Assembly: GCF_041468085.1 (NCBI RefSeq)
Contig: NZ_CP121017.1
Location: forward strand, 1,777,501 to 1,841,500
Direction: 5' to 3'
Length of the DNA: 64,000 nt
Origin: Tistrella mobilis
GTDB taxonomy: Bacteria > Pseudomonadota > Alphaproteobacteria > Tistrellales > Tistrellaceae
Below the pieces are notes generated by a model. It had not been told where the DNA came from and did no database searches. It saw nothing but the letters and a program-made list of their open reading frames with translations. The position numbers were made by a program, and so were the translations under genes. How positions within the stretch are numbered: position 1 is the stretch's first letter; every line of letters starts with the position of its first letter. This document shows positions 1-64,000 of this stretch, one piece after another.

Positions 1-2
1 TG

Positions 3-530
3 GACCGGATCCGCCGACGGCTGGAGCCGGCGCCGGTGGTGGCCTTCACCATGTCGGAGAGCAAGTCCGATCTGCGGGCGGCGCTGGCGGCGGGCCTGCG
101 CGGCTATATCCCGAAATCGACCCATGACGAGGTGATCATCGGCATCCTGCGGATGATCCAGGTCGGCGGCACCTATTTCCCCTATGAACTGCTGGCGCGT
201 GATGCCGAGGCAGAACGCGGGTCGGCACCGGCCGTGGCGGCGCCGGTGGCTGGTGATGGCGGCCAGATCGGGACAGGCCAGATCGGGACAGGCCAGATCG
301 GGACAGGACTGGCCGAGGCGGGGGAGGGCGAGAGCGGTGCCGCGCTGACCGAGCGGCAGATGGAGATCATGGACCTGCTGGCCCGCGGCCATTCCAATCA
401 GCAGATCGGCGACCTGCTGGGGCTGAACCTCAACACCGTGAAGGGCCATCTGTCGCGAATCTTCCGCCAGCTGGGCGTGGAGAGCCGGACCCAGGCGATC
501 CTGAAATATCAGCGCATGCGCGGCGGCTGA
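3..530 (+). CDS. LuxR/NarL-family response regulator, C-terminal part (5' end outside window)
   Basis: The reading frame is open from the first bases of the window, so the gene begins upstream. The visible 175 residues start in the last third of a receiver domain: a beta strand ending VVAFTMSES and the conserved-lysine segment GYIPKS. A low-complexity Ala/Gly linker follows, then a LuxR-type helix-turn-helix of about 60 residues (LTERQMEIMDLLARGHSNQQIG, split here only as a description; key features are the TERQ start and NTVKGHLSRIF recognition helix). The linker contains three exact copies of a 15-bp repeat. The protein should be a DNA-binding response regulator whose partner kinase lies outside the window. 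It converges on the ABC permease gene that ends at 534, leaving only 3 bp between stop codons. Confidence 0.88.
   Translation, partial: DRIRRRLEPAPVVAFTMSESKSDLRAALAAGLRGYIPKSTHDEVIIGILRMIQVGGTYFPYELLARDAEAERGSAPAVAAPVAGDGGQIGTGQIGTGQIGTGLAEAGEGESGAALTERQMEIMDLLARGHSNQQIGDLLGLNLNTVKGHLSRIFRQLGVESRTQAILKYQRMRGG
261..305. repeat. three tandem copies of a 15-bp repeat inside the response-regulator linker
   Basis: The unit GGCCAGATCGGGACA occurs three times without mismatch at 261-275, 276-290 and 291-305. It adds a Gly-Gln-Ile-Gly-Thr repeat to the flexible linker between receiver and HTH domains. Because the unit is a multiple of three, copy-number change would keep the frame. Confidence 0.95.
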
Positions 531-533
531 GCG

Positions 534-1442
534 TCAGCCGCCGGTCGTGGGATCCAGCCGGTCGCGGAGATGGTCGCCGATCAGGCAGACCGACATGGTG
601 GTGGCCAGGATCAGCAGCCCGGGGATCACCGCGATCCACCAGGCATTGAGCAGCAGCCCGCGCCCGTCGCCGAGCATCTGGCCGAGCGAGGTGGCCGGCG
701 GCTGGACGCCCAGACCCAGGAAGGAAAGCGCGGTCTCCAGCAGGATCGTGCCCGGGAAGTTGAGGGTCGCCTGCACCACCAGCGGACCTGCGACATTGGG
801 CAGAACATGGCCCAGATACAGCCGCGGGCCGGTGATGCCGGTCATCCGCGCCGCCCGCACCCAGCCGGCCGAGCCGGTGGCCAGCACCAGATTGCGGGAA
901 AGCCGGGCGTAACGCTCCCAGCCGTCGAGCCCGACCAGGATCACGAACAGCACCAGGTCGTTGCCGAGAAAGGCGATCACCGCCAGCGCCAGAATCAGCG
1001 AGGGCAGGGCCGCCTGCACATCGACCAGCATCATCAGCAGCTGGTCGGCCAGGCCGCGGAAACGGGCGGCGAGGAAGCCGGCGCAGGTGCCGAGCACCGC
1101 CCCGATCGCCGTGCCGGCGACGGCGATCAGGATCGAGACCCGGGCGCCATGGAGCACGCGCGAGAGCAGGTCGCGGCCGAGCGCATCGGTGCCGAGCGGA
1201 TGGGCGAAGGTGCCGCCGAAACCCGGAGGCGGGCGCAGTCGCGCGCCCAGATCCATGGCGAGCGGATCGGTCGGCGCAACCCAGGGGGCGCAGATCGCGA
1301 GCAGGAGGAGCGCCGCCAGGAAGCCCAGAGCGCAGCGGATCGACCAGGGCAGGCCGCGACCGCGCGCCGGCCCCCCGGTCATGAGCGGCCGGAACAGCCG
1401 ATGCAGCCGGCCGGCTGCGGGCAGGGCTGTGATCGGTCTCAT
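534..1442 (-). CDS. peptide/nickel-type ABC transporter permease, DppC-like
   Basis: Inner-membrane permease of 302 residues with the N-terminal membrane segment, large loop and BPD_transp_1 core of the DppC/OppC family. The FAHPLGTDALGRDLLSR segment is the signature of this family and precedes the transmembrane core. The coupling region (about residues 190-220) carries an E/R-rich loop before the last membrane spans. It is the last gene of the leftward importer operon and its ATG overlaps the stop of the preceding permease by 4 bp, which implies translational coupling. An internal ATG at 1382 is a possible alternative start. The exact substrate cannot be told from the permease. Confidence 0.93.
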   Translation of the reverse strand: MRPITALPAAGRLHRLFRPLMTGGPARGRGLPWSIRCALGFLAALLLLAICAPWVAPTDPLAMDLGARLRPPPGFGGTFAHPLGTDALGRDLLSRVLHGARVSILIAVAGTAIGAVLGTCAGFLAARFRGLADQLLMMLVDVQAALPSLILALAVIAFLGNDLVLFVILVGLDGWERYARLSRNLVLATGSAGWVRAARMTGITGPRLYLGHVLPNVAGPLVVQATLNFPGTILLETALSFLGLGVQPPATSLGQMLGDGRGLLLNAWWIAVIPGLLILATTMSVCLIGDHLRDRLDPTTGG

Positions 1443-2377
1443 CGGCGGACCTCTCCTTCAAGAGCGGCGCGAACCCGCGGGTCAAGCCGGGCATGAAGCA
1501 GGTCGGCGGCGAGATTGGCCAGGATCATGGCGAGCGCGATCATCAGGATGATGGTCTGCACCACCGCAAGGTCGCGGGCCGCCACCGACTGGACCAGCAG
1601 CCGGCCGACGCCGGGCCAGCCGAACACGCTTTCGACCACCACGCCACCGCCGACCAGCAGCCCGGCTTCGAACCCCAGGAAGGTGATCACCGGCACGGCG
1701 GCATTCGGGGCGAGATGGGCGGTGAACAGCTGCAAGCGGCCGAGGCGCTTGCCCCGCGCCACCCGTTGATGCAGCTGGCCCGCGACATCGAGCACGGCGC
1801 CGCGCACGAAGCGGGCGAGCTTGCCGGCCATGGCGGTGCCGAGGGTCAGGGCCGGCAGCACCAGATGCGCCGCGGTGCCGAAGCCCGATGACGGCAGAAC
1901 CCTGAGCCAGAGCGCGAAGATCAGGATCAACACCAGCCCCAGGAAGAAGTTCGGCATGGCATAGCCGAAGACCGCCGCCCCCATCACGCCGCGATCGACC
2001 GGCGTGCCGCGCCGGAGCGCGGCGATGGTGCCGGCGGGGATGCCGATCAGCAGCGCCAGCGCGAAGGCGGTGCCGCCGAGCAGCAGGGTTGCCGGCAGCC
2101 GTTCGGCCACCACGCCCGCGGCACTGCGCCCGTCGAGCAGGGAGCGGCCGAAATCCCCCGTCGCGAGCCCGCCCAGATAGCCCAGATACTGGGCATGGAG
2201 CGGCTGGTCGAGGCCGAGACGGGCGGCATAGGCGTCGCGGATGCTTTGCGGCGCGTCCTCGGGCAGCAGCGCATCGAGCGGGTCGCCCGACAGCCGGAGC
2301 ACCACGAAGGTCAGGGTGATGCAGATCAGCGCCGTGACCAGCGTGCGGGCCAGGCGGATCAGAAGGGCGCGGGACAT
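1439..2377 (-). CDS. peptide/nickel-type ABC transporter permease, DppB-like
   Basis: Inner-membrane permease of 312 residues. It opens with a membrane helix followed by the LSGDPLDALLPEDAP segment, which corresponds to the GDP motif of DppB/OppB proteins. The rest holds about five further hydrophobic spans, and EAGLLVGGGVVVESVFGWPG near residue 235 is the family's usual coupling/periplasmic signature (FE..F..PG). It sits 6 bp downstream of the ATPase gene and overlaps the DppC-like gene by 4 bp. With that protein it should form the heterodimeric channel of the importer. Confidence 0.93.
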   Translation of the reverse strand: MSRALLIRLARTLVTALICITLTFVVLRLSGDPLDALLPEDAPQSIRDAYAARLGLDQPLHAQYLGYLGGLATGDFGRSLLDGRSAAGVVAERLPATLLLGGTAFALALLIGIPAGTIAALRRGTPVDRGVMGAAVFGYAMPNFFLGLVLILIFALWLRVLPSSGFGTAAHLVLPALTLGTAMAGKLARFVRGAVLDVAGQLHQRVARGKRLGRLQLFTAHLAPNAAVPVITFLGFEAGLLVGGGVVVESVFGWPGVGRLLVQSVAARDLAVVQTIILMIALAMILANLAADLLHARLDPRVRAALEGEVRR

Positions 2378-2383
2378 CGCGGA

Positions 2384-3370
2384 TCAGACCTCGGCCGGGA
2401 TGGGGGCGTTGACGGACAGATGGCAGGCGACGAGATGGCCGGCGGCGGCCCCGGGCGCGAGGCCCGGTCGCGCCCGCCGGCAGATCTCTAGGGCCAGGGG
2501 ACAGCGCGGATGAAAGGCGCAGCCGGCGGGCGGGTTCAGGATCGCCGGCGGCTCGCCTTGAAGGCGCCGCCGCGGCCGGCGCAGCCCCGGATGGGCGACC
2601 GGTACGGCATCGAGCAGGGCGCGGGTATAGGGATGGGCGGGGGCACCGAACACCGCGTCGACCGGCCCGGTTTCCACCACCCGGCCCAGATAGAGCACCG
2701 CCACCCGGTGGGCCAGATGGCCGACCACGCCCAGATCATGGCTGATGAACACCATGGCGAGGCCGCGATCCCGGGCCAGGGCGGCCAGATGATTGACCAC
2801 CTGCGCCTGAACCGAGACGTCGAGTGCGGAGACCGGCTCGTCCAGCACCAGCACCGAGGGATCGAGGCTGAGCGCGCGGGCGAGCACCGCGCGCTGCCGC
2901 TGCCCGCCGGAAACCTGATGCGGCCAGCGGTCGAGCAGGGCGGGATCGAGCCCCATGGCGTCGAGCGCGGCCGAGATACGCCGGCGCCGGTCTGCGGGGG
3001 CGAGTCCCGCCACTGCCAGCGGCTCGTCCAGTTGCCGGCCAAGGGGCATGCGCGGGTCGAAGGCGCCGAGCGTGTCCTGAAACACCAGCTGCACGGCACG
3101 CCGCCGGGCCGACGGCAGGGGCAGGGTGAGGGCCGTGCCATCCAGCAGCACCCGGCCGGCATCGGGCGCGATTTCACCCGCAAGCATGCGGCCGATCGTG
3201 GTTTTGCCCGAGCCGCTTTCGCCCACCAGGCCCAGAATCTCGCCCGGCGCCACCTGAAGATCGATGTCGGACACGATCGCCACCCGGCGCGGCCGGGCGA
3301 AGAGGCCGGGATCGCGCAGCGCCACCGCGAGGCCCAGCCCTTCGGCCTTGAGGCGGGGATGGCCGGTCAT
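2384..3370 (-). CDS. oligopeptide-type ABC transporter ATPase, DppF-like
   Basis: Cytoplasmic ATPase of 328 residues. Walker A is GESGSGKTT near residue 52, the signature is VSGGQRQR, Walker B is LVLDEPVSALD and the switch histidine lies in FISHDLGVV. The C-terminal oligo_HPY region has the family's cysteine cluster (CAFHPRCPLALEICR), which in related proteins can bind an Fe-S cluster. Its ATG overlaps the stop of the partner ATPase by 4 bp. It pairs with the DppD-like subunit to power the two permeases. Confidence 0.93.
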   Translation of the reverse strand: MTGHPRLKAEGLGLAVALRDPGLFARPRRVAIVSDIDLQVAPGEILGLVGESGSGKTTIGRMLAGEIAPDAGRVLLDGTALTLPLPSARRRAVQLVFQDTLGAFDPRMPLGRQLDEPLAVAGLAPADRRRRISAALDAMGLDPALLDRWPHQVSGGQRQRAVLARALSLDPSVLVLDEPVSALDVSVQAQVVNHLAALARDRGLAMVFISHDLGVVGHLAHRVAVLYLGRVVETGPVDAVFGAPAHPYTRALLDAVPVAHPGLRRPRRRLQGEPPAILNPPAGCAFHPRCPLALEICRRARPGLAPGAAAGHLVACHLSVNAPIPAEV

Positions 3371-4341
3371 GCCGGCACCCCGCAGGCGACCAGGCCGCCA
3401 CCTGCAATTGGGCGCAATTCGGGTAGCATCATTCCACAGCTTTTGATTGCACGTCGGCAGCGCGGTGCGAAATCGCAGCCCGGGCCGCGACGGCCGGGCG
3501 GCGGCACCATCCCCGGAATGGCGGCAAGTTGACTGCCGCGCGCCCGGTGGCCGGATCGCCGGTCGCCGGACCCCTGGCGGCCGGACCCCTGGTGGCCGGG
3601 GCGGCAGGCCAGAAGTTCCGCGGTATAGGGGTGGGCCGGGGCGTCGAAGATCCGGCCGACCGGGCCCTGTTCGACGATCCGCCCGGCATACATCACCGCC
3701 ATCTCGTCGGCGATTTCGGCAACCACGCCCAGGTCATGGGTGATGAAGATCAGCCCCATTCCGGTATCGGCGGCGAGCCCCGCCAGCAGGTCGAGGATCT
3801 GGGCCTGGACGGTGACGTCGAGCGCGGTGGTCGGCTCGTCGGCGATCAGCAGGGCGGGCCGGCAGGCAAGCGCCATGGCGATCGCAACCCGCTGATTCAT
3901 CCCGCCGGAGAATTCATGCGGCCAGGCGCCCGCGCGTGCGGCCGCCCCGGCGATGCCGACCCGTTCCATCAGCCGCACCGCTTCCGCCATTGCCGCGCGG
4001 CGGCCGAGCCCCGCCCGGGCCACCAGCGGCTCGGCGATCTGCCGGCCGACCGTCATCAGCGGGTCGAGCGAGGCCATGGCATCCTGATGGATCATGGCGA
4101 GTCCGGCCGGGGTGGCGCCGCCCGGCCGGAACGGCCGGCCGTCGATGCTGGCGGTGCCGGATACCACCCGGGCGCCCGCCGGCAGCAGCCCCATCAGCGC
4201 CAGTGCCGTCAGGCTTTTGCCGCAGCCGCTTTCGCCGACCAGGCAGAACACCCGACCGCGGCCGATGGCGAGGTCGAGCCCCGCCACCGCCGGGCCGCCC
4301 GGCACATCGATCCTGAGGTTTTCGACGGTGAGTGCGGTCAT
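3367..4341 (-). CDS. oligopeptide-type ABC transporter ATPase, DppD-like
   Basis: Cytoplasmic ATPase of 324 residues with Walker [11 protein letters not shown], signature FSGGMNQR, Walker [13 protein letters not shown] and switch histidine in FITHDLGVV. The C-terminal oligo_HPY region is present with cysteines (CDFAPRC), but it is preceded by an unusual Gly/Arg/Ser-rich insert of about 20 residues encoded by a 15-bp tandem repeat (3551-3595). The start overlaps the binding-protein stop by 4 bp. The insert lies outside the catalytic core, so the enzyme should be functional. Confidence 0.93.
3551..3595. repeat. 15-bp tandem repeat in the C-terminal region of the DppD-like gene
   Basis: The units at 3566-3580 (CCGGACCCCTGGCGG) and 3581-3595 differ at one base. 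A third, more degenerate copy lies at 3551-3565. The repeat encodes a Gly-Ser/Arg-rich stretch between the ABC core and the cysteine-containing C-terminus. Confidence 0.85.
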
Positions 4342-5939
4342 GCGAAGGACAGGTTGTCGGGGCGGAGGTCGAGATAATAGAGCGGGTAATGGGTCCAGTT
4401 GACCGGCCGGCGCTTGCCGTAGACCTCGTTCACGCCATAGAGCACCACACCCGGCGCCTCTTCATCGAAGAGATCGAGCAGATACTGGAAGATCCGCCGG
4501 CGGTCGGCGGTTTCCTGCGCCGCCTGAAGTTCGGCGATCGCGGCGTTGAACCGGTCCGACGACCAGAAGCCGCGCTTCTGCACCGCCGAATCCGGCCCCC
4601 AGGCCGGCACCACGCCGCCGCCCAGCGGATCGGGAAAGCGGAAGGCGGCCGAGATCATCCGGACGTCGGCCCCGGGCTCCAGCGCCTGTTTCATGCTTTC
4701 GACGAATTCCAGCTCCAGCGGCACGCCGATCTGCGCCCACATCGCCTGGATGATCTGCCCGGCCGCTTCGGCGCCGACGTAATAGCCCGAGATCAGGCGC
4801 ATGCGCACGGGCGTGCCGCCATATCCGGCCTCTGCCAGCAGCGCCCTGGCGCGGGCGGGATCGAAGGGGAAGTGCCGGCGGTCGGCATCATAGAGCGGGC
4901 CGAAGGCGGGGGTCTGCAGGCCGTTCGGCCGGTTGAACCGTGCGCCCCAGACCGCGCGGCCGAGTGCGTCATAGTCGATGGCGTGGTTCAGCGCCTGGCG
5001 GATCCGCGCATCGGCCACCGCCGGGCGGCGGGTATCGTAGAACAGCATATGGACCAGATCGAGCGGCACGGCCACCGCCTCGACATCGTCATAGCCGTCG
5101 AGCTGCGGCATCTGGTCGGGCAGAAGATTGGTGACGATGTCGTATTCGCCCGAGATGAGCCCGGCGATCCGGGTCGCGGCCTCGGGCACCACTTCAATCC
5201 GCACTTCGCGCGCCGCCGGCCGGCCCATCCAGTAGTCGTCGTGAGAGCTGAGCACCAGCCGGGTGTCGCGGACGAATTCGGAGAGTTTATAGGGGCCGGC
5301 ACCGACCGGGGCGGTGCGCATGGTCTCAGCCCCGCCGGCCGCCATCGCCTTCGCCCCCACGATCCAGGCACCATAGGCGGCCAGGCGCTGGGGCATCACC
5401 GGGTCGGGGCTGCGGGTGACGAGATCGACGGTCAGCGCGTCCACCGTCCGGACCTCCGCCAGATGACCGAACAGGATCCGGCCCTCGGGCCAGGGCGTGT
5501 CGGGGCCGATCCGGGCCGGCGCGAAGGTCGCCGCCACATCGGCGGCCGAAAGGGTGGACCCGTCATGCAGCGTCACCCCGGGCCGCAGCGTCATCCGCCA
5601 GGTCAGGTCGTCGACGCGGGTGACGGCCGTGGCGAGCTGCGGGTCGATCTTCGCGGTGCCGGGCATTGCCGCCTCGGCCTTGAAATCGCGGCGGAGCGGG
5701 CTGTCGAACAGGCAGGTGGTCTGGCGCAGGCCGATATTGGAGATGGTCTCCAGCGGCTCCAGACTGGCCGGCAGGGCCTGCACGGCGATGCGCAGAACCG
5801 GGCGCGGGTCGCTGCCCGCCCGGATCCCCGTTGCCTGGCCCCCCGCCGCCTGGGCGACGGACGAGAAGGCGCCGGGCAGGGCGGCGGTGGCGGTGCCGGC
5901 GCCGATCAGGCGCAGCAGGTCGCGACGGGTGATGGTCAT
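4338..5939 (-). CDS. ABC transporter substrate-binding protein, family 5 (SBP_bac_5), Tat-exported
   Basis: Periplasmic binding protein of 533 residues. I chose the ATG at 5939 because it opens directly onto a twin-arginine signal (TRRDLLRLIGAG, then a hydrophobic stretch ending near AQA at residue 30). An in-frame ATG at 6065 would place 42 arginine- and proline-rich residues before that signal. The mature part matches peptide/nickel-binding proteins: an LEPLETISN-type N-terminus, the TLRPGVTLHDGSTLSAADV motif, and a late DPARARALLAEAGY motif. The neighbouring metallophosphoesterase hints at a phosphate-ester ligand, but this is inference. Confidence 0.9.
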   Translation of the reverse strand: MTITRRDLLRLIGAGTATAALPGAFSSVAQAAGGQATGIRAGSDPRPVLRIAVQALPASLEPLETISNIGLRQTTCLFDSPLRRDFKAEAAMPGTAKIDPQLATAVTRVDDLTWRMTLRPGVTLHDGSTLSAADVAATFAPARIGPDTPWPEGRILFGHLAEVRTVDALTVDLVTRSPDPVMPQRLAAYGAWIVGAKAMAAGGAETMRTAPVGAGPYKLSEFVRDTRLVLSSHDDYWMGRPAAREVRIEVVPEAATRIAGLISGEYDIVTNLLPDQMPQLDGYDDVEAVAVPLDLVHMLFYDTRRPAVADARIRQALNHAIDYDALGRAVWGARFNRPNGLQTPAFGPLYDADRRHFPFDPARARALLAEAGYGGTPVRMRLISGYYVGAEAAGQIIQAMWAQIGVPLELEFVESMKQALEPGADVRMISAAFRFPDPLGGGVVPAWGPDSAVQKRGFWSSDRFNAAIAELQAAQETADRRRIFQYLLDLFDEEAPGVVLYGVNEVYGKRRPVNWTHYPLYYLDLRPDNLSFA

Positions 5940-5982
5940 GGCGGGAAGGCCTCTCGTCGGGTGCAAATCGTGAAGCTGCGGC

Positions 5983-6018
5983 TCAGGGAGGCGCGGATCA
6001 GGGAGGCGCGGATCAGGG
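5983..6018. repeat. 15-bp tandem repeat at the phosphoesterase/binding-protein junction
   Basis: TCAGGGAGGCGCGGA occurs at 5983-5997 and 5998-6012, with a 6-bp partial third copy at 6013-6018. The partial copy supplies the stop codon of the phosphoesterase gene, so the spacer appears to have grown by duplication of the gene's 3' end. Confidence 0.9.
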
Positions 6019-6858
6019 CCGGGCAGAGCGCCGCAGCGCCCGCACCGCCGGATAGGCGTCGTCATGGTCGAGCAGGTCGTTCTCGGGCAGAGCCACGGGA
6101 TGGCGGAAATCCAGGCGATGGCGGCCGCCTTCCAGTGTCAGCATCGCCCAGCCGACCCGCTTCTCGCCGATCCGCTCCTGGATGTGATCGGGGATGATGA
6201 AGGCGGTGGACGGCATCCAGAGATGTTCGACATCGCCGATCATCAGCCGCCGGGCCTGATGGGCGTGGCCCGAAATCACGAAGCGCAGATCCACCCCGGC
6301 CAGCAGATCGATCAGCCGGGCGCGGGGGCCGGCCGGCACATAGCGGACATGGACCTCGTCGTCGCCGGGACGGTCGCGGAACAGCGGCTTGTGCAGGAAC
6401 AGGCCCACCGGACCGCGGGCGGCGGCAAGCGTTGCCGCCAGCCAGTCGAACTGTGCCGCCTCGGCATCCAGCCCGGTGCCGAACAGCTGGGCGTTGAGCC
6501 CGATCAGCCGGAAGCCCGCCAGTTCGGTGACCCAGTGATCGGGGCCGAAAGCGGCTGCCCAGGCGGCCAGGCGGGCCGGGGTCACCGCGCTTGCGACATG
6601 GGCGCCCGGATGGGGCGGGTTGTCGCCCAGATCGTGATTGCCCGGCACGGCCAGGCGCGGGGCGGACAGCGCCTGCATCGCCTCCAGCGCCTGGCCGTGC
6701 TCGGCCGGATCGCCCGCACCGTCGACCGTGATGTCGCCCAGATGGATGATCAGATCCGGGCGTTCGGCCTCGATCAGCCGGGCGGCGATGTGCCAGTTGG
6801 CGGTGAAGGCCCGCGCACGGGCGGCGATATGGGTGTCGGAAACCAGGGCGATGCGCAT
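6013..6858 (-). CDS. calcineurin-like metallophosphoesterase
   Basis: A 281-residue two-metal phosphoesterase. All metal-binding blocks are visible in order: SDTH near residue 8, HLGDI near 41, PGNHDLG near 75, and a C-terminal GHAHQ, with another histidine in LFLHKPLF. The pattern is that of class III cyclic-nucleotide/glycerophosphodiesterase-like enzymes. No signal peptide is seen, so it should act in the cytoplasm. It is the first gene of the leftward ABC importer operon, 73 bp before the binding-protein start. A role in cleaving an imported phosphodiester is suggested by position only. Confidence 0.85.
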   Translation of the reverse strand: MRIALVSDTHIAARARAFTANWHIAARLIEAERPDLIIHLGDITVDGAGDPAEHGQALEAMQALSAPRLAVPGNHDLGDNPPHPGAHVASAVTPARLAAWAAAFGPDHWVTELAGFRLIGLNAQLFGTGLDAEAAQFDWLAATLAAARGPVGLFLHKPLFRDRPGDDEVHVRYVPAGPRARLIDLLAGVDLRFVISGHAHQARRLMIGDVEHLWMPSTAFIIPDHIQERIGEKRVGWAMLTLEGGRHRLDFRHPVALPENDLLDHDDAYPAVRALRRSARP

Positions 6859-6928
6859 GGGCGCGAACCTTTCGGCCGGTCAGATCCTTCCGGCCCCCGT
6901 CGCAGCCCGGTGTATGCGGCCGCAGCGA

Positions 6929-6972
6929 GGTGACGTGCCGACCATAAGCGGTCATGATGTCACCCTGGTGAC
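6929..6972. promoter_or_regulatory. inverted-repeat cluster, candidate operator for the TetR regulator
   Basis: GTCACC and GGTGAC form a palindrome with a 2-bp centre at 6959-6972, and another GGTGAC lies at 6929-6934. The site is between the divergent importer operon and the TetR gene. Binding is inferred from symmetry and position. Confidence 0.45.
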
Positions 6973-7047
6973 CGGCTTCGAACGCCGCCCGAAAGCCGTC
7001 ATCGAACCGTCGCGAAGCGCAGCCGGCCCCATGCCCATCGGAGCTGC

Positions 7048-7707
7048 ATGTCCACCGAACTGACCACGGCCCGCATTCTGGAGGTCACCGAACGCCTGAT
7101 GGCGACCACGGACGATCCCGACCGGATCACCGTGCGCCGGATCGCGGCCGCGGCCGGGGTGGCGGTGTCGGCGATCAACTATCATTTCGGATCGCGCGAG
7201 GCGCTGATGGTGGCGGCGATGGCGCGCTGCTACACCCGTTTCAATGCCGAACGCCTGAATCAGCTGACTGCGGCGGTGGATGCAGCCCGGCCGTCACCGC
7301 CGCCGCTGGACGCGGTGCTGACGGCATTGCTGGAGCCGTCGGTGCGCTGGCGCTACGATCCGGCCTCGGATTATCGTGTGTTCCTGAACTTCCGCGCGAT
7401 CACGCGCCGCAGCGCCGACCCCAGGCTCGGTCGGGCGCTGGCCGAGGAGGTCGACCATCTGGGGCTGTTCCTGGACGTGCTGGCCCGCATTGCGCCGCAT
7501 CTGAACCGGGCGGAACTCGGCTGGCGACTTCATGCCACCCTGGGGATCCGCGACAACGTATTGCGCAACCGCACCCGGCTGGTGGCCCTGGCCGGGACCG
7601 CCATCGACCCGGACGACCCGGCGCGGGTGCTGGCCGAACTGGTGGCAATGACCCGCTGCCTGTTTGTCGCACCGGCGGGTGGAACAGGCCGGACGATGCG
7701 TCGGTGA
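7048..7707 (+). CDS. TetR/AcrR-family transcriptional regulator
   Basis: A 219-residue regulator. The N-terminal 50 residues form the TetR helix-turn-helix (ITVRRIAAAAGVAVSAINYHFGSREAL), whose AINYHFGS recognition helix is typical. The C-terminal ligand-binding part is all-helical and not assignable. It is divergent from the ABC importer operon and 101 bp upstream of the TIR gene. The intervening region holds GGTGAC inverted repeats that could be its operator, so it may control the importer, itself or both. Confidence 0.9.
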   Translation: MSTELTTARILEVTERLMATTDDPDRITVRRIAAAAGVAVSAINYHFGSREALMVAAMARCYTRFNAERLNQLTAAVDAARPSPPPLDAVLTALLEPSVRWRYDPASDYRVFLNFRAITRRSADPRLGRALAEEVDHLGLFLDVLARIAPHLNRAELGWRLHATLGIRDNVLRNRTRLVALAGTAIDPDDPARVLAELVAMTRCLFVAPAGGTGRTMRR

Positions 7708-7738
7708 GCGGAGGCGGAGAGGTCGGGACGCGATGACG

Positions 7739-7767
7739 TTGTCATCCGACGGACCGTCCGATTGAAT
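7739..7767 (+). promoter_or_regulatory. candidate promoter of the TIR gene with internal palindrome
   Basis: TTGTCA at 7739-7744 and TTGAAT at 7762-7767 are separated by 17 bp, which fits a sigma-70 type promoter. The spacer holds the inverted repeat CGGAC-C-GTCCG (7750-7760), which could let a repressor block the promoter. A strong AGGAGG ribosome-binding site follows just before the ATG at 7808. Confidence 0.4.
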
Positions 7768-7807
7768 CGACGGGGCCATAAGCGCGTCGCCGTCGCCAGG
7801 AGGCCCC

Positions 7808-8941
7808 ATGTCGAACGTCTTCATCTCGCATGCCTCAGAGGACAAGCCCTTCGTGCTGCGGCTGGCCGTGGGGCTGCTGGCGAAGGGTATTCCGGTCTGG
7901 CTCGACAGCTGGAGCATGACGCTCGGCGATTCTCTGCGCGACGCCATCTATGACGGTCTGGAGCGGAGCGGTTTTGTCGTGGTCGTGGTGTCCGACGCGG
8001 CCATCCGCTCCGGCTGGGTCAACAGGGAGCTGAATGCGGCGCTGGCGCGGGAAGAGCAGACCGGCCGCCGTTTCGTGATCCCCATCCGGATCGACGACAC
8101 GAATATGCCGCTCAAGGTGGCGGACCGGCTTTATGCGAATTTCGCGACACGCGGCTTCTCGGAAGCCCTGGAGGATCTGGCCCGGGTGCTCGTCTCGAAA
8201 GGGGCGGCCGAGATGGCGGTCCCGCCGGAGCGGGAGGTGCTGCCGCTCCGTTTCGTCCGGCCGGTCGATCTGGACATGGCCGCACTGGAGGCAAGCTGGA
8301 AGCATATGCGCCGGCGTCATCCGGATCTGGTGCTGTCGCCCGAGCAGGTCGTCCTGGTGGAGGAGCCTGAATACGGGGCCTTGCGCCGGTCGCTGCATCA
8401 CCGCATCGACGGGATTGCACAAGACCCGGATTACACGCCCGAAGTCGAAAGACATTTGAAGGACATGAATGACCTGGCGGCCCGGCTGGAGGTTGTGCTG
8501 CGCACCGGGGTCGCAGAGCTTCTGAACCGGGGCAAAGAGATCGACGCGGTGCTGTGGTTTGCGAAGATCATCCGGGCGCGCGCCCTCTACAGGCTGTGGA
8601 CCACCAGGATGATTGCGGGCGGTCTGGGGCAGGGCTGGAGAATTGCAGCTCTGCATGACCGCAAGGATGCGTGCAGCTTTTTCGGAACGGACGATCTGGA
8701 CCTCGTCGACCTGTGGCGGGACGGGCATCGCACCGGATATTTCATCCTCTGGCTGCCGCGCCGCGACGTCGCGGATCTGTACCGCCATGGTCGGCCGCAG
8801 CGCTATTATGACGGCCTCCCGATGATGATGTCGGAGCACATCTATGTGTACCCCCAGATGCTGGCGGAGCACCTCTGTTATCCGCTGAAGACCCGCGAGC
8901 CGGTCTGGGATCTCGCCGAGGCGATCATCGGCCTCCACTGA
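7808..8941 (+). CDS. TIR-domain protein with unassigned C-terminal domain, possible NAD-cleaving effector
   Basis: A 377-residue soluble protein. Residues 1-135 form a TIR domain: VFISHASEDK near the N-terminus, VWLDSWSMTLGDSLRD, VVVVVSDAAIRSGWVNREL and VIPIRID. Glu74 in the W-x-x-REL motif is where the catalytic glutamate of NADase TIR domains lies. Residues about 135-377 match no family I recognise. They are rich in charged and aromatic residues and have no membrane segment. The start has an AGGAGG site a few bases upstream. Bacterial TIR proteins often act in anti-phage defence, but no partner sensor gene is adjacent here, so that role is inference. Confidence 0.85.
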   Translation: MSNVFISHASEDKPFVLRLAVGLLAKGIPVWLDSWSMTLGDSLRDAIYDGLERSGFVVVVVSDAAIRSGWVNRELNAALAREEQTGRRFVIPIRIDDTNMPLKVADRLYANFATRGFSEALEDLARVLVSKGAAEMAVPPEREVLPLRFVRPVDLDMAALEASWKHMRRRHPDLVLSPEQVVLVEEPEYGALRRSLHHRIDGIAQDPDYTPEVERHLKDMNDLAARLEVVLRTGVAELLNRGKEIDAVLWFAKIIRARALYRLWTTRMIAGGLGQGWRIAALHDRKDACSFFGTDDLDLVDLWRDGHRTGYFILWLPRRDVADLYRHGRPQRYYDGLPMMMSEHIYVYPQMLAEHLCYPLKTREPVWDLAEAIIGLH

Positions 8942-8962
8942 CAGCGCCTGGCGCGCGGCGGG

Positions 8963-9337
8963 TCAGGTGCCTTCGTAAAGCCGCGGCGCGCGTTCCCAGA
9001 TCAGCAGGGCGGTGCAGCCGGTGTCGCTGCGCACCTTGTGTTCCGTACCGGGGTCGTTGACCACCAGCGTGCCGGCCTCGTAGGTGCCGGCATCGTCGCT
9101 CTGGCGGCCGTCGAGAATCAGGATGGTTTCGCGGCCGGTATGGGCGTGGCGCGGCACGTCGGATCCGGGGGCGTAGCGCAGCAGCGCCGCCGCCGGGCCG
9201 CCATCGGGGCTGCGATGCAGCCAGTGGGCCTCGACCCCCGGGCGGAAGGGTTGCCAGTCCAGCGCCGCGCGGGCGGCAGGGTCGAGCAGGCCGGTGCGGA
9301 GCACGGCGGGAAGATCGGCGGCAGACGATCCGGTCAT
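8963..9337 (-). CDS. ChrR-type cupin-domain protein
   Basis: A 124-residue single-domain cupin. The metal-site pattern is PRHAHTGRETILILDG followed by YEAGTLVVNDPGTEHKV, giving two histidines and a glutamate in the first motif and a histidine in the second. This is the arrangement of ChrR-like cupins, which bind zinc or iron. It is the last gene of the leftward ureide operon, its start overlapping the preceding hydrolase by 4 bp. A role in sensing or in an enzymatic step is not clear from the sequence. Confidence 0.8.
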   Translation of the reverse strand: MTGSSAADLPAVLRTGLLDPAARAALDWQPFRPGVEAHWLHRSPDGGPAAALLRYAPGSDVPRHAHTGRETILILDGRQSDDAGTYEAGTLVVNDPGTEHKVRSDTGCTALLIWERAPRLYEGT

Positions 9338-10014
9338 GTATCGGCCCTCAATGCGGTGAGCACGGCATCTACCGGTGCCACCCAGCCGACGATGCCGGCC
9401 TGGGCGGTGATCATGGCGATGGTCGCCGCCTTGAATTCGGGGAAATAGCTGTCGGTGGCATCGGTCGCGAGCAGGCAGTCGAAGCCGCGGTCATTGGCCT
9501 CGCGCATCGTGGTCTGCACGCAGACTTCGGTGGTGACGCCGGCGAAGACCAGATGGCTGATGCCGCGGCGGGCAAGCTCGTCGCCGAGCGGGGTGGCGTG
9601 AAAGGCGCCCTTGCCGGGCTTGTCGATCACCACTTCGCCCGGCAGCGGCGCGAGTTCGGGGATGATGTCCGCCCCGGGCTCGCCGCGGATCAGAATCCGG
9701 CCCATCGGCCCCGGATCACCGATGCGCAGCGGCCCCGGCCCACGGCCATGCTTGGCCGGCGGGCAGTCCGAGAGGTCGGGCAGATGGCATTCGCGGGTGT
9801 GGAAGACCGGCAGCCTCGCCGTACGGAAGCCCTCCAGCAGGCGCCGCGTCGGCGCGATCGACGGCCGCACCCGGGTGACGTCATTGCCGAGCGACGCCCC
9901 GAAACCGCCCGGCTCCAGGAAGTCGCGCTGCATGTCGATCACGATCAGCGCCAGCCGGTCGCGCGGTGCGGTGAAGGTGCAGGGGGCGGCATCGATGGTG
10001 ATGGTGTCTGGCAT
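9334..10014 (-). CDS. isochorismatase-family cysteine hydrolase, triuret/biuret-hydrolase-like
   Basis: A 226-residue cytoplasmic amidohydrolase. The catalytic triad of the family is visible as Asp27 (VIDMQRDF), Lys132 (IDKPGKGAF) and Cys165 (TTEVCVQTT). The segments RIGDPGPMGRILIRGEPG and [13 protein letters not shown] are shared with the biuret-hydrolase-type gene at 11607, so the two are paralogues. In characterised rhizobial systems a biuret hydrolase and a triuret hydrolase are such a pair, which makes triuret hydrolase (TrtA) the leading guess here. The gene lies 18 bp after the transporter ATPase gene. Confidence 0.85.
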   Translation of the reverse strand: MPDTITIDAAPCTFTAPRDRLALIVIDMQRDFLEPGGFGASLGNDVTRVRPSIAPTRRLLEGFRTARLPVFHTRECHLPDLSDCPPAKHGRGPGPLRIGDPGPMGRILIRGEPGADIIPELAPLPGEVVIDKPGKGAFHATPLGDELARRGISHLVFAGVTTEVCVQTTMREANDRGFDCLLATDATDSYFPEFKAATIAMITAQAGIVGWVAPVDAVLTALRADT

Positions 10015-10032
10015 GGGGGGACAGGGCTCCCG

Positions 10033-11606
<1,574 letters not shown>

Positions 11607-11610
<4 letters not shown>

Positions 11611-12299
11611 GGCAGGGCCTCGATGAACGCGGCGGAATTCGAGACCGAGCCGAAGACGCCGCCCTGCATCTTGATCATCCGGATCGCATGGTCGTGATTG
11701 GCGCGGTCGGTGGCGCCGCAGCAGTCTTCCAGCAGCAGGCATTCGAATCCGCGGTCATTGGCCTCGCGCATCGTGGTGTGCACGCAGACATCGGTGGTGA
11801 TGCCGGTGAGCACGATGTTGCGGATGCCGCGGGTGTGCAGGATCAGCTCAAGATCGGTGGCGCAGAACGAGCCCTTGCCCGGCTTGTCGATCACGGGTTC
11901 GCCCGGCAGCGGTGCCAGTTCGGGAATGATCTCCCAGCCGGGCTCTCCACGAACCAGGATCCGGCCGCAGGGGCCCGGATCGCCGATGCCGGCGCCGATG
12001 CGCTGCGACCGCCAGAGCTTGTTGGCCGGCAGGTCGGAAAGATCCGGGCGATGACCTTCGCGGGTGTGGATGATGTGATAGCCCCGGGCCCGCATCGCGG
12101 CCAGCACCGCCCCGATCGGCCCGATCGGAGCGCGGGTCAGCGACAGGTCATAGCCCATCTTGTCGACATAGCCGCCGACCCCGCAGAAATCGGTCTGCAT
12201 GTCGATGATGATCAGCGCGGTGTTGGCGGGCAGAAGCCTGCCGTCGAACGGCCAGGGATAGGGGTCGCCGGGGATGGTTCTGAGATCGGTCGCGGTCAT
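11607..12299 (-). CDS. biuH: biuret hydrolase-type cysteine amidohydrolase
   Basis: A 230-residue isochorismatase-family enzyme expected to cleave biuret to allophanate and ammonia in the cytoplasm. Asp33, Lys139 and Cys172 have the same spacing as the triad of characterised rhizobial biuret hydrolase. The N-terminus ([11 protein letters not shown]), the [20 protein letters not shown] block and LEDCCGATD are features I recall from that enzyme. The ATG at 12299 overlaps the formamidase stop in an ATGA, which fixes the start, and its own stop overlaps the next gene the same way. Family assignment is firm; substrate is by similarity. Confidence 0.87.
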
Positions 12300-13348
12300 T
12301 CGGCGGCATCCTTGCGGGCGGTGGAGGCGGGGTTGGCCGGCAGTGCGGGGGCCGGGCGCGGGGTATAGCTGCGCGCGGGGGCGGGGAAGCCGAAGGCGGT
12401 GCCGTCCACCGTCTTCACCTCCGCCTCCCAGGGCAGGCGGTAGCGGCCGGCGGCCAGATCGGTCATGAAGGTGTAGGGGCAGTCGCCGGCCCCGCCCTTG
12501 ACCGCGACATAGCCGCGATGGCCCAGCTGGTAGATGTTGTTCTCCACCCCCCAATGGAGCCGGGCTTCGCGGATCAGGTCGGGGCGCAGTTCGGCGGCGA
12601 CGATTTCGTCGGGAATACCGCCGCCGCGGGCGATCACGGTGCCGTCGGCATCGCAGATCATCGCCTCGCCCATGGAATTGAAGGTGCCGTCGCTTCCCGA
12701 AAGGCAGACCGAGGCGGTGGCCATCAGATTGCAGAAGGCATTGGCCTGGTTGGTGATGTCCCAGGCGTGACGGATCGGCGCGGTATAGCCGGCGGTGCGG
12801 ATCATGATTTCCGCCCCCTTATAGGCGCATTCCCGGGCCATCTCCGGGAACATGCCGTCGTGGCAGATGATCAGCGCCAGCTTTGCGCCCTTCGGCCCCT
12901 CGATCACCGGAATACCCAGATCACCCGGCTCCCAGGGCTCGACCGGCACCCAGGGATGCATCTTGCGGTAGTAAAGGCGGATGCTGCCAGTGTCGTCGAT
13001 GATGATGCCGGTGTTGTAGGGCATGGACCCCGGGTTGCGCTCCATGATCGAGAAGCAGCCCCAGATGGTGTGGGTCCGGCAGGCTTCGGCAAAAGCCGCC
13101 ACTTCCGGGCCATCCAGATCGCAGAGGATCTCGTCGCGGATGTCCATCGACAGGCCGTGGAGCGCATATTCGGGGAAAACCACCAGATCCATGCCCGGCA
13201 TCGAGCGGCGGGCCTTGGCGACCAGCTCCACGATCCGCCCGGTCTGGCGGGCGATATCGGCCGCGTTCGCGATCCGGGGCAGCTGCAGCTGAACCAGGCC
13301 GATCACCACGCCGGCAGGCGATTTGTTGAGACCTCCGAGGCCGTTCAT
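12296..13348 (-). CDS. amiF: formamidase (aliphatic amidase/nitrilase family)
   Basis: A 350-residue nitrilase-superfamily enzyme, the usual length for AmiF, which hydrolyses formamide to formate and ammonia. The catalytic triad is Glu60 ([10 protein letters not shown]), Lys129 (YYRKMHPW) and Cys162 ([11 protein letters not shown]). [21 protein letters not shown] and [17 protein letters not shown] match the formamidase subgroup rather than broader amidases. It begins 49 bp after the permease gene and overlaps the biuret-hydrolase-type gene by 4 bp. In this operon it may remove a formyl or formamide group, but only formamidase activity is known for the family. Confidence 0.9.
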
Positions 13349-13397
13349 GGGGACAGGCTCCTTTTGAAGGGGGGCGGCGGGTGGCGACCGGCCGGGG

Positions 13398-14324
13398 TCA
13401 GCGGGTGACCGACAGCTCGCCCGGCGCGCCCGCCAGCCGGCGGCGCGACGAGGAGGCGAGAACCATGATCACCAGGGTCAGCAGATAGGGCGCGGCATTG
13501 AACAGGTAGTAGCCCTGGGTGACGCCCACCGCCTGCAGCGCCGGGCCAAGCGCGCTGGCGCCGCCGAAGAGCAGTGCGGCATAGAAGCACCACATCGGGT
13601 TCCAGCGGGCGAAGATGACCAGCGCCACCGCGGTGATGCCCTGGCCGCTCGACAGGCCTTCATTCCAGCTGCCGGGGTAGTAGAGCGACAGAAAGGCACC
13701 GCCGACGCCGGCCAGGAAGCCGCCGGTCATGGTCGCCCACATCCGCACCCGGTCGGGGTCGTAGCCCATGGCGCGGGCGGCATCGGCGCTGTCGCCGGCC
13801 ATGCGGATGATCAGCCCCCAGCGGGTGGCGCGGAAGGCCCAGAGCATCGCGACCGCCAGCAGGGCGCCGATCACGAACAGCACGTTCACCTCCAGCGCCG
13901 CGCGGATCTGCGGCACCTCGCTCCAGAAGCCCAGGCTGATCGCAGGCAGATGCGGGGCGGTGGGCTGGATGAAGGGCTTGCCCAGGAAGAAGGCGAGGCC
14001 GGTGCCGAGCAGCATCAGCGCAATGCCGACCGCGATGTCGTTGACCCGCGGCAGGGCGCAGATCAGCGCGTGCAGCAGGCCGAAGACCATGCCGGCAAGC
14101 CCCGCGACCAGCACGCCCGCCCAGGGCGACCCGGTCGCCCAGGCGGTGCCGTAGCCGCTCATCGCCCCCATCACCAGCGTGCCTTCCAGGCCGAGATTGA
14201 TCCGGCCGCTCTTCTCGGTCAGGCATTCGCCCAGGCTGACGAAGAGGAAGGGGGTGGAGATGCGGATCGCGCCTGCGATCACCGCCAGAGGTACGCCCCA
14301 CCAGCCGAGAGCCGCGTCTTCCAT
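13398..14324 (-). CDS. BMP-type ABC importer permease (second subunit)
   Basis: Inner-membrane permease of 308 residues of the BPD_transp_2 group, with about eight to nine hydrophobic spans. ECLTEKSGRINLGLEGTLVMGA near the N-terminus and GDSADAARAMGYDP in the large cytoplasmic loop are typical of nucleoside/simple-sugar (NupQ-like) permeases. I place the start at the ATG at 14324, 4 bp after the stop of the upstream permease. An upstream in-frame start would add 28 arginine- and proline-rich residues with no membrane character. Confidence 0.9.
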   Translation of the reverse strand: MEDAALGWWGVPLAVIAGAIRISTPFLFVSLGECLTEKSGRINLGLEGTLVMGAMSGYGTAWATGSPWAGVLVAGLAGMVFGLLHALICALPRVNDIAVGIALMLLGTGLAFFLGKPFIQPTAPHLPAISLGFWSEVPQIRAALEVNVLFVIGALLAVAMLWAFRATRWGLIIRMAGDSADAARAMGYDPDRVRMWATMTGGFLAGVGGAFLSLYYPGSWNEGLSSGQGITAVALVIFARWNPMWCFYAALLFGGASALGPALQAVGVTQGYYLFNAAPYLLTLVIMVLASSSRRRLAGAPGELSVTR

Positions 14325-14328
14325 GGGA

Positions 14329-15447
14329 TCAGGCCTTTCCGGTGCCGGCCGGCGCCGCGGGGGCGGCAGTGCGGCGCAAGGGGAGAGAGGGCAGGCGCAG
14401 CCGGCCATAGAGGGTTTCGCTGGCCAGCAGCACCACGAACAGGATGCCCTGCAGCACCAGAACCGTGGCGTCGGGCAGGTCCAGCCGGCGCTGGAGCAGG
14501 CCGCCGCTGGCGCCGATCCCGCCCATCAGGATCGCGACCGGGATGATGGCGAGCGGGTTCTGGCGGGCGAGGAAGGCGACCAGAATGCCGGTGAAGCCAT
14601 AACCGGCCGCCAGGGTGGCATTGGCCCGGCCGTGGACGGCTGCGACCTCCACCATGCCGGCGAGCCCGGCGGCGGCCCCGCCGATCATGGTGACGGCGAC
14701 GATCAGCCCGCCCACCGGCAGACCGGCGGCCCGGCCGGCGCGGACATTGCCGCCGACCATGCGCGCCGCGAAGCCGAAGGTGGTCTTGAACATCAGCACC
14801 CAGGCGGCCAGGCAGAAGACGACGCCGATCACGAAGCCCCAATGCACATCCATGCCCGGCATGTCGCCGATCATAAAGCCGTCGCCGATCGCGGGGGTGG
14901 AGGGCTTGTTCAGGCTGGCCGGATCGCGCATCGGGCCTTCGACCATGTGGTTCAGCACCGCGATCGCGATGTAGACCATCAGCAGGCTGGAAATCGTCTC
15001 GCTGACGCCGCGGGCATGGCGCAGCCCGCCGGCGATGCCGATCCAGGCCGCACCGGCCGCCATGCCGGCCGCCGCCATGGCCAGCTGCACCACCAGCACC
15101 GGCGCGCCGGCATCGGCCAGCGGCAGGCCTGCGGCCATGGCCGCAAGCCCGCCCAGCACCAGGGCCCCCTCGGCCCCGATCACCACCAGCCCCATCTGGG
15201 CGGGCAGGGCGGTGCACAGCGCCACCAGCAGCAGCGGCGCGGCACGCTGAAGCGTGTTCTGCCACGAGAACCATGTGCCGAAGGCACCGCGATACATCAG
15301 CTGGTACAGCTCGATCGGATCCACCCCCACCGCCGCCACGAAGGCGCCGAACAGCACCATGCTGACGGCCACCGCCAGCATGGGGATGGCGACGGCTTCG
15401 GCCGCCTGCCGGAGTTTCGGGTCCGAAATGGTCCGGGCCTGGGACAT
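14329..15447 (-). CDS. BMP-type ABC importer permease (first subunit)
   Basis: Inner-membrane permease of 372 residues, BPD_transp_2 group. It has an N-terminal span near residues 18-40, the PAQMGLVVIGAEGALVLG motif of NupP-like proteins, and a conserved TTFGFAARMVGGNVRAGRAAGLP cytoplasmic loop (key feature AR..G.N..AA...G). It follows the binding-protein gene by 57 bp and precedes the partner permease directly. Together they should form the channel of the importer. Confidence 0.9.
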   Translation of the reverse strand: MSQARTISDPKLRQAAEAVAIPMLAVAVSMVLFGAFVAAVGVDPIELYQLMYRGAFGTWFSWQNTLQRAAPLLLVALCTALPAQMGLVVIGAEGALVLGGLAAMAAGLPLADAGAPVLVVQLAMAAAGMAAGAAWIGIAGGLRHARGVSETISSLLMVYIAIAVLNHMVEGPMRDPASLNKPSTPAIGDGFMIGDMPGMDVHWGFVIGVVFCLAAWVLMFKTTFGFAARMVGGNVRAGRAAGLPVGGLIVAVTMIGGAAAGLAGMVEVAAVHGRANATLAAGYGFTGILVAFLARQNPLAIIPVAILMGGIGASGGLLQRRLDLPDATVLVLQGILFVVLLASETLYGRLRLPSLPLRRTAAPAAPAGTGKA

Positions 15448-15504
15448 GGTGCTGCGGATCTTCCTGACGGCGACGGGAACGGGGAGGGAAGGGGCGGAAG
15501 CCGG

Positions 15505-16632
15505 TCAGGCGGTGGCGCCGATCACGCCTTCGACCAGATAATCCATCTTCTCAAGCTCGATATCCGTCTGGCCGCGGGTGGTGCCTTCCGCGATCACCGT
15601 GCCACCCTTGTTGTCCTTGACCGGCCCCTTGAAGATCGCGAAATCCCCGGCCATGAACCGTGCCTTGACCGCATCGGCCGCGGCGCGCCCCGCCTCGGGC
15701 GCCGCCGCGCCATAGGCCGAGGTCTTGACGATGCCTTCCTTCAGCCCGCCGCGGACCAGAGAGGGGATGTCGGTGCCGGCCAGCGCGTCCTTCACGAAGC
15801 GGGGATAAAGGCTCTCCCAGTTCCACTCGGCGCCGGTCAGATAGCCCTTGGGCGCCAGCGGCGCCTGGCTGGCGTGATAGCCGCAGGTGAACATGCCCCG
15901 ACGTTCGGCGGTCTCCACCACCACCTTGGGGCTGTCGACATGGCAGGTCACGGCGTCGGCGCCCTGATCGGCCAGGCTGTTGGTGGCCTCGGCTTCCTTC
16001 ACCGGCATCGACCAGTCGCCGGTGAAGATCACCTGGGTGGTGATGGTGGGGTCGACCGACCGGGCGCCCAGCGTGAAGGCATTGATGTTGCGCAGCACCT
16101 GCGGGATCGGCTTGGCGGCGACAAAGCCCAGCTTCTTCGTCTTCGAGGCATGGCCGGCCACGACGCCCGACAGATATTGCGCCTCGTCGATATAACCGAA
16201 ATAGCTGTGGGCGTTCTTCGGGTGCCCCTCGGCCCAGAGACCGCCGCAATGCAGGAAGGTCACGTCGGGATACTTCTCCGCCATCTTCATCACATGCGGA
16301 TCGTAATAGCCGAAGGAGGTGGGGAAGATCAGTTCGGCGCCGTCGAGATTGATCATGCTCTCGATGGTCTTCTGGACCTCGATCGTCTCGGGCACGTTTT
16401 CTTCTTCCAGCACCGTGACGTTCGGGAAGGCCGCCTTCACCGCCGCGGCGCCCTGGGCATGGGCCTGGTTGTAGCCGAAATCGTCGCGCGGCCCGACATA
16501 GATGAAGCCGACCGTCAGCTTGCCGGCCGCCAGCGCCCGCCGGAAGGGCAGGCCGGACACAGCGCCGAGCAGACCGAGCGCACCTGCGCCCTTGAGCAGC
16601 GTGCGACGGTTGAGGGAGAGATCATGGGCCAT
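15505..16632 (-). CDS. BMP/Bmp-family ABC substrate-binding protein, Tat-exported
   Basis: A 375-residue periplasmic binding protein. The N-terminus is a twin-arginine signal (NRRTLLKGAGALGLLG, cleavage near LAAG). The mature protein opens with KLTVGFIYVGPRDDFGYNQAH, the standard start of the BMP (PnrA/Med) family, which binds nucleosides and related small ring compounds. The ATG at 16632 is chosen because it has a GAGGAGG site upstream and leads straight into the signal. It is the first gene of the leftward ureide operon, facing the GntR gene across an AT-rich regulatory region. Confidence 0.92.
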   Translation of the reverse strand: MAHDLSLNRRTLLKGAGALGLLGAVSGLPFRRALAAGKLTVGFIYVGPRDDFGYNQAHAQGAAAVKAAFPNVTVLEEENVPETIEVQKTIESMINLDGAELIFPTSFGYYDPHVMKMAEKYPDVTFLHCGGLWAEGHPKNAHSYFGYIDEAQYLSGVVAGHASKTKKLGFVAAKPIPQVLRNINAFTLGARSVDPTITTQVIFTGDWSMPVKEAEATNSLADQGADAVTCHVDSPKVVVETAERRGMFTCGYHASQAPLAPKGYLTGAEWNWESLYPRFVKDALAGTDIPSLVRGGLKEGIVKTSAYGAAAPEAGRAAADAVKARFMAGDFAIFKGPVKDNKGGTVIAEGTTRGQTDIELEKMDYLVEGVIGATA

Positions 16633-16835
16633 GACGTAAGCATCCTCCTCGGGACGGACGGGCTGTGGTGCCTGATCGGCGGCGCCTGACGACGAAAGGG
16701 TCTGCCTGGCCGTCCGCAAGCCGCGTGCCAAGCGGTTTGATCCGTCACAAAAACTTGATTCAAAAGGATAAAGCCTGCCGAAGCGCCAGGACGGGCGAGG
16801 CTGTCGGCATGTGGATGATCATTTTTTATGCGTTG

Positions 16836-16847
16836 ATTGCATGCAAT
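16836..16847. promoter_or_regulatory. GntR operator candidate 1
   Basis: The perfect 12-bp palindrome ATTGCATGCAAT lies in the AT-rich divergent region. Its core TTGCATGCAA recurs 130 bp away. FCD-type GntR regulators bind short palindromes of this size, so it is a likely binding site of the adjacent regulator. Confidence 0.6.
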
Positions 16848-16966
16848 GATTATTATTTAGGCATAAATGGCAATGATCCCCGGATATCCCTGGAAGACCT
16901 TCGGAACAGGACGATCTAATAATTTGTTTTAAATGAGAAAAATAAGGAATTTGCCCAATTGGCATC

Positions 16967-16976
16967 TTGCATGCAA
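16967..16976. promoter_or_regulatory. GntR operator candidate 2
   Basis: TTGCATGCAA repeats the core of operator candidate 1 exactly. It ends 46 bp before the GntR start codon, a position suited to autoregulation. The 130-bp spacing between centres would allow looping between two bound dimers. Confidence 0.6.
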
Positions 16977-17022
16977 ACTCGCATGCAGCCCCTGGCCCCC
17001 TATCCGCAGCCGAAGGCCCCCG

Positions 17023-17757
17023 ATGACCGATCAGACCCGACCCGCCACCGACGGCCCGCCGGGCGGGCTGCGCCGCAGCCTGGCCGACACCCTTGCCCGT
17101 GCGATTGCCGACGACATCATCGAAGGCCGGCTGCTGCCGGGCATGCGGCTGGACGAGCATGAACTTGCCGCCCGATTCGATGTCTCACGCACGCCGGTGC
17201 GTGAAGCCCTGGGCCAGGTCTGCGCCATGGGCCTGGCCGAACGCCGGCCCAATCGCGGCGTGCTGGTGATGGTGATGTCCGAGGCCCGGCTTGAAGAGAT
17301 GTTCGTGGCCATGGCCGAGCTTGAGGCCGCCGCGGCGCGGCTGGCCGCCCTGCACATGACCGGGGCCGAACGCCGCGGGCTGGAAGCGCTGCATCTGGAA
17401 AGCGCCGCCGCGGTGCGTGCCGGCGCGACCGACGACTATGCCGCCTTCAACACCCGCTTCCACCAGGCGATCTATGCCGGCGCCCATAACTCCTATCTGG
17501 AGGAGCTGGTCGGGCTGACCCGCAAGCGCCTGGCGCCCTTCCGCCGCGCCCAGTTCAATGTTCTGGGCCGGCTTGCCTCGTCCTGCGAGGAACATGACCG
17601 GATGGTGCAGGCGATCCTGCGCGGTGATGCCGAGGCCGCCGCCGCCGAAACCCGCGCCCATGTGCTGACGGTCAGTGCCGCTTCCGTCGCCTATGTCGGC
17701 ACCCGCGCCCGCAGCACCGCCAGACCCGACCAGCCCGTTGAGGACCCCGCCCGATGA
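17023..17757 (+). CDS. GntR-family (FCD subgroup) transcriptional regulator
   Basis: A 244-residue regulator. Residues about 15-80 form the winged helix (LADTLARAIADDIIEGRLLPGMRL, then FDVSRTPVREAL). The rest is an all-helical FCD ligand-binding domain with the expected metal-site histidines (FNTRFHQAIYAGAHN, plus a C-terminal AETRAHV). The ATG at 17023 is preferred because an upstream frame start would add 30 unusual residues and cover operator candidate 2. Its stop overlaps the allophanate hydrolase start by 4 bp. It most likely senses a ureide intermediate and controls both transcripts. Confidence 0.9.
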   Translation: MTDQTRPATDGPPGGLRRSLADTLARAIADDIIEGRLLPGMRLDEHELAARFDVSRTPVREALGQVCAMGLAERRPNRGVLVMVMSEARLEEMFVAMAELEAAAARLAALHMTGAERRGLEALHLESAAAVRAGATDDYAAFNTRFHQAIYAGAHNSYLEELVGLTRKRLAPFRRAQFNVLGRLASSCEEHDRMVQAILRGDAEAAAAETRAHVLTVSAASVAYVGTRARSTARPDQPVEDPAR

Positions 17758-19577
17758 CCCAGACCCTGCCAGCCGCTTTCGACATCGCCCGGCTCTCTGC
17801 CGCCTATGCCGCCGGCGAGACCGACCCCGTGATGGTGGTGCGGCTCGCCTTCGAGCGGATCCGCGCCTGGCCCGACCCTGCGGTCTGGATACTGCTCCGC
17901 GACGAGGCGGATCTGCTGGCAGAGGCCCGGGCACTGATGGCGCGGGGGCCCGCGGGGTTGCCGCTCTGGGGCATCCCGTTTGCGGTGAAGGACAATATCG
18001 ACGTGGCGGGGCTGCCGACCACGGCGGCCTGTCCGGAATTCACCTACACGCCTGACCGCTCGGCGACGGTGGTGGCGCGGCTGGTGGCGGCGGGCGCGCT
18101 GCTGATCGGCAAGACCAATCTCGACCAGTTCGCCACCGGCCTGGTCGGCGTGCGCTCCCCCTGGGGCGCACCGCGCAGCGCCTTCGATGCCGCCTATGTG
18201 TCCGGCGGGTCGAGTTCCGGATCGGGTGTCGCCGCCGCGGCCGGGCTGGTCTCGTTCTCGCTCGGCACCGACACGGCCGGTTCGGGCCGCGTGCCGGCCG
18301 CTTTCGGCAATATGGTGGGGCTGAAGCCCAGCCGCGGGCTGATCAGCGCCGCCGGTGTGGTGCCCGCCTGCCGCTCGCTCGACTGCGTCACCGTCTTTGC
18401 CCAGACCGCCGATGACGCCGCGGCCGTGCTGGATGTGGCGGCCGGCAGCGATCCCGCCGATCCCTATTCGCGCCCGGTGCCCTGGCCCAGGGGCAAGCCT
18501 CTGCCGGCGGTTCCGGCCGCCTTCCGCTTCGGCGTGCCCAGGGCGGCGTCGCTGGAATTTTTCGGCGACAGGCTCAACCCGCCACTCTTCGCCGCCGCCG
18601 TGGCGCGGCTTGAAAGCCTGGGCGGCGAGGCGGTCGAGATCGACCTGGACCCCTTCCTTGAGGTCGCCCGCCTGCTCTATCAAGGCCCCTGGGTGGCGGA
18701 GCGCACGGCTGCGGTGGGGGATTTCCTGGCGGCCAACCCCGAGGCCGGCCATCCCGTGGTGCGCGGGATCATCGAGGGCGGCCACGGCGTTACCGCGGTG
18801 GAGGCCTTCCGCGCCATGTACCGGCTGGAAGAGCTGCGCCGGATCTGTGATGCCGTGTGGGAGGCGGTCGACATGGTGATCACCCCCACGGCCGGCACGA
18901 CCTATACCGTCGCGGCGCTGGAGGCGGACCCGGTGCGGCTGAACAGCACTCTCGGCTATTACACCAACTTCATGAATCTGCTGGATTATGCCGCGGTGGC
19001 GGTGCCGGCCGGCTTTCGCAACGACGGGCTGCCCTTCGGCGTGACCCTGTTCGCGCCCGCCTTTGCCGACCGCCGGCTGCTGGCGCTGGGGGACCGGCTG
19101 CACCGGGCGGCGGGGCTGACCGCGGGTGCGACGGGGTTGCCGCTCGGACCTGCGGGCCCGCGCGGACCGGTCGAGGCCGGGCGGATGGTCGATATCGCGG
19201 TGGTCGGCGCCCATATGGCGGGACTGCCGCTGAACGGCGAACTGGTGGCGGCCGGCGCGCAGTTCGTGCGCGCGGCAACCACCGCGCCGGTCTACCGGCT
19301 TTATGCGCTGGATCAGCTGTCACCGGCCCGGCCGGGGCTGGTGCGGGTGGCCGAGGGGGGCGCCGGGATCGCGATCGAGATCTGGCGGATGCCGGTGGCG
19401 GCCCTCGGCCGTTTCGTGACCGGCATTTCCGCGCCGCTCGGCCTCGGCACGCTGACGCTGGACGACGGCAGCCCGGTTGCGGGCTTCATCTGCGAGGCCG
19501 CGGCGACATCAGGGGCCCGCGACATCACCGGCCATGGCGGCTGGCGCGCCTGGATGGCAAGCCAGGCCGCGGCCTGA
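17754..19577 (+). CDS. atzF: allophanate hydrolase
   Basis: A 607-residue enzyme that converts allophanate to ammonia and carbon dioxide in the cytoplasm. The amidase-signature domain has Lys79 (GIPFAVKDN), cis-Ser153 (SGGSSSGSG) and nucleophile Ser177 (GTDTAGSGRVPA). This spacing equals that of the K91/S165/S189 triad reported for AtzF. The separate C-terminal domain of allophanate hydrolases (about residues 475-600) is present and intact. Translation is coupled to the GntR gene by a 4-bp overlap. It completes the biuret route begun by the leftward operon. No urea carboxylase is nearby, so allophanate should come from biuret rather than urea. Confidence 0.93.
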   Translation: MTQTLPAAFDIARLSAAYAAGETDPVMVVRLAFERIRAWPDPAVWILLRDEADLLAEARALMARGPAGLPLWGIPFAVKDNIDVAGLPTTAACPEFTYTPDRSATVVARLVAAGALLIGKTNLDQFATGLVGVRSPWGAPRSAFDAAYVSGGSSSGSGVAAAAGLVSFSLGTDTAGSGRVPAAFGNMVGLKPSRGLISAAGVVPACRSLDCVTVFAQTADDAAAVLDVAAGSDPADPYSRPVPWPRGKPLPAVPAAFRFGVPRAASLEFFGDRLNPPLFAAAVARLESLGGEAVEIDLDPFLEVARLLYQGPWVAERTAAVGDFLAANPEAGHPVVRGIIEGGHGVTAVEAFRAMYRLEELRRICDAVWEAVDMVITPTAGTTYTVAALEADPVRLNSTLGYYTNFMNLLDYAAVAVPAGFRNDGLPFGVTLFAPAFADRRLLALGDRLHRAAGLTAGATGLPLGPAGPRGPVEAGRMVDIAVVGAHMAGLPLNGELVAAGAQFVRAATTAPVYRLYALDQLSPARPGLVRVAEGGAGIAIEIWRMPVAALGRFVTGISAPLGLGTLTLDDGSPVAGFICEAAATSGARDITGHGGWRAWMASQAAA

Positions 19578-19607
19578 AGTCTGGGATCGGGAGGGGAGGG
19601 GGCGGCG

Positions 19608-19946
19608 TCAGCCGGCGATCAGCCGGCGCGCCGCGTCTTCGTCTTCCACCATCGGCAGCAGGTCGGCCAGGCCCGACATCGTGATGGTCTGGCCCACCTG
19701 ATCCTGCACGCCGACCAGAACCATCCGGCCGCCGCGGCGGGTGACCGTCTTGGCATTGGCGAGCAGCAGGCGGATGCCGATCGAGGCCAGGAAGGCCACG
19801 CCGGTCATGTCGACGATCACGTTCGTGGCGGCACCGCAGGCGGTGGAGACGGGCAGTTCGGCAGTGGCGCTGCCGGCGACGTCGAGACGGCCCTCAAGCA
19901 CGATCCGGGTGACGGCATCGTCGGACTTCTGGACGGAGATCTGCAT
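19608..19946 (-). CDS. STAS-domain anti-anti-sigma factor-like protein
   Basis: A 112-residue single STAS domain: an ISVQKS N-terminal strand, LEGRLDVAGSA, and VDMTGVAFLASIGIRLLLANAK, whose serine in the AS-G-I-R motif is the usual phosphorylation site. The domain ends with a LADLLPMVEDED helix. I use the ATG at 19946 because it leads directly into the first strand. No partner kinase or phosphatase is adjacent. It converges on allophanate hydrolase with 30 bp between stops. Confidence 0.85.
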   Translation of the reverse strand: MQISVQKSDDAVTRIVLEGRLDVAGSATAELPVSTACGAATNVIVDMTGVAFLASIGIRLLLANAKTVTRRGGRMVLVGVQDQVGQTITMSGLADLLPMVEDEDAARRLIAG

Positions 19947-20044
19947 CTGGGCGTGCTCCTGGTCGGAAAGGTCCGGCGGATCATGCCCCGGAATCATGAC
20001 AGTTTCATGTCGGTATTATGTGATGTCGATGTGGGGGGGAGGGC

Positions 20045-20728
20045 TCAGCCGCGCCGCGCCGCGGCATCGGCGACCGCCAGGGCCGTGGGCGTGTTGATGT
20101 TGAGGAACGGATCGCCGCCATCCCGCCGGGCAGGAAAATCGGCCGCAACCGCCCCCAGTGCCGCCAGCGCCCCGCCGAGCGATGCCGCCCTGCCGCCGCC
20201 CGAGGCGCAGGCCCGGGCGGTATCGGCCAGTGCCGAGACCCTGGGCGCCAGCGCCAGCGGCCAGAGCGAGACCACCGGATGGATGCGGCCAAAACTTGCG
20301 GCCACCGCCGGGCGCGGCGGGCCGCCCGCGGGCAGGGCGGCGAGCAGGCCGCGCACGAGACCCTCGGGCAGCAGCGGCGCGTCGTTGGGCACCACCAGCA
20401 GGGCGCGGGGGCAGGGGGTGAGCGTGGCGGCCCAGGCAAGACCGGCCTCGATGCCGGCGATCGGCCCGATCGGCGGCCCCGGCTGATCGATCAGCGCACG
20501 GAGCGCGCCCGAGGCGCAGCCGGGCGGCGTGTCGCCGGCGATGCGGGGAAGCGTGCGGCCGGCACGGATACTGATCGCCAGATGGCCGACCTGGGGGCGG
20601 ATGCGGTCGATGACGTGGATCAGCATCGGCCGGCCGGCCAGTTCCAGGGCGCCCTTGTCGACGCCCCCCATGCGCATGGCCTGGCCGCCGTTCAGGATCA
20701 GTCCCGCGATCTCCGTCCGTGCCGTCAT
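20045..20728 (-). CDS. mobA: molybdenum cofactor guanylyltransferase (MobA-like)
   Basis: A 227-residue nucleotidyltransferase that should attach GMP to molybdopterin. The LILNGGQAMRMGGVDKGAL motif is the GTP-binding loop, with Asn replacing the usual Ala of LAGGxSxRMGG. The second acidic motif is VVPNDAPLLP, and the C-terminal FLNINTPTAL matches the family's F-x-N-(I/V)-N-T-P. The ATG at 20728 has an AGAAGGA site at good distance, so I prefer it to an in-frame ATG at 20770. It is divergent from the SMR gene. Confidence 0.9.
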   Translation of the reverse strand: MTARTEIAGLILNGGQAMRMGGVDKGALELAGRPMLIHVIDRIRPQVGHLAISIRAGRTLPRIAGDTPPGCASGALRALIDQPGPPIGPIAGIEAGLAWAATLTPCPRALLVVPNDAPLLPEGLVRGLLAALPAGGPPRPAVAASFGRIHPVVSLWPLALAPRVSALADTARACASGGGRAASLGGALAALGAVAADFPARRDGGDPFLNINTPTALAVADAAARRG

Positions 20729-20810
20729 CGCCTGTTCCTTCTGCGGTGTGCGGAGCGCTGCCTTCGACATCTTGGCATTCCCCGGCCGCGGGGGCCAGCC
20801 ATGCGCGCAC

Positions 20811-20839
20811 TGGACGCATGCCCCGCCGGCGGCTATATA
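20811..20839 (+). promoter_or_regulatory. candidate sigma-70 promoter for the SMR gene
   Basis: TGGACG at 20811-20816 and TATATA at 20834-20839 are separated by exactly 17 bp. Transcription would begin near 20846, just upstream of the first riboswitch hairpin at 20860. Confidence 0.5.
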
Positions 20840-20859
20840 GCGGCAGATCGTGACGCGCC

Positions 20860-20952
20860 GCGGAGGGACGACCTTCCGCCCGGATCCGGCCTCCTTCCGG
20901 ATCCCGGTTCCGGCGCCTCTGCGGGGACGACCCTGCGCTTCATTGCGGGAGG
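20860..20952 (+). promoter_or_regulatory. guanidine-II (mini-ykkC) riboswitch candidate in the SMR leader
   Basis: Two hairpins with identical ACGA tetraloops define this class (consensus ACGR). P1 is 20860-20879, an 8-bp stem around ACGA 20868-20871. P2 is 20921-20936, a 6-bp stem with one G-U pair around ACGA 20927-20930. The 41-nt linker folds into a perfect 8-bp hairpin (20882-20889 with 20897-20904). Its 7-nt loop CCTCCTT contains CCTCC, the complement of the Shine-Dalgarno GGAGG at 20948-20952. The gene downstream is a Gdx/SugE-type exporter, the usual partner of this riboswitch. The structure suggests control of translation, with guanidine freeing the ribosome-binding site. Confidence 0.82.
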
Positions 20953-20961
20953 TCTCCGCAC

Positions 20962-21282
20962 ATGTCCTGGATCATCCTCGTCATTGCCGGCCTGTTCGAA
21001 ATCGGCTGGGCCGTCGGGCTCAAATACACCCATGGCTTCACCCGGCTCTGGCCGTCGGTGCTGACCGCCGGTGCGATGGCCGCATCCGTGGTGCTGCTGG
21101 GCGTGGCTTTGCGCAGCCTGCCGCTGGGCACCGCCTATGCGGTCTGGACCGGCATCGGCACCGTCGGCACGGTGCTGTTCGGCATCTTCGTGCTGGGCGA
21201 ACCGGCGACCGCGGCGCGTCTGGGCTGCATCCTGCTGATCGTCTCCGGCATCGTGGGCCTGAAGATTCTGGCATCTCATTGA
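20962..21282 (+). CDS. gdx: SMR-family exporter, Gdx/SugE type, likely guanidinium/H+ antiporter
   Basis: A 106-residue small multidrug resistance protein with four membrane spans, the standard length. Glu13 in the first span ([17 protein letters not shown]) is the essential proton/substrate carboxylate, and Trp16 with the KYTHGF segment places it with Gdx/SugE rather than EmrE. Gdx proteins work as dual-topology dimers in the inner membrane that export guanidinium. The start has a GGGAGG site (20947-20952). Regulation is probably by the upstream guanidine-II riboswitch. Family and context agree, so confidence in function is good. Confidence 0.92.
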
Positions 21283-21298
21283 CATTAAATTACGTTTT

Positions 21299-21325
21299 CG
21301 GGCTGCGGCGGCAGGTCGCAGCCCG
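21299..21325. other. GC-rich inverted repeat after the SMR gene
   Basis: A 9-bp stem (CGGGCTGCG with CGCAGCCCG) and 9-nt loop lies 17 bp after the SMR stop. The only T-run is upstream of the stem on the + strand, so it is not a canonical intrinsic terminator. It could still act as a 3'-end stabiliser. Confidence 0.4.
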
Positions 21326-21448
21326 GATTTGCCCTGGAACATGGAAGAAGTTTTTGTCAAGCCGTGAACTGCACGCGAAAGGCGCCCAAGTGGATCAATA
21401 GAGGCTGCGGCGCCTCGGCTGCAGCCCTGATCCAGATGGAGACCGATC

Positions 21449-21802
21449 ATGACCAAAGGTTCGCCGACCATCACTTTCCGCAACCTCGACCGTTCCCCGG
21501 CGATCGAGACGGCGATACACGATCGGGCTGAGCTTCTCTACCGCATGGGCGGACGTATCGAGCAGCTCCAGATCGTGATCGAGGCAGCGAACCGCACTCC
21601 CGACGATCGCGTGCAGGGCCTGACCGTGCGGGTGGAAATGGCGGTGCCCGGGCCGGACATCGTGGTGACCCGCATCCGCCCGCGTGTCTCCGGCCCCGAT
21701 GACGTGGTGCAGGTCGTCCGCGATGCGATGGACACCGCCCGCCGGCAGCTGGCGACCCGGCTGTCGCAGCGCCGCGCCGGCCGTGAGCGCCGTATCGCCT
21801 GA
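21449..21802 (+). CDS. HPF/RaiA-like ribosome-associated protein (S30AE family)
   Basis: A 117-residue protein with the S30AE fold: PTITFRNLDRSPAIETAI, a middle strand LQIVIEAANRTPDD, VRVEMAVPGPDIVVTR, and a basic C-terminal helix (DAMDTARRQLATRL) followed by an Arg-rich tail. It is the short form without the C-terminal dimerisation domain of long HPF. It probably binds the decoding region of the 30S subunit in slow growth or stress. A clear intrinsic terminator follows. Confidence 0.85.
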   Translation: MTKGSPTITFRNLDRSPAIETAIHDRAELLYRMGGRIEQLQIVIEAANRTPDDRVQGLTVRVEMAVPGPDIVVTRIRPRVSGPDDVVQVVRDAMDTARRQLATRLSQRRAGRERRIA

Positions 21803-21844
21803 TCCCTGCCCGGGACGGGAAGAGAACACCCCAGATCTCCAACC

Positions 21845-21871
21845 GGCCCGCCGGCCTCCGGCGGGCCTTTT
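21845..21871 (+). terminator. intrinsic terminator after the HPF-like gene
   Basis: A perfect 10-bp stem (GGCCCGCCGG with CCGGCGGGCC) and 3-nt loop is followed by TTTT, 42 bp after the stop codon. Confidence 0.88.
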
Positions 21872-22092
21872 CGTTGCCGGCGCGGGGCTGATGTACTGCC
21901 GGCGCATGCACGTGTCCCGCGATGATCAAAGCTCTTGAAAAACCATACGTGCTGATATAACCCTCAGAGAAGAGATGTGCCGGTCCATTCAACCATAAGA
22001 CTGCATGAGAGCAGCGGACGGGTACCGGGCAGCGCATCATCGGACAGCGCATCATCGGGCGGGCACGTCAGACAGGGCGAGGGGACGGTCAG

Positions 22093-23154
22093 ATGACGGA
22101 GACGGCAACGGGCATCCGCCGCAGGCGGATGCGGCGGGTGATGGCGTGTGGCCTGGCGGCGGCATCGATGCTGCTGGGGCTGGGCGGCAGGGCCGATGCG
22201 GCGGGGCAGGCGGTGCGCTTCGCTCATTGGGTGCCCACCACCCATGCCTTGCATCAGGGGGTGGACGGCTGGGCCAGGGCGGTGACCGCCGATTCGAAAG
22301 GCACGCTCGACGTTCAGGTCTTCCCGGCCGAACAGCTGGGCAAAGCGCGCGACCATTACGACATGGTCGCCAACGGCATCGCCGATCTGGCGCTGGTGGT
22401 GCCAGGCTACACCCCCGGTCGCTTCCCCGTCGTCTCGGTGCTGGAACTGCCCTTCCTGGTGCCGTCAGCCGCGCAGGCCGCGGCTCCCTTCGATCGATGG
22501 TACCGGCCACTCGCACCCCGCGAGATGCCCGAGGTGACCTACTGCCTGGGTATCGTCCAGGAACCCGGCATCCTTCACAGCCGCAAGCCGGTGACGGTGC
22601 CGCAGGATGTGGAGGGCATGAAGCTGCGCCCGGGCTCGGCCCTGGTCGGCCGGCTCTTCGCCTCGATGGGGGCCTCCGCCGTGTCGATCAGCGCGCCCGA
22701 AGCGCGCGAGGCGGCGGCACGCGGCGTGATCGATGCGGCGACGCTCGCCTACGGCACCCTGGTCTCCTTCGGGCTCGACAAGGTGCTGAACAACCATATG
22801 GATCTGCCACTCTACAGCGTGCCGGTGCTTTATCTCGCCAATACCCGCTGGTATCAGGGGTTGAGCGGCGATGCCCGGGCAGCCATCGACGCCCATTGCT
22901 CGACCGATCAGGCCGTGCGGCAATCGAATGCCTGGGGTGACTGGGAACGCGCCGGCCGCGGCGCCTTGGCCGCGCTGCCGAACCAGACCTTCACCAATCC
23001 GGATGCCGCGCAGCGCGCGCTCTGGGCCGAGACCGGCAAGCCCTTCCGGGCGCAGTGGATTGCCGACGCCACCGCCCGGGGCCTGGACGGCGCCGCTGCG
23101 CTGGCCGAGCTGGAGGCCGCGATCGCGGCTGCGGCACCGCCCGTCCCGCGCTGA
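22093..23154 (+). CDS. TRAP transporter solute-binding protein, DctP family
   Basis: A 353-residue periplasmic binding protein. A Sec-type signal runs to about residue 37 (arginine-rich start, hydrophobic core, ADAAG cleavage region). The mature part opens with QAVRFAHWVPTTHALHQGVDGWA and carries VFPAEQLGKARDHYDMVANGIADLALV, both standard DctP features. The conserved carboxylate-binding arginine should lie in GMKLRPGSALVG. Two small direct repeats (CAGCGCATCATCGG) precede the gene. It forms a TRAP operon with the next two genes. Confidence 0.92.
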   Translation: MTETATGIRRRRMRRVMACGLAAASMLLGLGGRADAAGQAVRFAHWVPTTHALHQGVDGWARAVTADSKGTLDVQVFPAEQLGKARDHYDMVANGIADLALVVPGYTPGRFPVVSVLELPFLVPSAAQAAAPFDRWYRPLAPREMPEVTYCLGIVQEPGILHSRKPVTVPQDVEGMKLRPGSALVGRLFASMGASAVSISAPEAREAAARGVIDAATLAYGTLVSFGLDKVLNNHMDLPLYSVPVLYLANTRWYQGLSGDARAAIDAHCSTDQAVRQSNAWGDWERAGRGALAALPNQTFTNPDAAQRALWAETGKPFRAQWIADATARGLDGAAALAELEAAIAAAAPPVPR

Positions 23155-23173
23155 TCCTGTGCAGGTGGTGTTG

Positions 23174-23647
23174 ATGCGGGTGGTGGCGGTCGCCGGGCGC
23201 TTTGCCGGTGCGGCGGCGGCGGCCGCGCTCGGCCTGGCGGTGGCGGCCGGCGGGGTGACCGCGCTTGCCCGCTATCTCTTCGGCTATGCCGTGCCCGACG
23301 GTTTCGATCTTGTCCGGCTGACCGGCGGCATCGCCGCCTGCTGGGGGATCGCCGCGGCCATCGCTGCCGACGAGCTGATCCGGATCGATGTCGCCCGCGC
23401 CCTGCCGCGGCCGTTGGCGGCGGCGGTGGCGGTTCTGGGCGGCGTGGGGGCGCTTGCCGGTGCCGTGCTGCTGGCCCGGTCCGGCGTGCTCGGCACCGGC
23501 CTGCTGCTGGCCTCGGGCGAGACCACGGCCGATCTGCAGCTGCCGCTCTGGCCCGCCCATCTGGTGATGGCGGCGGGGCTGGTCGTGGCGGCGCTGCTGG
23601 CCCTGCTGCGGCTGCTGGCGCCGGCAAGCGGGGAGACTGGCGGATGA
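23174..23647 (+). CDS. TRAP transporter small permease, DctQ family
   Basis: A 157-residue inner-membrane protein with four hydrophobic segments, the usual size and topology of DctQ. The second region ELIRIDVARALP matches the conserved H/R-I-D-V loop of the family. I chose the ATG at 23174 because AGGTGG lies 6 nt upstream and the coding region then opens with a membrane span. Its stop overlaps the large permease start by 4 bp. Confidence 0.87.
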   Translation: MRVVAVAGRFAGAAAAAALGLAVAAGGVTALARYLFGYAVPDGFDLVRLTGGIAACWGIAAAIAADELIRIDVARALPRPLAAAVAVLGGVGALAGAVLLARSGVLGTGLLLASGETTADLQLPLWPAHLVMAAGLVVAALLALLRLLAPASGETGG

Positions 23648-24948
23648 TCGATGGCGGAATCGCGGCGCTCGGCGGCTTCGGCGGCCTGTTCCTGCTCGCC
23701 CTTCTGCGCGTGCCGGTGGGCTTCGCCATGCTCATTGCCGGGCTGGGCGGCATTGCGGCGCTGATCGGGGTCAACCCGGCTGCGGCGGTGGCGGTGCAGT
23801 CGCCGCTGCGCACGCTGACCGGCTATGACATGCTGCTGATCCCGATGTTCATCGCCATGAGCGCGCTTGCCAATCACACCGGGCTGGGGCGCGAGCTGTA
23901 CACCGCCGGCCATGCCTGGGCGGGCCGGGCGCGGGGCGGGCTCGGCCTCGCCACCATTCTGGCCAGCGCCGGTTTCGCCGGGATCTGCGGCTCTTCCGTC
24001 GCCTCTACCGCCGCCATGGCGCGGGTGGCCCTGCCGGAGATGCGGGCGCGCGGCTATGCGCCCGGCTTCGCCGCCGGCACCGTGGCGGCCGGGGGGACGT
24101 TGGGCATCCTGATTCCGCCCTCGCTGGTGCTGGCGCTGTACGGGCTGCTGACCGAACAGGATATCGGCCGGCTGTTCGTCGCGGGGCTGCTGCCGGGTGT
24201 GCTGGCGGTGGCGCTTTATGCGCTGACGGTGATTCTGATCGCCCGGCGCCGGCCTGAGGCGGCCCCTCGCGGTGCTGCCGCAAGCTGGTCGGAGCGGCTG
24301 GCCAGCCTGGGTGGGCTTTGGGCGGTGGCGGCGATCTTTCTCGGCATCATCGGCGGCCTGTATCTGGGCGTTTTCGCGCCTGGCGAAGCCGGTGCCATGG
24401 GCGCGCTGGCGGTGGCGGCGGTGGGGCTGATCCGCGGCCGGTTGACGCCGGCGGCCGTAAGCGGTGCCCTGACCGAGGCGGCCCGCAGCGCCGCCTCGGT
24501 GATGGTGGTGCTGATCGGGGCCCTGGTCTTCGGCTATTTCCTGGCGCTGACCCGGGCGCCCCAGCTGCTGGTTCAGGCCCTGACCGAAACCGGCCTGTCG
24601 CCCTGGGGGGTAATGGCGGCCATGCTGGCCGGCTATTTCCTGCTCGGCTGCGTGCTCGACACGCTGGCGATGATCGTGCTGACCGTGCCGATCACCTATC
24701 CGGTGGCGGTGGCGCTGGGCTTCGATCCGATCTGGTTCGGCGTGGTGGTGACCATGACGGTGGAGATCGGGCTGATCACCCCGCCTTACGGATTGAACGT
24801 GCTGGTGCTGAATACCATCGCCCGCGATGTCGGGCTTGCCACCATCTATCGCGGCGTTGCCCCCTTCGTCGCCGCCGATCTGGTGCGTGTGTTCCTGATC
24901 TGCCTGGCGCCCGGCATCGTGCTGTGGCTGCCATCGACCATGGGGTGA
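23644..24948 (+). CDS. TRAP transporter large permease, DctM family
   Basis: A 434-residue inner-membrane protein with about 12 spans. GFAGICGSSVASTAAMARVALPEM, AGTVAAGGTLGILIPPS and EIGLITPPYGLNVL (key features given, spans separate) are the conserved substrate- and ion-site motifs of DctM. It couples sodium or proton flow to uptake of the acid delivered by the binding protein. The 3' end is 4 bp from the acyl-CoA ligase start, so transport and CoA activation are probably co-expressed. Confidence 0.94.
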   Translation: MIDGGIAALGGFGGLFLLALLRVPVGFAMLIAGLGGIAALIGVNPAAAVAVQSPLRTLTGYDMLLIPMFIAMSALANHTGLGRELYTAGHAWAGRARGGLGLATILASAGFAGICGSSVASTAAMARVALPEMRARGYAPGFAAGTVAAGGTLGILIPPSLVLALYGLLTEQDIGRLFVAGLLPGVLAVALYALTVILIARRRPEAAPRGAAASWSERLASLGGLWAVAAIFLGIIGGLYLGVFAPGEAGAMGALAVAAVGLIRGRLTPAAVSGALTEAARSAASVMVVLIGALVFGYFLALTRAPQLLVQALTETGLSPWGVMAAMLAGYFLLGCVLDTLAMIVLTVPITYPVAVALGFDPIWFGVVVTMTVEIGLITPPYGLNVLVLNTIARDVGLATIYRGVAPFVAADLVRVFLICLAPGIVLWLPSTMG

Positions 24949-24952
24949 AGCG

Positions 24953-26548
24953 ATGCGTCCGATCGACCCGTTCCTGCGCGGCCTGCAGCTGGCCCCCGAC
25001 GCGGCTGCGGCGATAGAGGTCGGAAGCGATGATCCGCCGGTCGACTATCGTGGCCTGAATGCGCGGGTCGAAGCGCTGGCGGGCTGGCTGGCCGGGCTTC
25101 CGGACGAGGGGGCGGGGCAGTTGCGGGTGGCCGTCTATTCCCCCAACGCCGTCATGGGTTTTGCCGCCGTGCTGGCCTGCATGCGGGCCGGCGTGGTGTG
25201 GGTTCCGATCAACGCCCGCAATGCGCTGTCTGAAAACCTGTTCATCATGAAACAGGCGCGGGTGGCCGTGCTGGCGATCGCCGATGCCTTCCTGCCCGAT
25301 CTGCCGCAGATCCTGGACGCAGTGCCGGGGATCGGGGCGGTGCTGCTGCTTGAGGCCGGCGTTCTGCCGGAACCGCCCGCGCGGCCGTTGCATCTGGTGC
25401 GGGCGGCGGAGCTGATCGCGGCCCCGCCGCCGCCGGCGCCCGACCCGGTGCATGATCCGGACCGGGTGTCGGCGATCCTGTCGACCGGCGGCACCACCGG
25501 CCGGCCCAAGGGCGTGGTCTGGACCGACCGGATGTGGGAGGCGCTGACCCTGTCGATCTGGGCCCATATGCCGATGCCGGCCGGCGAACGGCCGGTGCAT
25601 CTGGTGGCAGCCCCCATGACCCATGCCGCCGGCGTGATCGCGCTGCCGCTGATGGCCGGCGGGGCCACCACCGTGATCCTGCCCAAGGCAGACCCGGCGG
25701 TGATCATGGATGCGATCGAACGCCATCGCGTGACACACCTCTTTCTGCCGCCGACGGTCATCTACATGATCCTGGCCGACCGGTCGACCCATGGCCATGA
25801 TCTCTCGTCGCTGCGCTACCTGATCTATTCCGCCGCCCCCATGGCCCCCGACAAGCTGGCCGAGGCGATGGCCCTGTTCGGCCCGGTTCTGGTTCAGGGC
25901 TATGGCCAGGCGGAAATCCCGCTGATGGGCACGTTCATGAGCGCGGCCGAACATGTCGCGGCGCTTGTCGCCGGGGATCACGGGCGCATGGTCTCGGCCG
26001 GCCGGCCGGGGATCGCGTCTCAGGTCTCGATCCGCGATCCCGAGGGCCGGGAGCTGCCGCGTGGCGAGACCGGCGAGATCTGTTTCCGCGGCAGCCTTGT
26101 CACCCCCGGCTATGACGGCCGGCCGGAGCTGACGGCCGAACACCGCTTCGGCGACTGGCACCGCACCGGCGATCTGGGGTTCATGGACCAGGCCGGCTAT
26201 GTGTCGATCGTCGATCGGGCCCGGGACATGATCATCACCGGCGGCTTCAACGTCTATTCGGCGGAGGTGGAGCGCGCCATCCTGGCCGACCCTGCGGTGC
26301 GCGACTGTGCGGTGATCGGCATACCGCACCCGGTCTGGGGGGAGGCGGTGACCGCGATCATAGAGCCGGCCGCGCCGGGTGTGCTGGATGCCGACGCCCT
26401 GGCGATGCGCCTGCGCGCGGAACTGGGTGGCGTGAAGGCGCCGAAGACCGTGGAGATCTGGCCGGAACTGCCGCGCAGCCCGGTCGGCAAGGTGCTGAAG
26501 CGCGAGATCCGCGACCGCTATTGGCAAGGACGCGAACGACAGATCTAG
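24953..26548 (+). CDS. class I acyl-CoA synthetase (AMP-binding enzyme)
   Basis: A 531-residue ATP-dependent ligase. The P-loop motif is ILSTGGTTGRPKGVVWT, followed by the A5 region GYGQAEIPLM, the A7-A8 block HRTGDLGFMDQAGYV and RARDMIITGGFNVY, and the catalytic lysine motif PRSPVGKVLKREI near the C-terminus. It activates a carboxylic acid as AMP ester and then CoA thioester. Which acid cannot be read from the sequence; the DctPQM genes upstream suggest it is the TRAP substrate. The sequence resembles medium-chain and aromatic acid ligases. Confidence 0.92.
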   Translation: MRPIDPFLRGLQLAPDAAAAIEVGSDDPPVDYRGLNARVEALAGWLAGLPDEGAGQLRVAVYSPNAVMGFAAVLACMRAGVVWVPINARNALSENLFIMKQARVAVLAIADAFLPDLPQILDAVPGIGAVLLLEAGVLPEPPARPLHLVRAAELIAAPPPPAPDPVHDPDRVSAILSTGGTTGRPKGVVWTDRMWEALTLSIWAHMPMPAGERPVHLVAAPMTHAAGVIALPLMAGGATTVILPKADPAVIMDAIERHRVTHLFLPPTVIYMILADRSTHGHDLSSLRYLIYSAAPMAPDKLAEAMALFGPVLVQGYGQAEIPLMGTFMSAAEHVAALVAGDHGRMVSAGRPGIASQVSIRDPEGRELPRGETGEICFRGSLVTPGYDGRPELTAEHRFGDWHRTGDLGFMDQAGYVSIVDRARDMIITGGFNVYSAEVERAILADPAVRDCAVIGIPHPVWGEAVTAIIEPAAPGVLDADALAMRLRAELGGVKAPKTVEIWPELPRSPVGKVLKREIRDRYWQGRERQI

Positions 26549-26674
26549 ATGATAAATTCATGATTGTGTACGACATGCCTTGACGCCGGCCCCGGCCTGG
26601 GGAACGGTGGGCGCCATCTGTTGCCGGATCCTGGTCCGGCGCATCCGGTCTCTCTTTGATCGAGGTTGCGACCC

Positions 26675-26965
26675 ATGTTCGCCTCGCCCTCTCCCGCGTC
26701 GGACACAGATGCCGGGTCGGTGCCCCAGGTGCTGGCCCTGGCGGAGGCCGATCCGCGCCGCCCCGCCCTGGAGGCCATGCTCATGCGCATGGCGCTCGAC
26801 GATCTGGCGGATCTGCACGATCGCACCCGCAGCGCCGCGCGTGCGGCCCGTGCCGCCGCCGACATGCCGCGCCTGTTCGATCTGGTCCGCGGCATGAAGA
26901 CCCTTCAGCGGATCGCCGGTGCGCGCGGACGTTTGCTCATGGCCCCGCCCCTGCGACAGCGCTGA
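26675..26965 (+). CDS. small helical protein of unknown function
   Basis: A 96-residue protein I do not recognise. Residues about 20-85 are predicted helical, with repeated Ala/Arg/Leu and the segment LMRMALDDLADLHDRTRSAARAARAA (split here as a description of key residues only). No cysteines, signal or membrane span are seen. I use the ATG at 26675 with GAGG 9 nt upstream. It sits alone between the acyl-CoA ligase and azlC, in the same direction. It may be real, since it keeps a coherent amphipathic pattern. Confidence 0.55.
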   Translation: MFASPSPASDTDAGSVPQVLALAEADPRRPALEAMLMRMALDDLADLHDRTRSAARAARAAADMPRLFDLVRGMKTLQRIAGARGRLLMAPPLRQR

Positions 26966-27004
26966 TCCGCCTCCCGTTCCCGACCGATCAGGACTCCCCC
27001 GCCG

Positions 27005-27772
27005 ATGTCGGATGTCAATCGACCGGACGACGTGTCGTCGCCGGTGATCGCCGGGCTGAAACTGGCCCTGCCGATCATGGCCGCCTATTTTTCCGTGGCC
27101 TTCTCTTTCGGCCTGCTTGCGACCGAATCCGGGCTGCCGGCCTGGGCGGCGGTGGCCATGTCGGTGCTGGTCTATGCCGGCGCCTCGCAGTTCATGGCCG
27201 TGGCGCTGATCGCCGCCGGCACCGCCATGCCGGCGATCGTGCTGGCGGTGGGCGTGCTGAACCTGCGCCATATGGTGATGACCCTGGCGCTGCCCGGCAT
27301 CCGCCCGGCGGTCGGCCTGCTGAAGCGCCCCTGGCGGATGGCGCTCTATGCCGGCATCACCGACGAGGCTTTCGCGGCCGCGAGTTTCGCCCGCGATCCG
27401 GCCGCGGCCCGGCCGGCCGCTCTGGGGACGCTGGTGCTTGCCATTTATCTGTCGTGGATCGCCGGCACGCTGGGCGGCATCGCGGCCGGTGCGCTGGTGC
27501 CGGCGGATCTGCGCGCCGCCATGGCTGCGGGGCTCTACGCGCTGTTCGTGGCCCTGCTGGTGCCGGGGCTGAAGGCGCGGCCGGCGATGGTGCTGGTGGT
27601 GAGCGCCGCCGCGATCCTGAATGCCGCCCTGAGCGCCGTTCTGCCGGCCGGCATCGCGCTGCTGGTCGCCATTCTGTGCGTGGCCGGCGGTCATGCCTTC
27701 ATCTCGGGCGGCGGGTCGGCGCCCGAACCCGCCACCGATGCGACCGGGCGTCGGCTGGGGAGGGGCGGGTGA
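27005..27772 (+). CDS. azlC: AzlC-family amino-acid exporter, large subunit
   Basis: A 255-residue inner-membrane protein with seven to eight spans. FSVAFSFGLLATESGLPAWAAVAMS, YAGASQFMAVALI and LNLRHMVMTLAL are characteristic AzlC motifs (described in pieces). It pairs with AzlD to export branched-chain amino acids or their analogues. Its stop overlaps the azlD start by one base of ATGA-type coupling (TGATG). Confidence 0.92.
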   Translation: MSDVNRPDDVSSPVIAGLKLALPIMAAYFSVAFSFGLLATESGLPAWAAVAMSVLVYAGASQFMAVALIAAGTAMPAIVLAVGVLNLRHMVMTLALPGIRPAVGLLKRPWRMALYAGITDEAFAAASFARDPAAARPAALGTLVLAIYLSWIAGTLGGIAAGALVPADLRAAMAAGLYALFVALLVPGLKARPAMVLVVSAAAILNAALSAVLPAGIALLVAILCVAGGHAFISGGGSAPEPATDATGRRLGRGG

Positions 27773-28092
27773 TGATGTCGGACACCCTGCTGCTGGTTAC
27801 CATTCTGGGCATGGCGGCAGCCACCGCCGTGCCGCGGGTGCTGCCGGCCCTGCTGCCCGCGGGCTGGCGGCCCGGCCGCCGGCTTCAGGCCTTTCTGGAT
27901 GCCGTGCCCTTTGCCGCGCTGGGGGCGCTGATCGTGCCCGGTGTGTTCCAGATCGAGGGTGGCGCAACCGCCGGCCTGGCCGTTGCCGCCGCCGCGGCGG
28001 CTGCCGCCTTCGCCCGGGCGCCGCTTGCCATCACCGTCGTGATCGGCATTGCCGTCGCCTGGGCCATGGCCGGGGGAATTGGCGGCAGCTGA
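27772..28092 (+). CDS. azlD: AzlD-family amino-acid exporter, small subunit
   Basis: A 106-residue membrane protein with three to four spans. TVPRVLPALL-type sequence (AVPRVLPALLPAGW) and the DAVPFAALGALIVPGVF span fit the AzlD family. The start is ATG at 27772 or the next codon; AGGGGCGGG precedes it. It is co-expressed with azlC, which it directly overlaps. Confidence 0.88.
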   Translation: MMSDTLLLVTILGMAAATAVPRVLPALLPAGWRPGRRLQAFLDAVPFAALGALIVPGVFQIEGGATAGLAVAAAAAAAAFARAPLAITVVIGIAVAWAMAGGIGGS

Positions 28093-28189
28093 TGCCGATG
28101 CGTTCTTGCCCCCGGCGGCACGGGGGTGCAGGATCGAAGGATGAGGCCGGCCCGGTGGCCGGCATCGCTTCGCTTCTACCGGGACGCGC

Positions 28190-30853
28190 ATGAAGACCGA
28201 TACGCCGAAGACCATCCTGCTCTCCGAGTACACCCCGCCGGCCTATCTGGTGCCGTCGATCGATCTGGAATTCCGGCTCGATCCGCATGCCACCCGGGTG
28301 ACCGCCGTCTCGCGGATGGAGCGAACCGCCGGCACGCCGGCCGATGCACCGCTGGTGCTGAACGGTGCCGGGCTGAAGCTGGTTTCGGTGGCGATCGACG
28401 GTGCGCCCGTCGGCCCCGACCGCTGGCTGCAGGAAGAGGAACGCCTGGTGATCCGCAAGGTCCCGGCCGTCTTCGAGCTGACGGTGGTGACCGAGATCGA
28501 CCCGGCGGGCAATACCGCGCTGGAGGGGCTCTACCTCTCCAACGGCATCTTCTGCACCCAGTGCGAGGCGGAAGGCTTCCGCAAGATCACCTATTTCCCC
28601 GACCGGCCCGATGTGATGGCGCGCTACCGCACCACCATCATCGGCGATCCGGCGGTGCTGCCGGTGATGCTGTCCAACGGCAATCCGGTGGCCGACGAGA
28701 TCGGCGAGGACGGGCTCCGGCACATCACCTGGGAAGACCCGTTCCCGAAGCCCAGCTATCTCTTCGCTCTGGTCGCGGGCGATCTGGCGCTCTGCGAAAG
28801 CCCGTTCACCACCATGAACGGCCGCGAGGTCTCGCTCCGGCTCTATGTCGAGCCGCGCAACGCCGACAAGTGCGAGCACGCCATGGCCTCGCTGAAGAAG
28901 GCGATGATCTGGGACGAGCGCGCCTATGGCCGGGAATACGATCTCGACATCTACATGATCGTCGCGGTCGACGACTTCAATATGGGGGCGATGGAGAACA
29001 AGGGTCTTAACGTCTTCAATTCGAAGTACATTCTGGCCCGCCCCGACACCGCGACCGATTCCGATTACGGCGGGATCGAGGCGGTGGTCGCGCATGAATA
29101 CTTCCACAACTGGACCGGCAACCGCATCACCTGCCGCGACTGGTTCCAGCTCAGCCTGAAGGAAGGGCTGACCGTCTTCCGCGAGCAGCAGTTCGTGGCC
29201 GACCACCAGTCGGCGGCCGTATCGCGCATCCACGATGTCCGGGTGCTGCGCGCCGCCCAGTTTCCCGAGGATGCGGGGCCGACCGCCCATCCCGTCCGGC
29301 CCGACAGCTATATCGAAATCAGCAACTTCTACACCTCGACCGTCTACAACAAGGGCGCCGAGGTGATCCGCATGCTCCACACCCTGATCGGGCCCGAGGC
29401 CTTCGCCCGGGGCATGGATCTCTATTTCGAGCGTCATGACGGCCAGGCGGTGACCTGCGAGGATTTCGTCCGCGCCCATGCCGATGCCAACGAGCTGGAT
29501 CTGACCGATTTCTTCCGCTGGTACGTCCAGGCGGGCACGCCCGAGGTTTCGGTCGAAACCCGCCATGATCCCGAAAGCCGCAGCTTCGAGCTGACCTTTA
29601 CCCAGACCCTGAAGCCGACCCCCGGCCAGCCGGTGAAGAAGCCGATGGTGATCCCCGTGCGCACCGCGCTGATCGGGGCCGATGGTGCCCCCCTGCCGCT
29701 GCGCCTGGCCAACGAGGCGGCCGATGCGCCCGAAGCCGGCGTGACCGAGCGGGTGCTGGTGCTGGAGGATCGCGTCACCCGCTTCACCTTCGCCGATGTG
29801 GCCGAGCGACCGGTGCCCTCGCTGCTCCGCGGCTTCTCGGCGCCGGTCAAGCTGGAGACGCGTGCGGAAGACGCCGATCTGGCCTTCCTGATGGGCCATG
29901 ACGACGATGCCTTCAACCGCTGGGAAGCGGCGCAGACCTATGCGATCCGGGTGATCCACCGCCTGATCGCCGATGTCGGCGCCGGCCGTCCGCTTGTGCT
30001 GCCCGACGATTTCCGCGACGCCTTCGCCCGCACGATCGGCGATGACAGCCTGGATCCGGCGCTGATCGCCGAAGCGCTGACCCTGCCGGGGGAGAGCTAT
30101 CTGGCCGAGACCATGACCCGGATCGATGTCGAGGGCATCACCGCCGCCCGGCAGTTCGTCCGGCGCGAGATCGGCCGCAGCCTGGAAGGGCTGCTGCTGG
30201 AGGTCTTCGACCGGCTGGCGGCCGAGGATGCGGGCAAGCCCTACAGCTTCGATCCGGCCTCGGTGGGCCGGCGGTCGCTGGCCAATCTGTGCCTGGCCTA
30301 TCTGGGCGCCCCGGGCGGCGCGGCCGGGCTGGAGCGCGCCCGCCGGCGCTTCGAGACCGCCGACAATATGACAGACGCGCTGGGCGGCCTGCTGGTGCTG
30401 GCCGATCAGGAAGACGAGCTGTCGCAGCCGGCCTTCGACGCCTTCTACGCCCGCTGGAAGGATGAGCCGCTGGTGGTCGACAAGTGGTTCATGGTTCAGG
30501 CGACGGCCTCGCGCGCCAATGCGCTCGACCATGTGCTGAAGCTGATGGAGCATCCGGCCTTTTCGATGCGCAACCCCAACCGGGTGCGCTCGCTGATCGG
30601 CGCCTTCGCCGCCAGCAATCCGCGCGGCTTCCACGAGGCATCGGGCCGCGGCTACGATTTTCTGGCCGATCAGATCATCACGCTGGATGCCAGCAACCCG
30701 CAGATCGCCGCCCGGCTGGTGGGGCCGTTCAAGCGCTGGCGGCGCTATGACGACCAGCGTCAGGCCCTGATGCGCCAGGCGCTGGAGCGCATCGCCGCCC
30801 GCCAGGGCCTGTCGCGCGATGTGTACGAGATGGTCAGCAAGTCGCTGGCCTGA
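28190..30853 (+). CDS. pepN: aminopeptidase N (M1 family metallopeptidase)
   Basis: An 887-residue cytoplasmic zinc aminopeptidase, close to the 870 residues of E. coli PepN. The exopeptidase motif GAMEN lies near residue 265 and the zinc site HEYFHNWTGNR near residue 302, with the third ligand Glu in LKEGLTVFREQQF. The C-terminal helical domain is complete, ending at KSLA. It releases N-terminal residues during peptide turnover. A 14-bp tandem repeat and an intrinsic terminator follow. Confidence 0.96.
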   Translation: MKTDTPKTILLSEYTPPAYLVPSIDLEFRLDPHATRVTAVSRMERTAGTPADAPLVLNGAGLKLVSVAIDGAPVGPDRWLQEEERLVIRKVPAVFELTVVTEIDPAGNTALEGLYLSNGIFCTQCEAEGFRKITYFPDRPDVMARYRTTIIGDPAVLPVMLSNGNPVADEIGEDGLRHITWEDPFPKPSYLFALVAGDLALCESPFTTMNGREVSLRLYVEPRNADKCEHAMASLKKAMIWDERAYGREYDLDIYMIVAVDDFNMGAMENKGLNVFNSKYILARPDTATDSDYGGIEAVVAHEYFHNWTGNRITCRDWFQLSLKEGLTVFREQQFVADHQSAAVSRIHDVRVLRAAQFPEDAGPTAHPVRPDSYIEISNFYTSTVYNKGAEVIRMLHTLIGPEAFARGMDLYFERHDGQAVTCEDFVRAHADANELDLTDFFRWYVQAGTPEVSVETRHDPESRSFELTFTQTLKPTPGQPVKKPMVIPVRTALIGADGAPLPLRLANEAADAPEAGVTERVLVLEDRVTRFTFADVAERPVPSLLRGFSAPVKLETRAEDADLAFLMGHDDDAFNRWEAAQTYAIRVIHRLIADVGAGRPLVLPDDFRDAFARTIGDDSLDPALIAEALTLPGESYLAETMTRIDVEGITAARQFVRREIGRSLEGLLLEVFDRLAAEDAGKPYSFDPASVGRRSLANLCLAYLGAPGGAAGLERARRRFETADNMTDALGGLLVLADQEDELSQPAFDAFYARWKDEPLVVDKWFMVQATASRANALDHVLKLMEHPAFSMRNPNRVRSLIGAFAASNPRGFHEASGRGYDFLADQIITLDASNPQIAARLVGPFKRWRRYDDQRQALMRQALERIAARQGLSRDVYEMVSKSLA

Positions 30854-30857
30854 GGTT

Positions 30858-30898
30858 ACGCGACCGAGGCTGCGCGACCGAGGCTGTGCGACTGACCG
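30858..30898. repeat. 14-bp tandem repeat after pepN
   Basis: ACGCGACCGAGGCT at 30858-30871 is followed by GCGCGACCGAGGCT at 30872-30885, then a degenerate third copy starting GTGCGACTGACC. It lies between the stop codon and the terminator. Confidence 0.85.
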
Positions 30899-30902
30899 GG
30901 AA

Positions 30903-30937
30903 GGGGCGGCGCCGTCAGGGTGCCGCCCCCTGTTTTT
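30903..30937 (+). terminator. intrinsic terminator after pepN
   Basis: An 8-bp stem (GGGGCGGC with GCCGCCCC) is followed by TGTTTTT at 30931-30937. The opposite gene stops at 30945, so this lies between convergent genes. Confidence 0.85.
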
Positions 30938-30944
30938 GTCCCCG

Positions 30945-32123
30945 TCATCTGTGCCGATAGACCGCTGTCTCGAAGGCGAGATAGCCGCCGACCGAGGCGG
31001 CATCGGCGAAGGGCAGGATCTGGGTGGCCCAGAATCCGCCGAGCCCGGTCTCCGGGTCGATCCAGTAGAAAAGATTGGCGAGCCCCGCCCAGGCGAGGGC
31101 ACCCGCCGGGCGGCCGGTGGGGGCCGGCTCGTCATTGATCATGAAGGTCAACCCCCAGGATTTGGGCATGCCGGGGAAGAATTCGGCATCGTTCGACAGC
31201 GTGGGGATCACGCCGGGCAGCATCTTGATCTTCATCTCGCCCAGCCCGTTCTGCGCCGCCATCCGCACGGTTTCGGGCCGCAGCACCGGCCCGTCGGGGC
31301 CCATGCCGTCATTCAGCCACATGCGGATGAATTTCGTGTAGTCGGTGGCGGTCGATTGCAGGCCATGGCCGCCCATATGGATCTCGGGATCCTGGGGCAG
31401 CATGAAGTCGGGCAGGGGCGTCAGGCTGCCATCCGCCCCGCGCTGATGCATCACCGCCAGACGCGCCCGCATGTCGGCGGTCATGGTGAAGGCGGTGTCG
31501 GTCATGCCCAGCGGATCCAGGATCCGGCTCTGCATCACCTCGCCCAGGCGGCGGCCGGTGATCGCCTCCACCACCCGGCCGGCCTGATCGATATTGCTGC
31601 CGTATTCCCAGGCCTCGCCCGGATCGAACAGCAGCGGCGTGTCGAGCGCGGCCCCGGTGGCGGTGATCACGCTCGGCTGGCCGCGCGTGCTGGCCAGGCG
31701 CTCATAGACCGGGTTGAAGAAGTCGTAGCCGAAGCCTGCGGTGTGCAGCAGCAGCATGCGGGTGGTGATCTCGCGCCGGGGCGCCCGCAGCCGCGGGCTG
31801 CCATCGGCCTCGAAGCCTTCGATCACCTGCACCCGGCCCAGCGCCGGCAGATAGTCGCGCGCCGGGGCGTCGAGGTCGAGCAGGCCGTCTTCCACCAGCT
31901 GCAACACGGCGGTGCCGGTCAGCGCCTTGGTGGTGGAGAAGATCGCGAAGACGGTATCCTCCGTCATCGGCATATCCCCGCCGGCGGCGCGCAGGCCTGC
32001 GGCACCACGATAAATGTCGCCCTTGCGATCGGTCGCCACGGCAACCACGCCCGGCAGACCGGGGCCCTCGGTCACGGCCCGGTTCAGCACTGCATCGGCG
32101 GCGGCTTTCAGTGTCTCGGTCAT
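30945..32123 (-). CDS. beta-lactamase-fold serine hydrolase (EstB/family VIII esterase-like)
   Basis: A 392-residue protein of the beta-lactamase/penicillin-binding fold. The nucleophile motif S63-T-T-K66 (FSTTKALTG) is intact, and Tyr174 in WEYGSN is at the usual second-motif position. No Sec signal is seen, so it is more likely a cytoplasmic esterase than a resistance enzyme. Two ATGs lie near the start; I take 32123 because GGGAGG lies 6 nt upstream. An AraC regulator is divergent and may control it. Confidence 0.88.
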
Positions 32124-32239
32124 TGCCATCCTCCCTGGACGGAGCCCCCGGACTCTCCGCTCTCGATCCGGGCGGGGTTCGACCTTGGGGCCCATGGCGA
32201 GCAAGGGTAGCGGGCAGGGGTGGTCCGTCTCTATCCGGC

Positions 32240-32267
32240 ATCGGCAGGATCTGTCGGATATCGGCAG
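32240..32267. promoter_or_regulatory. direct repeats, candidate AraC-family operator
   Basis: ATCGGCAG occurs at 32240-32247 and 32260-32267, 20 bp apart, on the same face of the helix. This tandem layout is typical of AraC-family binding. It lies in the 263-bp region between the divergent hydrolase and regulator genes. Confidence 0.4.
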
Positions 32268-32386
32268 TTTCTGCATCGCCGCCCCGCCGGCATCTCGCCA
32301 GCCACCGGGGCCGGGCGCTATCGTGATCACAACGAACCACCCGCAAAGGGAAGACGTCTGCGTGCTTCGACAGGGGAGGCGGGCAC

Positions 32387-33388
32387 ATGCTGAAAGATGC
32401 GCTGATCTATGACGCCCGGGGCAACCCGATCCGCCAGCATCACAAGGTTAATTCCCGCGACTGGGACGAGATCCGCGACTGGTCGAACCGGGTCTATATG
32501 CCCTATCTGGTGACGCCCACGGGCAGGGCCGCGACGCCGGCCTCGACCATGCATTCGGCGCGGGTGGGGCGGATCATCGTCACCCGCTTCGCCTACGGCA
32601 TTCCGGTCCGCGTGCAGGACTGGTCCGAGGATGCCGGCAATGCGGTGGTGCTGACCACCATCGCCGGCAATGCCCGCCACGCCGCGACGGCGCGGCAGTT
32701 CGAGGATACCGGCGTCGGCGAAAGCTTCGTGGCCGATTGCAGCCGGATCGACCACCTGATCGATTTCGATCCCGACCATCTGCAGCTGAACCTGACCATC
32801 CCGCATGCGGTGCTGGAACAGACCTGTCGCGACTGGCTGGGCTTCGTGCCGGGCGATGCGCTCTGGCAGCACAAATGCCGGATCGGCGGGCGGGGCTCGG
32901 CCTGGCTCGCGCTGATGGAGTATCTGGTCCGGGCGATCGCGGAAGCCCCGGATCGGCTGGCCGCGGACCGGGTGGGCCGGCATCTGGAGCAGACCGTCTG
33001 CATCCATCTGCTGAACGAGTGGGCGGCACAGGCCGGGCTCGACCTGGATGAGCCCAGGCGCGGCGTGGCGCCGCGCCATGTCCGCATCGCCGAGCACTAC
33101 ATGGCGGAGCATGCGGCCAGCCTGCCATCGATGACCGAGGTCGCCCGGGTGGCGGGCGTCAGCCTGCGCAGCCTGACCGAGGCCTTCAGGCGTTTCCGCG
33201 GCTACACCCCCAGCGCCTTCCTGCGCGAACGCCGCCTGCAGGAGGTGCGCCGCCTGCTGCAGGCGGGCGGGTCGGACATGACCGTGTCGCGCGCCGCCTA
33301 TGCGCTGGGCTATGTCAATCTGGGGGAATTCGCCCGCAGCTATCGCGCGCGCTTCGGCGAGCGTCCGTCGGAGACGCTGCGGCCCTGA
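32387..33388 (+). CDS. AraC-family transcriptional regulator
   Basis: A 333-residue regulator. Residues up to about 200 fit the AraC_binding_2 ligand domain, and residues about 225-330 form the double helix-turn-helix: [22 protein letters not shown] and [22 protein letters not shown] (described in pieces). It diverges from the serine hydrolase gene, and the shared region holds direct repeats suited to AraC binding. The inducer is unknown. Confidence 0.91.
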
Positions 33389-33395
33389 AACGACG

Positions 33396-33430
33396 AACGC
33401 CCGCAGGCCCTCTCGGGTCCTGCGGGCGTT
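33396..33430. terminator. bidirectional terminator-like hairpin between AraC and chemoreceptor genes
   Basis: A perfect 12-bp stem (AACGCCCGCAGG with CCTGCGGGCGTT) and 11-nt loop lies between convergent genes. T-runs are short on both strands, so termination may be partial. Confidence 0.65.
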
Positions 33431-33468
33431 CCTCAACCGGACGCGGGTGCGCATTGTCCGGTCAATGC

Positions 33469-34818
33469 TCAGTCGCGACTGGCGCGCAGCCGGTTCATGA
33501 AGCCGGTCATTTCGGTCGACAGATGGTTGGCGCGGGCCTCCAGCGCCCGGGCGGTTTCGGCCACTTCATCGGCGGCGGTCTTGGTGTCGGCGTTCACCCG
33601 CTCGATGCCCGAAACACCGCGGGTCACCTCGCGGGTGCCGGATGAGACCTGCTGGATGTTGAGCGCGATGTCGCGGGTGGCGGCGCTCTGTTCCTCCACC
33701 GCGGCGGCGACACCCGTCGCGATTTCGTTCATCCGGCGGATGGTCTCGGCGATCTTTTCGATCGCCTGGGCGGTGGCCGAGGCGACGTTGCGCATGTCGC
33801 CGACCTGGGCGCTGATATCCTCGGTCGCACGCGCCGTCTGGGCGGCGAGGTTCTTCACCTCGCCCGCCACCACGGCGAAACCCTTGCCGGCCGCGCCGGC
33901 GCGCGCCGCCTCGATGGTGGCGTTGAGCGCCAGAAGATTGGTCTGCTCGGCGATGTCGTTGATCAGCTGGACGATCTCGCCCACCTTGCCGGCGGCACCC
34001 AGCATGCCCGAGACGGTGGTCGTGGTCTGGCGTGCATCCTCCACCGCCTGCCGGGCGATTTCCGACGACTGCGACACCTGACCGGCGATCTCGCTGATCG
34101 ACCGCGACAGTTCCTCGGACGCGGCAGCCACCGCATCGACATTGGCGGCCGCCTGCTCCGCGGCGCCGGCCACGCTGCTCGCCTCGCTGCGGGCCATGTC
34201 GGCGGCACTGGTCAGCCCGTTCGAGGCCCCGCCCAGCCGCCCGACCGTCCGGGTCAGATCCTCGACCACACCGCGGATCGAGGCGTCGAGCTCACTTGCC
34301 GCTTCCAGGCGAGCCGCGCGGACCTGGGCCATGATACCGGTGATGTACTGTTCCATCGCCAGATCCATGTCCAGGAACACGACACGGCTGACCGCCGCCA
34401 TGGCGCGTTCCCGCTTGTCGTGCGACCAGCGATAGGTCCGCGAGATGGCGGCGAGCAGGCGCTGCAGCACCATCTGATAGCCGCCCATATACCAGCGCGG
34501 TTCCAGGCCGATGCGGACATGGGCATTGCCGATCCGGGTGGCGCGCGCGACATAGTCGGCATCGAACCGCCCCGACATCAGCGCCATCCAATGTGCTTTC
34601 TGCGACGTCTTCAGATGGTTAACCATCCCCGGTTTCGCGATCAGGGCCTGCATCGGCGGGTAGGTCGAAAGCGTGCGGTAGAAGACCTCCAGCAGATCCT
34701 CGATCTCGGCTTCGACCACCGGCCGGACCAGGGCGAGGTCGGCGATGGTGGCGGCATCGATGCCGAGAAAGCGCAGACGATCGGCGTCGAGCGCCGATGC
34801 GGTGACGGGCGAAGCCAT
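33469..34818 (-). CDS. globin-coupled chemoreceptor (HemAT-like aerotaxis transducer)
   Basis: A 449-residue soluble methyl-accepting protein. Residues 1-170 form a globin-coupled sensor: His100 in [18 protein letters not shown] is the expected proximal heme ligand, with Trp109-Tyr110 next to it. A chemoreceptor signalling domain follows, with the hairpin tip [28 protein letters not shown] (key core E-x-TNLLALNA). No membrane spans are present. It should sense oxygen and signal to CheA/CheW encoded 9 kb away. I use ATG 34818, which leads directly into the globin domain. Confidence 0.92.
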
Positions 34819-35015
34819 GATGTTCGGGACCAACCTGTTGCTGCGTGACGCTTTTCTGGGGTGCGCGCACGGCCTCTTGCAGGGCACGACGCGGACCAAT
34901 TCCAAATTTTAAGGGTAAGAGAGTTGATAAATCATTACGGAATGCGTATCCGGCCTGGGCAGTCGCCGGCTCCGCCGGTGTCGACGTCCGGCCATCCTCA
35001 ACGGGATCTCCGCCC

Positions 35016-35837
35016 ATGTTCTTTTCGCTGTCCAAGCTGGTCGGGCATCTGATCCTGCCAGTCACCCTCGTACTGATCATGCTGTCGGCGGCACCCCTGA
35101 TCCGTTGGCTGGGACTGCGCCGGCTGGCACGGTTTCTCGGCACCGTCGGCGGCCTGGCACTGCTCGTGATGCTGTTCACGCCGCTGGATGACTGGCTGCT
35201 CTCCCCCCTGGAGGGCCGGTTCCCGCAGATGGAGCGGCAGGCGGTCATTGACGGCGATTTCGCCGGCATCATCGTGCTCGGCGGCGCCGAAGACGGGCGA
35301 TTGACCCGCGCCCATGGCCAGCCGGCGATCGGATTGGGGGGCGAGCGTTTCACCGAGGCTGCGATTCTGTCCCGGCTGCGCCCCGATCTGCCGGTGGTCT
35401 TCACCGGCGGCAGCGGTTTTTACAGCGATCCCGAGGCGAGCGGCGGCCCGGTGGCCGAGGCCCTGCTGCTGGATCTGGGCGTACCGGCGGATCGCCTGCT
35501 TATCGAAAGCCGCAGTCGGGATACCTGGGAGAATGCCACCTTTACCCGCGCGCTCGTCGGGGATGTGGTCAGCCGTCCCTGGATTCTGATCACGAGCGCC
35601 TATCACATGCCGCGGTCCTATGGTGTGTTCACCACCGATGGCTGGAATATCCGGGCGTACCCGGTCGATTACAATGCGCTCGGGCCGATCTGGGGATGGA
35701 ATGACTACCGCTTCGTTGATCGTCTGTGGCAGATCCATATGGCAACGCGTGAATGGTTGGGCCTGCTCGCCTACAGGCTGAGCGGGCGCCTGGAGCATAT
35801 CTTTCCCGCTCCGGTGGATCGCCGCTCATCTGAATGA
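35016..35837 (+). CDS. DUF218 (YdcF/ElyC-like) membrane-anchored protein
   Basis: A 273-residue protein with two N-terminal membrane spans (about residues 8-30 and 43-58) and a DUF218 domain. The domain shows IIVLGGAEDGR, VFTGGSGF, ESRSRDTWENATF and ILITSAYHMPRS, the family's conserved polar motifs. E. coli relatives include ElyC, which affects envelope carrier-lipid and peptidoglycan steps. I choose the ATG at 35016 because it begins at the first span. An AT-rich region (34885-34960) before it could hold divergent promoters. Confidence 0.85.
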   Translation: MFFSLSKLVGHLILPVTLVLIMLSAAPLIRWLGLRRLARFLGTVGGLALLVMLFTPLDDWLLSPLEGRFPQMERQAVIDGDFAGIIVLGGAEDGRLTRAHGQPAIGLGGERFTEAAILSRLRPDLPVVFTGGSGFYSDPEASGGPVAEALLLDLGVPADRLLIESRSRDTWENATFTRALVGDVVSRPWILITSAYHMPRSYGVFTTDGWNIRAYPVDYNALGPIWGWNDYRFVDRLWQIHMATREWLGLLAYRLSGRLEHIFPAPVDRRSSE

Positions 35838-35989
35838 ATGGGTGATTTTGATTTAACAACGATGCTGTTGTGCTGGCCGCTGCACCTCATTATACCTGTT
35901 TCCTAGGGGAATTCTTGCTGAAGGAATGCATGTTGCAATTTGCATGACTTCGGATTCTTTGGGTAAAGACGGCGACCCGAAGTGAGGCT

Positions 35990-38218
35990 ATGCGGAACAT
36001 TGGTATCAGACAGCTGGCACTGGCACTGACGGTCATGACCGTCCTGCCCCTGATGGCGGTTCTGGGCTGGTCGGTGATTACCACCGGGCGGCTGGATCAG
36101 CAGCGCGTCGGCCAGCAGTTTTCAGTGACCACGCATACCGCCGCTCAGGAACTGCGCCAACGGATCGATGCCGCGCGGCAGCTGATCGCCGCGATGGCCG
36201 CTGGTGGCGTGCCGGGCATGAACGATTCGGATTGTGATGCGCGGTTTGCCCAGCTCGTGCATCTGCGGCCGATTTACAACAACATGTTCGTCACCGACAT
36301 GTCCGGGCGGATCATCTGCACGGCCCGGCCTCTGCCGGCGGTGGACGGCCAGCCGGCCAGTCTTGGTGCACGGCCTTATTTTGCGGCGGCGCTGACGGCC
36401 ACGGAGCCGCTGGTCGCCGGATGGTTGCCGGGCATGGCCAATGGCCGCCCGATCCTGCCCGTGGTGATGCCGGTCCGCGACCCGCAGGGCCGGCCGGTTG
36501 CCGTCGTCGGGGCCTCGATCGACCTGCTCGCCTTTGTGCAGGGGATCCGGGCGGAGTTGCCGGCGGATAGCGCGGTGACGCTCTGGTCGTCAGAGGGTGC
36601 GCTGGTCGTCCATGCGGGCCCGGTTCCGCCGCCCGAGCCGGCGGGGGTGGCCAGTGCCCTGCGGATGGGGAGGAACGGCGGGACCGCCATGGCTGCGGAT
36701 GTCGGGTCTGTGACGCCCGTGTTCAGCCTTCCGGCGGCGCAGGACCTTCCGGAACGAGTGATGATGCTGGAGGCGGTCTCCTTCGGCACCGAGTCCCTGA
36801 CCCTTGGCATCTCGATGGATGAGGCGCGCCTGTTCGGCCCGGTTCGTGCGCTGATGTCGAGCAACTTCGTGCTGGCGCTCTGGCTTTCGGCCGGTCTCGT
36901 CATTCTGTCGATGGCGGTCATGCGCATGGTGCTGGTGCGTCCGCTCGGCCGCCTGTCGCATTATGCCAAGGCCATGGCCCGGGGCGAGGCGCCACGCCAT
37001 ATCCCCGATGTCTCGAAAGTGCGCGAGATCAGCGATCTCGCCTCGACCCTGGATGCGCTCTTCGCGGATCTGGCGGAGCGCGAAGTCCAGCGCAACCGTG
37101 CGGAAGACGCCCTGCAGCGGGCCCTGGCGGGGATGGAGCGCACGGTGGCGGCCCGGACGGCGGAACTTGCCGATGCGCATGAGGCGGCACGCCTCAGGGC
37201 GCGCGATCTGGAACGCGGACGCAACCGCGAACGGATTGCGGGCCGCATGACCGATCTGATTCAGTCCTGCGCCTCGGTCGACGAGGCGATGGATGTATTG
37301 GCGCGGATGATGCCGTCGCTGTCGAACGGCGATCGCGGGCGGGCCTTCCTGCACCGGCCGGGACAGGCTGCGCTGGAACCCGCGGCAGTCTGGGGGGCGC
37401 CGCTGCTGCCCGGGCACGGCATCACCGAGGATGATTGCTGGTCGCTGCGCCTGGGGCATGCTCATGTCAGCCGGGCCGACGGGACGATGCCGATCTGCCG
37501 GCATCTGGAGGCTGTGCCTGGCCGGCACCTCTGTGTGCCCCTCATCGCCCATGGCGAGATTCTGGGGATGGTTACCCTGGAGCGCGACGATACGGACGAT
37601 CGCACCGACTGGGCCGAAGGCGAGATTGCGGCGCTGGACCGTGTGGCCCTGTCGATCGCCAACGTCAAACTGCGGGAGACGCTGCGGGGCATGACCATCC
37701 GCGACCCGCTGACCGGCCTGTATAACCGCCGTTTCGCCGATGAAACCCTGGCACGCGAGGTGGCCGTGGCACGCCGCGACGGGCGGCCGCTGGCGGCGAT
37801 CATGGCCGATATCGACCATTTCAAGCGTTTCAACGATGCCCATGGCCATGAGGCGGGCGACCGCGTGCTGCGGATGACTGCCCGGGTCATGGCCGATCAT
37901 TTCCGGCAGAGCGATGTGGTCTGCCGCTATGGCGGCGAGGAATTCCTGATCCTGATGCCGGGCGCCACCGCCGCTGATGCCGTTGCCCGCGCTGACGCCT
38001 TCCGCCGTGCCCTGGCCGGGACGGTGGAAGAAAGCGACGACGCGGCATTGGGGCCGGTTACCATCTCACTCGGCGTCGCGGTTTTCCCTGAGACTGTGGA
38101 CGACGATGCCCGCCTGATCGCGGCTGCCGATGCAGCCCTTTATGCCGCCAAGCATGCCGGGCGCGATCGTGTGATGCTGGACGGTCAGGTTCAGACGGCC
38201 GGAATACTGACGGGCTGA
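35990..38218 (+). CDS. membrane diguanylate cyclase (Cache-HAMP-GAF-GGDEF)
   Basis: A 742-residue sensor. A first membrane span (about 8-27), a periplasmic Cache-like domain (to about 285), a second span, a HAMP segment, a coiled coil, a GAF-like domain (about 415-560) and a GGDEF domain (about 570-735) follow in order. The active site is GGEEF at residues 648-652, so c-di-GMP synthesis is expected. The inhibitory I-site R639-x-x-D642 is intact, five residues before it. A 7-bp inverted repeat overlaps the ribosome-binding region. Confidence 0.93.
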   Translation: MRNIGIRQLALALTVMTVLPLMAVLGWSVITTGRLDQQRVGQQFSVTTHTAAQELRQRIDAARQLIAAMAAGGVPGMNDSDCDARFAQLVHLRPIYNNMFVTDMSGRIICTARPLPAVDGQPASLGARPYFAAALTATEPLVAGWLPGMANGRPILPVVMPVRDPQGRPVAVVGASIDLLAFVQGIRAELPADSAVTLWSSEGALVVHAGPVPPPEPAGVASALRMGRNGGTAMAADVGSVTPVFSLPAAQDLPERVMMLEAVSFGTESLTLGISMDEARLFGPVRALMSSNFVLALWLSAGLVILSMAVMRMVLVRPLGRLSHYAKAMARGEAPRHIPDVSKVREISDLASTLDALFADLAEREVQRNRAEDALQRALAGMERTVAARTAELADAHEAARLRARDLERGRNRERIAGRMTDLIQSCASVDEAMDVLARMMPSLSNGDRGRAFLHRPGQAALEPAAVWGAPLLPGHGITEDDCWSLRLGHAHVSRADGTMPICRHLEAVPGRHLCVPLIAHGEILGMVTLERDDTDDRTDWAEGEIAALDRVALSIANVKLRETLRGMTIRDPLTGLYNRRFADETLAREVAVARRDGRPLAAIMADIDHFKRFNDAHGHEAGDRVLRMTARVMADHFRQSDVVCRYGGEEFLILMPGATAADAVARADAFRRALAGTVEESDDAALGPVTISLGVAVFPETVDDDARLIAAADAALYAAKHAGRDRVMLDGQVQTAGILTG

Positions 38219-38247
38219 GCCGTCAGCCGGCCTTCGTGCATCTGCCG

Positions 38248-38451
38248 TCAGTTGCCGGCGCCGGCCGGCGTTACCCGCCCGGCGCGGATGTCGCGGCGAC
38301 GATCCTCGACATGCTCCAGGATCGTCTGCTTGCCGTCGTCATCCAGCCGGCGCCAGGCGCGGATCTCGTCGATGGTGCGATAGCAGCCTTCGCACCAGCC
38401 GGTAACGGTGCTGATGCGGCAGACATTGACGCAGGGCGAGGCGACGGTCAT
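38248..38451 (-). CDS. DUF1289 family small cysteine-rich protein
   Basis: A 67-residue protein with SPCVNVCRISTVTGWCEGCYRTIDEI, the four-cysteine core of DUF1289 (described as C-x3-C-x8-C-x2-C). It probably binds a metal or Fe-S cluster; function is unknown. It follows NAD kinase by 44 bp in the same direction, a linkage often seen for such small genes. Confidence 0.85.
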   Translation of the reverse strand: MTVASPCVNVCRISTVTGWCEGCYRTIDEIRAWRRLDDDGKQTILEHVEDRRRDIRAGRVTPAGAGN

Positions 38452-38495
38452 CGGTCAGCGGGGCTCCGGCTCTGTGGGTCAGGGACTCTGTGGGA

Positions 38496-39341
38496 TCAGG
38501 GTTCGAACTGTTCGCGCAGGATGCGCTCTTCCAGGCTGTGGCCGCGGTCGAACAGCAGGGTAAGCTCGCGCGCCGGATCGCGGGCGACATCCACCCGACG
38601 CACGTCGCGGACCTCGGTATAATCGGCAACCGCGCTCACCGGCCGTTTCATCGGCTCCAGGATCTCAAAAGTGATGGTCGCGGTATCGGCCAGAAGGGCA
38701 CCGCGCCAGCGCCGCGGCCGGAAGGCGCTGATCGGGGTCAGCGCCAGCACGCCTGCGCGCAGCGGCAGGATGGGGCCGTGTGCCGACAGGTTATAGGCGG
38801 TGCTGCCGGCGGGCGTGGAGACCAGCGCCCCGTCGGCGATCAGCATGGGTTGGCGTTCGATCCCGTCGACCAGGATGCGCAGCTTGGCGGTCTGGCGGGT
38901 TTCGCGCAGCAGCGACACCTCGTTGATCGCCAGCGCCCTGTGTTCGGTGCCGTCGACGGTAAAGGCCCGCATCAGCAGCGGATAGATCGTGGCCGGCACG
39001 GCCTCGGCCAGCCGCTGGTCCAGCCCTTCCACCCGGAACTCGTTCATCAGAAAGCCGACCGTTCCGCAATTCATGCCATAGATCGGCACATCGCGGTCCA
39101 TGAAGCGGTGCAGGGTTTCCAGCATCAGCCCGTCGCCGCCCAGGGCCACGATCACCTCCGCCGTTTCGGGCGGGACCGTGGCATAGGCGGCTTCGATCGC
39201 CGCCTGACCGGCGCGCGCTTCTTCCGTGTCACCTGCAACCACTGCGAAGGTGGGGATCCGGATGGCGGCGGCCGTCACCGGCGGGCTGCCAACCATCGTG
39301 GCGCCTGCCGTTGCAGCACCGTGGCTCGGGATCTGGGTCAT
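38496..39341 (-). CDS. nadK: NAD kinase
   Basis: A 281-residue enzyme that phosphorylates NAD to NADP. The GGDG motif ([14 protein letters not shown]) lies near residue 70, followed by [15 protein letters not shown], the NE motif in INEVSLLRE and [16 protein letters not shown], all hallmark NAD kinase blocks. It starts 8 bp after moaA ends, so the two genes may share a transcript. Confidence 0.94.
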
Positions 39342-39348
39342 CTGCCGG

Positions 39349-40365
39349 TCAGCCGCCCGTCATGCTCATATGCCGGGTGAGGGCAGGGGCGGCGCCCCGG
39401 CGCTCGATCACAAAGTCATGGCCCTTGGGCTTGGCGTCGATGCCGCGGCGGATGGCCGCGATCAGGGGCGCGTCGTCGCCCGGGCTGGCGCGGAGCGGCT
39501 CGCGCAGGTCGACCTGATCATCCTGGCCCAGGCACATGTACAACCGACCCGTGCAGGTCACCCTGACCCGGTTGCAGCTTTCGCAGAAATTGTGGCTGAG
39601 CGGGGTGATGAATCCCAGCCGGCCGCCGGTTTCGGCGATCCGCACATAGCGGGCCGGGCCGCCCGTGCGGTCGGGCAGGTCGGTCAGGGTGAAGCGGGCC
39701 TCCAGCCTGCGGCGAACCTCGGCCAGAGAGAGATACTGGTCGACCCGGTCCTCGTCGATCTCGCCGAGCGGCATGGTCTCGATCAGGGTGAGGTCGAACC
39801 GGTTCTCGCCGCACCAGCGGACCATGTCCTCAATCTCGTCTTCGTTCTCGCCCCGCAGCGCCACCATGTTGATCTTGACTGCCAGCCCCGCCGCCTTGGC
39901 GGCGGCGATGCCGTTCATCACCCGGTCGAGCGTACCCCAGCGGGTGATGCGCTGGAAGCGCACCGGGTCGCGGCTGTCGATCGACACGTTGATCCGCCGC
40001 ACGCCGGCCCGGTAGAGCCCTTCGGCATGCCGATCGAGCTGGGTGGCGTTGGTGGTGAGCGTGAGTTCCTCAAGCCGGCCGGCGGCGACATCCCGGCCCA
40101 GCTCGCCGATCAGATCCATGATCCCGCGGCGGACCAGCGGCTCGCCACCGGTGAGGCGCAGCTTGCGCACGCCAAGAACCATGAAGGCCCGCGACAGCCG
40201 GGCCAGTTCCTCCAGCGTCAGCAGATCGGCCTTGGGCAGGAAGGTCATGCTTTCGGCCATGCAGTACACGCAGCGCAGATCGCAGCGATCCGTCACCGAC
40301 AGGCGCATGTAGTGCACATGCCGCCCGAAAGGATCGACCAGAGGCGGGCGATCGTTCAGAGACAT
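39349..40365 (-). CDS. moaA: GTP 3',8-cyclase (molybdenum cofactor biosynthesis protein A)
   Basis: A 338-residue radical SAM enzyme catalysing the first step of molybdopterin synthesis. The N-terminal cluster is C28-x3-C32-x2-C35 ([13 protein letters not shown]) and the C-terminal cluster is [20 protein letters not shown] in key residues. The protein ends in Gly-Gly, needed for activity in this family. I use the ATG at 40365, since [15 protein letters not shown] is a typical start; a GTG at 40392 is possible. mobA lies 19 kb away. Confidence 0.94.
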
Positions 40366-40529
40366 GGGGTGGGCGTTGCGGGTCTGGCTCACTGCGGCGG
40401 CTCGCTCGTCCGGAGGCCCATCATCGGGGGCGTGTCCCGTTCACCGGGCTGTCTTGGGACAACATTGTGGCGGCGCAGAGGTTGCCGCGCAAGGGCCGCA
40501 GCGCAACCGGGCAGCGCCAGCCCCGGCGA

Positions 40530-41639
40530 TCAGATCGCGTCGCCATCCCAGAGCGCCAGGATGGCGAGCCCCCGTCGGCGGTCGACCATGTCGAAAAACG
40601 CCACCGCTTCAAGCAGATCCTTGGGATCCGACACCCTGGTGCCGCGGCTCATCTTGCGGGTCAGCATGAACAGCGTAGAGAAGCCCTGGCGGGTGACGTC
40701 GGCGGCCTTGCAGGCGATGGCCAGTGCCTGGCCGGTGGTCTCGAAGGCGATCCGGCGGGCGGTGACCGGTCGGATGTCGGTCATATGGGCAAGTGCCGCT
40801 TCGAACAGCGCGATCTCGCCCTGGCGATAGCTTTGCAACAGGAAGGTCTCGGTGACGCCGCCGCCGCGTGCCAGCATGGCGACCCGCTGGCGTGCCCGGC
40901 CCTGATCCTCGGCCAGGCGGCCGGTCTCGGTCACCCTGCGGTCGACGACGCGGGCAACGGCCCGTTCGATCATCTCGGGCGAGACGTCGAAGCGCTGGAC
41001 GATATGGCGGCGCAGCGACGCCCCCACCCACCAGAACATCCGGTAGGCAAGCCCCGCGGGCAGTTCCTGGCGTTGCAGCAGCGGCGGCTGGATCACCTCC
41101 ATCCGCTGCGACAGCATCACGATACGTTCAAGAAGCTTCGGCGACAGCGGTGCGGCGCGGTTTGCCAGCCGTGCCGTCACCACCTCGGCCTCTGCGGCGT
41201 CCAGCAGGGCACCGGTGACGGCGTCGCTCAGATCAGGGCGCTGGGCGATGGCGGTGCGATGGGCAGAAGAGCGTTCCCGCGCGATGGCGATCAGATCGGG
41301 GTCGGTCAGAATAGGCGACCGCGACAGCAGAGGATGGGCGACCTCGATCTGGTCGTTCGCCAGCATCACGAACAGATTGGGCGGCAGCTCACCCGCCTCG
41401 GGCATCGCCGCCAGTTCTTCTGCGAGTTCACGCCGCAGCGTATGTTCGATATCGGCGACCAGTGGCTGGATCAGATGGGCGACGACGCCGCGTACCCGTT
41501 CAGTCAGTTTGCGCTCGCGGTCGATCAGCATCGTTGCGATGGTGCCGGCAATCGCCTGCCGCTGCGATGGCGGCTTCTGGAGAGCTGCCCGCGCGAGTGC
41601 TTCGACCTCGCGTTCGATCACGATCCCCCCGCTGACCAC
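40530..41639 (-). CDS. DUF2336 family protein
   Basis: A 369-residue soluble, largely helical protein of the DUF2336 family, found mainly in alphaproteobacteria. The body is Arg/Leu/Ala-rich, with FVMLANDQIEVAHPLLSRSPILTDPDLI as the recognisable block (key residues only) and RTAIAQRPDLSDAVT after it. I take the GTG at 41639 because GGGGAAG precedes it by 6 nt; a GTG at 41621 is also possible. Function is unknown. Confidence 0.78.
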   Translation of the reverse strand: MVSGGIVIEREVEALARAALQKPPSQRQAIAGTIATMLIDRERKLTERVRGVVAHLIQPLVADIEHTLRRELAEELAAMPEAGELPPNLFVMLANDQIEVAHPLLSRSPILTDPDLIAIARERSSAHRTAIAQRPDLSDAVTGALLDAAEAEVVTARLANRAAPLSPKLLERIVMLSQRMEVIQPPLLQRQELPAGLAYRMFWWVGASLRRHIVQRFDVSPEMIERAVARVVDRRVTETGRLAEDQGRARQRVAMLARGGGVTETFLLQSYRQGEIALFEAALAHMTDIRPVTARRIAFETTGQALAIACKAADVTRQGFSTLFMLTRKMSRGTRVSDPKDLLEAVAFFDMVDRRRGLAILALWDGDAI

Positions 41640-41926
41640 CAGCAGCTTCCCCGATATGGCCCGGCTTCCCTTGCCACGACAACGGGATCCACGATGCGGA
41701 TCATCGAAGTGTCCCGGGACGGGTATGGTGATGCGGGGGCAGGTATCATCACGTTCCGTGGCAGAGCGGCCGAAGGCCGGTCCATAGCAGAGTGACCGCA
41801 GGCCGTGGCCCTTGGCGGAGACAGGTCTCGCTGGACGATGTGCCCGGCGCATCCTGTATTTACGAAGCCCGGATGACGGCTGCAACCGCAAAAGCGGTAC
41901 CGTGGCTTTCCGGCGCCATTGGTCGC
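41640..41926. other. 287-bp intergenic region without a recognised gene
   Basis: Only a small ACCGC-AAAA-GCGGT hairpin (near 41885-41900) stands out. It has no T-run in either direction. I see no promoter or RNA gene I can support. Confidence 0.5.
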
Positions 41927-42139
41927 TCAATCGTCATCATCTGGCGGGTTCGGTCCGCGGACCAGTTCCAGATCTACGACGTCTGCATGCACGGTGCGCT
42001 TTCCGCCATGTTCGAAATTGACGGTGACGCGATGGGCGGCCACGCTCTGGACCTGACCCAGCCCCCAATCGGGTTGGCCGGGCAGGCGGACGAGGCTTCC
42101 CGGCGGGTACAGCATGCCGTAAGGTGCCGGCGTGGTCAT
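41927..42139 (-). CDS. DUF3553 family small protein
   Basis: A 70-residue protein with PPGSLVRLPGQPDWGLGQVQS and RVTVNFEHGGKRTV, the compact beta-strand core of DUF3553. It resembles the small tandem domain attached to some UvrD-type helicases and CarD-like proteins. The ATG at 42139 has AAGGA 9 nt upstream. The C-terminus is a short acidic tail. Confidence 0.82.
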   Translation of the reverse strand: MTTPAPYGMLYPPGSLVRLPGQPDWGLGQVQSVAAHRVTVNFEHGGKRTVHADVVDLELVRGPNPPDDDD

Positions 42140-42378
42140 CTGACGATCCTTCCAGACGGTGTCCGATCCCCGAGCAGATGGGGTTGCGGCATCGCCTGCA
42201 CCAGGGGGGGGGATCGGGGGCTGGAGACGGTTCACGGGCGGATCTGCGGGGGGGCGTGCATATGGTTACGGCAATCGCGCCACGCCTAAGGGAAATTTAA
42301 CGCTTGCCGCCGTAAAAGAAGATGGCGAGCCCCGGTAGGCTCACCGGAGATGCGATCGGTTTCAGGGAGTGACGCGAC

Positions 42379-43083
42379 GTGGGCGAGGGAGATTGGGTAC
42401 GACTCTCCGGGCTGGTATGTGCCAGGCTCTGTCACGACCTGGTCGGCCCCATCGGTGGTGTCGTGAACGGCGTGGAGTTCCTGGCCGAAGACGGCATGGG
42501 GGATGACGCCCTGCAGCTGCTGGCCGACAGTGCCGCCCGCGCCGCCCGCCGGTTGAGCTTCTATCGCCTGGCCCTCGGCGCCGGCGGTAACCCCGACGAG
42601 CGGGTCGCGGCCGGTGATCTCTCGGCCGCACTCGCCGGCTATTTTACCGACGAGCGTGCCGGTCTGGACGTCATCGCCTGGCCGAGCGACGGCAATGTGC
42701 TGAGGGCCCATGGCGGCATCGTGCTGTGCCTGGCGGCGATCTCGGCGCAGGCGCTGCTCCGCGGTGGCACCGTTGCCATCGCCTGGCGGACCACGGCCGA
42801 GGGCGGCAGTGTGAACATGGTGGCCGAAGGCGGTGCCATGCGCCTGCCCGAGACGCTGGTGCCGTCGATCGAAGGTCGGATCGATCCGGCCGCGCTCGAT
42901 GCCCGCACCGTGCTGCCCTTCATGGTTTCCGAAATGGCGGGTGCGGTCGGTGGCCGGCTGGCGGTTGCGACCGACTGGTCGGGCGCCGATCTGCGCCGGC
43001 TGACCATCACCGCCGATCTGCCGGCCTTCACGATCCGGACCAGCGGTGCCAGTCTTGAACGGACCGGGGAGACCGGACCGTAA
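42379..43083 (+). CDS. chpT: histidine phosphotransferase, ChpT-like
   Basis: A 234-residue dimeric phosphotransferase. His19 in ARLCHDLVGPIGGVVNGVEF is the conserved phospho-accepting histidine, followed by a helical hairpin and a degenerate HATPase-like domain. In Caulobacter, ChpT passes phosphate from CckA to CtrA and CpdR. The GTG start at 42379 is preceded by AGGGAG. It heads the chemotaxis cluster, with ctrA at the far end, so the relay and chemotaxis are linked. Confidence 0.87.
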   Translation: MGEGDWVRLSGLVCARLCHDLVGPIGGVVNGVEFLAEDGMGDDALQLLADSAARAARRLSFYRLALGAGGNPDERVAAGDLSAALAGYFTDERAGLDVIAWPSDGNVLRAHGGIVLCLAAISAQALLRGGTVAIAWRTTAEGGSVNMVAEGGAMRLPETLVPSIEGRIDPAALDARTVLPFMVSEMAGAVGGRLAVATDWSGADLRRLTITADLPAFTIRTSGASLERTGETGP

Positions 43084-43201
43084 CCCCTCTCTTGACCGCA
43101 GGCGGGCCCGCCCGCTGCGGGTCCGTCTGCGGACACTCCGACGACTTCACACTCAGGGCGCCACGGCGCCAGCCATTCACGGCAGCAGGGATGAGAACGC
43201 C

Positions 43202-45940
43202 ATGGACGAGCTGCTGAGCGAGTTCCTCACCGAAACGACGGAGAGCCTGTCCACGCTCGACGTCGAGCTGGTGCGCCTGGAGCGCAATCCAGACAATCCG
43301 GAACTGCTGCAGAACATCTTCCGCCTTGTACACACCATCAAGGGGACCTGCGGGTTCCTGGGCCTGCCCCGGCTTGAGAAGGTGGCGCATGCGGCTGAGA
43401 ACGTGCTGGGCAAGGTGCGTGACCGCGAGCTGACGGTCACCCCCTATATCGTGACGCTGATCCTTGAGAGCCTGGACCGGATCAAGGAGATCCTGGCCGA
43501 GCTTGAGCGGACCCAGGCCGAGCCCGCCGGTAATGATGCCGATCTGATCGGCCGCCTGGATGCCGCGGCCGAAGGCGTTGAAGCTCCGGCCAAGGTTGCG
43601 GCGCCGACCGGTGCCGACGGTGCCCCCGATTTCGAGGCGGTGCGCCGGATGATGGCGGCCGAGATGTCGGGCGACGCCCTGCCGGAGGATGAGGACGAGG
43701 GCGACGCCGAGGCCCCCGCCGGCCTGCCGGTGGGCACCGCCCAGCCGCAGGCGCTGGTGGCGGCCGGTGTGGGGGCCGTTGCGACCCAGCAGCCGCCGGC
43801 GGCAGAGGCAGCACCGCGGGCCGATGCCGGCGATCATCACGACGCCGGCGGCAACGGGGCCCCGCGCGAGAGCCACATTGCCGGCCAGACCATCCGCGTC
43901 AATGTCGACCTGCTCGAACATCTGATGACCATGGTCAGCGAGCTGGTCCTGACCCGCAACCAGCTGCTCCAGATGGTGCGCGGCCGCAGCGACAGCGAGT
44001 TCACGGTGCCGCTGCAGCGGCTGTCCCATGTGACGTCGGAGCTGCAGGAAGGGGTCATGAAGACCCGCATGCAGCCGATCGGCAATGCCTGGGCCAAGCT
44101 GCCGCGCATCGTCCGGGACCTGGGTCAGGAACTGAACAAGAAGCTCGACCTGAAGATGTACGGCTCGGAAACCGAGCTGGACCGGCAGGTTCTGGAGCTG
44201 ATCAAGGATCCGCTGACCCATATGGTCCGCAATTCGGCCGATCACGGCCTGGAGCGGCCCGAAGACCGGCGTGCGGCAGGCAAGCCCGAGACCGGTACCA
44301 TCACCCTCAACGCCTATCACGAAGGCGGCCACATCATCATCGAGATCGCGGATGACGGCCGCGGTATCGATCTTGCCAAGGTGCGCCAGAAGATCGTGAA
44401 GGTCGGCCTTGCCACCGAGAACGAACTCGACGGCATGACCGACACCCAGATCGCTCAGTTCATCTTCCGGCCGGGCTTCTCCACCGCCGAGAAGGTGACC
44501 AGCGTGTCGGGCCGCGGCGTCGGCATGGACGTGGTGCGGACCAATATCGAGAAGATCGGCGGCACGATCGAGCTGCGCACCGTCAGCGGCAAGGGATCGA
44601 CCTTCGTCATCAAGATCCCGCTGACGCTGGCGATCGTGGCGGCGCTGATCGTGGAAGCCGCCGGCGATCGTTTCGCCCTGCCGCAGATCAGCGTGGTCGA
44701 GCTGGTGCGTGCCTCCAACACGTCCGAGCATCGTATCGAGCGGATCAACAGCCGGCCGGTTCTGCGCCTGCGCGACCATCTGCTGCCGCTGGTGAGCCTG
44801 GGCCATGCCCTGGCCCTGGTCGACGAGCACGACCCGCAGGTCGAGATCGACGACGATGGCCTGTTCGTCATCGTCTGCAAGGTGGGTACCTTCTCGTTCG
44901 GCATCATCGTCGACCAGGTGTTCGACACCGAGGAAATCGTGGTCAAGCCGGTGGCGCCGATCCTGCGCGACATCACCATGTTCTCGGGCAACACCATCCT
45001 GGGTGACGGCAGCGTGGTCATGATCCTGGATCCGAACGGCCTGGCGACCTCGGTGGGCGAGATCCAGACCGCCAGCGACCGCCGCGCCGAGGCGGCAGCG
45101 GCCGAGGCCGCCGCCAATGCCGACGACAAGCTGTCCCTGCTGGTCTTCCGCGCCGGCGGCGAGGATCCGAAGGCGGTGCCGCTGTCGCTGGTGGCGCGTC
45201 TGGAAGAGATCGACCTCGCCACGGTGGAACGCTCCGACGGCCGGCCCGTGGTCCAGTACCGCGGCCAGATCATGCCGCTGGTCATGGTCAACGAGAGCCA
45301 GGAACTGGCGCGCGAGGGCCGGCAGCCGGTGGTGGTCTTCACCGAGCGGAACCGCACCATGGGTCTGGTGGTCGACGAGATCGTCGACATCGTGGAAGAC
45401 AGCTTCAATGTCGAGCTGCGCAGCCGCCGCGACGGCCTGATCGGCACGGCGGTGATCGCGGGGCGCACCACCGACATCGTCGATGTCGGCTACTACCTCC
45501 TCCGCGCCACCGGCGACTGGTACGAGGCAGAGCCGCGCCGGATCGGGGCCGCGCGTGCCCGGCGGGTGCTGCTGGTCGATGACAGCGCCTTCTTCCGCAG
45601 CCTGATCGCGCCCGTGCTGCGTGTGTCCGGCTACGAGGTCTCCGGTGTGGAAAGTGCCGAGGCGGCGCTGAAACTGCGCGACCAGGGCGCCGAGTTCGAT
45701 ATCATCGTCAGCGACATCGAGATGCCGGGCATGGACGGCTTCGCCTTCGCCCGTACCATCCGCGAAGAGGGCGCCTGGTCGCAGGTCCCGATGATTGCGC
45801 TGTCGTCCCACACCGCGCCCGAGGATTTCGATCGCGGCCGCGACAGCGGGTATGACGACTATGTGGCGAAGTTCGACCGTGAGGGCCTGATCGCGGCAAT
45901 CGGTCAGGTGATGAACATGGCGAAGGGGAGCGTGGCATGA
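43202..45940 (+). CDS. cheA: chemotaxis histidine kinase CheA with fused C-terminal receiver domain
   Basis: A 912-residue kinase. The P1 domain has His44 in RLVHTIKGTCGFLGL. A linker rich in Ala/Pro follows, then dimerisation and ATPase domains with DPLTHMVRNSADHGLE (N-box), DDGRGID and VSGRGVGMDVV. The CheW-like P5 domain spans about residues 510-780. The last 125 residues form a receiver with DDSAFFRS, acceptor Asp in VSDIEMPGMDG, and Lys in YVAKFDR, all intact. The stop overlaps cheW by 4 bp. The fused receiver could be a phosphate sink or a branch output. Confidence 0.95.
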   Translation: MDELLSEFLTETTESLSTLDVELVRLERNPDNPELLQNIFRLVHTIKGTCGFLGLPRLEKVAHAAENVLGKVRDRELTVTPYIVTLILESLDRIKEILAELERTQAEPAGNDADLIGRLDAAAEGVEAPAKVAAPTGADGAPDFEAVRRMMAAEMSGDALPEDEDEGDAEAPAGLPVGTAQPQALVAAGVGAVATQQPPAAEAAPRADAGDHHDAGGNGAPRESHIAGQTIRVNVDLLEHLMTMVSELVLTRNQLLQMVRGRSDSEFTVPLQRLSHVTSELQEGVMKTRMQPIGNAWAKLPRIVRDLGQELNKKLDLKMYGSETELDRQVLELIKDPLTHMVRNSADHGLERPEDRRAAGKPETGTITLNAYHEGGHIIIEIADDGRGIDLAKVRQKIVKVGLATENELDGMTDTQIAQFIFRPGFSTAEKVTSVSGRGVGMDVVRTNIEKIGGTIELRTVSGKGSTFVIKIPLTLAIVAALIVEAAGDRFALPQISVVELVRASNTSEHRIERINSRPVLRLRDHLLPLVSLGHALALVDEHDPQVEIDDDGLFVIVCKVGTFSFGIIVDQVFDTEEIVVKPVAPILRDITMFSGNTILGDGSVVMILDPNGLATSVGEIQTASDRRAEAAAAEAAANADDKLSLLVFRAGGEDPKAVPLSLVARLEEIDLATVERSDGRPVVQYRGQIMPLVMVNESQELAREGRQPVVVFTERNRTMGLVVDEIVDIVEDSFNVELRSRRDGLIGTAVIAGRTTDIVDVGYYLLRATGDWYEAEPRRIGAARARRVLLVDDSAFFRSLIAPVLRVSGYEVSGVESAEAALKLRDQGAEFDIIVSDIEMPGMDGFAFARTIREEGAWSQVPMIALSSHTAPEDFDRGRDSGYDDYVAKFDREGLIAAIGQVMNMAKGSVA

Positions 45941-46434
45941 GTGCGGATATCGTCCGCTACGCCGGCGGCGGCAACGCCCTGGCCCGCACCGGTGACGGCG
46001 AGGTCGTCGGCGCCCAGCGGCAGTTCGTGACGGTGGTGATCGAGCGGCAGACTTTCGGCATCCCGGTTCTGGTGGTTCAGGACATCCTGGGCCCCCAGAA
46101 GATCACCCGGGTGCCGCTGGCCCCGGCCGAGGTTGCCGGCGCGCTGAACCTCCGCGGCCGCATCGTCACCGCGATCAATGTCCGTCGGCGCCTGGGGCTG
46201 CCGCCCCGGCCGGCGGAGATGAAGGGCATGAACGTTGTCGTTGAACACGATGGCGAACTCTATAGCCTGATGGTCGATGGGGTGGGCGAGGTGCTTTCGC
46301 TCGACGACGCCCGGTTCGAACGCAACCCGGCCAATCTCGCGCAGCATTGGCGAGACGTGTCTCTCGGGGTATACCGACTGAACGACAAGCTGCTGCTGGT
46401 GCTTGATGTCGAGCGTCTGTTCGAATTCGGCTGA
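45937..46434 (+). CDS. cheW: chemotaxis coupling protein CheW
   Basis: A 165-residue coupling protein linking receptors to CheA. FGIPVLVVQDILGPQKITRVPLAP and GALNLRGRIVTAINVRRRLGL (described in pieces) are the CheW core, and VVEHDGELYSLMVDGVGEV completes the fold. It starts within the cheA stop (4-bp overlap) and cheY follows after 96 bp. Confidence 0.93.
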   Translation: MSADIVRYAGGGNALARTGDGEVVGAQRQFVTVVIERQTFGIPVLVVQDILGPQKITRVPLAPAEVAGALNLRGRIVTAINVRRRLGLPPRPAEMKGMNVVVEHDGELYSLMVDGVGEVLSLDDARFERNPANLAQHWRDVSLGVYRLNDKLLLVLDVERLFEFG

Positions 46435-46530
46435 TGCCGCCCCTCGCGCCGGCCCGGCCTGTCCGACCGTAGCCTTTCCTCCCCACAAGTGCCCGGGCGT
46501 CGGGCGGCGCGTTCGAGGATTCGATCTGAA

Positions 46531-46896
46531 ATGAAGACCTGCCTGATCGTTGACGACTCCAAGGTCATCCGCATGGTCGCGCGGCGCATCCTTGAGGGTC
46601 TCTCCTTCGCCACCAGGGAAGCCGCGGATGGTCAGGAGGCAGTGGATCGCTGCCGTGAGGCCATGCCCGATGCGGTGCTGCTGGACTGGAACATGCCGGT
46701 GATGAACGGGCTGGAGTTCCTGAAGGCGCTGCGCCAGATGCCGGGCGGCGATGTGCCCATCGTCGTCTTCTGCACCACCGAGAATGATCTCTCCCATATT
46801 CAGGAGGCGATCATGGCCGGTGCGAATGAATACATCATGAAGCCGTTCGACAGCGAGATCATCGAAACCAAATTCACGCAGGTGGGCCTCATCTAG
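46531..46896 (+). CDS. cheY: chemotaxis response regulator CheY
   Basis: A 121-residue stand-alone receiver. DD at 8-9, acceptor Asp52 (LLDWNMPVMNG), Thr in VFCTTEND and Lys in YIMKPFD are intact. I use the ATG at 46531, the start of the first beta strand. The cheB GTG overlaps its stop codon. Confidence 0.92.
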   Translation: MKTCLIVDDSKVIRMVARRILEGLSFATREAADGQEAVDRCREAMPDAVLLDWNMPVMNGLEFLKALRQMPGGDVPIVVFCTTENDLSHIQEAIMAGANEYIMKPFDSEIIETKFTQVGLI

Positions 46897-48152
46897 TGAG
46901 CTCTTACACAGCAGGGGGCGGAGGCGTCGAACCCTATCGCGTGATGGTGGTCGACGACAGCGCGGTCATTCGCGGCCTGTTCATCCGTGTCCTAGAAGCC
47001 GATCCCGAGATCCGTGTCGTCGCCTCTGCCGCGAATGGCCGGATCGCGCTCAACCAGCTGAAGCGCCAGCCGGTGGAAGTGGTCGTGCTCGACATCGAGA
47101 TGCCGGAGATGGACGGTCTGACCGCCCTGCCGGAACTGGTGCGGGCGCAACCCGGGCTCAAGGTCATCATGGCATCCACGCTGACCCGCAAGAATGCGGC
47201 GGTCAGCATGGAGGCCCTGGCCAAGGGCGCGGTGGACTACATCCCCAAGCCCAGCGCTACCAGCGAGGTCTACTCGAACGAGGGCTTCTCGCGCGAGTTG
47301 CTGGCCAAGGTGAAGGCCCATGCCGATCGCGGCCGCCGCGACGGTACGGCGCCTGATCTTGGCAGCGGGGGCACCGCCACTGCTGCACCTGCTGCGGCAC
47401 CTGCCGCACCTGCGGCTGGCGGCAGCCCGACCACGGCCTGGCGTCCGCGCACCGAACCGGCGGCACCTGCCGCACGTCCGGCCGGGGCGCCGGCCACTGC
47501 GGCGGATCTGCCGCAGCGGCTGGGCCTGCAGCGCAAGCCCGTGGTGCTGCGTCCGTTTCCGCCGGCCTTCAGGGCTAAGGCGCTGGCGGTCGGCAGTTCC
47601 ACCGGCGGCCCGCAGGCACTGTTCACCCTGTTCGGGGCGCTGGGCCCTGCTCTGCAGCGGATCCCGGTGTTCATCACCCAGCACATGCCCGCCACCTTCA
47701 CCACCATCCTGGCCGAGCATCTGGCCCGCGCAAGCGGCCTGCCCTGTGTCGAGGCCGAGGACGGCATGCCGGTGAAGGCCGGTCGCATCCACGTCGCCCG
47801 CGGTGACTGGCACATGGTGCCGACCGAAGCGGCCGGCGGGGCGGTGATCCGGATCAACCAGGACGCGCCGGAGAATTTCTGCCGGCCGGCGGTGGATCCG
47901 ATGCTGCGGGGGCTGGCAAAGATCTATGGTCGCAACCTGCTGACCGTCATCCTGACCGGTATGGGGTCGGACGGGCAGCGTGGCGGCGAACATGTCGTAC
48001 AGGCGGGCGGCGTGGTCATGGCCCAGGACGAGGCGTCGAGCGTCGTCTGGGGTATGCCGGGTGCGGCTGCCCAGGCCGGGCTGTGCAGCGCCGTGCTGCC
48101 GCTGGATCGTATGGCCGGCGAGGTCCGCCGGCTGGTCGACGGAGGACCGTGA
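46896..48152 (+). CDS. cheB: chemotaxis protein-glutamate methylesterase CheB
   Basis: A 418-residue two-domain enzyme. The receiver carries Asp66 (VVLDIEMPEMDG). A long Ala/Pro linker joins it to the methylesterase, where Ser234-235 in VGSSTGGPQA, His in ITQHMPATFT and Asp in GMGSDGQRGG form the active site. It removes methyl groups from chemoreceptors. The GTG start at 46896 overlaps the cheY stop, and cheR starts in its own stop. Confidence 0.94.
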   Translation: MSSYTAGGGGVEPYRVMVVDDSAVIRGLFIRVLEADPEIRVVASAANGRIALNQLKRQPVEVVVLDIEMPEMDGLTALPELVRAQPGLKVIMASTLTRKNAAVSMEALAKGAVDYIPKPSATSEVYSNEGFSRELLAKVKAHADRGRRDGTAPDLGSGGTATAAPAAAPAAPAAGGSPTTAWRPRTEPAAPAARPAGAPATAADLPQRLGLQRKPVVLRPFPPAFRAKALAVGSSTGGPQALFTLFGALGPALQRIPVFITQHMPATFTTILAEHLARASGLPCVEAEDGMPVKAGRIHVARGDWHMVPTEAAGGAVIRINQDAPENFCRPAVDPMLRGLAKIYGRNLLTVILTGMGSDGQRGGEHVVQAGGVVMAQDEASSVVWGMPGAAAQAGLCSAVLPLDRMAGEVRRLVDGGP

Positions 48153-48961
48153 TGGCGCCGGAGGATTTCGCCTTCATCAGCGGCATGCTGAAGCAGCGGT
48201 CCGGGCTGGTGATCGGCCCCGACAAGCTGTACCTGCTTGAAAGCAGACTGTCGCCGCTTGCACGGCGCCGGGGGCTGCCGGGACTGCCTGAGCTGATCGC
48301 CGAGCTGCGCAAGCCGTCGGCGGAAGAACTCCGGCGCGACGTCACGGATGCGATGACGACGAACGAGACGTCGTTCTTCCGCGACATCAAGCCTTTCGAC
48401 GAGCTGCGCAATTTCGTGCTGCCCGAGCTTCTGGCCCGGCGGCAGGATCGCCGCCAGCTCAGGATCTGGTCGGCCGCCGCGTCGACCGGGCAGGAAGCCT
48501 ATACCATCGCCATGCTGTTCAAGGAGATGGGTGCGAAGCTCGACGGCTGGCGGCTGGAGATCATCGGCACCGACCTTGCCAACGAGGTGCTGGACAAGGC
48601 CAGGGCTGCGACCTATTCGCAGTTCGAGGTGCAGCGCGGCCTGCCCATCACCATGCTGGTGAAGTATTTCCAGCAGGATGGCGAGCAGTGGCGCCTGAAC
48701 CAGACCATCCGGTCGATGGTGCAGTTCCGCCAGCACAACCTGCTGAACGGGGCGTCGAGCTTCGGCACCTTCGACGTGATCTTCTGCCGCAACGTGCTGA
48801 TCTACTTTGATCAGGACACCAAGCGGAAGGTGCTGGAGGATCTGCGCAAGGCGATCGCGCCCGACGGATTCCTGTTCCTGGGCGGGGCGGAAACCGTGCT
48901 CGGCATCACCGACCGCTTCCGGCCGCTGCCGGATCACCGGGGCGTTTACGTGCCGGCCTGA
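48152..48961 (+). CDS. cheR: chemotaxis protein methyltransferase CheR
   Basis: A 269-residue SAM-dependent enzyme that methylates chemoreceptor glutamates. The N-terminal helical domain is followed by TTNETSFFRD, the SAM-site ASTGQEAYTIAM and FDVIFCRNVLIYF, the standard CheR motifs. I use ATG 48152, which overlaps the cheB stop by one base and follows GGAGG. A strong terminator follows. Confidence 0.93.
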   Translation: MAPEDFAFISGMLKQRSGLVIGPDKLYLLESRLSPLARRRGLPGLPELIAELRKPSAEELRRDVTDAMTTNETSFFRDIKPFDELRNFVLPELLARRQDRRQLRIWSAAASTGQEAYTIAMLFKEMGAKLDGWRLEIIGTDLANEVLDKARAATYSQFEVQRGLPITMLVKYFQQDGEQWRLNQTIRSMVQFRQHNLLNGASSFGTFDVIFCRNVLIYFDQDTKRKVLEDLRKAIAPDGFLFLGGAETVLGITDRFRPLPDHRGVYVPA

Positions 48962-48996
48962 TCCGGCGCCCCCCGGGCGGTGGATACGACACAGGC

Positions 48997-49036
48997 AAAA
49001 CCGCCGGCGGAAGACGTTCCGCCGGCGGTTTTTTTT
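48997..49036. terminator. bidirectional intrinsic terminator between cheR and ctrA
   Basis: A perfect 16-bp stem (AAAACCGCCGGCGGAA with its complement), a GACG loop and a T-run to 49036 form the strongest terminator in the window. The A-run on the left arm makes it functional for ctrA on the opposite strand as well. Confidence 0.95.
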
Positions 49037-49077
49037 GGAGATGGCGCCGGCGCAGCGTCCGGACGGCTGGTGGCCCC

Positions 49078-49809
49078 TCAGGCGGCGTCGGTGCGCCGAC
49101 GGCCCGATCCGTCGTCACCGCTGCGGCTGCCCAGTTCCGGATCCTTCAGCACATAGCCGCGGCCCCAGACGGTATGGATGTAGTTGTCGCCATGGGTGGC
49201 GCCGGTCAGCTTCTTGCGCAGCTTGCAGACGAAGACGTCGATGATCTTCAGCTCCGGCTCGTCGATGCCGCCATAGAGATGGTTCAGGAACATCTCTTTC
49301 GTCAGCGTCGTGCCCTTGCGCAGCGACAGCAGTTCCAGGATGGCATATTCCTTGGCGGTGAGGTGGACGGGCCGATCGTCGACTGTCACCGACTGCTTGT
49401 CCAGATCGACCGTCAGCCGGCCGGTACGGATCACCGACTGGGCATGGCCGCGCGACCGGCGCACCACCGCCTGGATGCGGGCGACCAGCTCTGCCATGTC
49501 GAAGGGCTTGGTGACATAGTCGTCGGCGCCGACGCCCAGGCCCTTGATCTTCTTGTCGGTGTCGGTCAGCCCCGACAGGATCAGCACCGGCGTCTGGACC
49601 CGTGCCGCGCGAAGCCGGCGAACCACCTCGTAGCCGTCCATATCGGGCAGCATGAGGTCCAGGATCATGAGATCGTAGTCATACAGCCTGCCGATCTCCA
49701 GGCCCTCTTCGCCGAGATCGGTGGTGTCGCAGACGAACCCTTCCTTCTTCAGGGCGAGTTCGATCGAGCGCGCAGTCGACGGATCGTCTTCGACGAGCAG
49801 AATACGCAT
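49078..49809 (-). CDS. ctrA: cell-cycle response regulator CtrA
   Basis: A 243-residue OmpR-type regulator. The receiver has Asp51 ([16 protein letters not shown]), the exact position of the CtrA phospho-site. The winged-helix part contains [32 protein letters not shown] in key residues and [23 protein letters not shown], which are near-invariant in CtrA. In this lineage it typically controls motility genes. It is convergent with cheR and divergent from fliI. Confidence 0.95.
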
Positions 49810-50039
49810 GGACCAGCAACCTCATCCGATCGGCGGCAACCCCTCCCGCGCCGGGCCCTGTGACCATGGCGCGTTGGAACGACCCTTTTTATGTCGTCCA
49901 ACGGTATCACGTCGGGATTGTGATGAAAATCCGACAGACGGCTTTGCGAGCACTTCTCAAGGTGTAGGATCACCTGATCGGATAGCGTCCGCGCCCCGCG
50001 CCGGGCGCGGGGCGACGGCAGACGGAAGGACCATGGCCG

Positions 50040-51377
50040 ATGCAGGATCTGATCCGCTCTCTGGCGGGCACGATCGACGCGCTGGACAGCTATGTCGTGC
50101 GCGGCCGCATCGTCGCGGTGCGCGGCCTGATGGCCGAGGCGAGCGGCGTTGCGGCCCGCACGGCCCTTGGCGACCATGTCCGGATCCGGCTGCGTGACGG
50201 CGGGCGGCTGGCGGCGGAAGTGGTGGGATTCCGCGATGGCCGGGCCCTGCTGATGCCCTTCGGCCCGCTCGACGGCGTGGCGCTGGGGGCCGAGGTGGAG
50301 GCAAGCGGCGGCGAGGCCACCATCCGCCCGTCCCAAGGCTGGCTCGGCCGGGTGATCGACGGCTTCGGCCGGCCGATCGACGGCAAGGGGCCGCTGGTGC
50401 CCGGGCCGCGCCCCAGGCCGATGCGGGCGCCGCCGCCACCTGCCCATGCCCGCACCCGGGTCGGTGCCAAGATCGATCTGGGCGTACGGGTGCTGAACAC
50501 CTTCGTCACCTGCTGCCGCGGTCAGCGCCTGGGCATTTTCGCAGCTTCGGGCGTCGGCAAATCGGTGCTGATGGGCATGATCGCCCGCTATACCGCGGCG
50601 GATGTTTCGGTGGTGGGGCTGATCGGCGAGCGCGGCCGCGAGGTGCAGGAATTCATCGAGGGCGCGCTGGGCCCCGAGGGCCTGGCACGCAGCGTGGTGG
50701 TGGTTGCAACCTCCGACGAGCCGGCGCTGATGCGCCGCCAGGCGGCCTATACCACACTGGCCGTTGCCGAGCATTTCCGCGACCAGGGGGCCGATGTGCT
50801 GTGCATGATCGACAGCATCACCCGCTTTGCCCAGGCCCAGCGCGAAATCGGCCTGGCGGCGGGGGAGCCGCCGGCAAGCAAGGGGTTCACCCCCTCGGTC
50901 TTCGCCGAGCTGCCGCGCCTGCTGGAGCGGGCGGGGCCCGGTACCGGCCAGGGCTCGATCACCGGCCTGTTCACGGTGCTGGTCGAAGGCGACAACCATG
51001 ACGAGCCGGTGGCCGACGCCACCCGCGGCATCCTCGACGGCCATATCGTACTCGAACGCTCGATCGGCGAGCGTGGCCGTTATCCGGCGGTGAATGTGCT
51101 CCGCAGCGTGTCGCGGACCATGCCCGACTGCAACACGCCCGAGCAGAACGCCGTCGTCATCCGCGCCCGCCGCCTGCTGTCGACCTATGAGGACATGGCC
51201 GAGATGATCCGCCTTGGCGCCTATCGCGCCGGTTCAGACCCTGCGGTCGACGAGGCGATCCGCTATCACGACGGGTTGGAGCGCTTTCTGTCGCAGGGCA
51301 AGGCCGAGCGTGCGAGCCTTGCCGAAGGCTATGACCAGCTGGCCCAGCTGCTCGGCATGCCCAGGCCCGGAGGCTGA
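50040..51377 (+). CDS. fliI: flagellar export ATPase FliI
   Basis: A 445-residue ATPase that powers the flagellar type III export apparatus. Walker A is ASGVGKS (residues 169-175), preceded by the family's [10 protein letters not shown]. The Walker B region is [26 protein letters not shown] in key residues, typical of FliI. It begins 231 bp from ctrA on the other strand and is followed closely by fliJ. Confidence 0.95.
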
Positions 51378-51383
51378 TCCAGG

Positions 51384-51824
51384 ATGGCGAACCCGGTCAA
51401 GGCGCTCGACGGGCTGATCCGCCTGGCGCGCAACGGCGTCGATGCCGCCCGGCGCAACGTCACCGCGGTCGAAGACCAGATCACCGCGATCGAGGCCGAC
51501 GACGCCCGGCTGGTCGCCGAGGTCGCGGCCGAAAAGGCGGCGGCAGGCAACGACCCGGCGATGATTGCCGGCTGGGTCGCCTATGCCGGCCGGGTCGACC
51601 GCCGGCGGGCGGAGATCGCGCAGCATCTGACCATCCTGCGCAAGGCCCGCGAACGCGCGCTTGAAGACCTGGCCGAGGCCTTCCGCACCGTGAAGCGCTA
51701 TGAAATCGCCCGCGACAACCGCCTGGCCCGCGCCGCCCACGAGGCCGATCTGCGCGAAACCGACCGCATGGACGAAATCGGCATGGCCGGTTTCCGGCGC
51801 AAGGCGGCGGAGGAGGGGGAGTAA
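51384..51824 (+). CDS. fliJ: flagellar export protein FliJ
   Basis: A 146-residue, almost entirely coiled-coil protein. It has the size and charge pattern of FliJ, opening with NPVKALDGLIRLARNGVDAARRNV in key residues. It follows fliI by 6 bp. It should chaperone export of rod, hook and cap substrates and stimulate FliI. Confidence 0.85.
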   Translation: MANPVKALDGLIRLARNGVDAARRNVTAVEDQITAIEADDARLVAEVAAEKAAAGNDPAMIAGWVAYAGRVDRRRAEIAQHLTILRKARERALEDLAEAFRTVKRYEIARDNRLARAAHEADLRETDRMDEIGMAGFRRKAAEEGE

Positions 51825-51841
51825 ATCGCGGCCCGGCCGTC

Positions 51842-51944
51842 TCAGGCTTGCCAGGGATCTGTGACGGGCACACCGCCGGCAGCCGTATCGCGCGTGGCCA
51901 CCCTAAGCCCGTGCGTGGCGGCAATGGCGGCGATGAAGCCGTCA
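51842..51944 (-). pseudogene. vapC toxin remnant (C-terminal PIN fragment)
   Basis: Read in the frame ending TGA at 51842-51844, the strand encodes SVPDGFIAAIAATHGL, then VATRDT and VPVTDPWQA before the stop. This is the C-terminal end of a PIN-domain toxin, with the late acidic residue of the active site. The N-terminal part is missing. The fragment directly follows, and partly overlaps, the end of the antitoxin gene. Confidence 0.75.
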
Positions 51945-52157
51945 GGGACGGATGGTTCCGATATCCTGATCACTCAGGCCGATCTCCCGCCCGAGCGCCG
52001 CAAGAGCGTCTCCCATACGCAGTGGCGGTGTGTGCTTGACGGCCCTGGCCAGAATGTCACGAGCTTCGGCCTCCGCTGTGCGGCCATGTCTGGACGCCTG
52101 GGCCTGCAAAGCACTGTGCACCTCGTCGGGCAGATCATTGACGGTCAGGGTTGCCAT
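51942..52157 (-). CDS. VapB/FitA-like antitoxin, C-terminus altered by deletion
   Basis: A 71-residue ribbon-helix-helix antitoxin. MATLTVNDLPDEVHSALQ and EAEARDILARAV form the DNA-binding part, followed by GDALAALGREIGLSD, the start of the toxin-neutralising tail. The last residues (about IGTIRP) do not match the usual C-terminus. The sequence then runs into a vapC remnant, so an internal deletion probably removed the antitoxin tail and most of the toxin. Confidence 0.75.
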   Translation of the reverse strand: MATLTVNDLPDEVHSALQAQASRHGRTAEAEARDILARAVKHTPPLRMGDALAALGREIGLSDQDIGTIRP

Positions 52158-52164
52158 CGCGGGG

Positions 52165-52344
52165 TCATCGCATCTCGTTGTGGCCGAAGAGAAAGATGGC
52201 CCCGCTGCGATCCGCCTGCAAGTCCTGCCACTTTCCACCCGGAAACACTTGAACCCCACCCCGCATCTGCCTACGCTTGCCGGCGCGATGGATGGCACAT
52301 CCGTCGCATACGACATTGTCGTCCAGCGTAAGGAAGATGGGCAT
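52165..52344 (-). CDS. small protein of unknown function
   Basis: A 59-residue sequence beginning MPIFLTLDDNVVCDGCAI with a Cys-x2-Cys pair. It shows no membrane span or family I recognise. It is 7 bp upstream of the antitoxin gene. The neighbourhood consists of gene fragments, so it may itself be a remnant; I cannot decide. Confidence 0.3.
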   Translation of the reverse strand: MPIFLTLDDNVVCDGCAIHRAGKRRQMRGGVQVFPGGKWQDLQADRSGAIFLFGHNEMR

Positions 52345-52435
52345 GAAAATCCGTCTCTCGAACGACTGCGTCGTCAGCCGCATCGCGTCCGGCACGGCCA
52401 CGCCCGGCGGCACCATCATTCACAGCACAGCCTGA
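52343..52435 (+). pseudogene. possible groES N-terminal fragment
   Basis: A 30-codon frame encodes MKIRLSNDCVVSRIAS then GTATPGGTIIHSTA and stops. GroES begins MK(F/I)RPLHDRVVV(K/R)R followed by T-(A)GGI(V/I)IPDTA, so about half of the residues align at expected positions. AAGGAAG precedes it. The remaining two thirds of GroES are absent. Confidence 0.45.
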
Positions 52436-52684
52436 CCATCATCCTGCGGGATCGGGTCTTGTACGGCCTGATTTTGTCAGGACCGGCACCTGTTGCCGCC
52501 GGGTCTGCACCGGCCGGGCCACGGTGTCGGCAGGGGCCGGGGGTCCGGTCTGCCTGATCCATGCGGGGGTGCGCCCCGTTCAGGCTGCCTGATCGTCGGC
52601 AGATAGAGAGAGACCGGCATATCCGCACGGAGGGAGGCGGGCATGCCCGGGGCGGCGCCTTGCGCCCCCGTTCCGGCGAAGAGA

Positions 52685-53866
52685 ATGATGAAGACGATGC
52701 TCCTTCGCGCCGCGATGATCGCGGCGCTGCTGATGCCCGCCGCCATCGCACCCATGGCGGCCTCGGCCGAGACCAGCTCAGGGCCCGACGGGTTCTGGAT
52801 GACCACCCCCTATCCCGATCTGGCGGTGAAGCCGGGCGAGACCGCCTCGATCCCGCTGACCCTGCGCAATCAGGGCCTGCCGCCGCAACGCGCGACCCTC
52901 GACGTCTCGGGCCTGCCCGAGGGCTGGACCTCCACCCTGAAAGGTGGCGGCCGCGAGATCGGCGCGGTGATGGTCGGCCCCGACGACCGCGAGCGGATCA
53001 CGCTGGAGGTGACCCCGCCCAGGACCGGCGCCAGGGCACCGGTGCCGCTTGCGGTCAATGCCCGCCATGACGGCGAGACCACCAGCCTGCCGCTGACCAT
53101 CCGGCTGTCGGATGCGGCGGATGGCGGGCTGAAGCTCGCCCCCGAACTGCCGGCGCTGCGCGGCACCGCGCGCACCACCTTCAGCTTCCGGATCAAGGTG
53201 ACCAATCAGAGCGGCGAGGGGGGCCTGTTCAACCTGTCGGCCCAGGCGCCCGACGGCTTCCAGACCCGGTTCAAGCGCGGCTACGGCTCGGAAGAGATCA
53301 CCGGCCTGCCGATCGAACCCGGCGCGTCCGAAACCCTGACGCTGGAGGTGGTGCCGCTGCGGACCGCACCGGCCGGCCGCTACCCGGTCAAGGTGGCGGT
53401 GACCGGCGGCGAGGTCAGCGCCACCACCGATCTCGGTATCGAGATCACCGGCCAGCCCGACCTCGCCATTTCGGGCCCGCAGGAACGGCTGTCGGGCGAT
53501 GTGGTCGCGGGCGAGCAGACGGAGTTCCCCTTCACCGTCACCAATACCGGCTCGGCCCCGGCCGAGGGGCTGGAGATGTCGGCGACCCCGCCCTCGGGCT
53601 GGAAAGTCGAATTCGCGCCGCAGCAGATCCCGAGCCTTGCCCCCGGCGCCGACGCCCAGGTGGCGGTCAGGATCACCCCGTCGGAAAAGGCGGTGGCCGG
53701 CGACTATGTGGTCGGCCTGCGCGTGGGTGGCGGCAATCTTTCGCAGTCGGTGCAGTTCCGCACCACCGTCACCACCTCGACCATGTGGGGGTTGATCGGC
53801 CTGGGCGTGATCGCCGTGGCGGTGCTGGTGCTGGCCGGGGCGGTGCTGCGCTATGGGCGGAGGTGA
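52685..53866 (+). CDS. NEW3-domain periplasmic protein with C-terminal membrane anchor
   Basis: A 393-residue protein with a Sec-type signal ([16 protein letters not shown] core, cleavage near ASAE) and two to three immunoglobulin-like NEW3 repeats, seen as [17 protein letters not shown] and [21 protein letters not shown]. The last 25 residues form a single membrane span followed by RYGRR, which anchors it in the inner membrane. It is co-transcribed with an ABC ATPase and permease, so it is probably an extracytoplasmic accessory of that system. GAAGAG precedes the start. Confidence 0.85.
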
Positions 53867-53870
53867 GGCC

Positions 53871-54855
<985 letters not shown>

Positions 54856-54863
<8 letters not shown>

Positions 54864-55806
54864 GGGCTCTCCCTTCACCGGCGTCGGCACCATCGCGTTC
54901 AAGGAAGCGGCCGACCATATGACCGGGGCACGGCTGCATCTGATCATGCTGCTGGTGCTGCTCACCGCCGCCGGCGCGCTTTACGGCGCGATCGGCACCA
55001 TCCGGGCCGGAGCCACCGACGACACGTTTCTGTTCCTGAAACTCTTCACCACCGCCCGTCAGCCGGTGCCGTCCTTTGCCGGGCTGCTCGGCTTCCTGCT
55101 GCCGCTGGTGGCGATCGCCCTCGGCTTCGATGCGATCAATGCCGAACATGGCCGGCGGACGATGAGCCGCCTGCTTGCCCAGCCGATTTATCGCGATGCG
55201 ATCCTGTTCGGCAAATTCCTGGGCGGGCTGCTGGTGATCGCGGTGGCGATGGTGACGCTCTGGCTCGGCACCACGGGGCTCGGCATCCTGTTCCTGGGGC
55301 TGCCGCCCACGGGGGCGGAGGTGTTGCGCGGCCTGGCCTATCTGGTGGCGACCATCGCCTATGCCGGGGTCTGGCTGGCGCTGGCGATGACATTGTCGAC
55401 GGTGATCCGCTCCACCGCCACCTCGGCGCTGGCGGCCCTTTCCGTCTGGCTGGTGCTGTCGGTGTTCTGGGGGATGATCGCGCCGGTGGTGGCCTCGGCG
55501 ATCTCGCCGGTCGATCCGCTGAACCCGATATCGCTGATCGATGCGTTCCAGACCCAGCAGGCGGTGGCGCGGCTCTCGCCCCAGACGTTGTATGGCGAGA
55601 TCACCGCCATCCTGCTCGACCCGGCGGCCCGGTCGGTGGGGCCGCTGTTCATCGACCAGCTGCAGGGGGCGCTGCTCGGCGCCCCGCTGCCGACGATCGC
55701 AAGCCTGGCCATCATCTGGCCCCAGATGTCGGGGCTGATCGCGGCGATGATCCTGCTGTTCACCGCCGCCTATGTGCTGTTCCAGCGTCAGGAGATCCGG
55801 GCTTAG
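54856..55806 (+). CDS. ABC-2 type exporter permease
   Basis: A 316-residue inner-membrane protein with six spans and an N-terminal [18 protein letters not shown] leading to the first. [23 protein letters not shown] is the cytoplasmic coupling motif of this permease group (described in key residues). It pairs with the preceding ATPase and the NEW3 protein. The substrate is unknown. Confidence 0.9.
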
Positions 55807-55841
55807 GCATCACCGCCCAGGACGATCACGAGGCCGCGGGA

Positions 55842-57119
55842 TCAGGAAGCCGCGGGCGCCCGGCCGGCCGTCGTGCCGGCCGGGCCGTCCCGGTCGGCCT
55901 CGTCGCCCGCGGTCATCTGGAGCACGGCCGCGATGGTGCCGACCGCGATCAGGCTGACCCAGCCGGTGGAATAGCTGCCGCTCCATTCATAGCTGAGCCC
56001 GCCCAGCCAGGCGCCCAGGAAGGCGCCGACCTGGTGGCTCAGGAACATCACCCCGAACAGGGCGCCGAAATTGGCCGGGCCGAACAGGCCGTTGATCAGC
56101 CCGCTGACCGGCGGTACCACGCTCAGCCACAGAAGCCCCATGGCCGCTGCAAAGATCAGCGTGGTCTCGACGCTCACCGGCACCACGAAGAAGACGGCGA
56201 TGGCGGCGGTGCGCAGCAGATAGATCAGCGCCAGCACGTTGCGGTTGCCCCAGCGCTGGCAGAGATAGCCGGCGCCCAGCGTGCCGAAGGCGTTGCAGAT
56301 GCCGATCAGCGCGATCGCCTGTGCGCCGACGATCGGCGGCAGGCCGCAGATGCCGATGAAATTCGGCAGATGGGTGGCGATGAAGATCAGCTGGAAGCCG
56401 CAGGCGAAGAAGGCGACGGTGGTGATGATGAAGCTGCGGTTGCCGAGCGCGCCGCCGATCGCCGCGCGGGCATTGACCGGCTGCGCGCTGCCGGCCGCCA
56501 CCGGAGCGGGGGAGGGACCCTGCCGGAACAGCAGCGTCGCCACCGCCATCAGCGCCGCGAGCAGGGCGAGGCCGATCATGGCGTCCTGCCAGGTCCAGAG
56601 ATCGATCATGCCCTGGGCGGCCGGTGCAATCATGAAGGTGCCGAGCGATCCGGTGGCGGCCAGGATCGACACCGCCGTTGCCCGCACCGCCGGGCTGGCC
56701 AGGCGCGAGACGATGCCGACCAGCACGCCATGCGAGGTGCCGGCGACCGCAAGCCCGATCAGCAGCCCACCACCCAGATAGAGCCCGACATGGCTGCCGC
56801 CGGCCGCCAGATAGAGGCCGAGACCATAGAGCGCCGCGGCGATCAGCACCACCAGCCGGCCGCCGAAGCGGTCGCAGAGCGCGCCCATGAAGGGCTGGCC
56901 GATGCCCCAGGCCAGGTTCTGCACCGCCATGGCGAAACCGAAGGTGGCGACCGTGATGCCGGTGCCGCGCACCATCGGCTCGACGAACAGGCCGAGGCTC
57001 TGCCTCAACCCCATGGAAAGCGACAGGATGATACCGGCGGCGACCAGCGACAGGATCAGCGCCGGGGTCCAGGATCGTGCAGCGGCGTGTGGCACGGGGG
57101 CGTCCTCCTCGTAAGACAT
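55842..57119 (-). CDS. major facilitator superfamily transporter
   Basis: A 425-residue inner-membrane protein with twelve spans. GALCDRFGGRLVV between spans 2 and 3 is the MFS D-R-x-G motif, and AGYLCQRWGNRNVL is its counterpart in the second half. It begins 38 bp after the TetR gene in the same direction, so the pair probably forms a regulated efflux unit. The start ATG at 57119 is preceded directly by a G-run, so an upstream start cannot be excluded. Confidence 0.9.
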   Translation of the reverse strand: MSYEEDAPVPHAAARSWTPALILSLVAAGIILSLSMGLRQSLGLFVEPMVRGTGITVATFGFAMAVQNLAWGIGQPFMGALCDRFGGRLVVLIAAALYGLGLYLAAGGSHVGLYLGGGLLIGLAVAGTSHGVLVGIVSRLASPAVRATAVSILAATGSLGTFMIAPAAQGMIDLWTWQDAMIGLALLAALMAVATLLFRQGPSPAPVAAGSAQPVNARAAIGGALGNRSFIITTVAFFACGFQLIFIATHLPNFIGICGLPPIVGAQAIALIGICNAFGTLGAGYLCQRWGNRNVLALIYLLRTAAIAVFFVVPVSVETTLIFAAAMGLLWLSVVPPVSGLINGLFGPANFGALFGVMFLSHQVGAFLGAWLGGLSYEWSGSYSTGWVSLIAVGTIAAVLQMTAGDEADRDGPAGTTAGRAPAAS

Positions 57120-57157
57120 CCCCCCACGATAGAGCCGCGCCCGGCCCTGGAAACTCA

Positions 57158-57766
57158 CTAGTCGGTATACATCAGCTCCCGCGCGGCGGCCGGCGCCATT
57201 GCCGGGATGCCGCAGGCGACCAGAACCGCCGCCGCCCGGCCGCCCGCCAGGGCATAGGCGACGTCGCGATGGATCAGCGTGTGCACGATGGCGCCTTCCA
57301 GCAGGATCATGACCTGCCGGCCGACCAGGTCGGGATCCGCAACGCCGCCCGCCGTCAGCTCCTCCACCAGCCAGGCCTCGAACCGCTTCTTGTGATCGGC
57401 GGCCATCACCACGGCAGGATGGCCGGGCTGGCCGGCCATCTCCAGCGCCGCCCGGGTAAAGCCGCAGCCCCGCCATCCGGGCCGCTTCGCAGAATTGGCC
57501 AGAGCCGTGAACATCGCCAGGATCCGATCCGGCAAGGGCCGGTCGTCGGGCCCCAGCCAGCTGCGGTACCGCTCCACCGTCGGCGCATCGCGCGCGGCCA
57601 GATAGGCGGCGATCAGCGCATCCTTGCTGTCGAAATGATAGTACAGCGTCCGCTTGGTGACCCCGGCCCGCGCGGCGATCGCATCCACGCTGACACTGCG
57701 CAGACCCTGTTCATAAAACAGGGCTTCGGCGGCTTCGATGATGGTGGTGCGGGTGGCGTTTTCCAA
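57158..57766 (-). CDS. TetR-family regulator of the MFS transporter
   Basis: A 202-residue regulator. The HTH is VDAIAARAGVTKRTLYYHFDSKDALIAAYL in key residues, typical of TetR. The start is a TTG at 57766, with GGAAGG somewhat far upstream. An inverted CAACG/CGTTG pair (57764-57787) around the start is a possible operator. It is encoded just before the MFS gene on the same strand. Confidence 0.88.
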   Translation of the reverse strand: MENATRTTIIEAAEALFYEQGLRSVSVDAIAARAGVTKRTLYYHFDSKDALIAAYLAARDAPTVERYRSWLGPDDRPLPDRILAMFTALANSAKRPGWRGCGFTRAALEMAGQPGHPAVVMAADHKKRFEAWLVEELTAGGVADPDLVGRQVMILLEGAIVHTLIHRDVAYALAGGRAAAVLVACGIPAMAPAAARELMYTD

Positions 57767-57818
57767 CGTTTCGAAAGCCTTCCGTTGATGGGCGCGACAT
57801 GGGGTATCCGCCAGGCTG

Positions 57819-58286
57819 CTAAAGCAACGCCAACCGCGCCATCAGGGCGGGGTTGGACCAGTTCGGGCGGCGTTCCTCGAAGGTGACGCGCAGGCCGCCC
57901 GAGGTGGCGTCGAGCAGCAGGACCAGCTGGAGGAAGCGGGGCATGACCTCGCTGCCGAGATCGGCGACGACGGCGGCGGCGGCCGCTTCGGGGAGCGGCC
58001 AGGGGGTGGCGGCGAGGTGGGTCATATAGGTGTCGAGCGCGTGGCGCGGCAGGACCAGGCGGTCGGGCACGTAGCGCAGGCGCCACAGCACCTCGGCGGG
58101 GGGGCCGTCTTCCGAGAAGCGCAGCTTCAGCCGGCCGCGATGTTCGACCAGATAGTCATGGGCGATCGCGGGGTTGTCGGCGGTGACGAGATGCGCGCGC
58201 CGTTCCCCCACCGCCTGCCAACGGCGGTCGAGCGGGCTGATCGGGTGCTCCGGGTCACTGCCCGGCGGGGTGTCGTCGGCGGACAT
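57819..58286 (-). CDS. unknown protein downstream of fliK
   Basis: A 155-residue soluble protein I do not recognise. The centre has ordered strands (LKLRFSEDGPPAEVLWRLRYVP) and a helix WPLPEAAAAAVVADLGSEVMPRFLQLVLLLD in key residues. It follows fliK by 67 bp in the same direction, so it may belong to the flagellar operon. No signal or membrane span is seen. Confidence 0.65.
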   Translation of the reverse strand: MSADDTPPGSDPEHPISPLDRRWQAVGERRAHLVTADNPAIAHDYLVEHRGRLKLRFSEDGPPAEVLWRLRYVPDRLVLPRHALDTYMTHLAATPWPLPEAAAAAVVADLGSEVMPRFLQLVLLLDATSGGLRVTFEERRPNWSNPALMARLALL

Positions 58287-58353
58287 TGCGGCGGATCTCG
58301 TCAAGGCCGGCCGCGGATGGGCCGGGTTCGTGATCATAGCGTGATCGGGCGGG

Positions 58354-61300
58354 TCATGCGACCACGCCGCTGCCATCCGGGCGCGGCGCCGGGCGTGCAT
58401 GGGCCGGCAGACGCATCGGCGGTTCGGTCCGGACAGTGAGACCGCCTTGCAGCCCCGACACCGCGAGCACATCACCCATCACCTGCGCCAGTGCCGCGGC
58501 GGTGCCGGACGGCAGGGGGCGGGCGGTGCGCATCACCATGTCCACCCGGCCGGGGGCCGCCAGGCCGTCGAGCTGGATGTCACCCAACCGGCTGAGCCTG
58601 GTTTCGACCACGAAACGGCAGATGCCGTCCCCGCGCCCGCCACCTTCTGCCGCGCCGTCGTCGTCGCGGCGGGGCTGATGGATGTGGATCTGCACCGGGA
58701 TGACCGTTGCATTGGCCCAGCTCGGGATCTGGACGCTGCGCCATTCGCCGCCGGCCGTCTGGCCGGCGGAGGTCTGCGCGCTGCGGCCGGCGCCGTCGAA
58801 ATCCGACAGCACGGCGCGGGCGGTGTCGGCTGCGTCCAGCTGGTCCAGTTCCTCGGCCAGCTTGTCAGCGGCCGCAGGCCGGCTGCCCGAAAGCACCTGT
58901 TTCAGCAGCACCATCAGATTGGCGGCGAAATCGCGGCCGGGGGTGGGCAGCACCGGCGCGAGCAGGCGTTCGGCCGCGGCCGGATGCAGGGTGGCGATCA
59001 GCCGTGCGGCATCGGCCAGCGACTGCCAGTCGCCAGGCGCGGACATTCCGGGACGCGGTATTGCAGGCATCATGCCGGGGGCGGCGCCGCTGCGGCCGGC
59101 GGGCGGGGTTTCGGGGGCCACCACCACCGCCAGCCGCGTGCCCGGCGGCGGCAGCGGCCCGGGCCGATCGATCGACAACAGGCCAAGGGCGGTGGAGACC
59201 AGCATCCGGCCATTGCCGTCCCGCCCCAGAACCACGCCGGTCACGCGGCTCGCCTCGGGGCCGTGTTCCGGGGCGGGGCGGACGGGTGGGGCGTCGTCGG
59301 CAGGGGAACGGGCGCTGCGGCCCGCTTCGGCCAGGATCAGCGCGCGGGTGCGCTGTGCCAGATCGCGGGCGCCGGCCAGATCCTCGCCGGCCGCTACCGG
59401 GTCGGGGGCCTCCGTCGATGTCGGGTCCGCCGGCATCGGAGATGTGGGGGCTGCTTGCGCGGTTGTGCCCTCGGCGGATGTAACCGGGAAGATCGTGGCC
59501 TGAGAGGGCGGTGCCGGGGCGGTGGGAGATGCGGGCGCCGCTGTTGCAAGGCCGGCCGGTGCCGGCCCCCAAAGCGGCCGTGCCACCGGTGCGGCCCCAT
59601 CCTCCGCCGGCCCGGCGCCCAGCTGGATGTTGAGCGGCTGGAAGGCCGATGTCTGCGGCGGGGCCGGGCGCGGCGCGGCTGAATCGGGCAGGCGGGGCTG
59701 CGGTGCCGGCCCCTGCGCTGCCGTCTGGTATGCCGCCGGTTCTGCGAGCGGCGTGGCGGCACCGGCCGTCGGCGCCGCTGCCGGCCAGGCCGGTGCTACC
59801 GAGGCTGGCGTCGGGCGGGCCGGATTGCGACCGGAGATTGCGACCTCGGGCGGTCGCGGGGTGGACAGAATGGCAGGGTCGGTCGCACCGGGCCGGGGTG
59901 TATCGGCCGATGCGCCTGTGGGCATGCCTGCGGGCAGAGGCCGTTGATCGGGCAGGGGCCGGGCGGGCGTGTCGGCCGGCGTCGCGGCAACAGGCCGCGG
60001 TTCTGGGACGGCAGGGCGCAGGGCGGCATCGACGGGGGGCGGTGTGGCAGCCGCGGCGGCGGTCGTTCCGCCAGCGACCATTCCGGTGGCCGCCCCTCCG
60101 GTGGTCGCCCCTCCGACGGTCGGCGTTGCGATGGTCGGCGCTGCGGTGCCCGGCGTTCCGGCGGCGGGGACTCCCGGGGCGGAGGCCGCAACCGTCGGGC
60201 CCTGCACGGCGGGCGATGTCCGGCCGGTGGAGGGTGGGGCCGCGCCCTCTGCGGCCTCTGGTGCGGGCGGTACGGGCGGTGCCGGGGCGCCCGCAGCCGT
60301 GCCGGTCGACGGCTGTGATGCGGCGGGTGCCGGGCGCGGGGGGGCCTCGGCCGCTGCCACGGCCGGCCGGCCGGATGCCCGCGGCTGCGGGTCCGGCGCG
60401 GCCTCGGTTGGCCATGCGGTGGTCGGGGGTGCGGAGGTGGCGGGAGAGGGCGTTCCGGCGGTGCGGAATGCCGCATCCGGTACCTCATCGGCCGCTGCCG
60501 CTACGGGTGTGCCCCGGGTCGGAGAGGCCGGTGACGGAAAGGTTGGGGTGCCGCCGCGGGGACCCTCCGGCTCCGGCGCCAGCCCTGCGGTGGAGCTTCC
60601 GGCGGACGCCGGAGCAGGGGGCGATGCCGGGGGCGGTGACGGTGCCCATGACGGCGTCGCGGGGGGCGCCGACGCCCAGGGATGCGGGCCGGCGGCCGGC
60701 GTCGGCGGCCGGCCATCGGACGGAACCGGGGCCGGGCTGTAGGGTGGGGCCGTGTCCGGTATCGGATTGGCCTGCCGTCCCGCAGTCGGTGCGGCGGCGC
60801 TCTGTTGTGGGACGGCCTGCTGTGGGATGGGCGGCTGTGGTGGGACGGGCGGCTGCCAGGCGCCGGCCTGCGCCGGGCCGGCGGGCAGGCCGGGTGTCAC
60901 CGTGCCGGTTGCCGCTGTCCGGGGGGATGGCGTGGCGGGCGACGGAGCAGCCGCGTCGGGGAAGGCCTGCGGTATCCAGGGCGTAGCGGCGGGGGCCGAT
61001 GCCCCGGCCGGGGCCGGCATCACCGTCGGAGCGCCGGTTCCGACCTGGGGCCAGGCTGCGGGCGGTGGCGTGCCGCCGGCGGCAATGGAGGCCATGCGGT
61101 CCGGCATGACAGGGGCCGTTGTTGGTGCGGCGCCGGTCGAAGACGGCTCGGCCAAAGCCCGCCAGGGCGTTGCCGGCTGGTTCGATGGCCCCGGGGCCGG
61201 AGTTCCCCGGGGGGATGTCGTATCCTGAGCGGGGGGAAGAGTGGCCCCCCGGTCGGCCGGCGCGGGTGCGGCTGCAGGCAGTTCCACCGAAAGCAGGGTC

Positions 61301-62352
61301 AGCCCGGTGCCGGCCGGCGCACGGGCGGCCCATTCCACCAGCCGCGCGACCGGGTCAACGCCGGTCGGCTGTGGCCGGAGCGTCCCGCCGGCGGTGCCGG
61401 CTGGGTCGGTTGCGGCCGGGCCGGGCAGTGGTGGCGACAGGCGGAGTGCCAGCAGGGCGCGGTCGCCCCGGGGAGCCGTGGATATGTCGGCCGCCTCCGG
61501 ATCGGGGGCCGGCAGGCCCATCGTCTCGACGATTGTGCGGCCTGCGGCATCAAGCAGGGTGACCGGCACCCGGCCGCGATGATCGGGCAGACGGCCGACC
61601 GAGGCATGATCCACCCGCGCCAGAAGCCCGTCATCGGCAAGCAGGCCGGCGGCGAAAGAAGGGAGGGAGGCGGCCGGCGGCGCGGCCCGTCCGGAGGCCG
61701 GGGCGGTGGACGAGGGCGGTGGCGGCGCGCCCGCGTTTGCGGTGCCTTCGCGCGGTGCCGGGGTCAGGGCCAGCTGGCCGAGCGGGGTACGGACCAGCGG
61801 CCGGCCCGATTCGTCGCGGCCGCGCAGCACCACCGGCAGGGCGATCCGGCCGGCAGTGTCTTCGGGCGGGGTCGGCTGACGGGCCTCGGAACCGGTGGCC
61901 GTGGCTGCGCTGCGGGCGGTGCCGTCCGGGCCGGCGAGACGGGCATCCCCGGCCCGGCCGCTCTCGGCCCCCTGGGGCGCGCTGCCCTGTGTTCCGGTGG
62001 TGCCCGGCTGGCGGATGGTCCGGCCATCGCTGGTGGTCGTGGTGCGGCCGTTCTGGCTGCGGGGGTCGGGCAACGGTGCTTCCCCGGGGCGGCGGGGAAG
62101 CTGGCCGGGCTGCTGATCGCCGGCGGCCGGGTTGCGGCCGCCGCTTGCATCGCTCTGCACGGCGCCATCCTGCCGGCCACCCGGCCGGCCCGCGACGCCT
62201 GCCGTGTTGGCGGGCGGCTGGCCCTGATCCGCTGCACGCCGCTGGCCTGCGCCGTCTCGTCCTCCCGCGCCCTCTCGTCCGCCGGCCGGGCGGCCGTCGA
62301 CGGAGGTGCGGATCAGGGCGGCAGGGATGGCAGGCGGGATGATCTCGACCAT
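58354..62352 (-). CDS. fliK: flagellar hook-length control protein FliK, very long form
   Basis: A 1332-residue frame without interruption. The first about 1150 residues are dominated by Pro, Ala, Gly, Thr and Ser, with no ordered domain evident. The last about 130 residues contain the FliK C-terminal domain (FVVETRLSRLGDIQLDGL, MVMRTARPLPSGT and GLQGGLTVRTEPP). FliK acts as a molecular ruler for hook length, so an unusually long linker could mean a longer hook. Usual lengths are about 400-700 residues. It follows flhG by 98 bp. Confidence 0.85.
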   Translation of the reverse strand: MVEIIPPAIPAALIRTSVDGRPAGGREGAGGRDGAGQRRAADQGQPPANTAGVAGRPGGRQDGAVQSDASGGRNPAAGDQQPGQLPRRPGEAPLPDPRSQNGRTTTTSDGRTIRQPGTTGTQGSAPQGAESGRAGDARLAGPDGTARSAATATGSEARQPTPPEDTAGRIALPVVLRGRDESGRPLVRTPLGQLALTPAPREGTANAGAPPPPSSTAPASGRAAPPAASLPSFAAGLLADDGLLARVDHASVGRLPDHRGRVPVTLLDAAGRTIVETMGLPAPDPEAADISTAPRGDRALLALRLSPPLPGPAATDPAGTAGGTLRPQPTGVDPVARLVEWAARAPAGTGLTLLSVELPAAAPAPADRGATLPPAQDTTSPRGTPAPGPSNQPATPWRALAEPSSTGAAPTTAPVMPDRMASIAAGGTPPPAAWPQVGTGAPTVMPAPAGASAPAATPWIPQAFPDAAAPSPATPSPRTAATGTVTPGLPAGPAQAGAWQPPVPPQPPIPQQAVPQQSAAAPTAGRQANPIPDTAPPYSPAPVPSDGRPPTPAAGPHPWASAPPATPSWAPSPPPASPPAPASAGSSTAGLAPEPEGPRGGTPTFPSPASPTRGTPVAAAADEVPDAAFRTAGTPSPATSAPPTTAWPTEAAPDPQPRASGRPAVAAAEAPPRPAPAASQPSTGTAAGAPAPPVPPAPEAAEGAAPPSTGRTSPAVQGPTVAASAPGVPAAGTPGTAAPTIATPTVGGATTGGAATGMVAGGTTAAAAATPPPVDAALRPAVPEPRPVAATPADTPARPLPDQRPLPAGMPTGASADTPRPGATDPAILSTPRPPEVAISGRNPARPTPASVAPAWPAAAPTAGAATPLAEPAAYQTAAQGPAPQPRLPDSAAPRPAPPQTSAFQPLNIQLGAGPAEDGAAPVARPLWGPAPAGLATAAPASPTAPAPPSQATIFPVTSAEGTTAQAAPTSPMPADPTSTEAPDPVAAGEDLAGARDLAQRTRALILAEAGRSARSPADDAPPVRPAPEHGPEASRVTGVVLGRDGNGRMLVSTALGLLSIDRPGPLPPPGTRLAVVVAPETPPAGRSGAAPGMMPAIPRPGMSAPGDWQSLADAARLIATLHPAAAERLLAPVLPTPGRDFAANLMVLLKQVLSGSRPAAADKLAEELDQLDAADTARAVLSDFDGAGRSAQTSAGQTAGGEWRSVQIPSWANATVIPVQIHIHQPRRDDDGAAEGGGRGDGICRFVVETRLSRLGDIQLDGLAAPGRVDMVMRTARPLPSGTAAALAQVMGDVLAVSGLQGGLTVRTEPPMRLPAHARPAPRPDGSGVVA

Positions 62353-62450
62353 GGCGTCCCGGGCAGATGCGAGGATGACCCGGCAGATTTTGCCGGGTCA
62401 GGGCAGATCTTGCCGGGTGCCACGCAAGTTTCGTGCAGGAAACGCCCCCG

Positions 62451-63236
62451 TCAGATGGCGAGATCGCCGGCGATCTTGTCGACGTCCATCGCCGCCGGGG
62501 CGTTGGGGTGGCGGATGGTCAGCGGCGTCTGGCGGCGGATGGCCTCGCGCACCAGCTTGTCCCGCCGCACGATGCCGGCCAGTTTGGGCGCAACGCCCAG
62601 GAAGTTCTGGGCGGCGTTGCGCAACGTCTCGTAGGTGCGGAAGCCGCCGGCCTGGCTGTCGGCCATGTTGACCACGATCCGCTGATCGGCTTCGGGATTG
62701 TCGCGCAGCATCGCCTTCACGAAGGCATAGGCATCGGTGATCGAGGTCGGCTCGTCGGTGGTGACAACCAGCGCGGTGCCGGCGGTGGCGGCCAGCGCAC
62801 GCACGGACTGGTCGAGCCCGGCGGCAAGATCGATCAGTACGGTATCATACTGGCGTGCGGCCTGCACGATGCCGAGGCGCAGCATGGCCACCCGTTCCGC
62901 CGGCAGCCGGCCGAGAGAGCCGGAGCCGGATCGGCCGGGCAGGATGTCGAAGCCGCCGGCCTCGTAGCTGCTGATCGCCTCGGCGAAGCCGATCCGGCCG
63001 GTGACGACACCCGCCAGATCCGAGGGCGGCGTCAGCCCCAGCTGGACGTCGACATTGGCAAGGCCCAGATCGCCGTCGAACAGCAGCACCCGCCGCCCGC
63101 GGCGGGCAAGCGCGCCGGCGAGCGTGATCGAAAACCACGTCTTGCCGACGCCCCCCTTGCCGGAGGCGATGGCGACGACGTTGCGGGCGCGCAGCTTCGC
63201 GGCGGGATGTATGTGAACCGAACGGTCGACGTTCAT
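62451..63236 (-). CDS. flhG: flagellar number regulator FlhG (MinD-like ATPase)
   Basis: A 261-residue ParA/MinD-family ATPase. The deviant Walker A is ASGKGGVGKTW, with FDGDLGLANVDVQLG as the switch region and DTVLIDLAAG as Walker B. In polar flagellates FlhG limits flagellar number by acting on FlhF. Its start overlaps the flhF stop by 4 bp. Confidence 0.91.
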   Translation of the reverse strand: MNVDRSVHIHPAAKLRARNVVAIASGKGGVGKTWFSITLAGALARRGRRVLLFDGDLGLANVDVQLGLTPPSDLAGVVTGRIGFAEAISSYEAGGFDILPGRSGSGSLGRLPAERVAMLRLGIVQAARQYDTVLIDLAAGLDQSVRALAATAGTALVVTTDEPTSITDAYAFVKAMLRDNPEADQRIVVNMADSQAGGFRTYETLRNAAQNFLGVAPKLAGIVRRDKLVREAIRRQTPLTIRHPNAPAAMDVDKIAGDLAI

Positions 63237-64000
63237 GGGCGGATCTCGGCGTCTCGGTCGAGCTTGGCGGGGCGGAGGTTCAGCGGATCTCTAAGCAAGA
63301 GTTGCGCCAACCCGGTCGCGCTCAACGGGTTCAGTCCTTCGGAAACATGAGCGGTCACGCTGGCCTCCGACAGCCGGACGCGTGCCGCGGCGGCGGCGCA
63401 GATCACTGCGCCCAACCGCCGGGCACCGTCGAGCCGGGTGCAGATCGCCCGTCTGGGATGCAGCACCGAGAAGGCCGCCCCCTGGTCTGCTGCCTCGAAC
63501 GGGTCGATCCCGGCCGGCAGCACCAGCACGGGTTCCAGTTCGGCCGCATCGATCAGGGTGGCGAGTTCCTCGGTTTCTTCGGTAAAGAAAGGATTCACAC
63601 CGGCGGTATCGACCAGCAGGGTCATCGGCTCGCCCGCCGCCTCGGCCCGGGCACGGGCGGCGACGCGGGCCAGTTCCCGCGACGAACCGGCGACCAGCAG
63701 GTCGATGCCGAGCAGGCCGGTATAGGCCGCCAGCTGTTCCACCCCGCCGGCCCGGATGGTGTCGGCCGTCACCACCGTCAGCCGCCGGCCTTGCGTCAGG
63801 GCGCGGGCGGCGAGCTTGGCGACGGTCACGGTCTTGCCGGCGCCGGCAAGACCGATCAGCGCCAGCGCCTGCGGCCGGCCGGCCGTACGGCCCAGCGGGT
63901 CGAAGCCCACAACCCGGTCCAGCGCCTGGGCCAGCGCCCGGTCCGGGGCTTCCCCCGCCCGCAGCCGTTCGCGGACCATGGCCAGCAGCCGCCGGCCGGT
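63233..64000 (-). CDS. flhF: flagellar SRP-type GTPase FlhF, C-terminal part (5' end outside window)
   Basis: The frame remains open to the window edge, upstream of the first internal ATG at 63979, so the gene continues outside. The visible 255 residues include the P-loop ALIGLAGAGKTVTVAKLAAR, VVTADTIRAGGVEQLAAY and LLVDTAGVNPF, the SRP-GTPase motifs of FlhF. FlhF places and counts polar flagella with FlhG. The partner gene flhG overlaps its stop. Confidence 0.9.
   Translation of the reverse strand, partial: TGRRLLAMVRERLRAGEAPDRALAQALDRVVGFDPLGRTAGRPQALALIGLAGAGKTVTVAKLAARALTQGRRLTVVTADTIRAGGVEQLAAYTGLLGIDLLVAGSSRELARVAARARAEAAGEPMTLLVDTAGVNPFFTEETEELATLIDAAELEPVLVLPAGIDPFEAADQGAAFSVLHPRRAICTRLDGARRLGAVICAAAAARVRLSEASVTAHVSEGLNPLSATGLAQLLLRDPLNLRPAKLDRDAEIRP

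Follow-up and report, generated by a model that had tools for sequence, protein, structure and literature searches.

The gdx gene and its upstream region

The window, by which we mean the whole stretch of 64,000 nucleotides of Tistrella mobilis DNA analysed here, carries on its forward strand a gene of 106 codons for amino acids (20962..21282) that we predict to encode Gdx (SugE), a guanidinium exporter of the SMR family. The protein scores 142.6 bits against the NCBIfam SugE model NF008512 (cut-off 126) and also passes the Pfam SMR family. Its best match in the PDB is 6wk5 (E 2.5e-30), which we take to be Gdx-Clo. An earlier note on this DNA had pointed to an SMR gene with Glu13 and Trp16, and both residues are indeed present in the 106-amino-acid reading frame, together with S42, Y59 and W62. 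These five residues are named around the substrate site of Gdx-Clo, W16 being the one that separates Gdx from Qac (PMC7695847). The protein thereby shares with the Gdx-Clo/SugE exporters the SMR family and all five named site residues, and we noticed no difference.

A GntR-FCD regulator is found at 16933, and a minus-strand gene at 15505-16731 matches a BMP-type ABC transporter binding protein weakly (40.6 bits against a cut-off of 400). A full allophanate hydrolase is encoded at 17754-19577 (TIGR02713, 805 bits over 511), separated from gdx by minus-strand reading frames for a STAS-domain protein (19608-19997) and a MobA-like protein (20045-20770). Allophanate occurs as an intermediate when guanidine is broken down; a link of the locus to this pathway was nonetheless set aside, as the genome has no urea carboxylase above its cut-off. 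Gdx is followed by a small gene (21449-21802) with a weak match to the ribosome-associated S30AE domain (26.9 bits over 23.7).

The upstream region was compared in three Tistrella genomes: that of the window, G001 and T. mobilis KA081020-065. The last was assigned to this strain from an identical 6-kb plasmid stretch, and a replicon stretch in the genome of the window matches a plasmid of KA081020-065 with 94.7% identity.

A candidate promoter lies at 20811..20839 on the forward strand, with TGGACG (20811-20816) and TATATA (20834-20839) separated by 17 bp. TGGACG and TATAT are identical in all three Tistrella leaders while the spacer between them has diverged, which makes the promoter plausible though weak. 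The promoter claimed in the earlier note is borne out only in part: the 17-bp spacing is there, but it has only 8 of the 12 consensus bases (counted by hand), and a promoter scanner that requires 9 of 12 found none.

Two ACGA hairpins of the guanidine-II class

Two hairpins stand between this candidate promoter and gdx. The first, P1 (20860..20879, forward strand), has an ACGA loop on 8 bp. The second, P2 (20920..20937, forward strand), has the same loop on 6 bp at 20921-20936, or on 7 bp at 20920-20937 if the closing U-G pair is counted. Apart from this optional pair, the coordinates bear out the earlier description of two hairpins with identical ACGA loops on 8-bp and 6-bp stems. Both are GC-rich, with ACGR-type loops closed by GG/CC, and P2 ends 24 nt from the gdx start codon (20962). 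The leader shares with guanidine-II riboswitches (RF01068) the pair of GC-rich ACGA hairpins and its place immediately ahead of the gdx ribosome-binding site.

This is the sole pair of GACGRC hairpins 5-60 nt apart on either strand of the window, whether stems of at least 4, at least 5 or at least 6 bp are required. In first-order Markov sequences, such pairs arose by chance with a mean of 0.01 per 64-kb strand for stems of at least 4 bp and 0.0 for stems of at least 6 bp (100 trials). As a plain sequence pattern, GGACGRCC-N25-55-GGACGRCC matches 6 places in the genome and the reversed pattern 64, so that the pattern is not specific by itself. In the 200 nt ahead of the genome's second SMR gene (33.96% identical), hairpins of this kind are absent.

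The two ACGA hairpins and a 40-nt linker are found in all three Tistrella genomes. P2 is invariant, and the P1 stem differs yet stays paired: compared with T. mobilis KA081020-065, bases of P1 have changed and the pairing is retained.

For a wider comparison we used 160 SMR loci, distant SMR paralogues included: 80 named loci (the top 80 from a larger set), 24 from 59 near genomes and 56 from 386 genomes of the class. A strict search for GACGRC hairpins within 200 nt upstream found two hairpins at 77 loci, one at 19 and none at 64. Among the 77, 76 are distinct, with linkers shorter than 20 nt in 54 and of at least 20 nt in 22.

From the 54 distinct short-linker leaders, none of which comes from Tistrella, we built a covariance model (R1). 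Its rows were picked for having hairpins, so pair counts on this alignment are not independent evidence for P1 or P2. R1 matches the window at 20861-20936 with 34.0 bits (E 2.9e-5), the next place scoring 14.5 bits. Across the 6.3-Mb genome the element again ranks first (34.0 bits, E 0.0029), followed by a place with 16.7 bits, with 150 of 8511 first-look candidates scored. This independent model supports the earlier assignment of a guanidine-II (mini-ykkC) riboswitch before a Gdx-type gene, and the element is a member of this known RNA class, of which 1977 distinct bacterial representatives were counted in 2025 (PMC12335538).

The Rfam model, which the earlier note had put forward as the check, gave another outcome: at the gathering threshold the whole window returned no match. 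At a loose threshold RF01068 reaches 22.5 of the 32 bits needed, with the P1 of the model aligned to a hairpin in the linker. This best match was therefore rejected as the true aptamer, the linker hairpin having been mistaken for P1. A separate loose match on the true P1 scores 17.4 bits. Searching the genome with RF01068 gave ten sub-threshold places, among which the one that overlaps this element is sixth with 16.7 bits (150 of 1675 candidates scored). A CcsR1 match (20.1 of 65.3 bits) was taken as a chance resemblance to CCUCCU. Guanidine-I and guanidine-III riboswitches were found nowhere in the genome at E 0.001 among the first-look candidates scored (150 of 183 and 150 of 1815, respectively).

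A score below the Rfam threshold would fit hairpins that are a decayed or chance pair rather than a sensor. Against this, the loops and GG/CC closures are intact in the three congeners while the P1 stem covaries, and the chance expectation is about 0.01 per 64-kb strand; we consider such a pair very improbable.

The main ligand might also be a guanidine derivative such as methylguanidine, since guanidine-II RNA binds methyl- and aminoguanidine within a factor of four (PMC5486947). Yet both loops are ordinary ACGA loops, with nothing that sets them apart from the class, and this reading too is improbable, if a little less so than that of a chance pair. We keep guanidinium as the presumed ligand.

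A third hairpin in the linker

The 40 nt between P1 and P2 are at the top of the published range of 7-40 nt for guanidine-II linkers (PMC7544219). They hold a third hairpin, absent from the earlier note, which we call P1b (20880..20907, forward strand). P1b begins on the base after P1 and has 10 bp with a one-base bulge at 20903. It occupies 28 nt and leaves 12 nt before P2. Model R1 places a 29-nt insertion at 20879-20907, almost exactly over P1b.

The case for P1b comes from covariation in one comparison of congeners. Between the window and T. mobilis KA081020-065, four consecutive pairs of the ten have changed on both sides and would still pair (G-C to A-U, A-U to U-G, U-A to A-U and C-G to U-A). 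In T. mobilis KA081020-065 the register is shifted by one base, the bulge lies elsewhere and the stem is two pairs longer. Within the leader, P1b has a mean pair probability of 0.73 in the window, 0.96 in G001 and 0.96 in T. mobilis KA081020-065.

Taken in isolation, the linker is only marginally more stable than its shuffles in the window (p 0.045), with p values of 0.12 in T. mobilis KA081020-065 and 0.465 in G001. It then also prefers another pairing, of bases 1-5 with bases 30-34 (-19.8 against -15.2 kcal/mol in the window, -13.4 against -12.1 kcal/mol in G001). This alternative keeps 12, 11 and 8 of its 12 pairs in the window, G001 and T. mobilis KA081020-065, respectively, and was rejected. 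Its mean pair probability within the leader is 0.13, 0.01 and 0.00 in the same order.

The P1b loop reads CCUCCUU (20890-20896) in the window and complements GGAGG, which would suit an anti-Shine-Dalgarno element. With CUUGCCU as the corresponding loop in G001 and CGGG in that of T. mobilis KA081020-065, the sequence is not conserved, and we reject this as a general mechanism.

P1b may instead be neutral filler, that is, an insertion in a tolerant linker that folds only through its G+C content and takes no part in sensing. Most gdx leaders do with short linkers (median 16 nt among the 76 distinct leaders), the linker has been called poorly conserved (PMC9561414), and shuffled linkers of the same composition also fold well. 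However, four of the ten pairs have changed on both sides between two congeners with the pairing kept, and in Rhizobiaceae a hairpin of unrelated sequence stands at the same place, directly after P1. We give the filler explanation somewhat under an even chance.

If P1b does take part in sensing, it may do so by compacting the linker. In guanidine-II RNA, kissing of the two loops makes the stems collinear, and a 14-nt linker must then span 49 Å (Huang et al., PMC5486947). The 12 nt left by P1b could roughly span the kissing distance. No mention of a linker-inserted hairpin is made in the available portions of PMC7266159, PMC7544219, PMC9094411, PMC5486947, PMC9561414, PMC9300104, PMC9481103, PMC12335538, PMC7695847 and PMC7736828; a published consensus figure may already show an optional one. 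The full-length guanidine-II aptamer had not been crystallised as of 2020 (PMC7544219).

Long linkers and the Rfam model

Next, we looked at linkers and their folds across the survey. Linkers of at least 25 nt occur in 13 of the 76 distinct leaders. A fold of -3 kcal/mol or lower is found for 18 of the 22 linkers of at least 20 nt compared to 2 of the 54 below 20 nt. Folding improves with length in any case, and taken alone this difference is weak.

A stricter test required an uninterrupted helix that starts at linker base 1 or 2 and leaves 5-13 nt before P2, with 1000 rounds of shuffling. Helices of at least 5 bp were found in 9 of the 22 linkers (shuffle mean 1.5, maximum 5), and of at least 4 bp in 12 of the 22 (shuffle mean 4.2, maximum 10). 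Among the nine rows with at least 5 bp, two are Tistrella leaders that qualify by way of the alternative pairing, and in one (L040) the 13-nt spacer disagrees with the row's own fold. The remaining six are all Rhizobiaceae, and the stricter test thus supports the pattern in Rhizobiaceae only.

In total, nine of the 22 long-linker rows are Rhizobiaceae or titled Rhizobiales. All nine folds leave 7-8 nt before P2, and the hairpins differ widely in sequence across the nine rows. Three further rhizobial plasmid records have the same arrangement, two of them, from Sinorhizobium, with identical linkers. Single rows with a similar linker fold (L116, and L093 from Achromobacter) are leads, and the linkers of L013 and L088 are unremarkable next to their shuffles. 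On a Roseovarius plasmid (L183), the 200 nt upstream of sugE hold no guanidine-II hairpins; the neighbours of this sugE in its gene run are two ornithine cyclodeaminase genes and one for RidA.

Rfam at the gathering threshold was run on all 22 leaders with linkers of at least 20 nt and on control leaders. RF01068 found 7 of 7 controls (linkers of 8-20 nt, L087 included), 4 of 9 leaders with linkers of 20-22 nt (L087, L041, L121 and L157) and 0 of 13 with linkers of at least 25 nt, three of which are the Tistrella leaders. The failure of the Rfam check at our element is thus shared by every long-linker leader of this group. The likely reason for the miss here is the 40-nt linker with its third hairpin, and we take the miss as a limit of the Rfam model rather than as a property of the RNA class. 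The nine rhizobial rows all have CAG/CTG in place of GG/CC around the P1 loop, which also lowers their Rfam score; linker length is therefore not the sole cause there.

This offers a likely reason why guanidine-II members with long, structured linkers go uncounted. The natural series of linkers could also serve to find the length of spacer required for the loop-loop contact.

A predicted closing helix

In the minimum-free-energy fold, the sequence just before P1 would pair with the 3′ portion of the 12-nt spacer that precedes P2. The 5′ arm, GACGCGCC (20852..20859, forward strand), and the 3′ arm, GGCGCCTC (20912..20919, forward strand), form a predicted helix of seven pairs and one mismatch. 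One inner pair that we examined has a predicted probability of 0.94-1.00 in the three leaders, with P1 and P2 forced or free. Both arms are invariant in all three Tistrella genomes while nearby bases vary, and this invariance leaves the helix without support from covariation.

If formed, the closing helix would join P1 and P1b into a predicted three-way junction. Almost no spacer would then be left, and the account of P1-P2 kissing through a 12-nt linker fails. The helix could belong to the OFF state, or it could position P1.

A helix that involves the 5′ flank has also been modelled for the guanidine-II riboswitch of Pseudomonas aeruginosa, as P0 (PMC9561414). In that model P0 is formed between the 5′ and 3′ flanks, with the proposed role of masking the Shine-Dalgarno sequence, whereas in the Tistrella leader the predicted partner of the 5′ flank is the linker. 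Compared with guanidine-II riboswitches at large, the Tistrella element differs in its conserved linker hairpin, in the Rfam miss at gathering and in the predicted helix between leader and linker. For a specialist, the conserved linker hairpin, the predicted three-way junction and the scores of such members below the standard model might be unexpected.

A broader reading, tentative and in our view rather unlikely, is that guanidine-II riboswitches with long linkers are a structural subtype of their own, spread over more than one lineage and missed by Rfam, in which a hairpin next to P1 compacts the linker for P1-P2 kissing. In Tistrella, the junction closed by 20852-20859/20912-20919 would then gate or pre-set the kissing.

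A putative translational ON switch

The Shine-Dalgarno sequence GGGAGGT lies at 20947..20953 on the forward strand, and overlaps a competitor arm, GUCUCCGCA (20952..20960, forward strand), that is predicted to pair with the 5′ arm of P2 (20920-20928) over 9 bp in an OFF state. The minimum-free-energy fold of the leader lacks P2 and has 20920-20928 paired with 20952-20960, with the Shine-Dalgarno sequence enclosed. A competition between P2 and a Shine-Dalgarno hairpin, predicted here, was proposed by Huang et al. for the guanidine-II riboswitch of Gloeobacter (PMC5486947).

Forcing P1 and P2 to form raises the unpaired probability of GGAGGT from 0.33 to 0.68 in the window. The corresponding values for the Shine-Dalgarno sequence are 0.32 to 0.54 in T. 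mobilis KA081020-065 and 0.32 to 0.49 in G001. The cost of forcing is 5.6 kcal/mol in the window, 5.4 in T. mobilis KA081020-065 and 4.5 in G001, figures that are not a test of the ligand. Covariation lends no support to the OFF pairing, which hardly varies among the three congeners.

Across 73 gdx leaders with P1 and P2 forced, predicted Shine-Dalgarno accessibility goes up by more than 0.1 in 31 (29 with rounded values) and down in 8. With shuffled tails (12 sets), the same forcing gives 7-18 rises and 3-12 falls. These forced folds fit the ON switch proposed for Gloeobacter (PMC5486947) and the guanidine-dependent rise in ribosome loading through guanidine-II in P. aeruginosa (PMC9561414).

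We propose the following sequence of events. The transcript would start near 20846, and P1 and P1b would fold side by side. In the absence of guanidinium, the 5′ arm of P2 would pair with 20952-20960, holding the Shine-Dalgarno sequence in a long hairpin with little translation of gdx. Guanidinium bound in both ACGA loops would stabilise the P1-P2 kissing pair, P2 would form and the competing hairpin would be lost. P1b would compact the 40-nt linker to 12 nt, or to almost none if the closing helix forms. The freed Shine-Dalgarno sequence would allow gdx to be translated, and Gdx would export guanidinium. In this proposal we infer the ligand, the kissing contact, the direction of the switch and the role of P1b.

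Control through transcription termination rather than translation is known from guanidine-I and -IV riboswitches (PMC5486947, PMC7736828). Nevertheless, no intrinsic terminator or terminator-like site was found at 20700-21450, P2 overlaps the predicted hairpin that contains the Shine-Dalgarno sequence, and the guanidine-II class is called exclusively translational (PMC9561414). Termination is hence highly unlikely here. Overall, we are confident that gdx is preceded by a guanidine-II riboswitch, which probably binds guanidinium and probably works as an ON switch of translation.

One-hairpin leaders and divergent arrangements

The 19 survey loci with a single strict hairpin might suggest single-hairpin riboswitches. 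This reading was rejected, as 14 of the 19 have a second element at a plausible distance, either a GACGRC motif (12) or an ACGC-loop hairpin (2). Seven of the 19 pass Rfam as guanidine-II. In two leaders upstream of gdx (L063 and L124) the loop of the second hairpin is ACGC and not ACGR, which would alter the fourth base of the aptamer loop.

A different arrangement is seen about 125 to 25 nt before gdx at one locus (L012), with GACGRC motifs at -119 and -38; two further hairpins form in the long stretch between the hairpins of these motifs. Neither the strict search nor, as a pair, model R1 picked up this arrangement.

Finally, a 2022 review judged it unlikely that single guanidine-II hairpins would be found (PMC9481103). 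Two Gdx-like genes (L158 and L168, with L152 similar) are preceded, at 35-37 nt from the start, by one strong CCGGGACGGCCCGG hairpin. Around the hairpins of L158 and L168 there is no further GACGRC motif; the one at L152 lies as far away as -147, and L016 has a weak one at -70.
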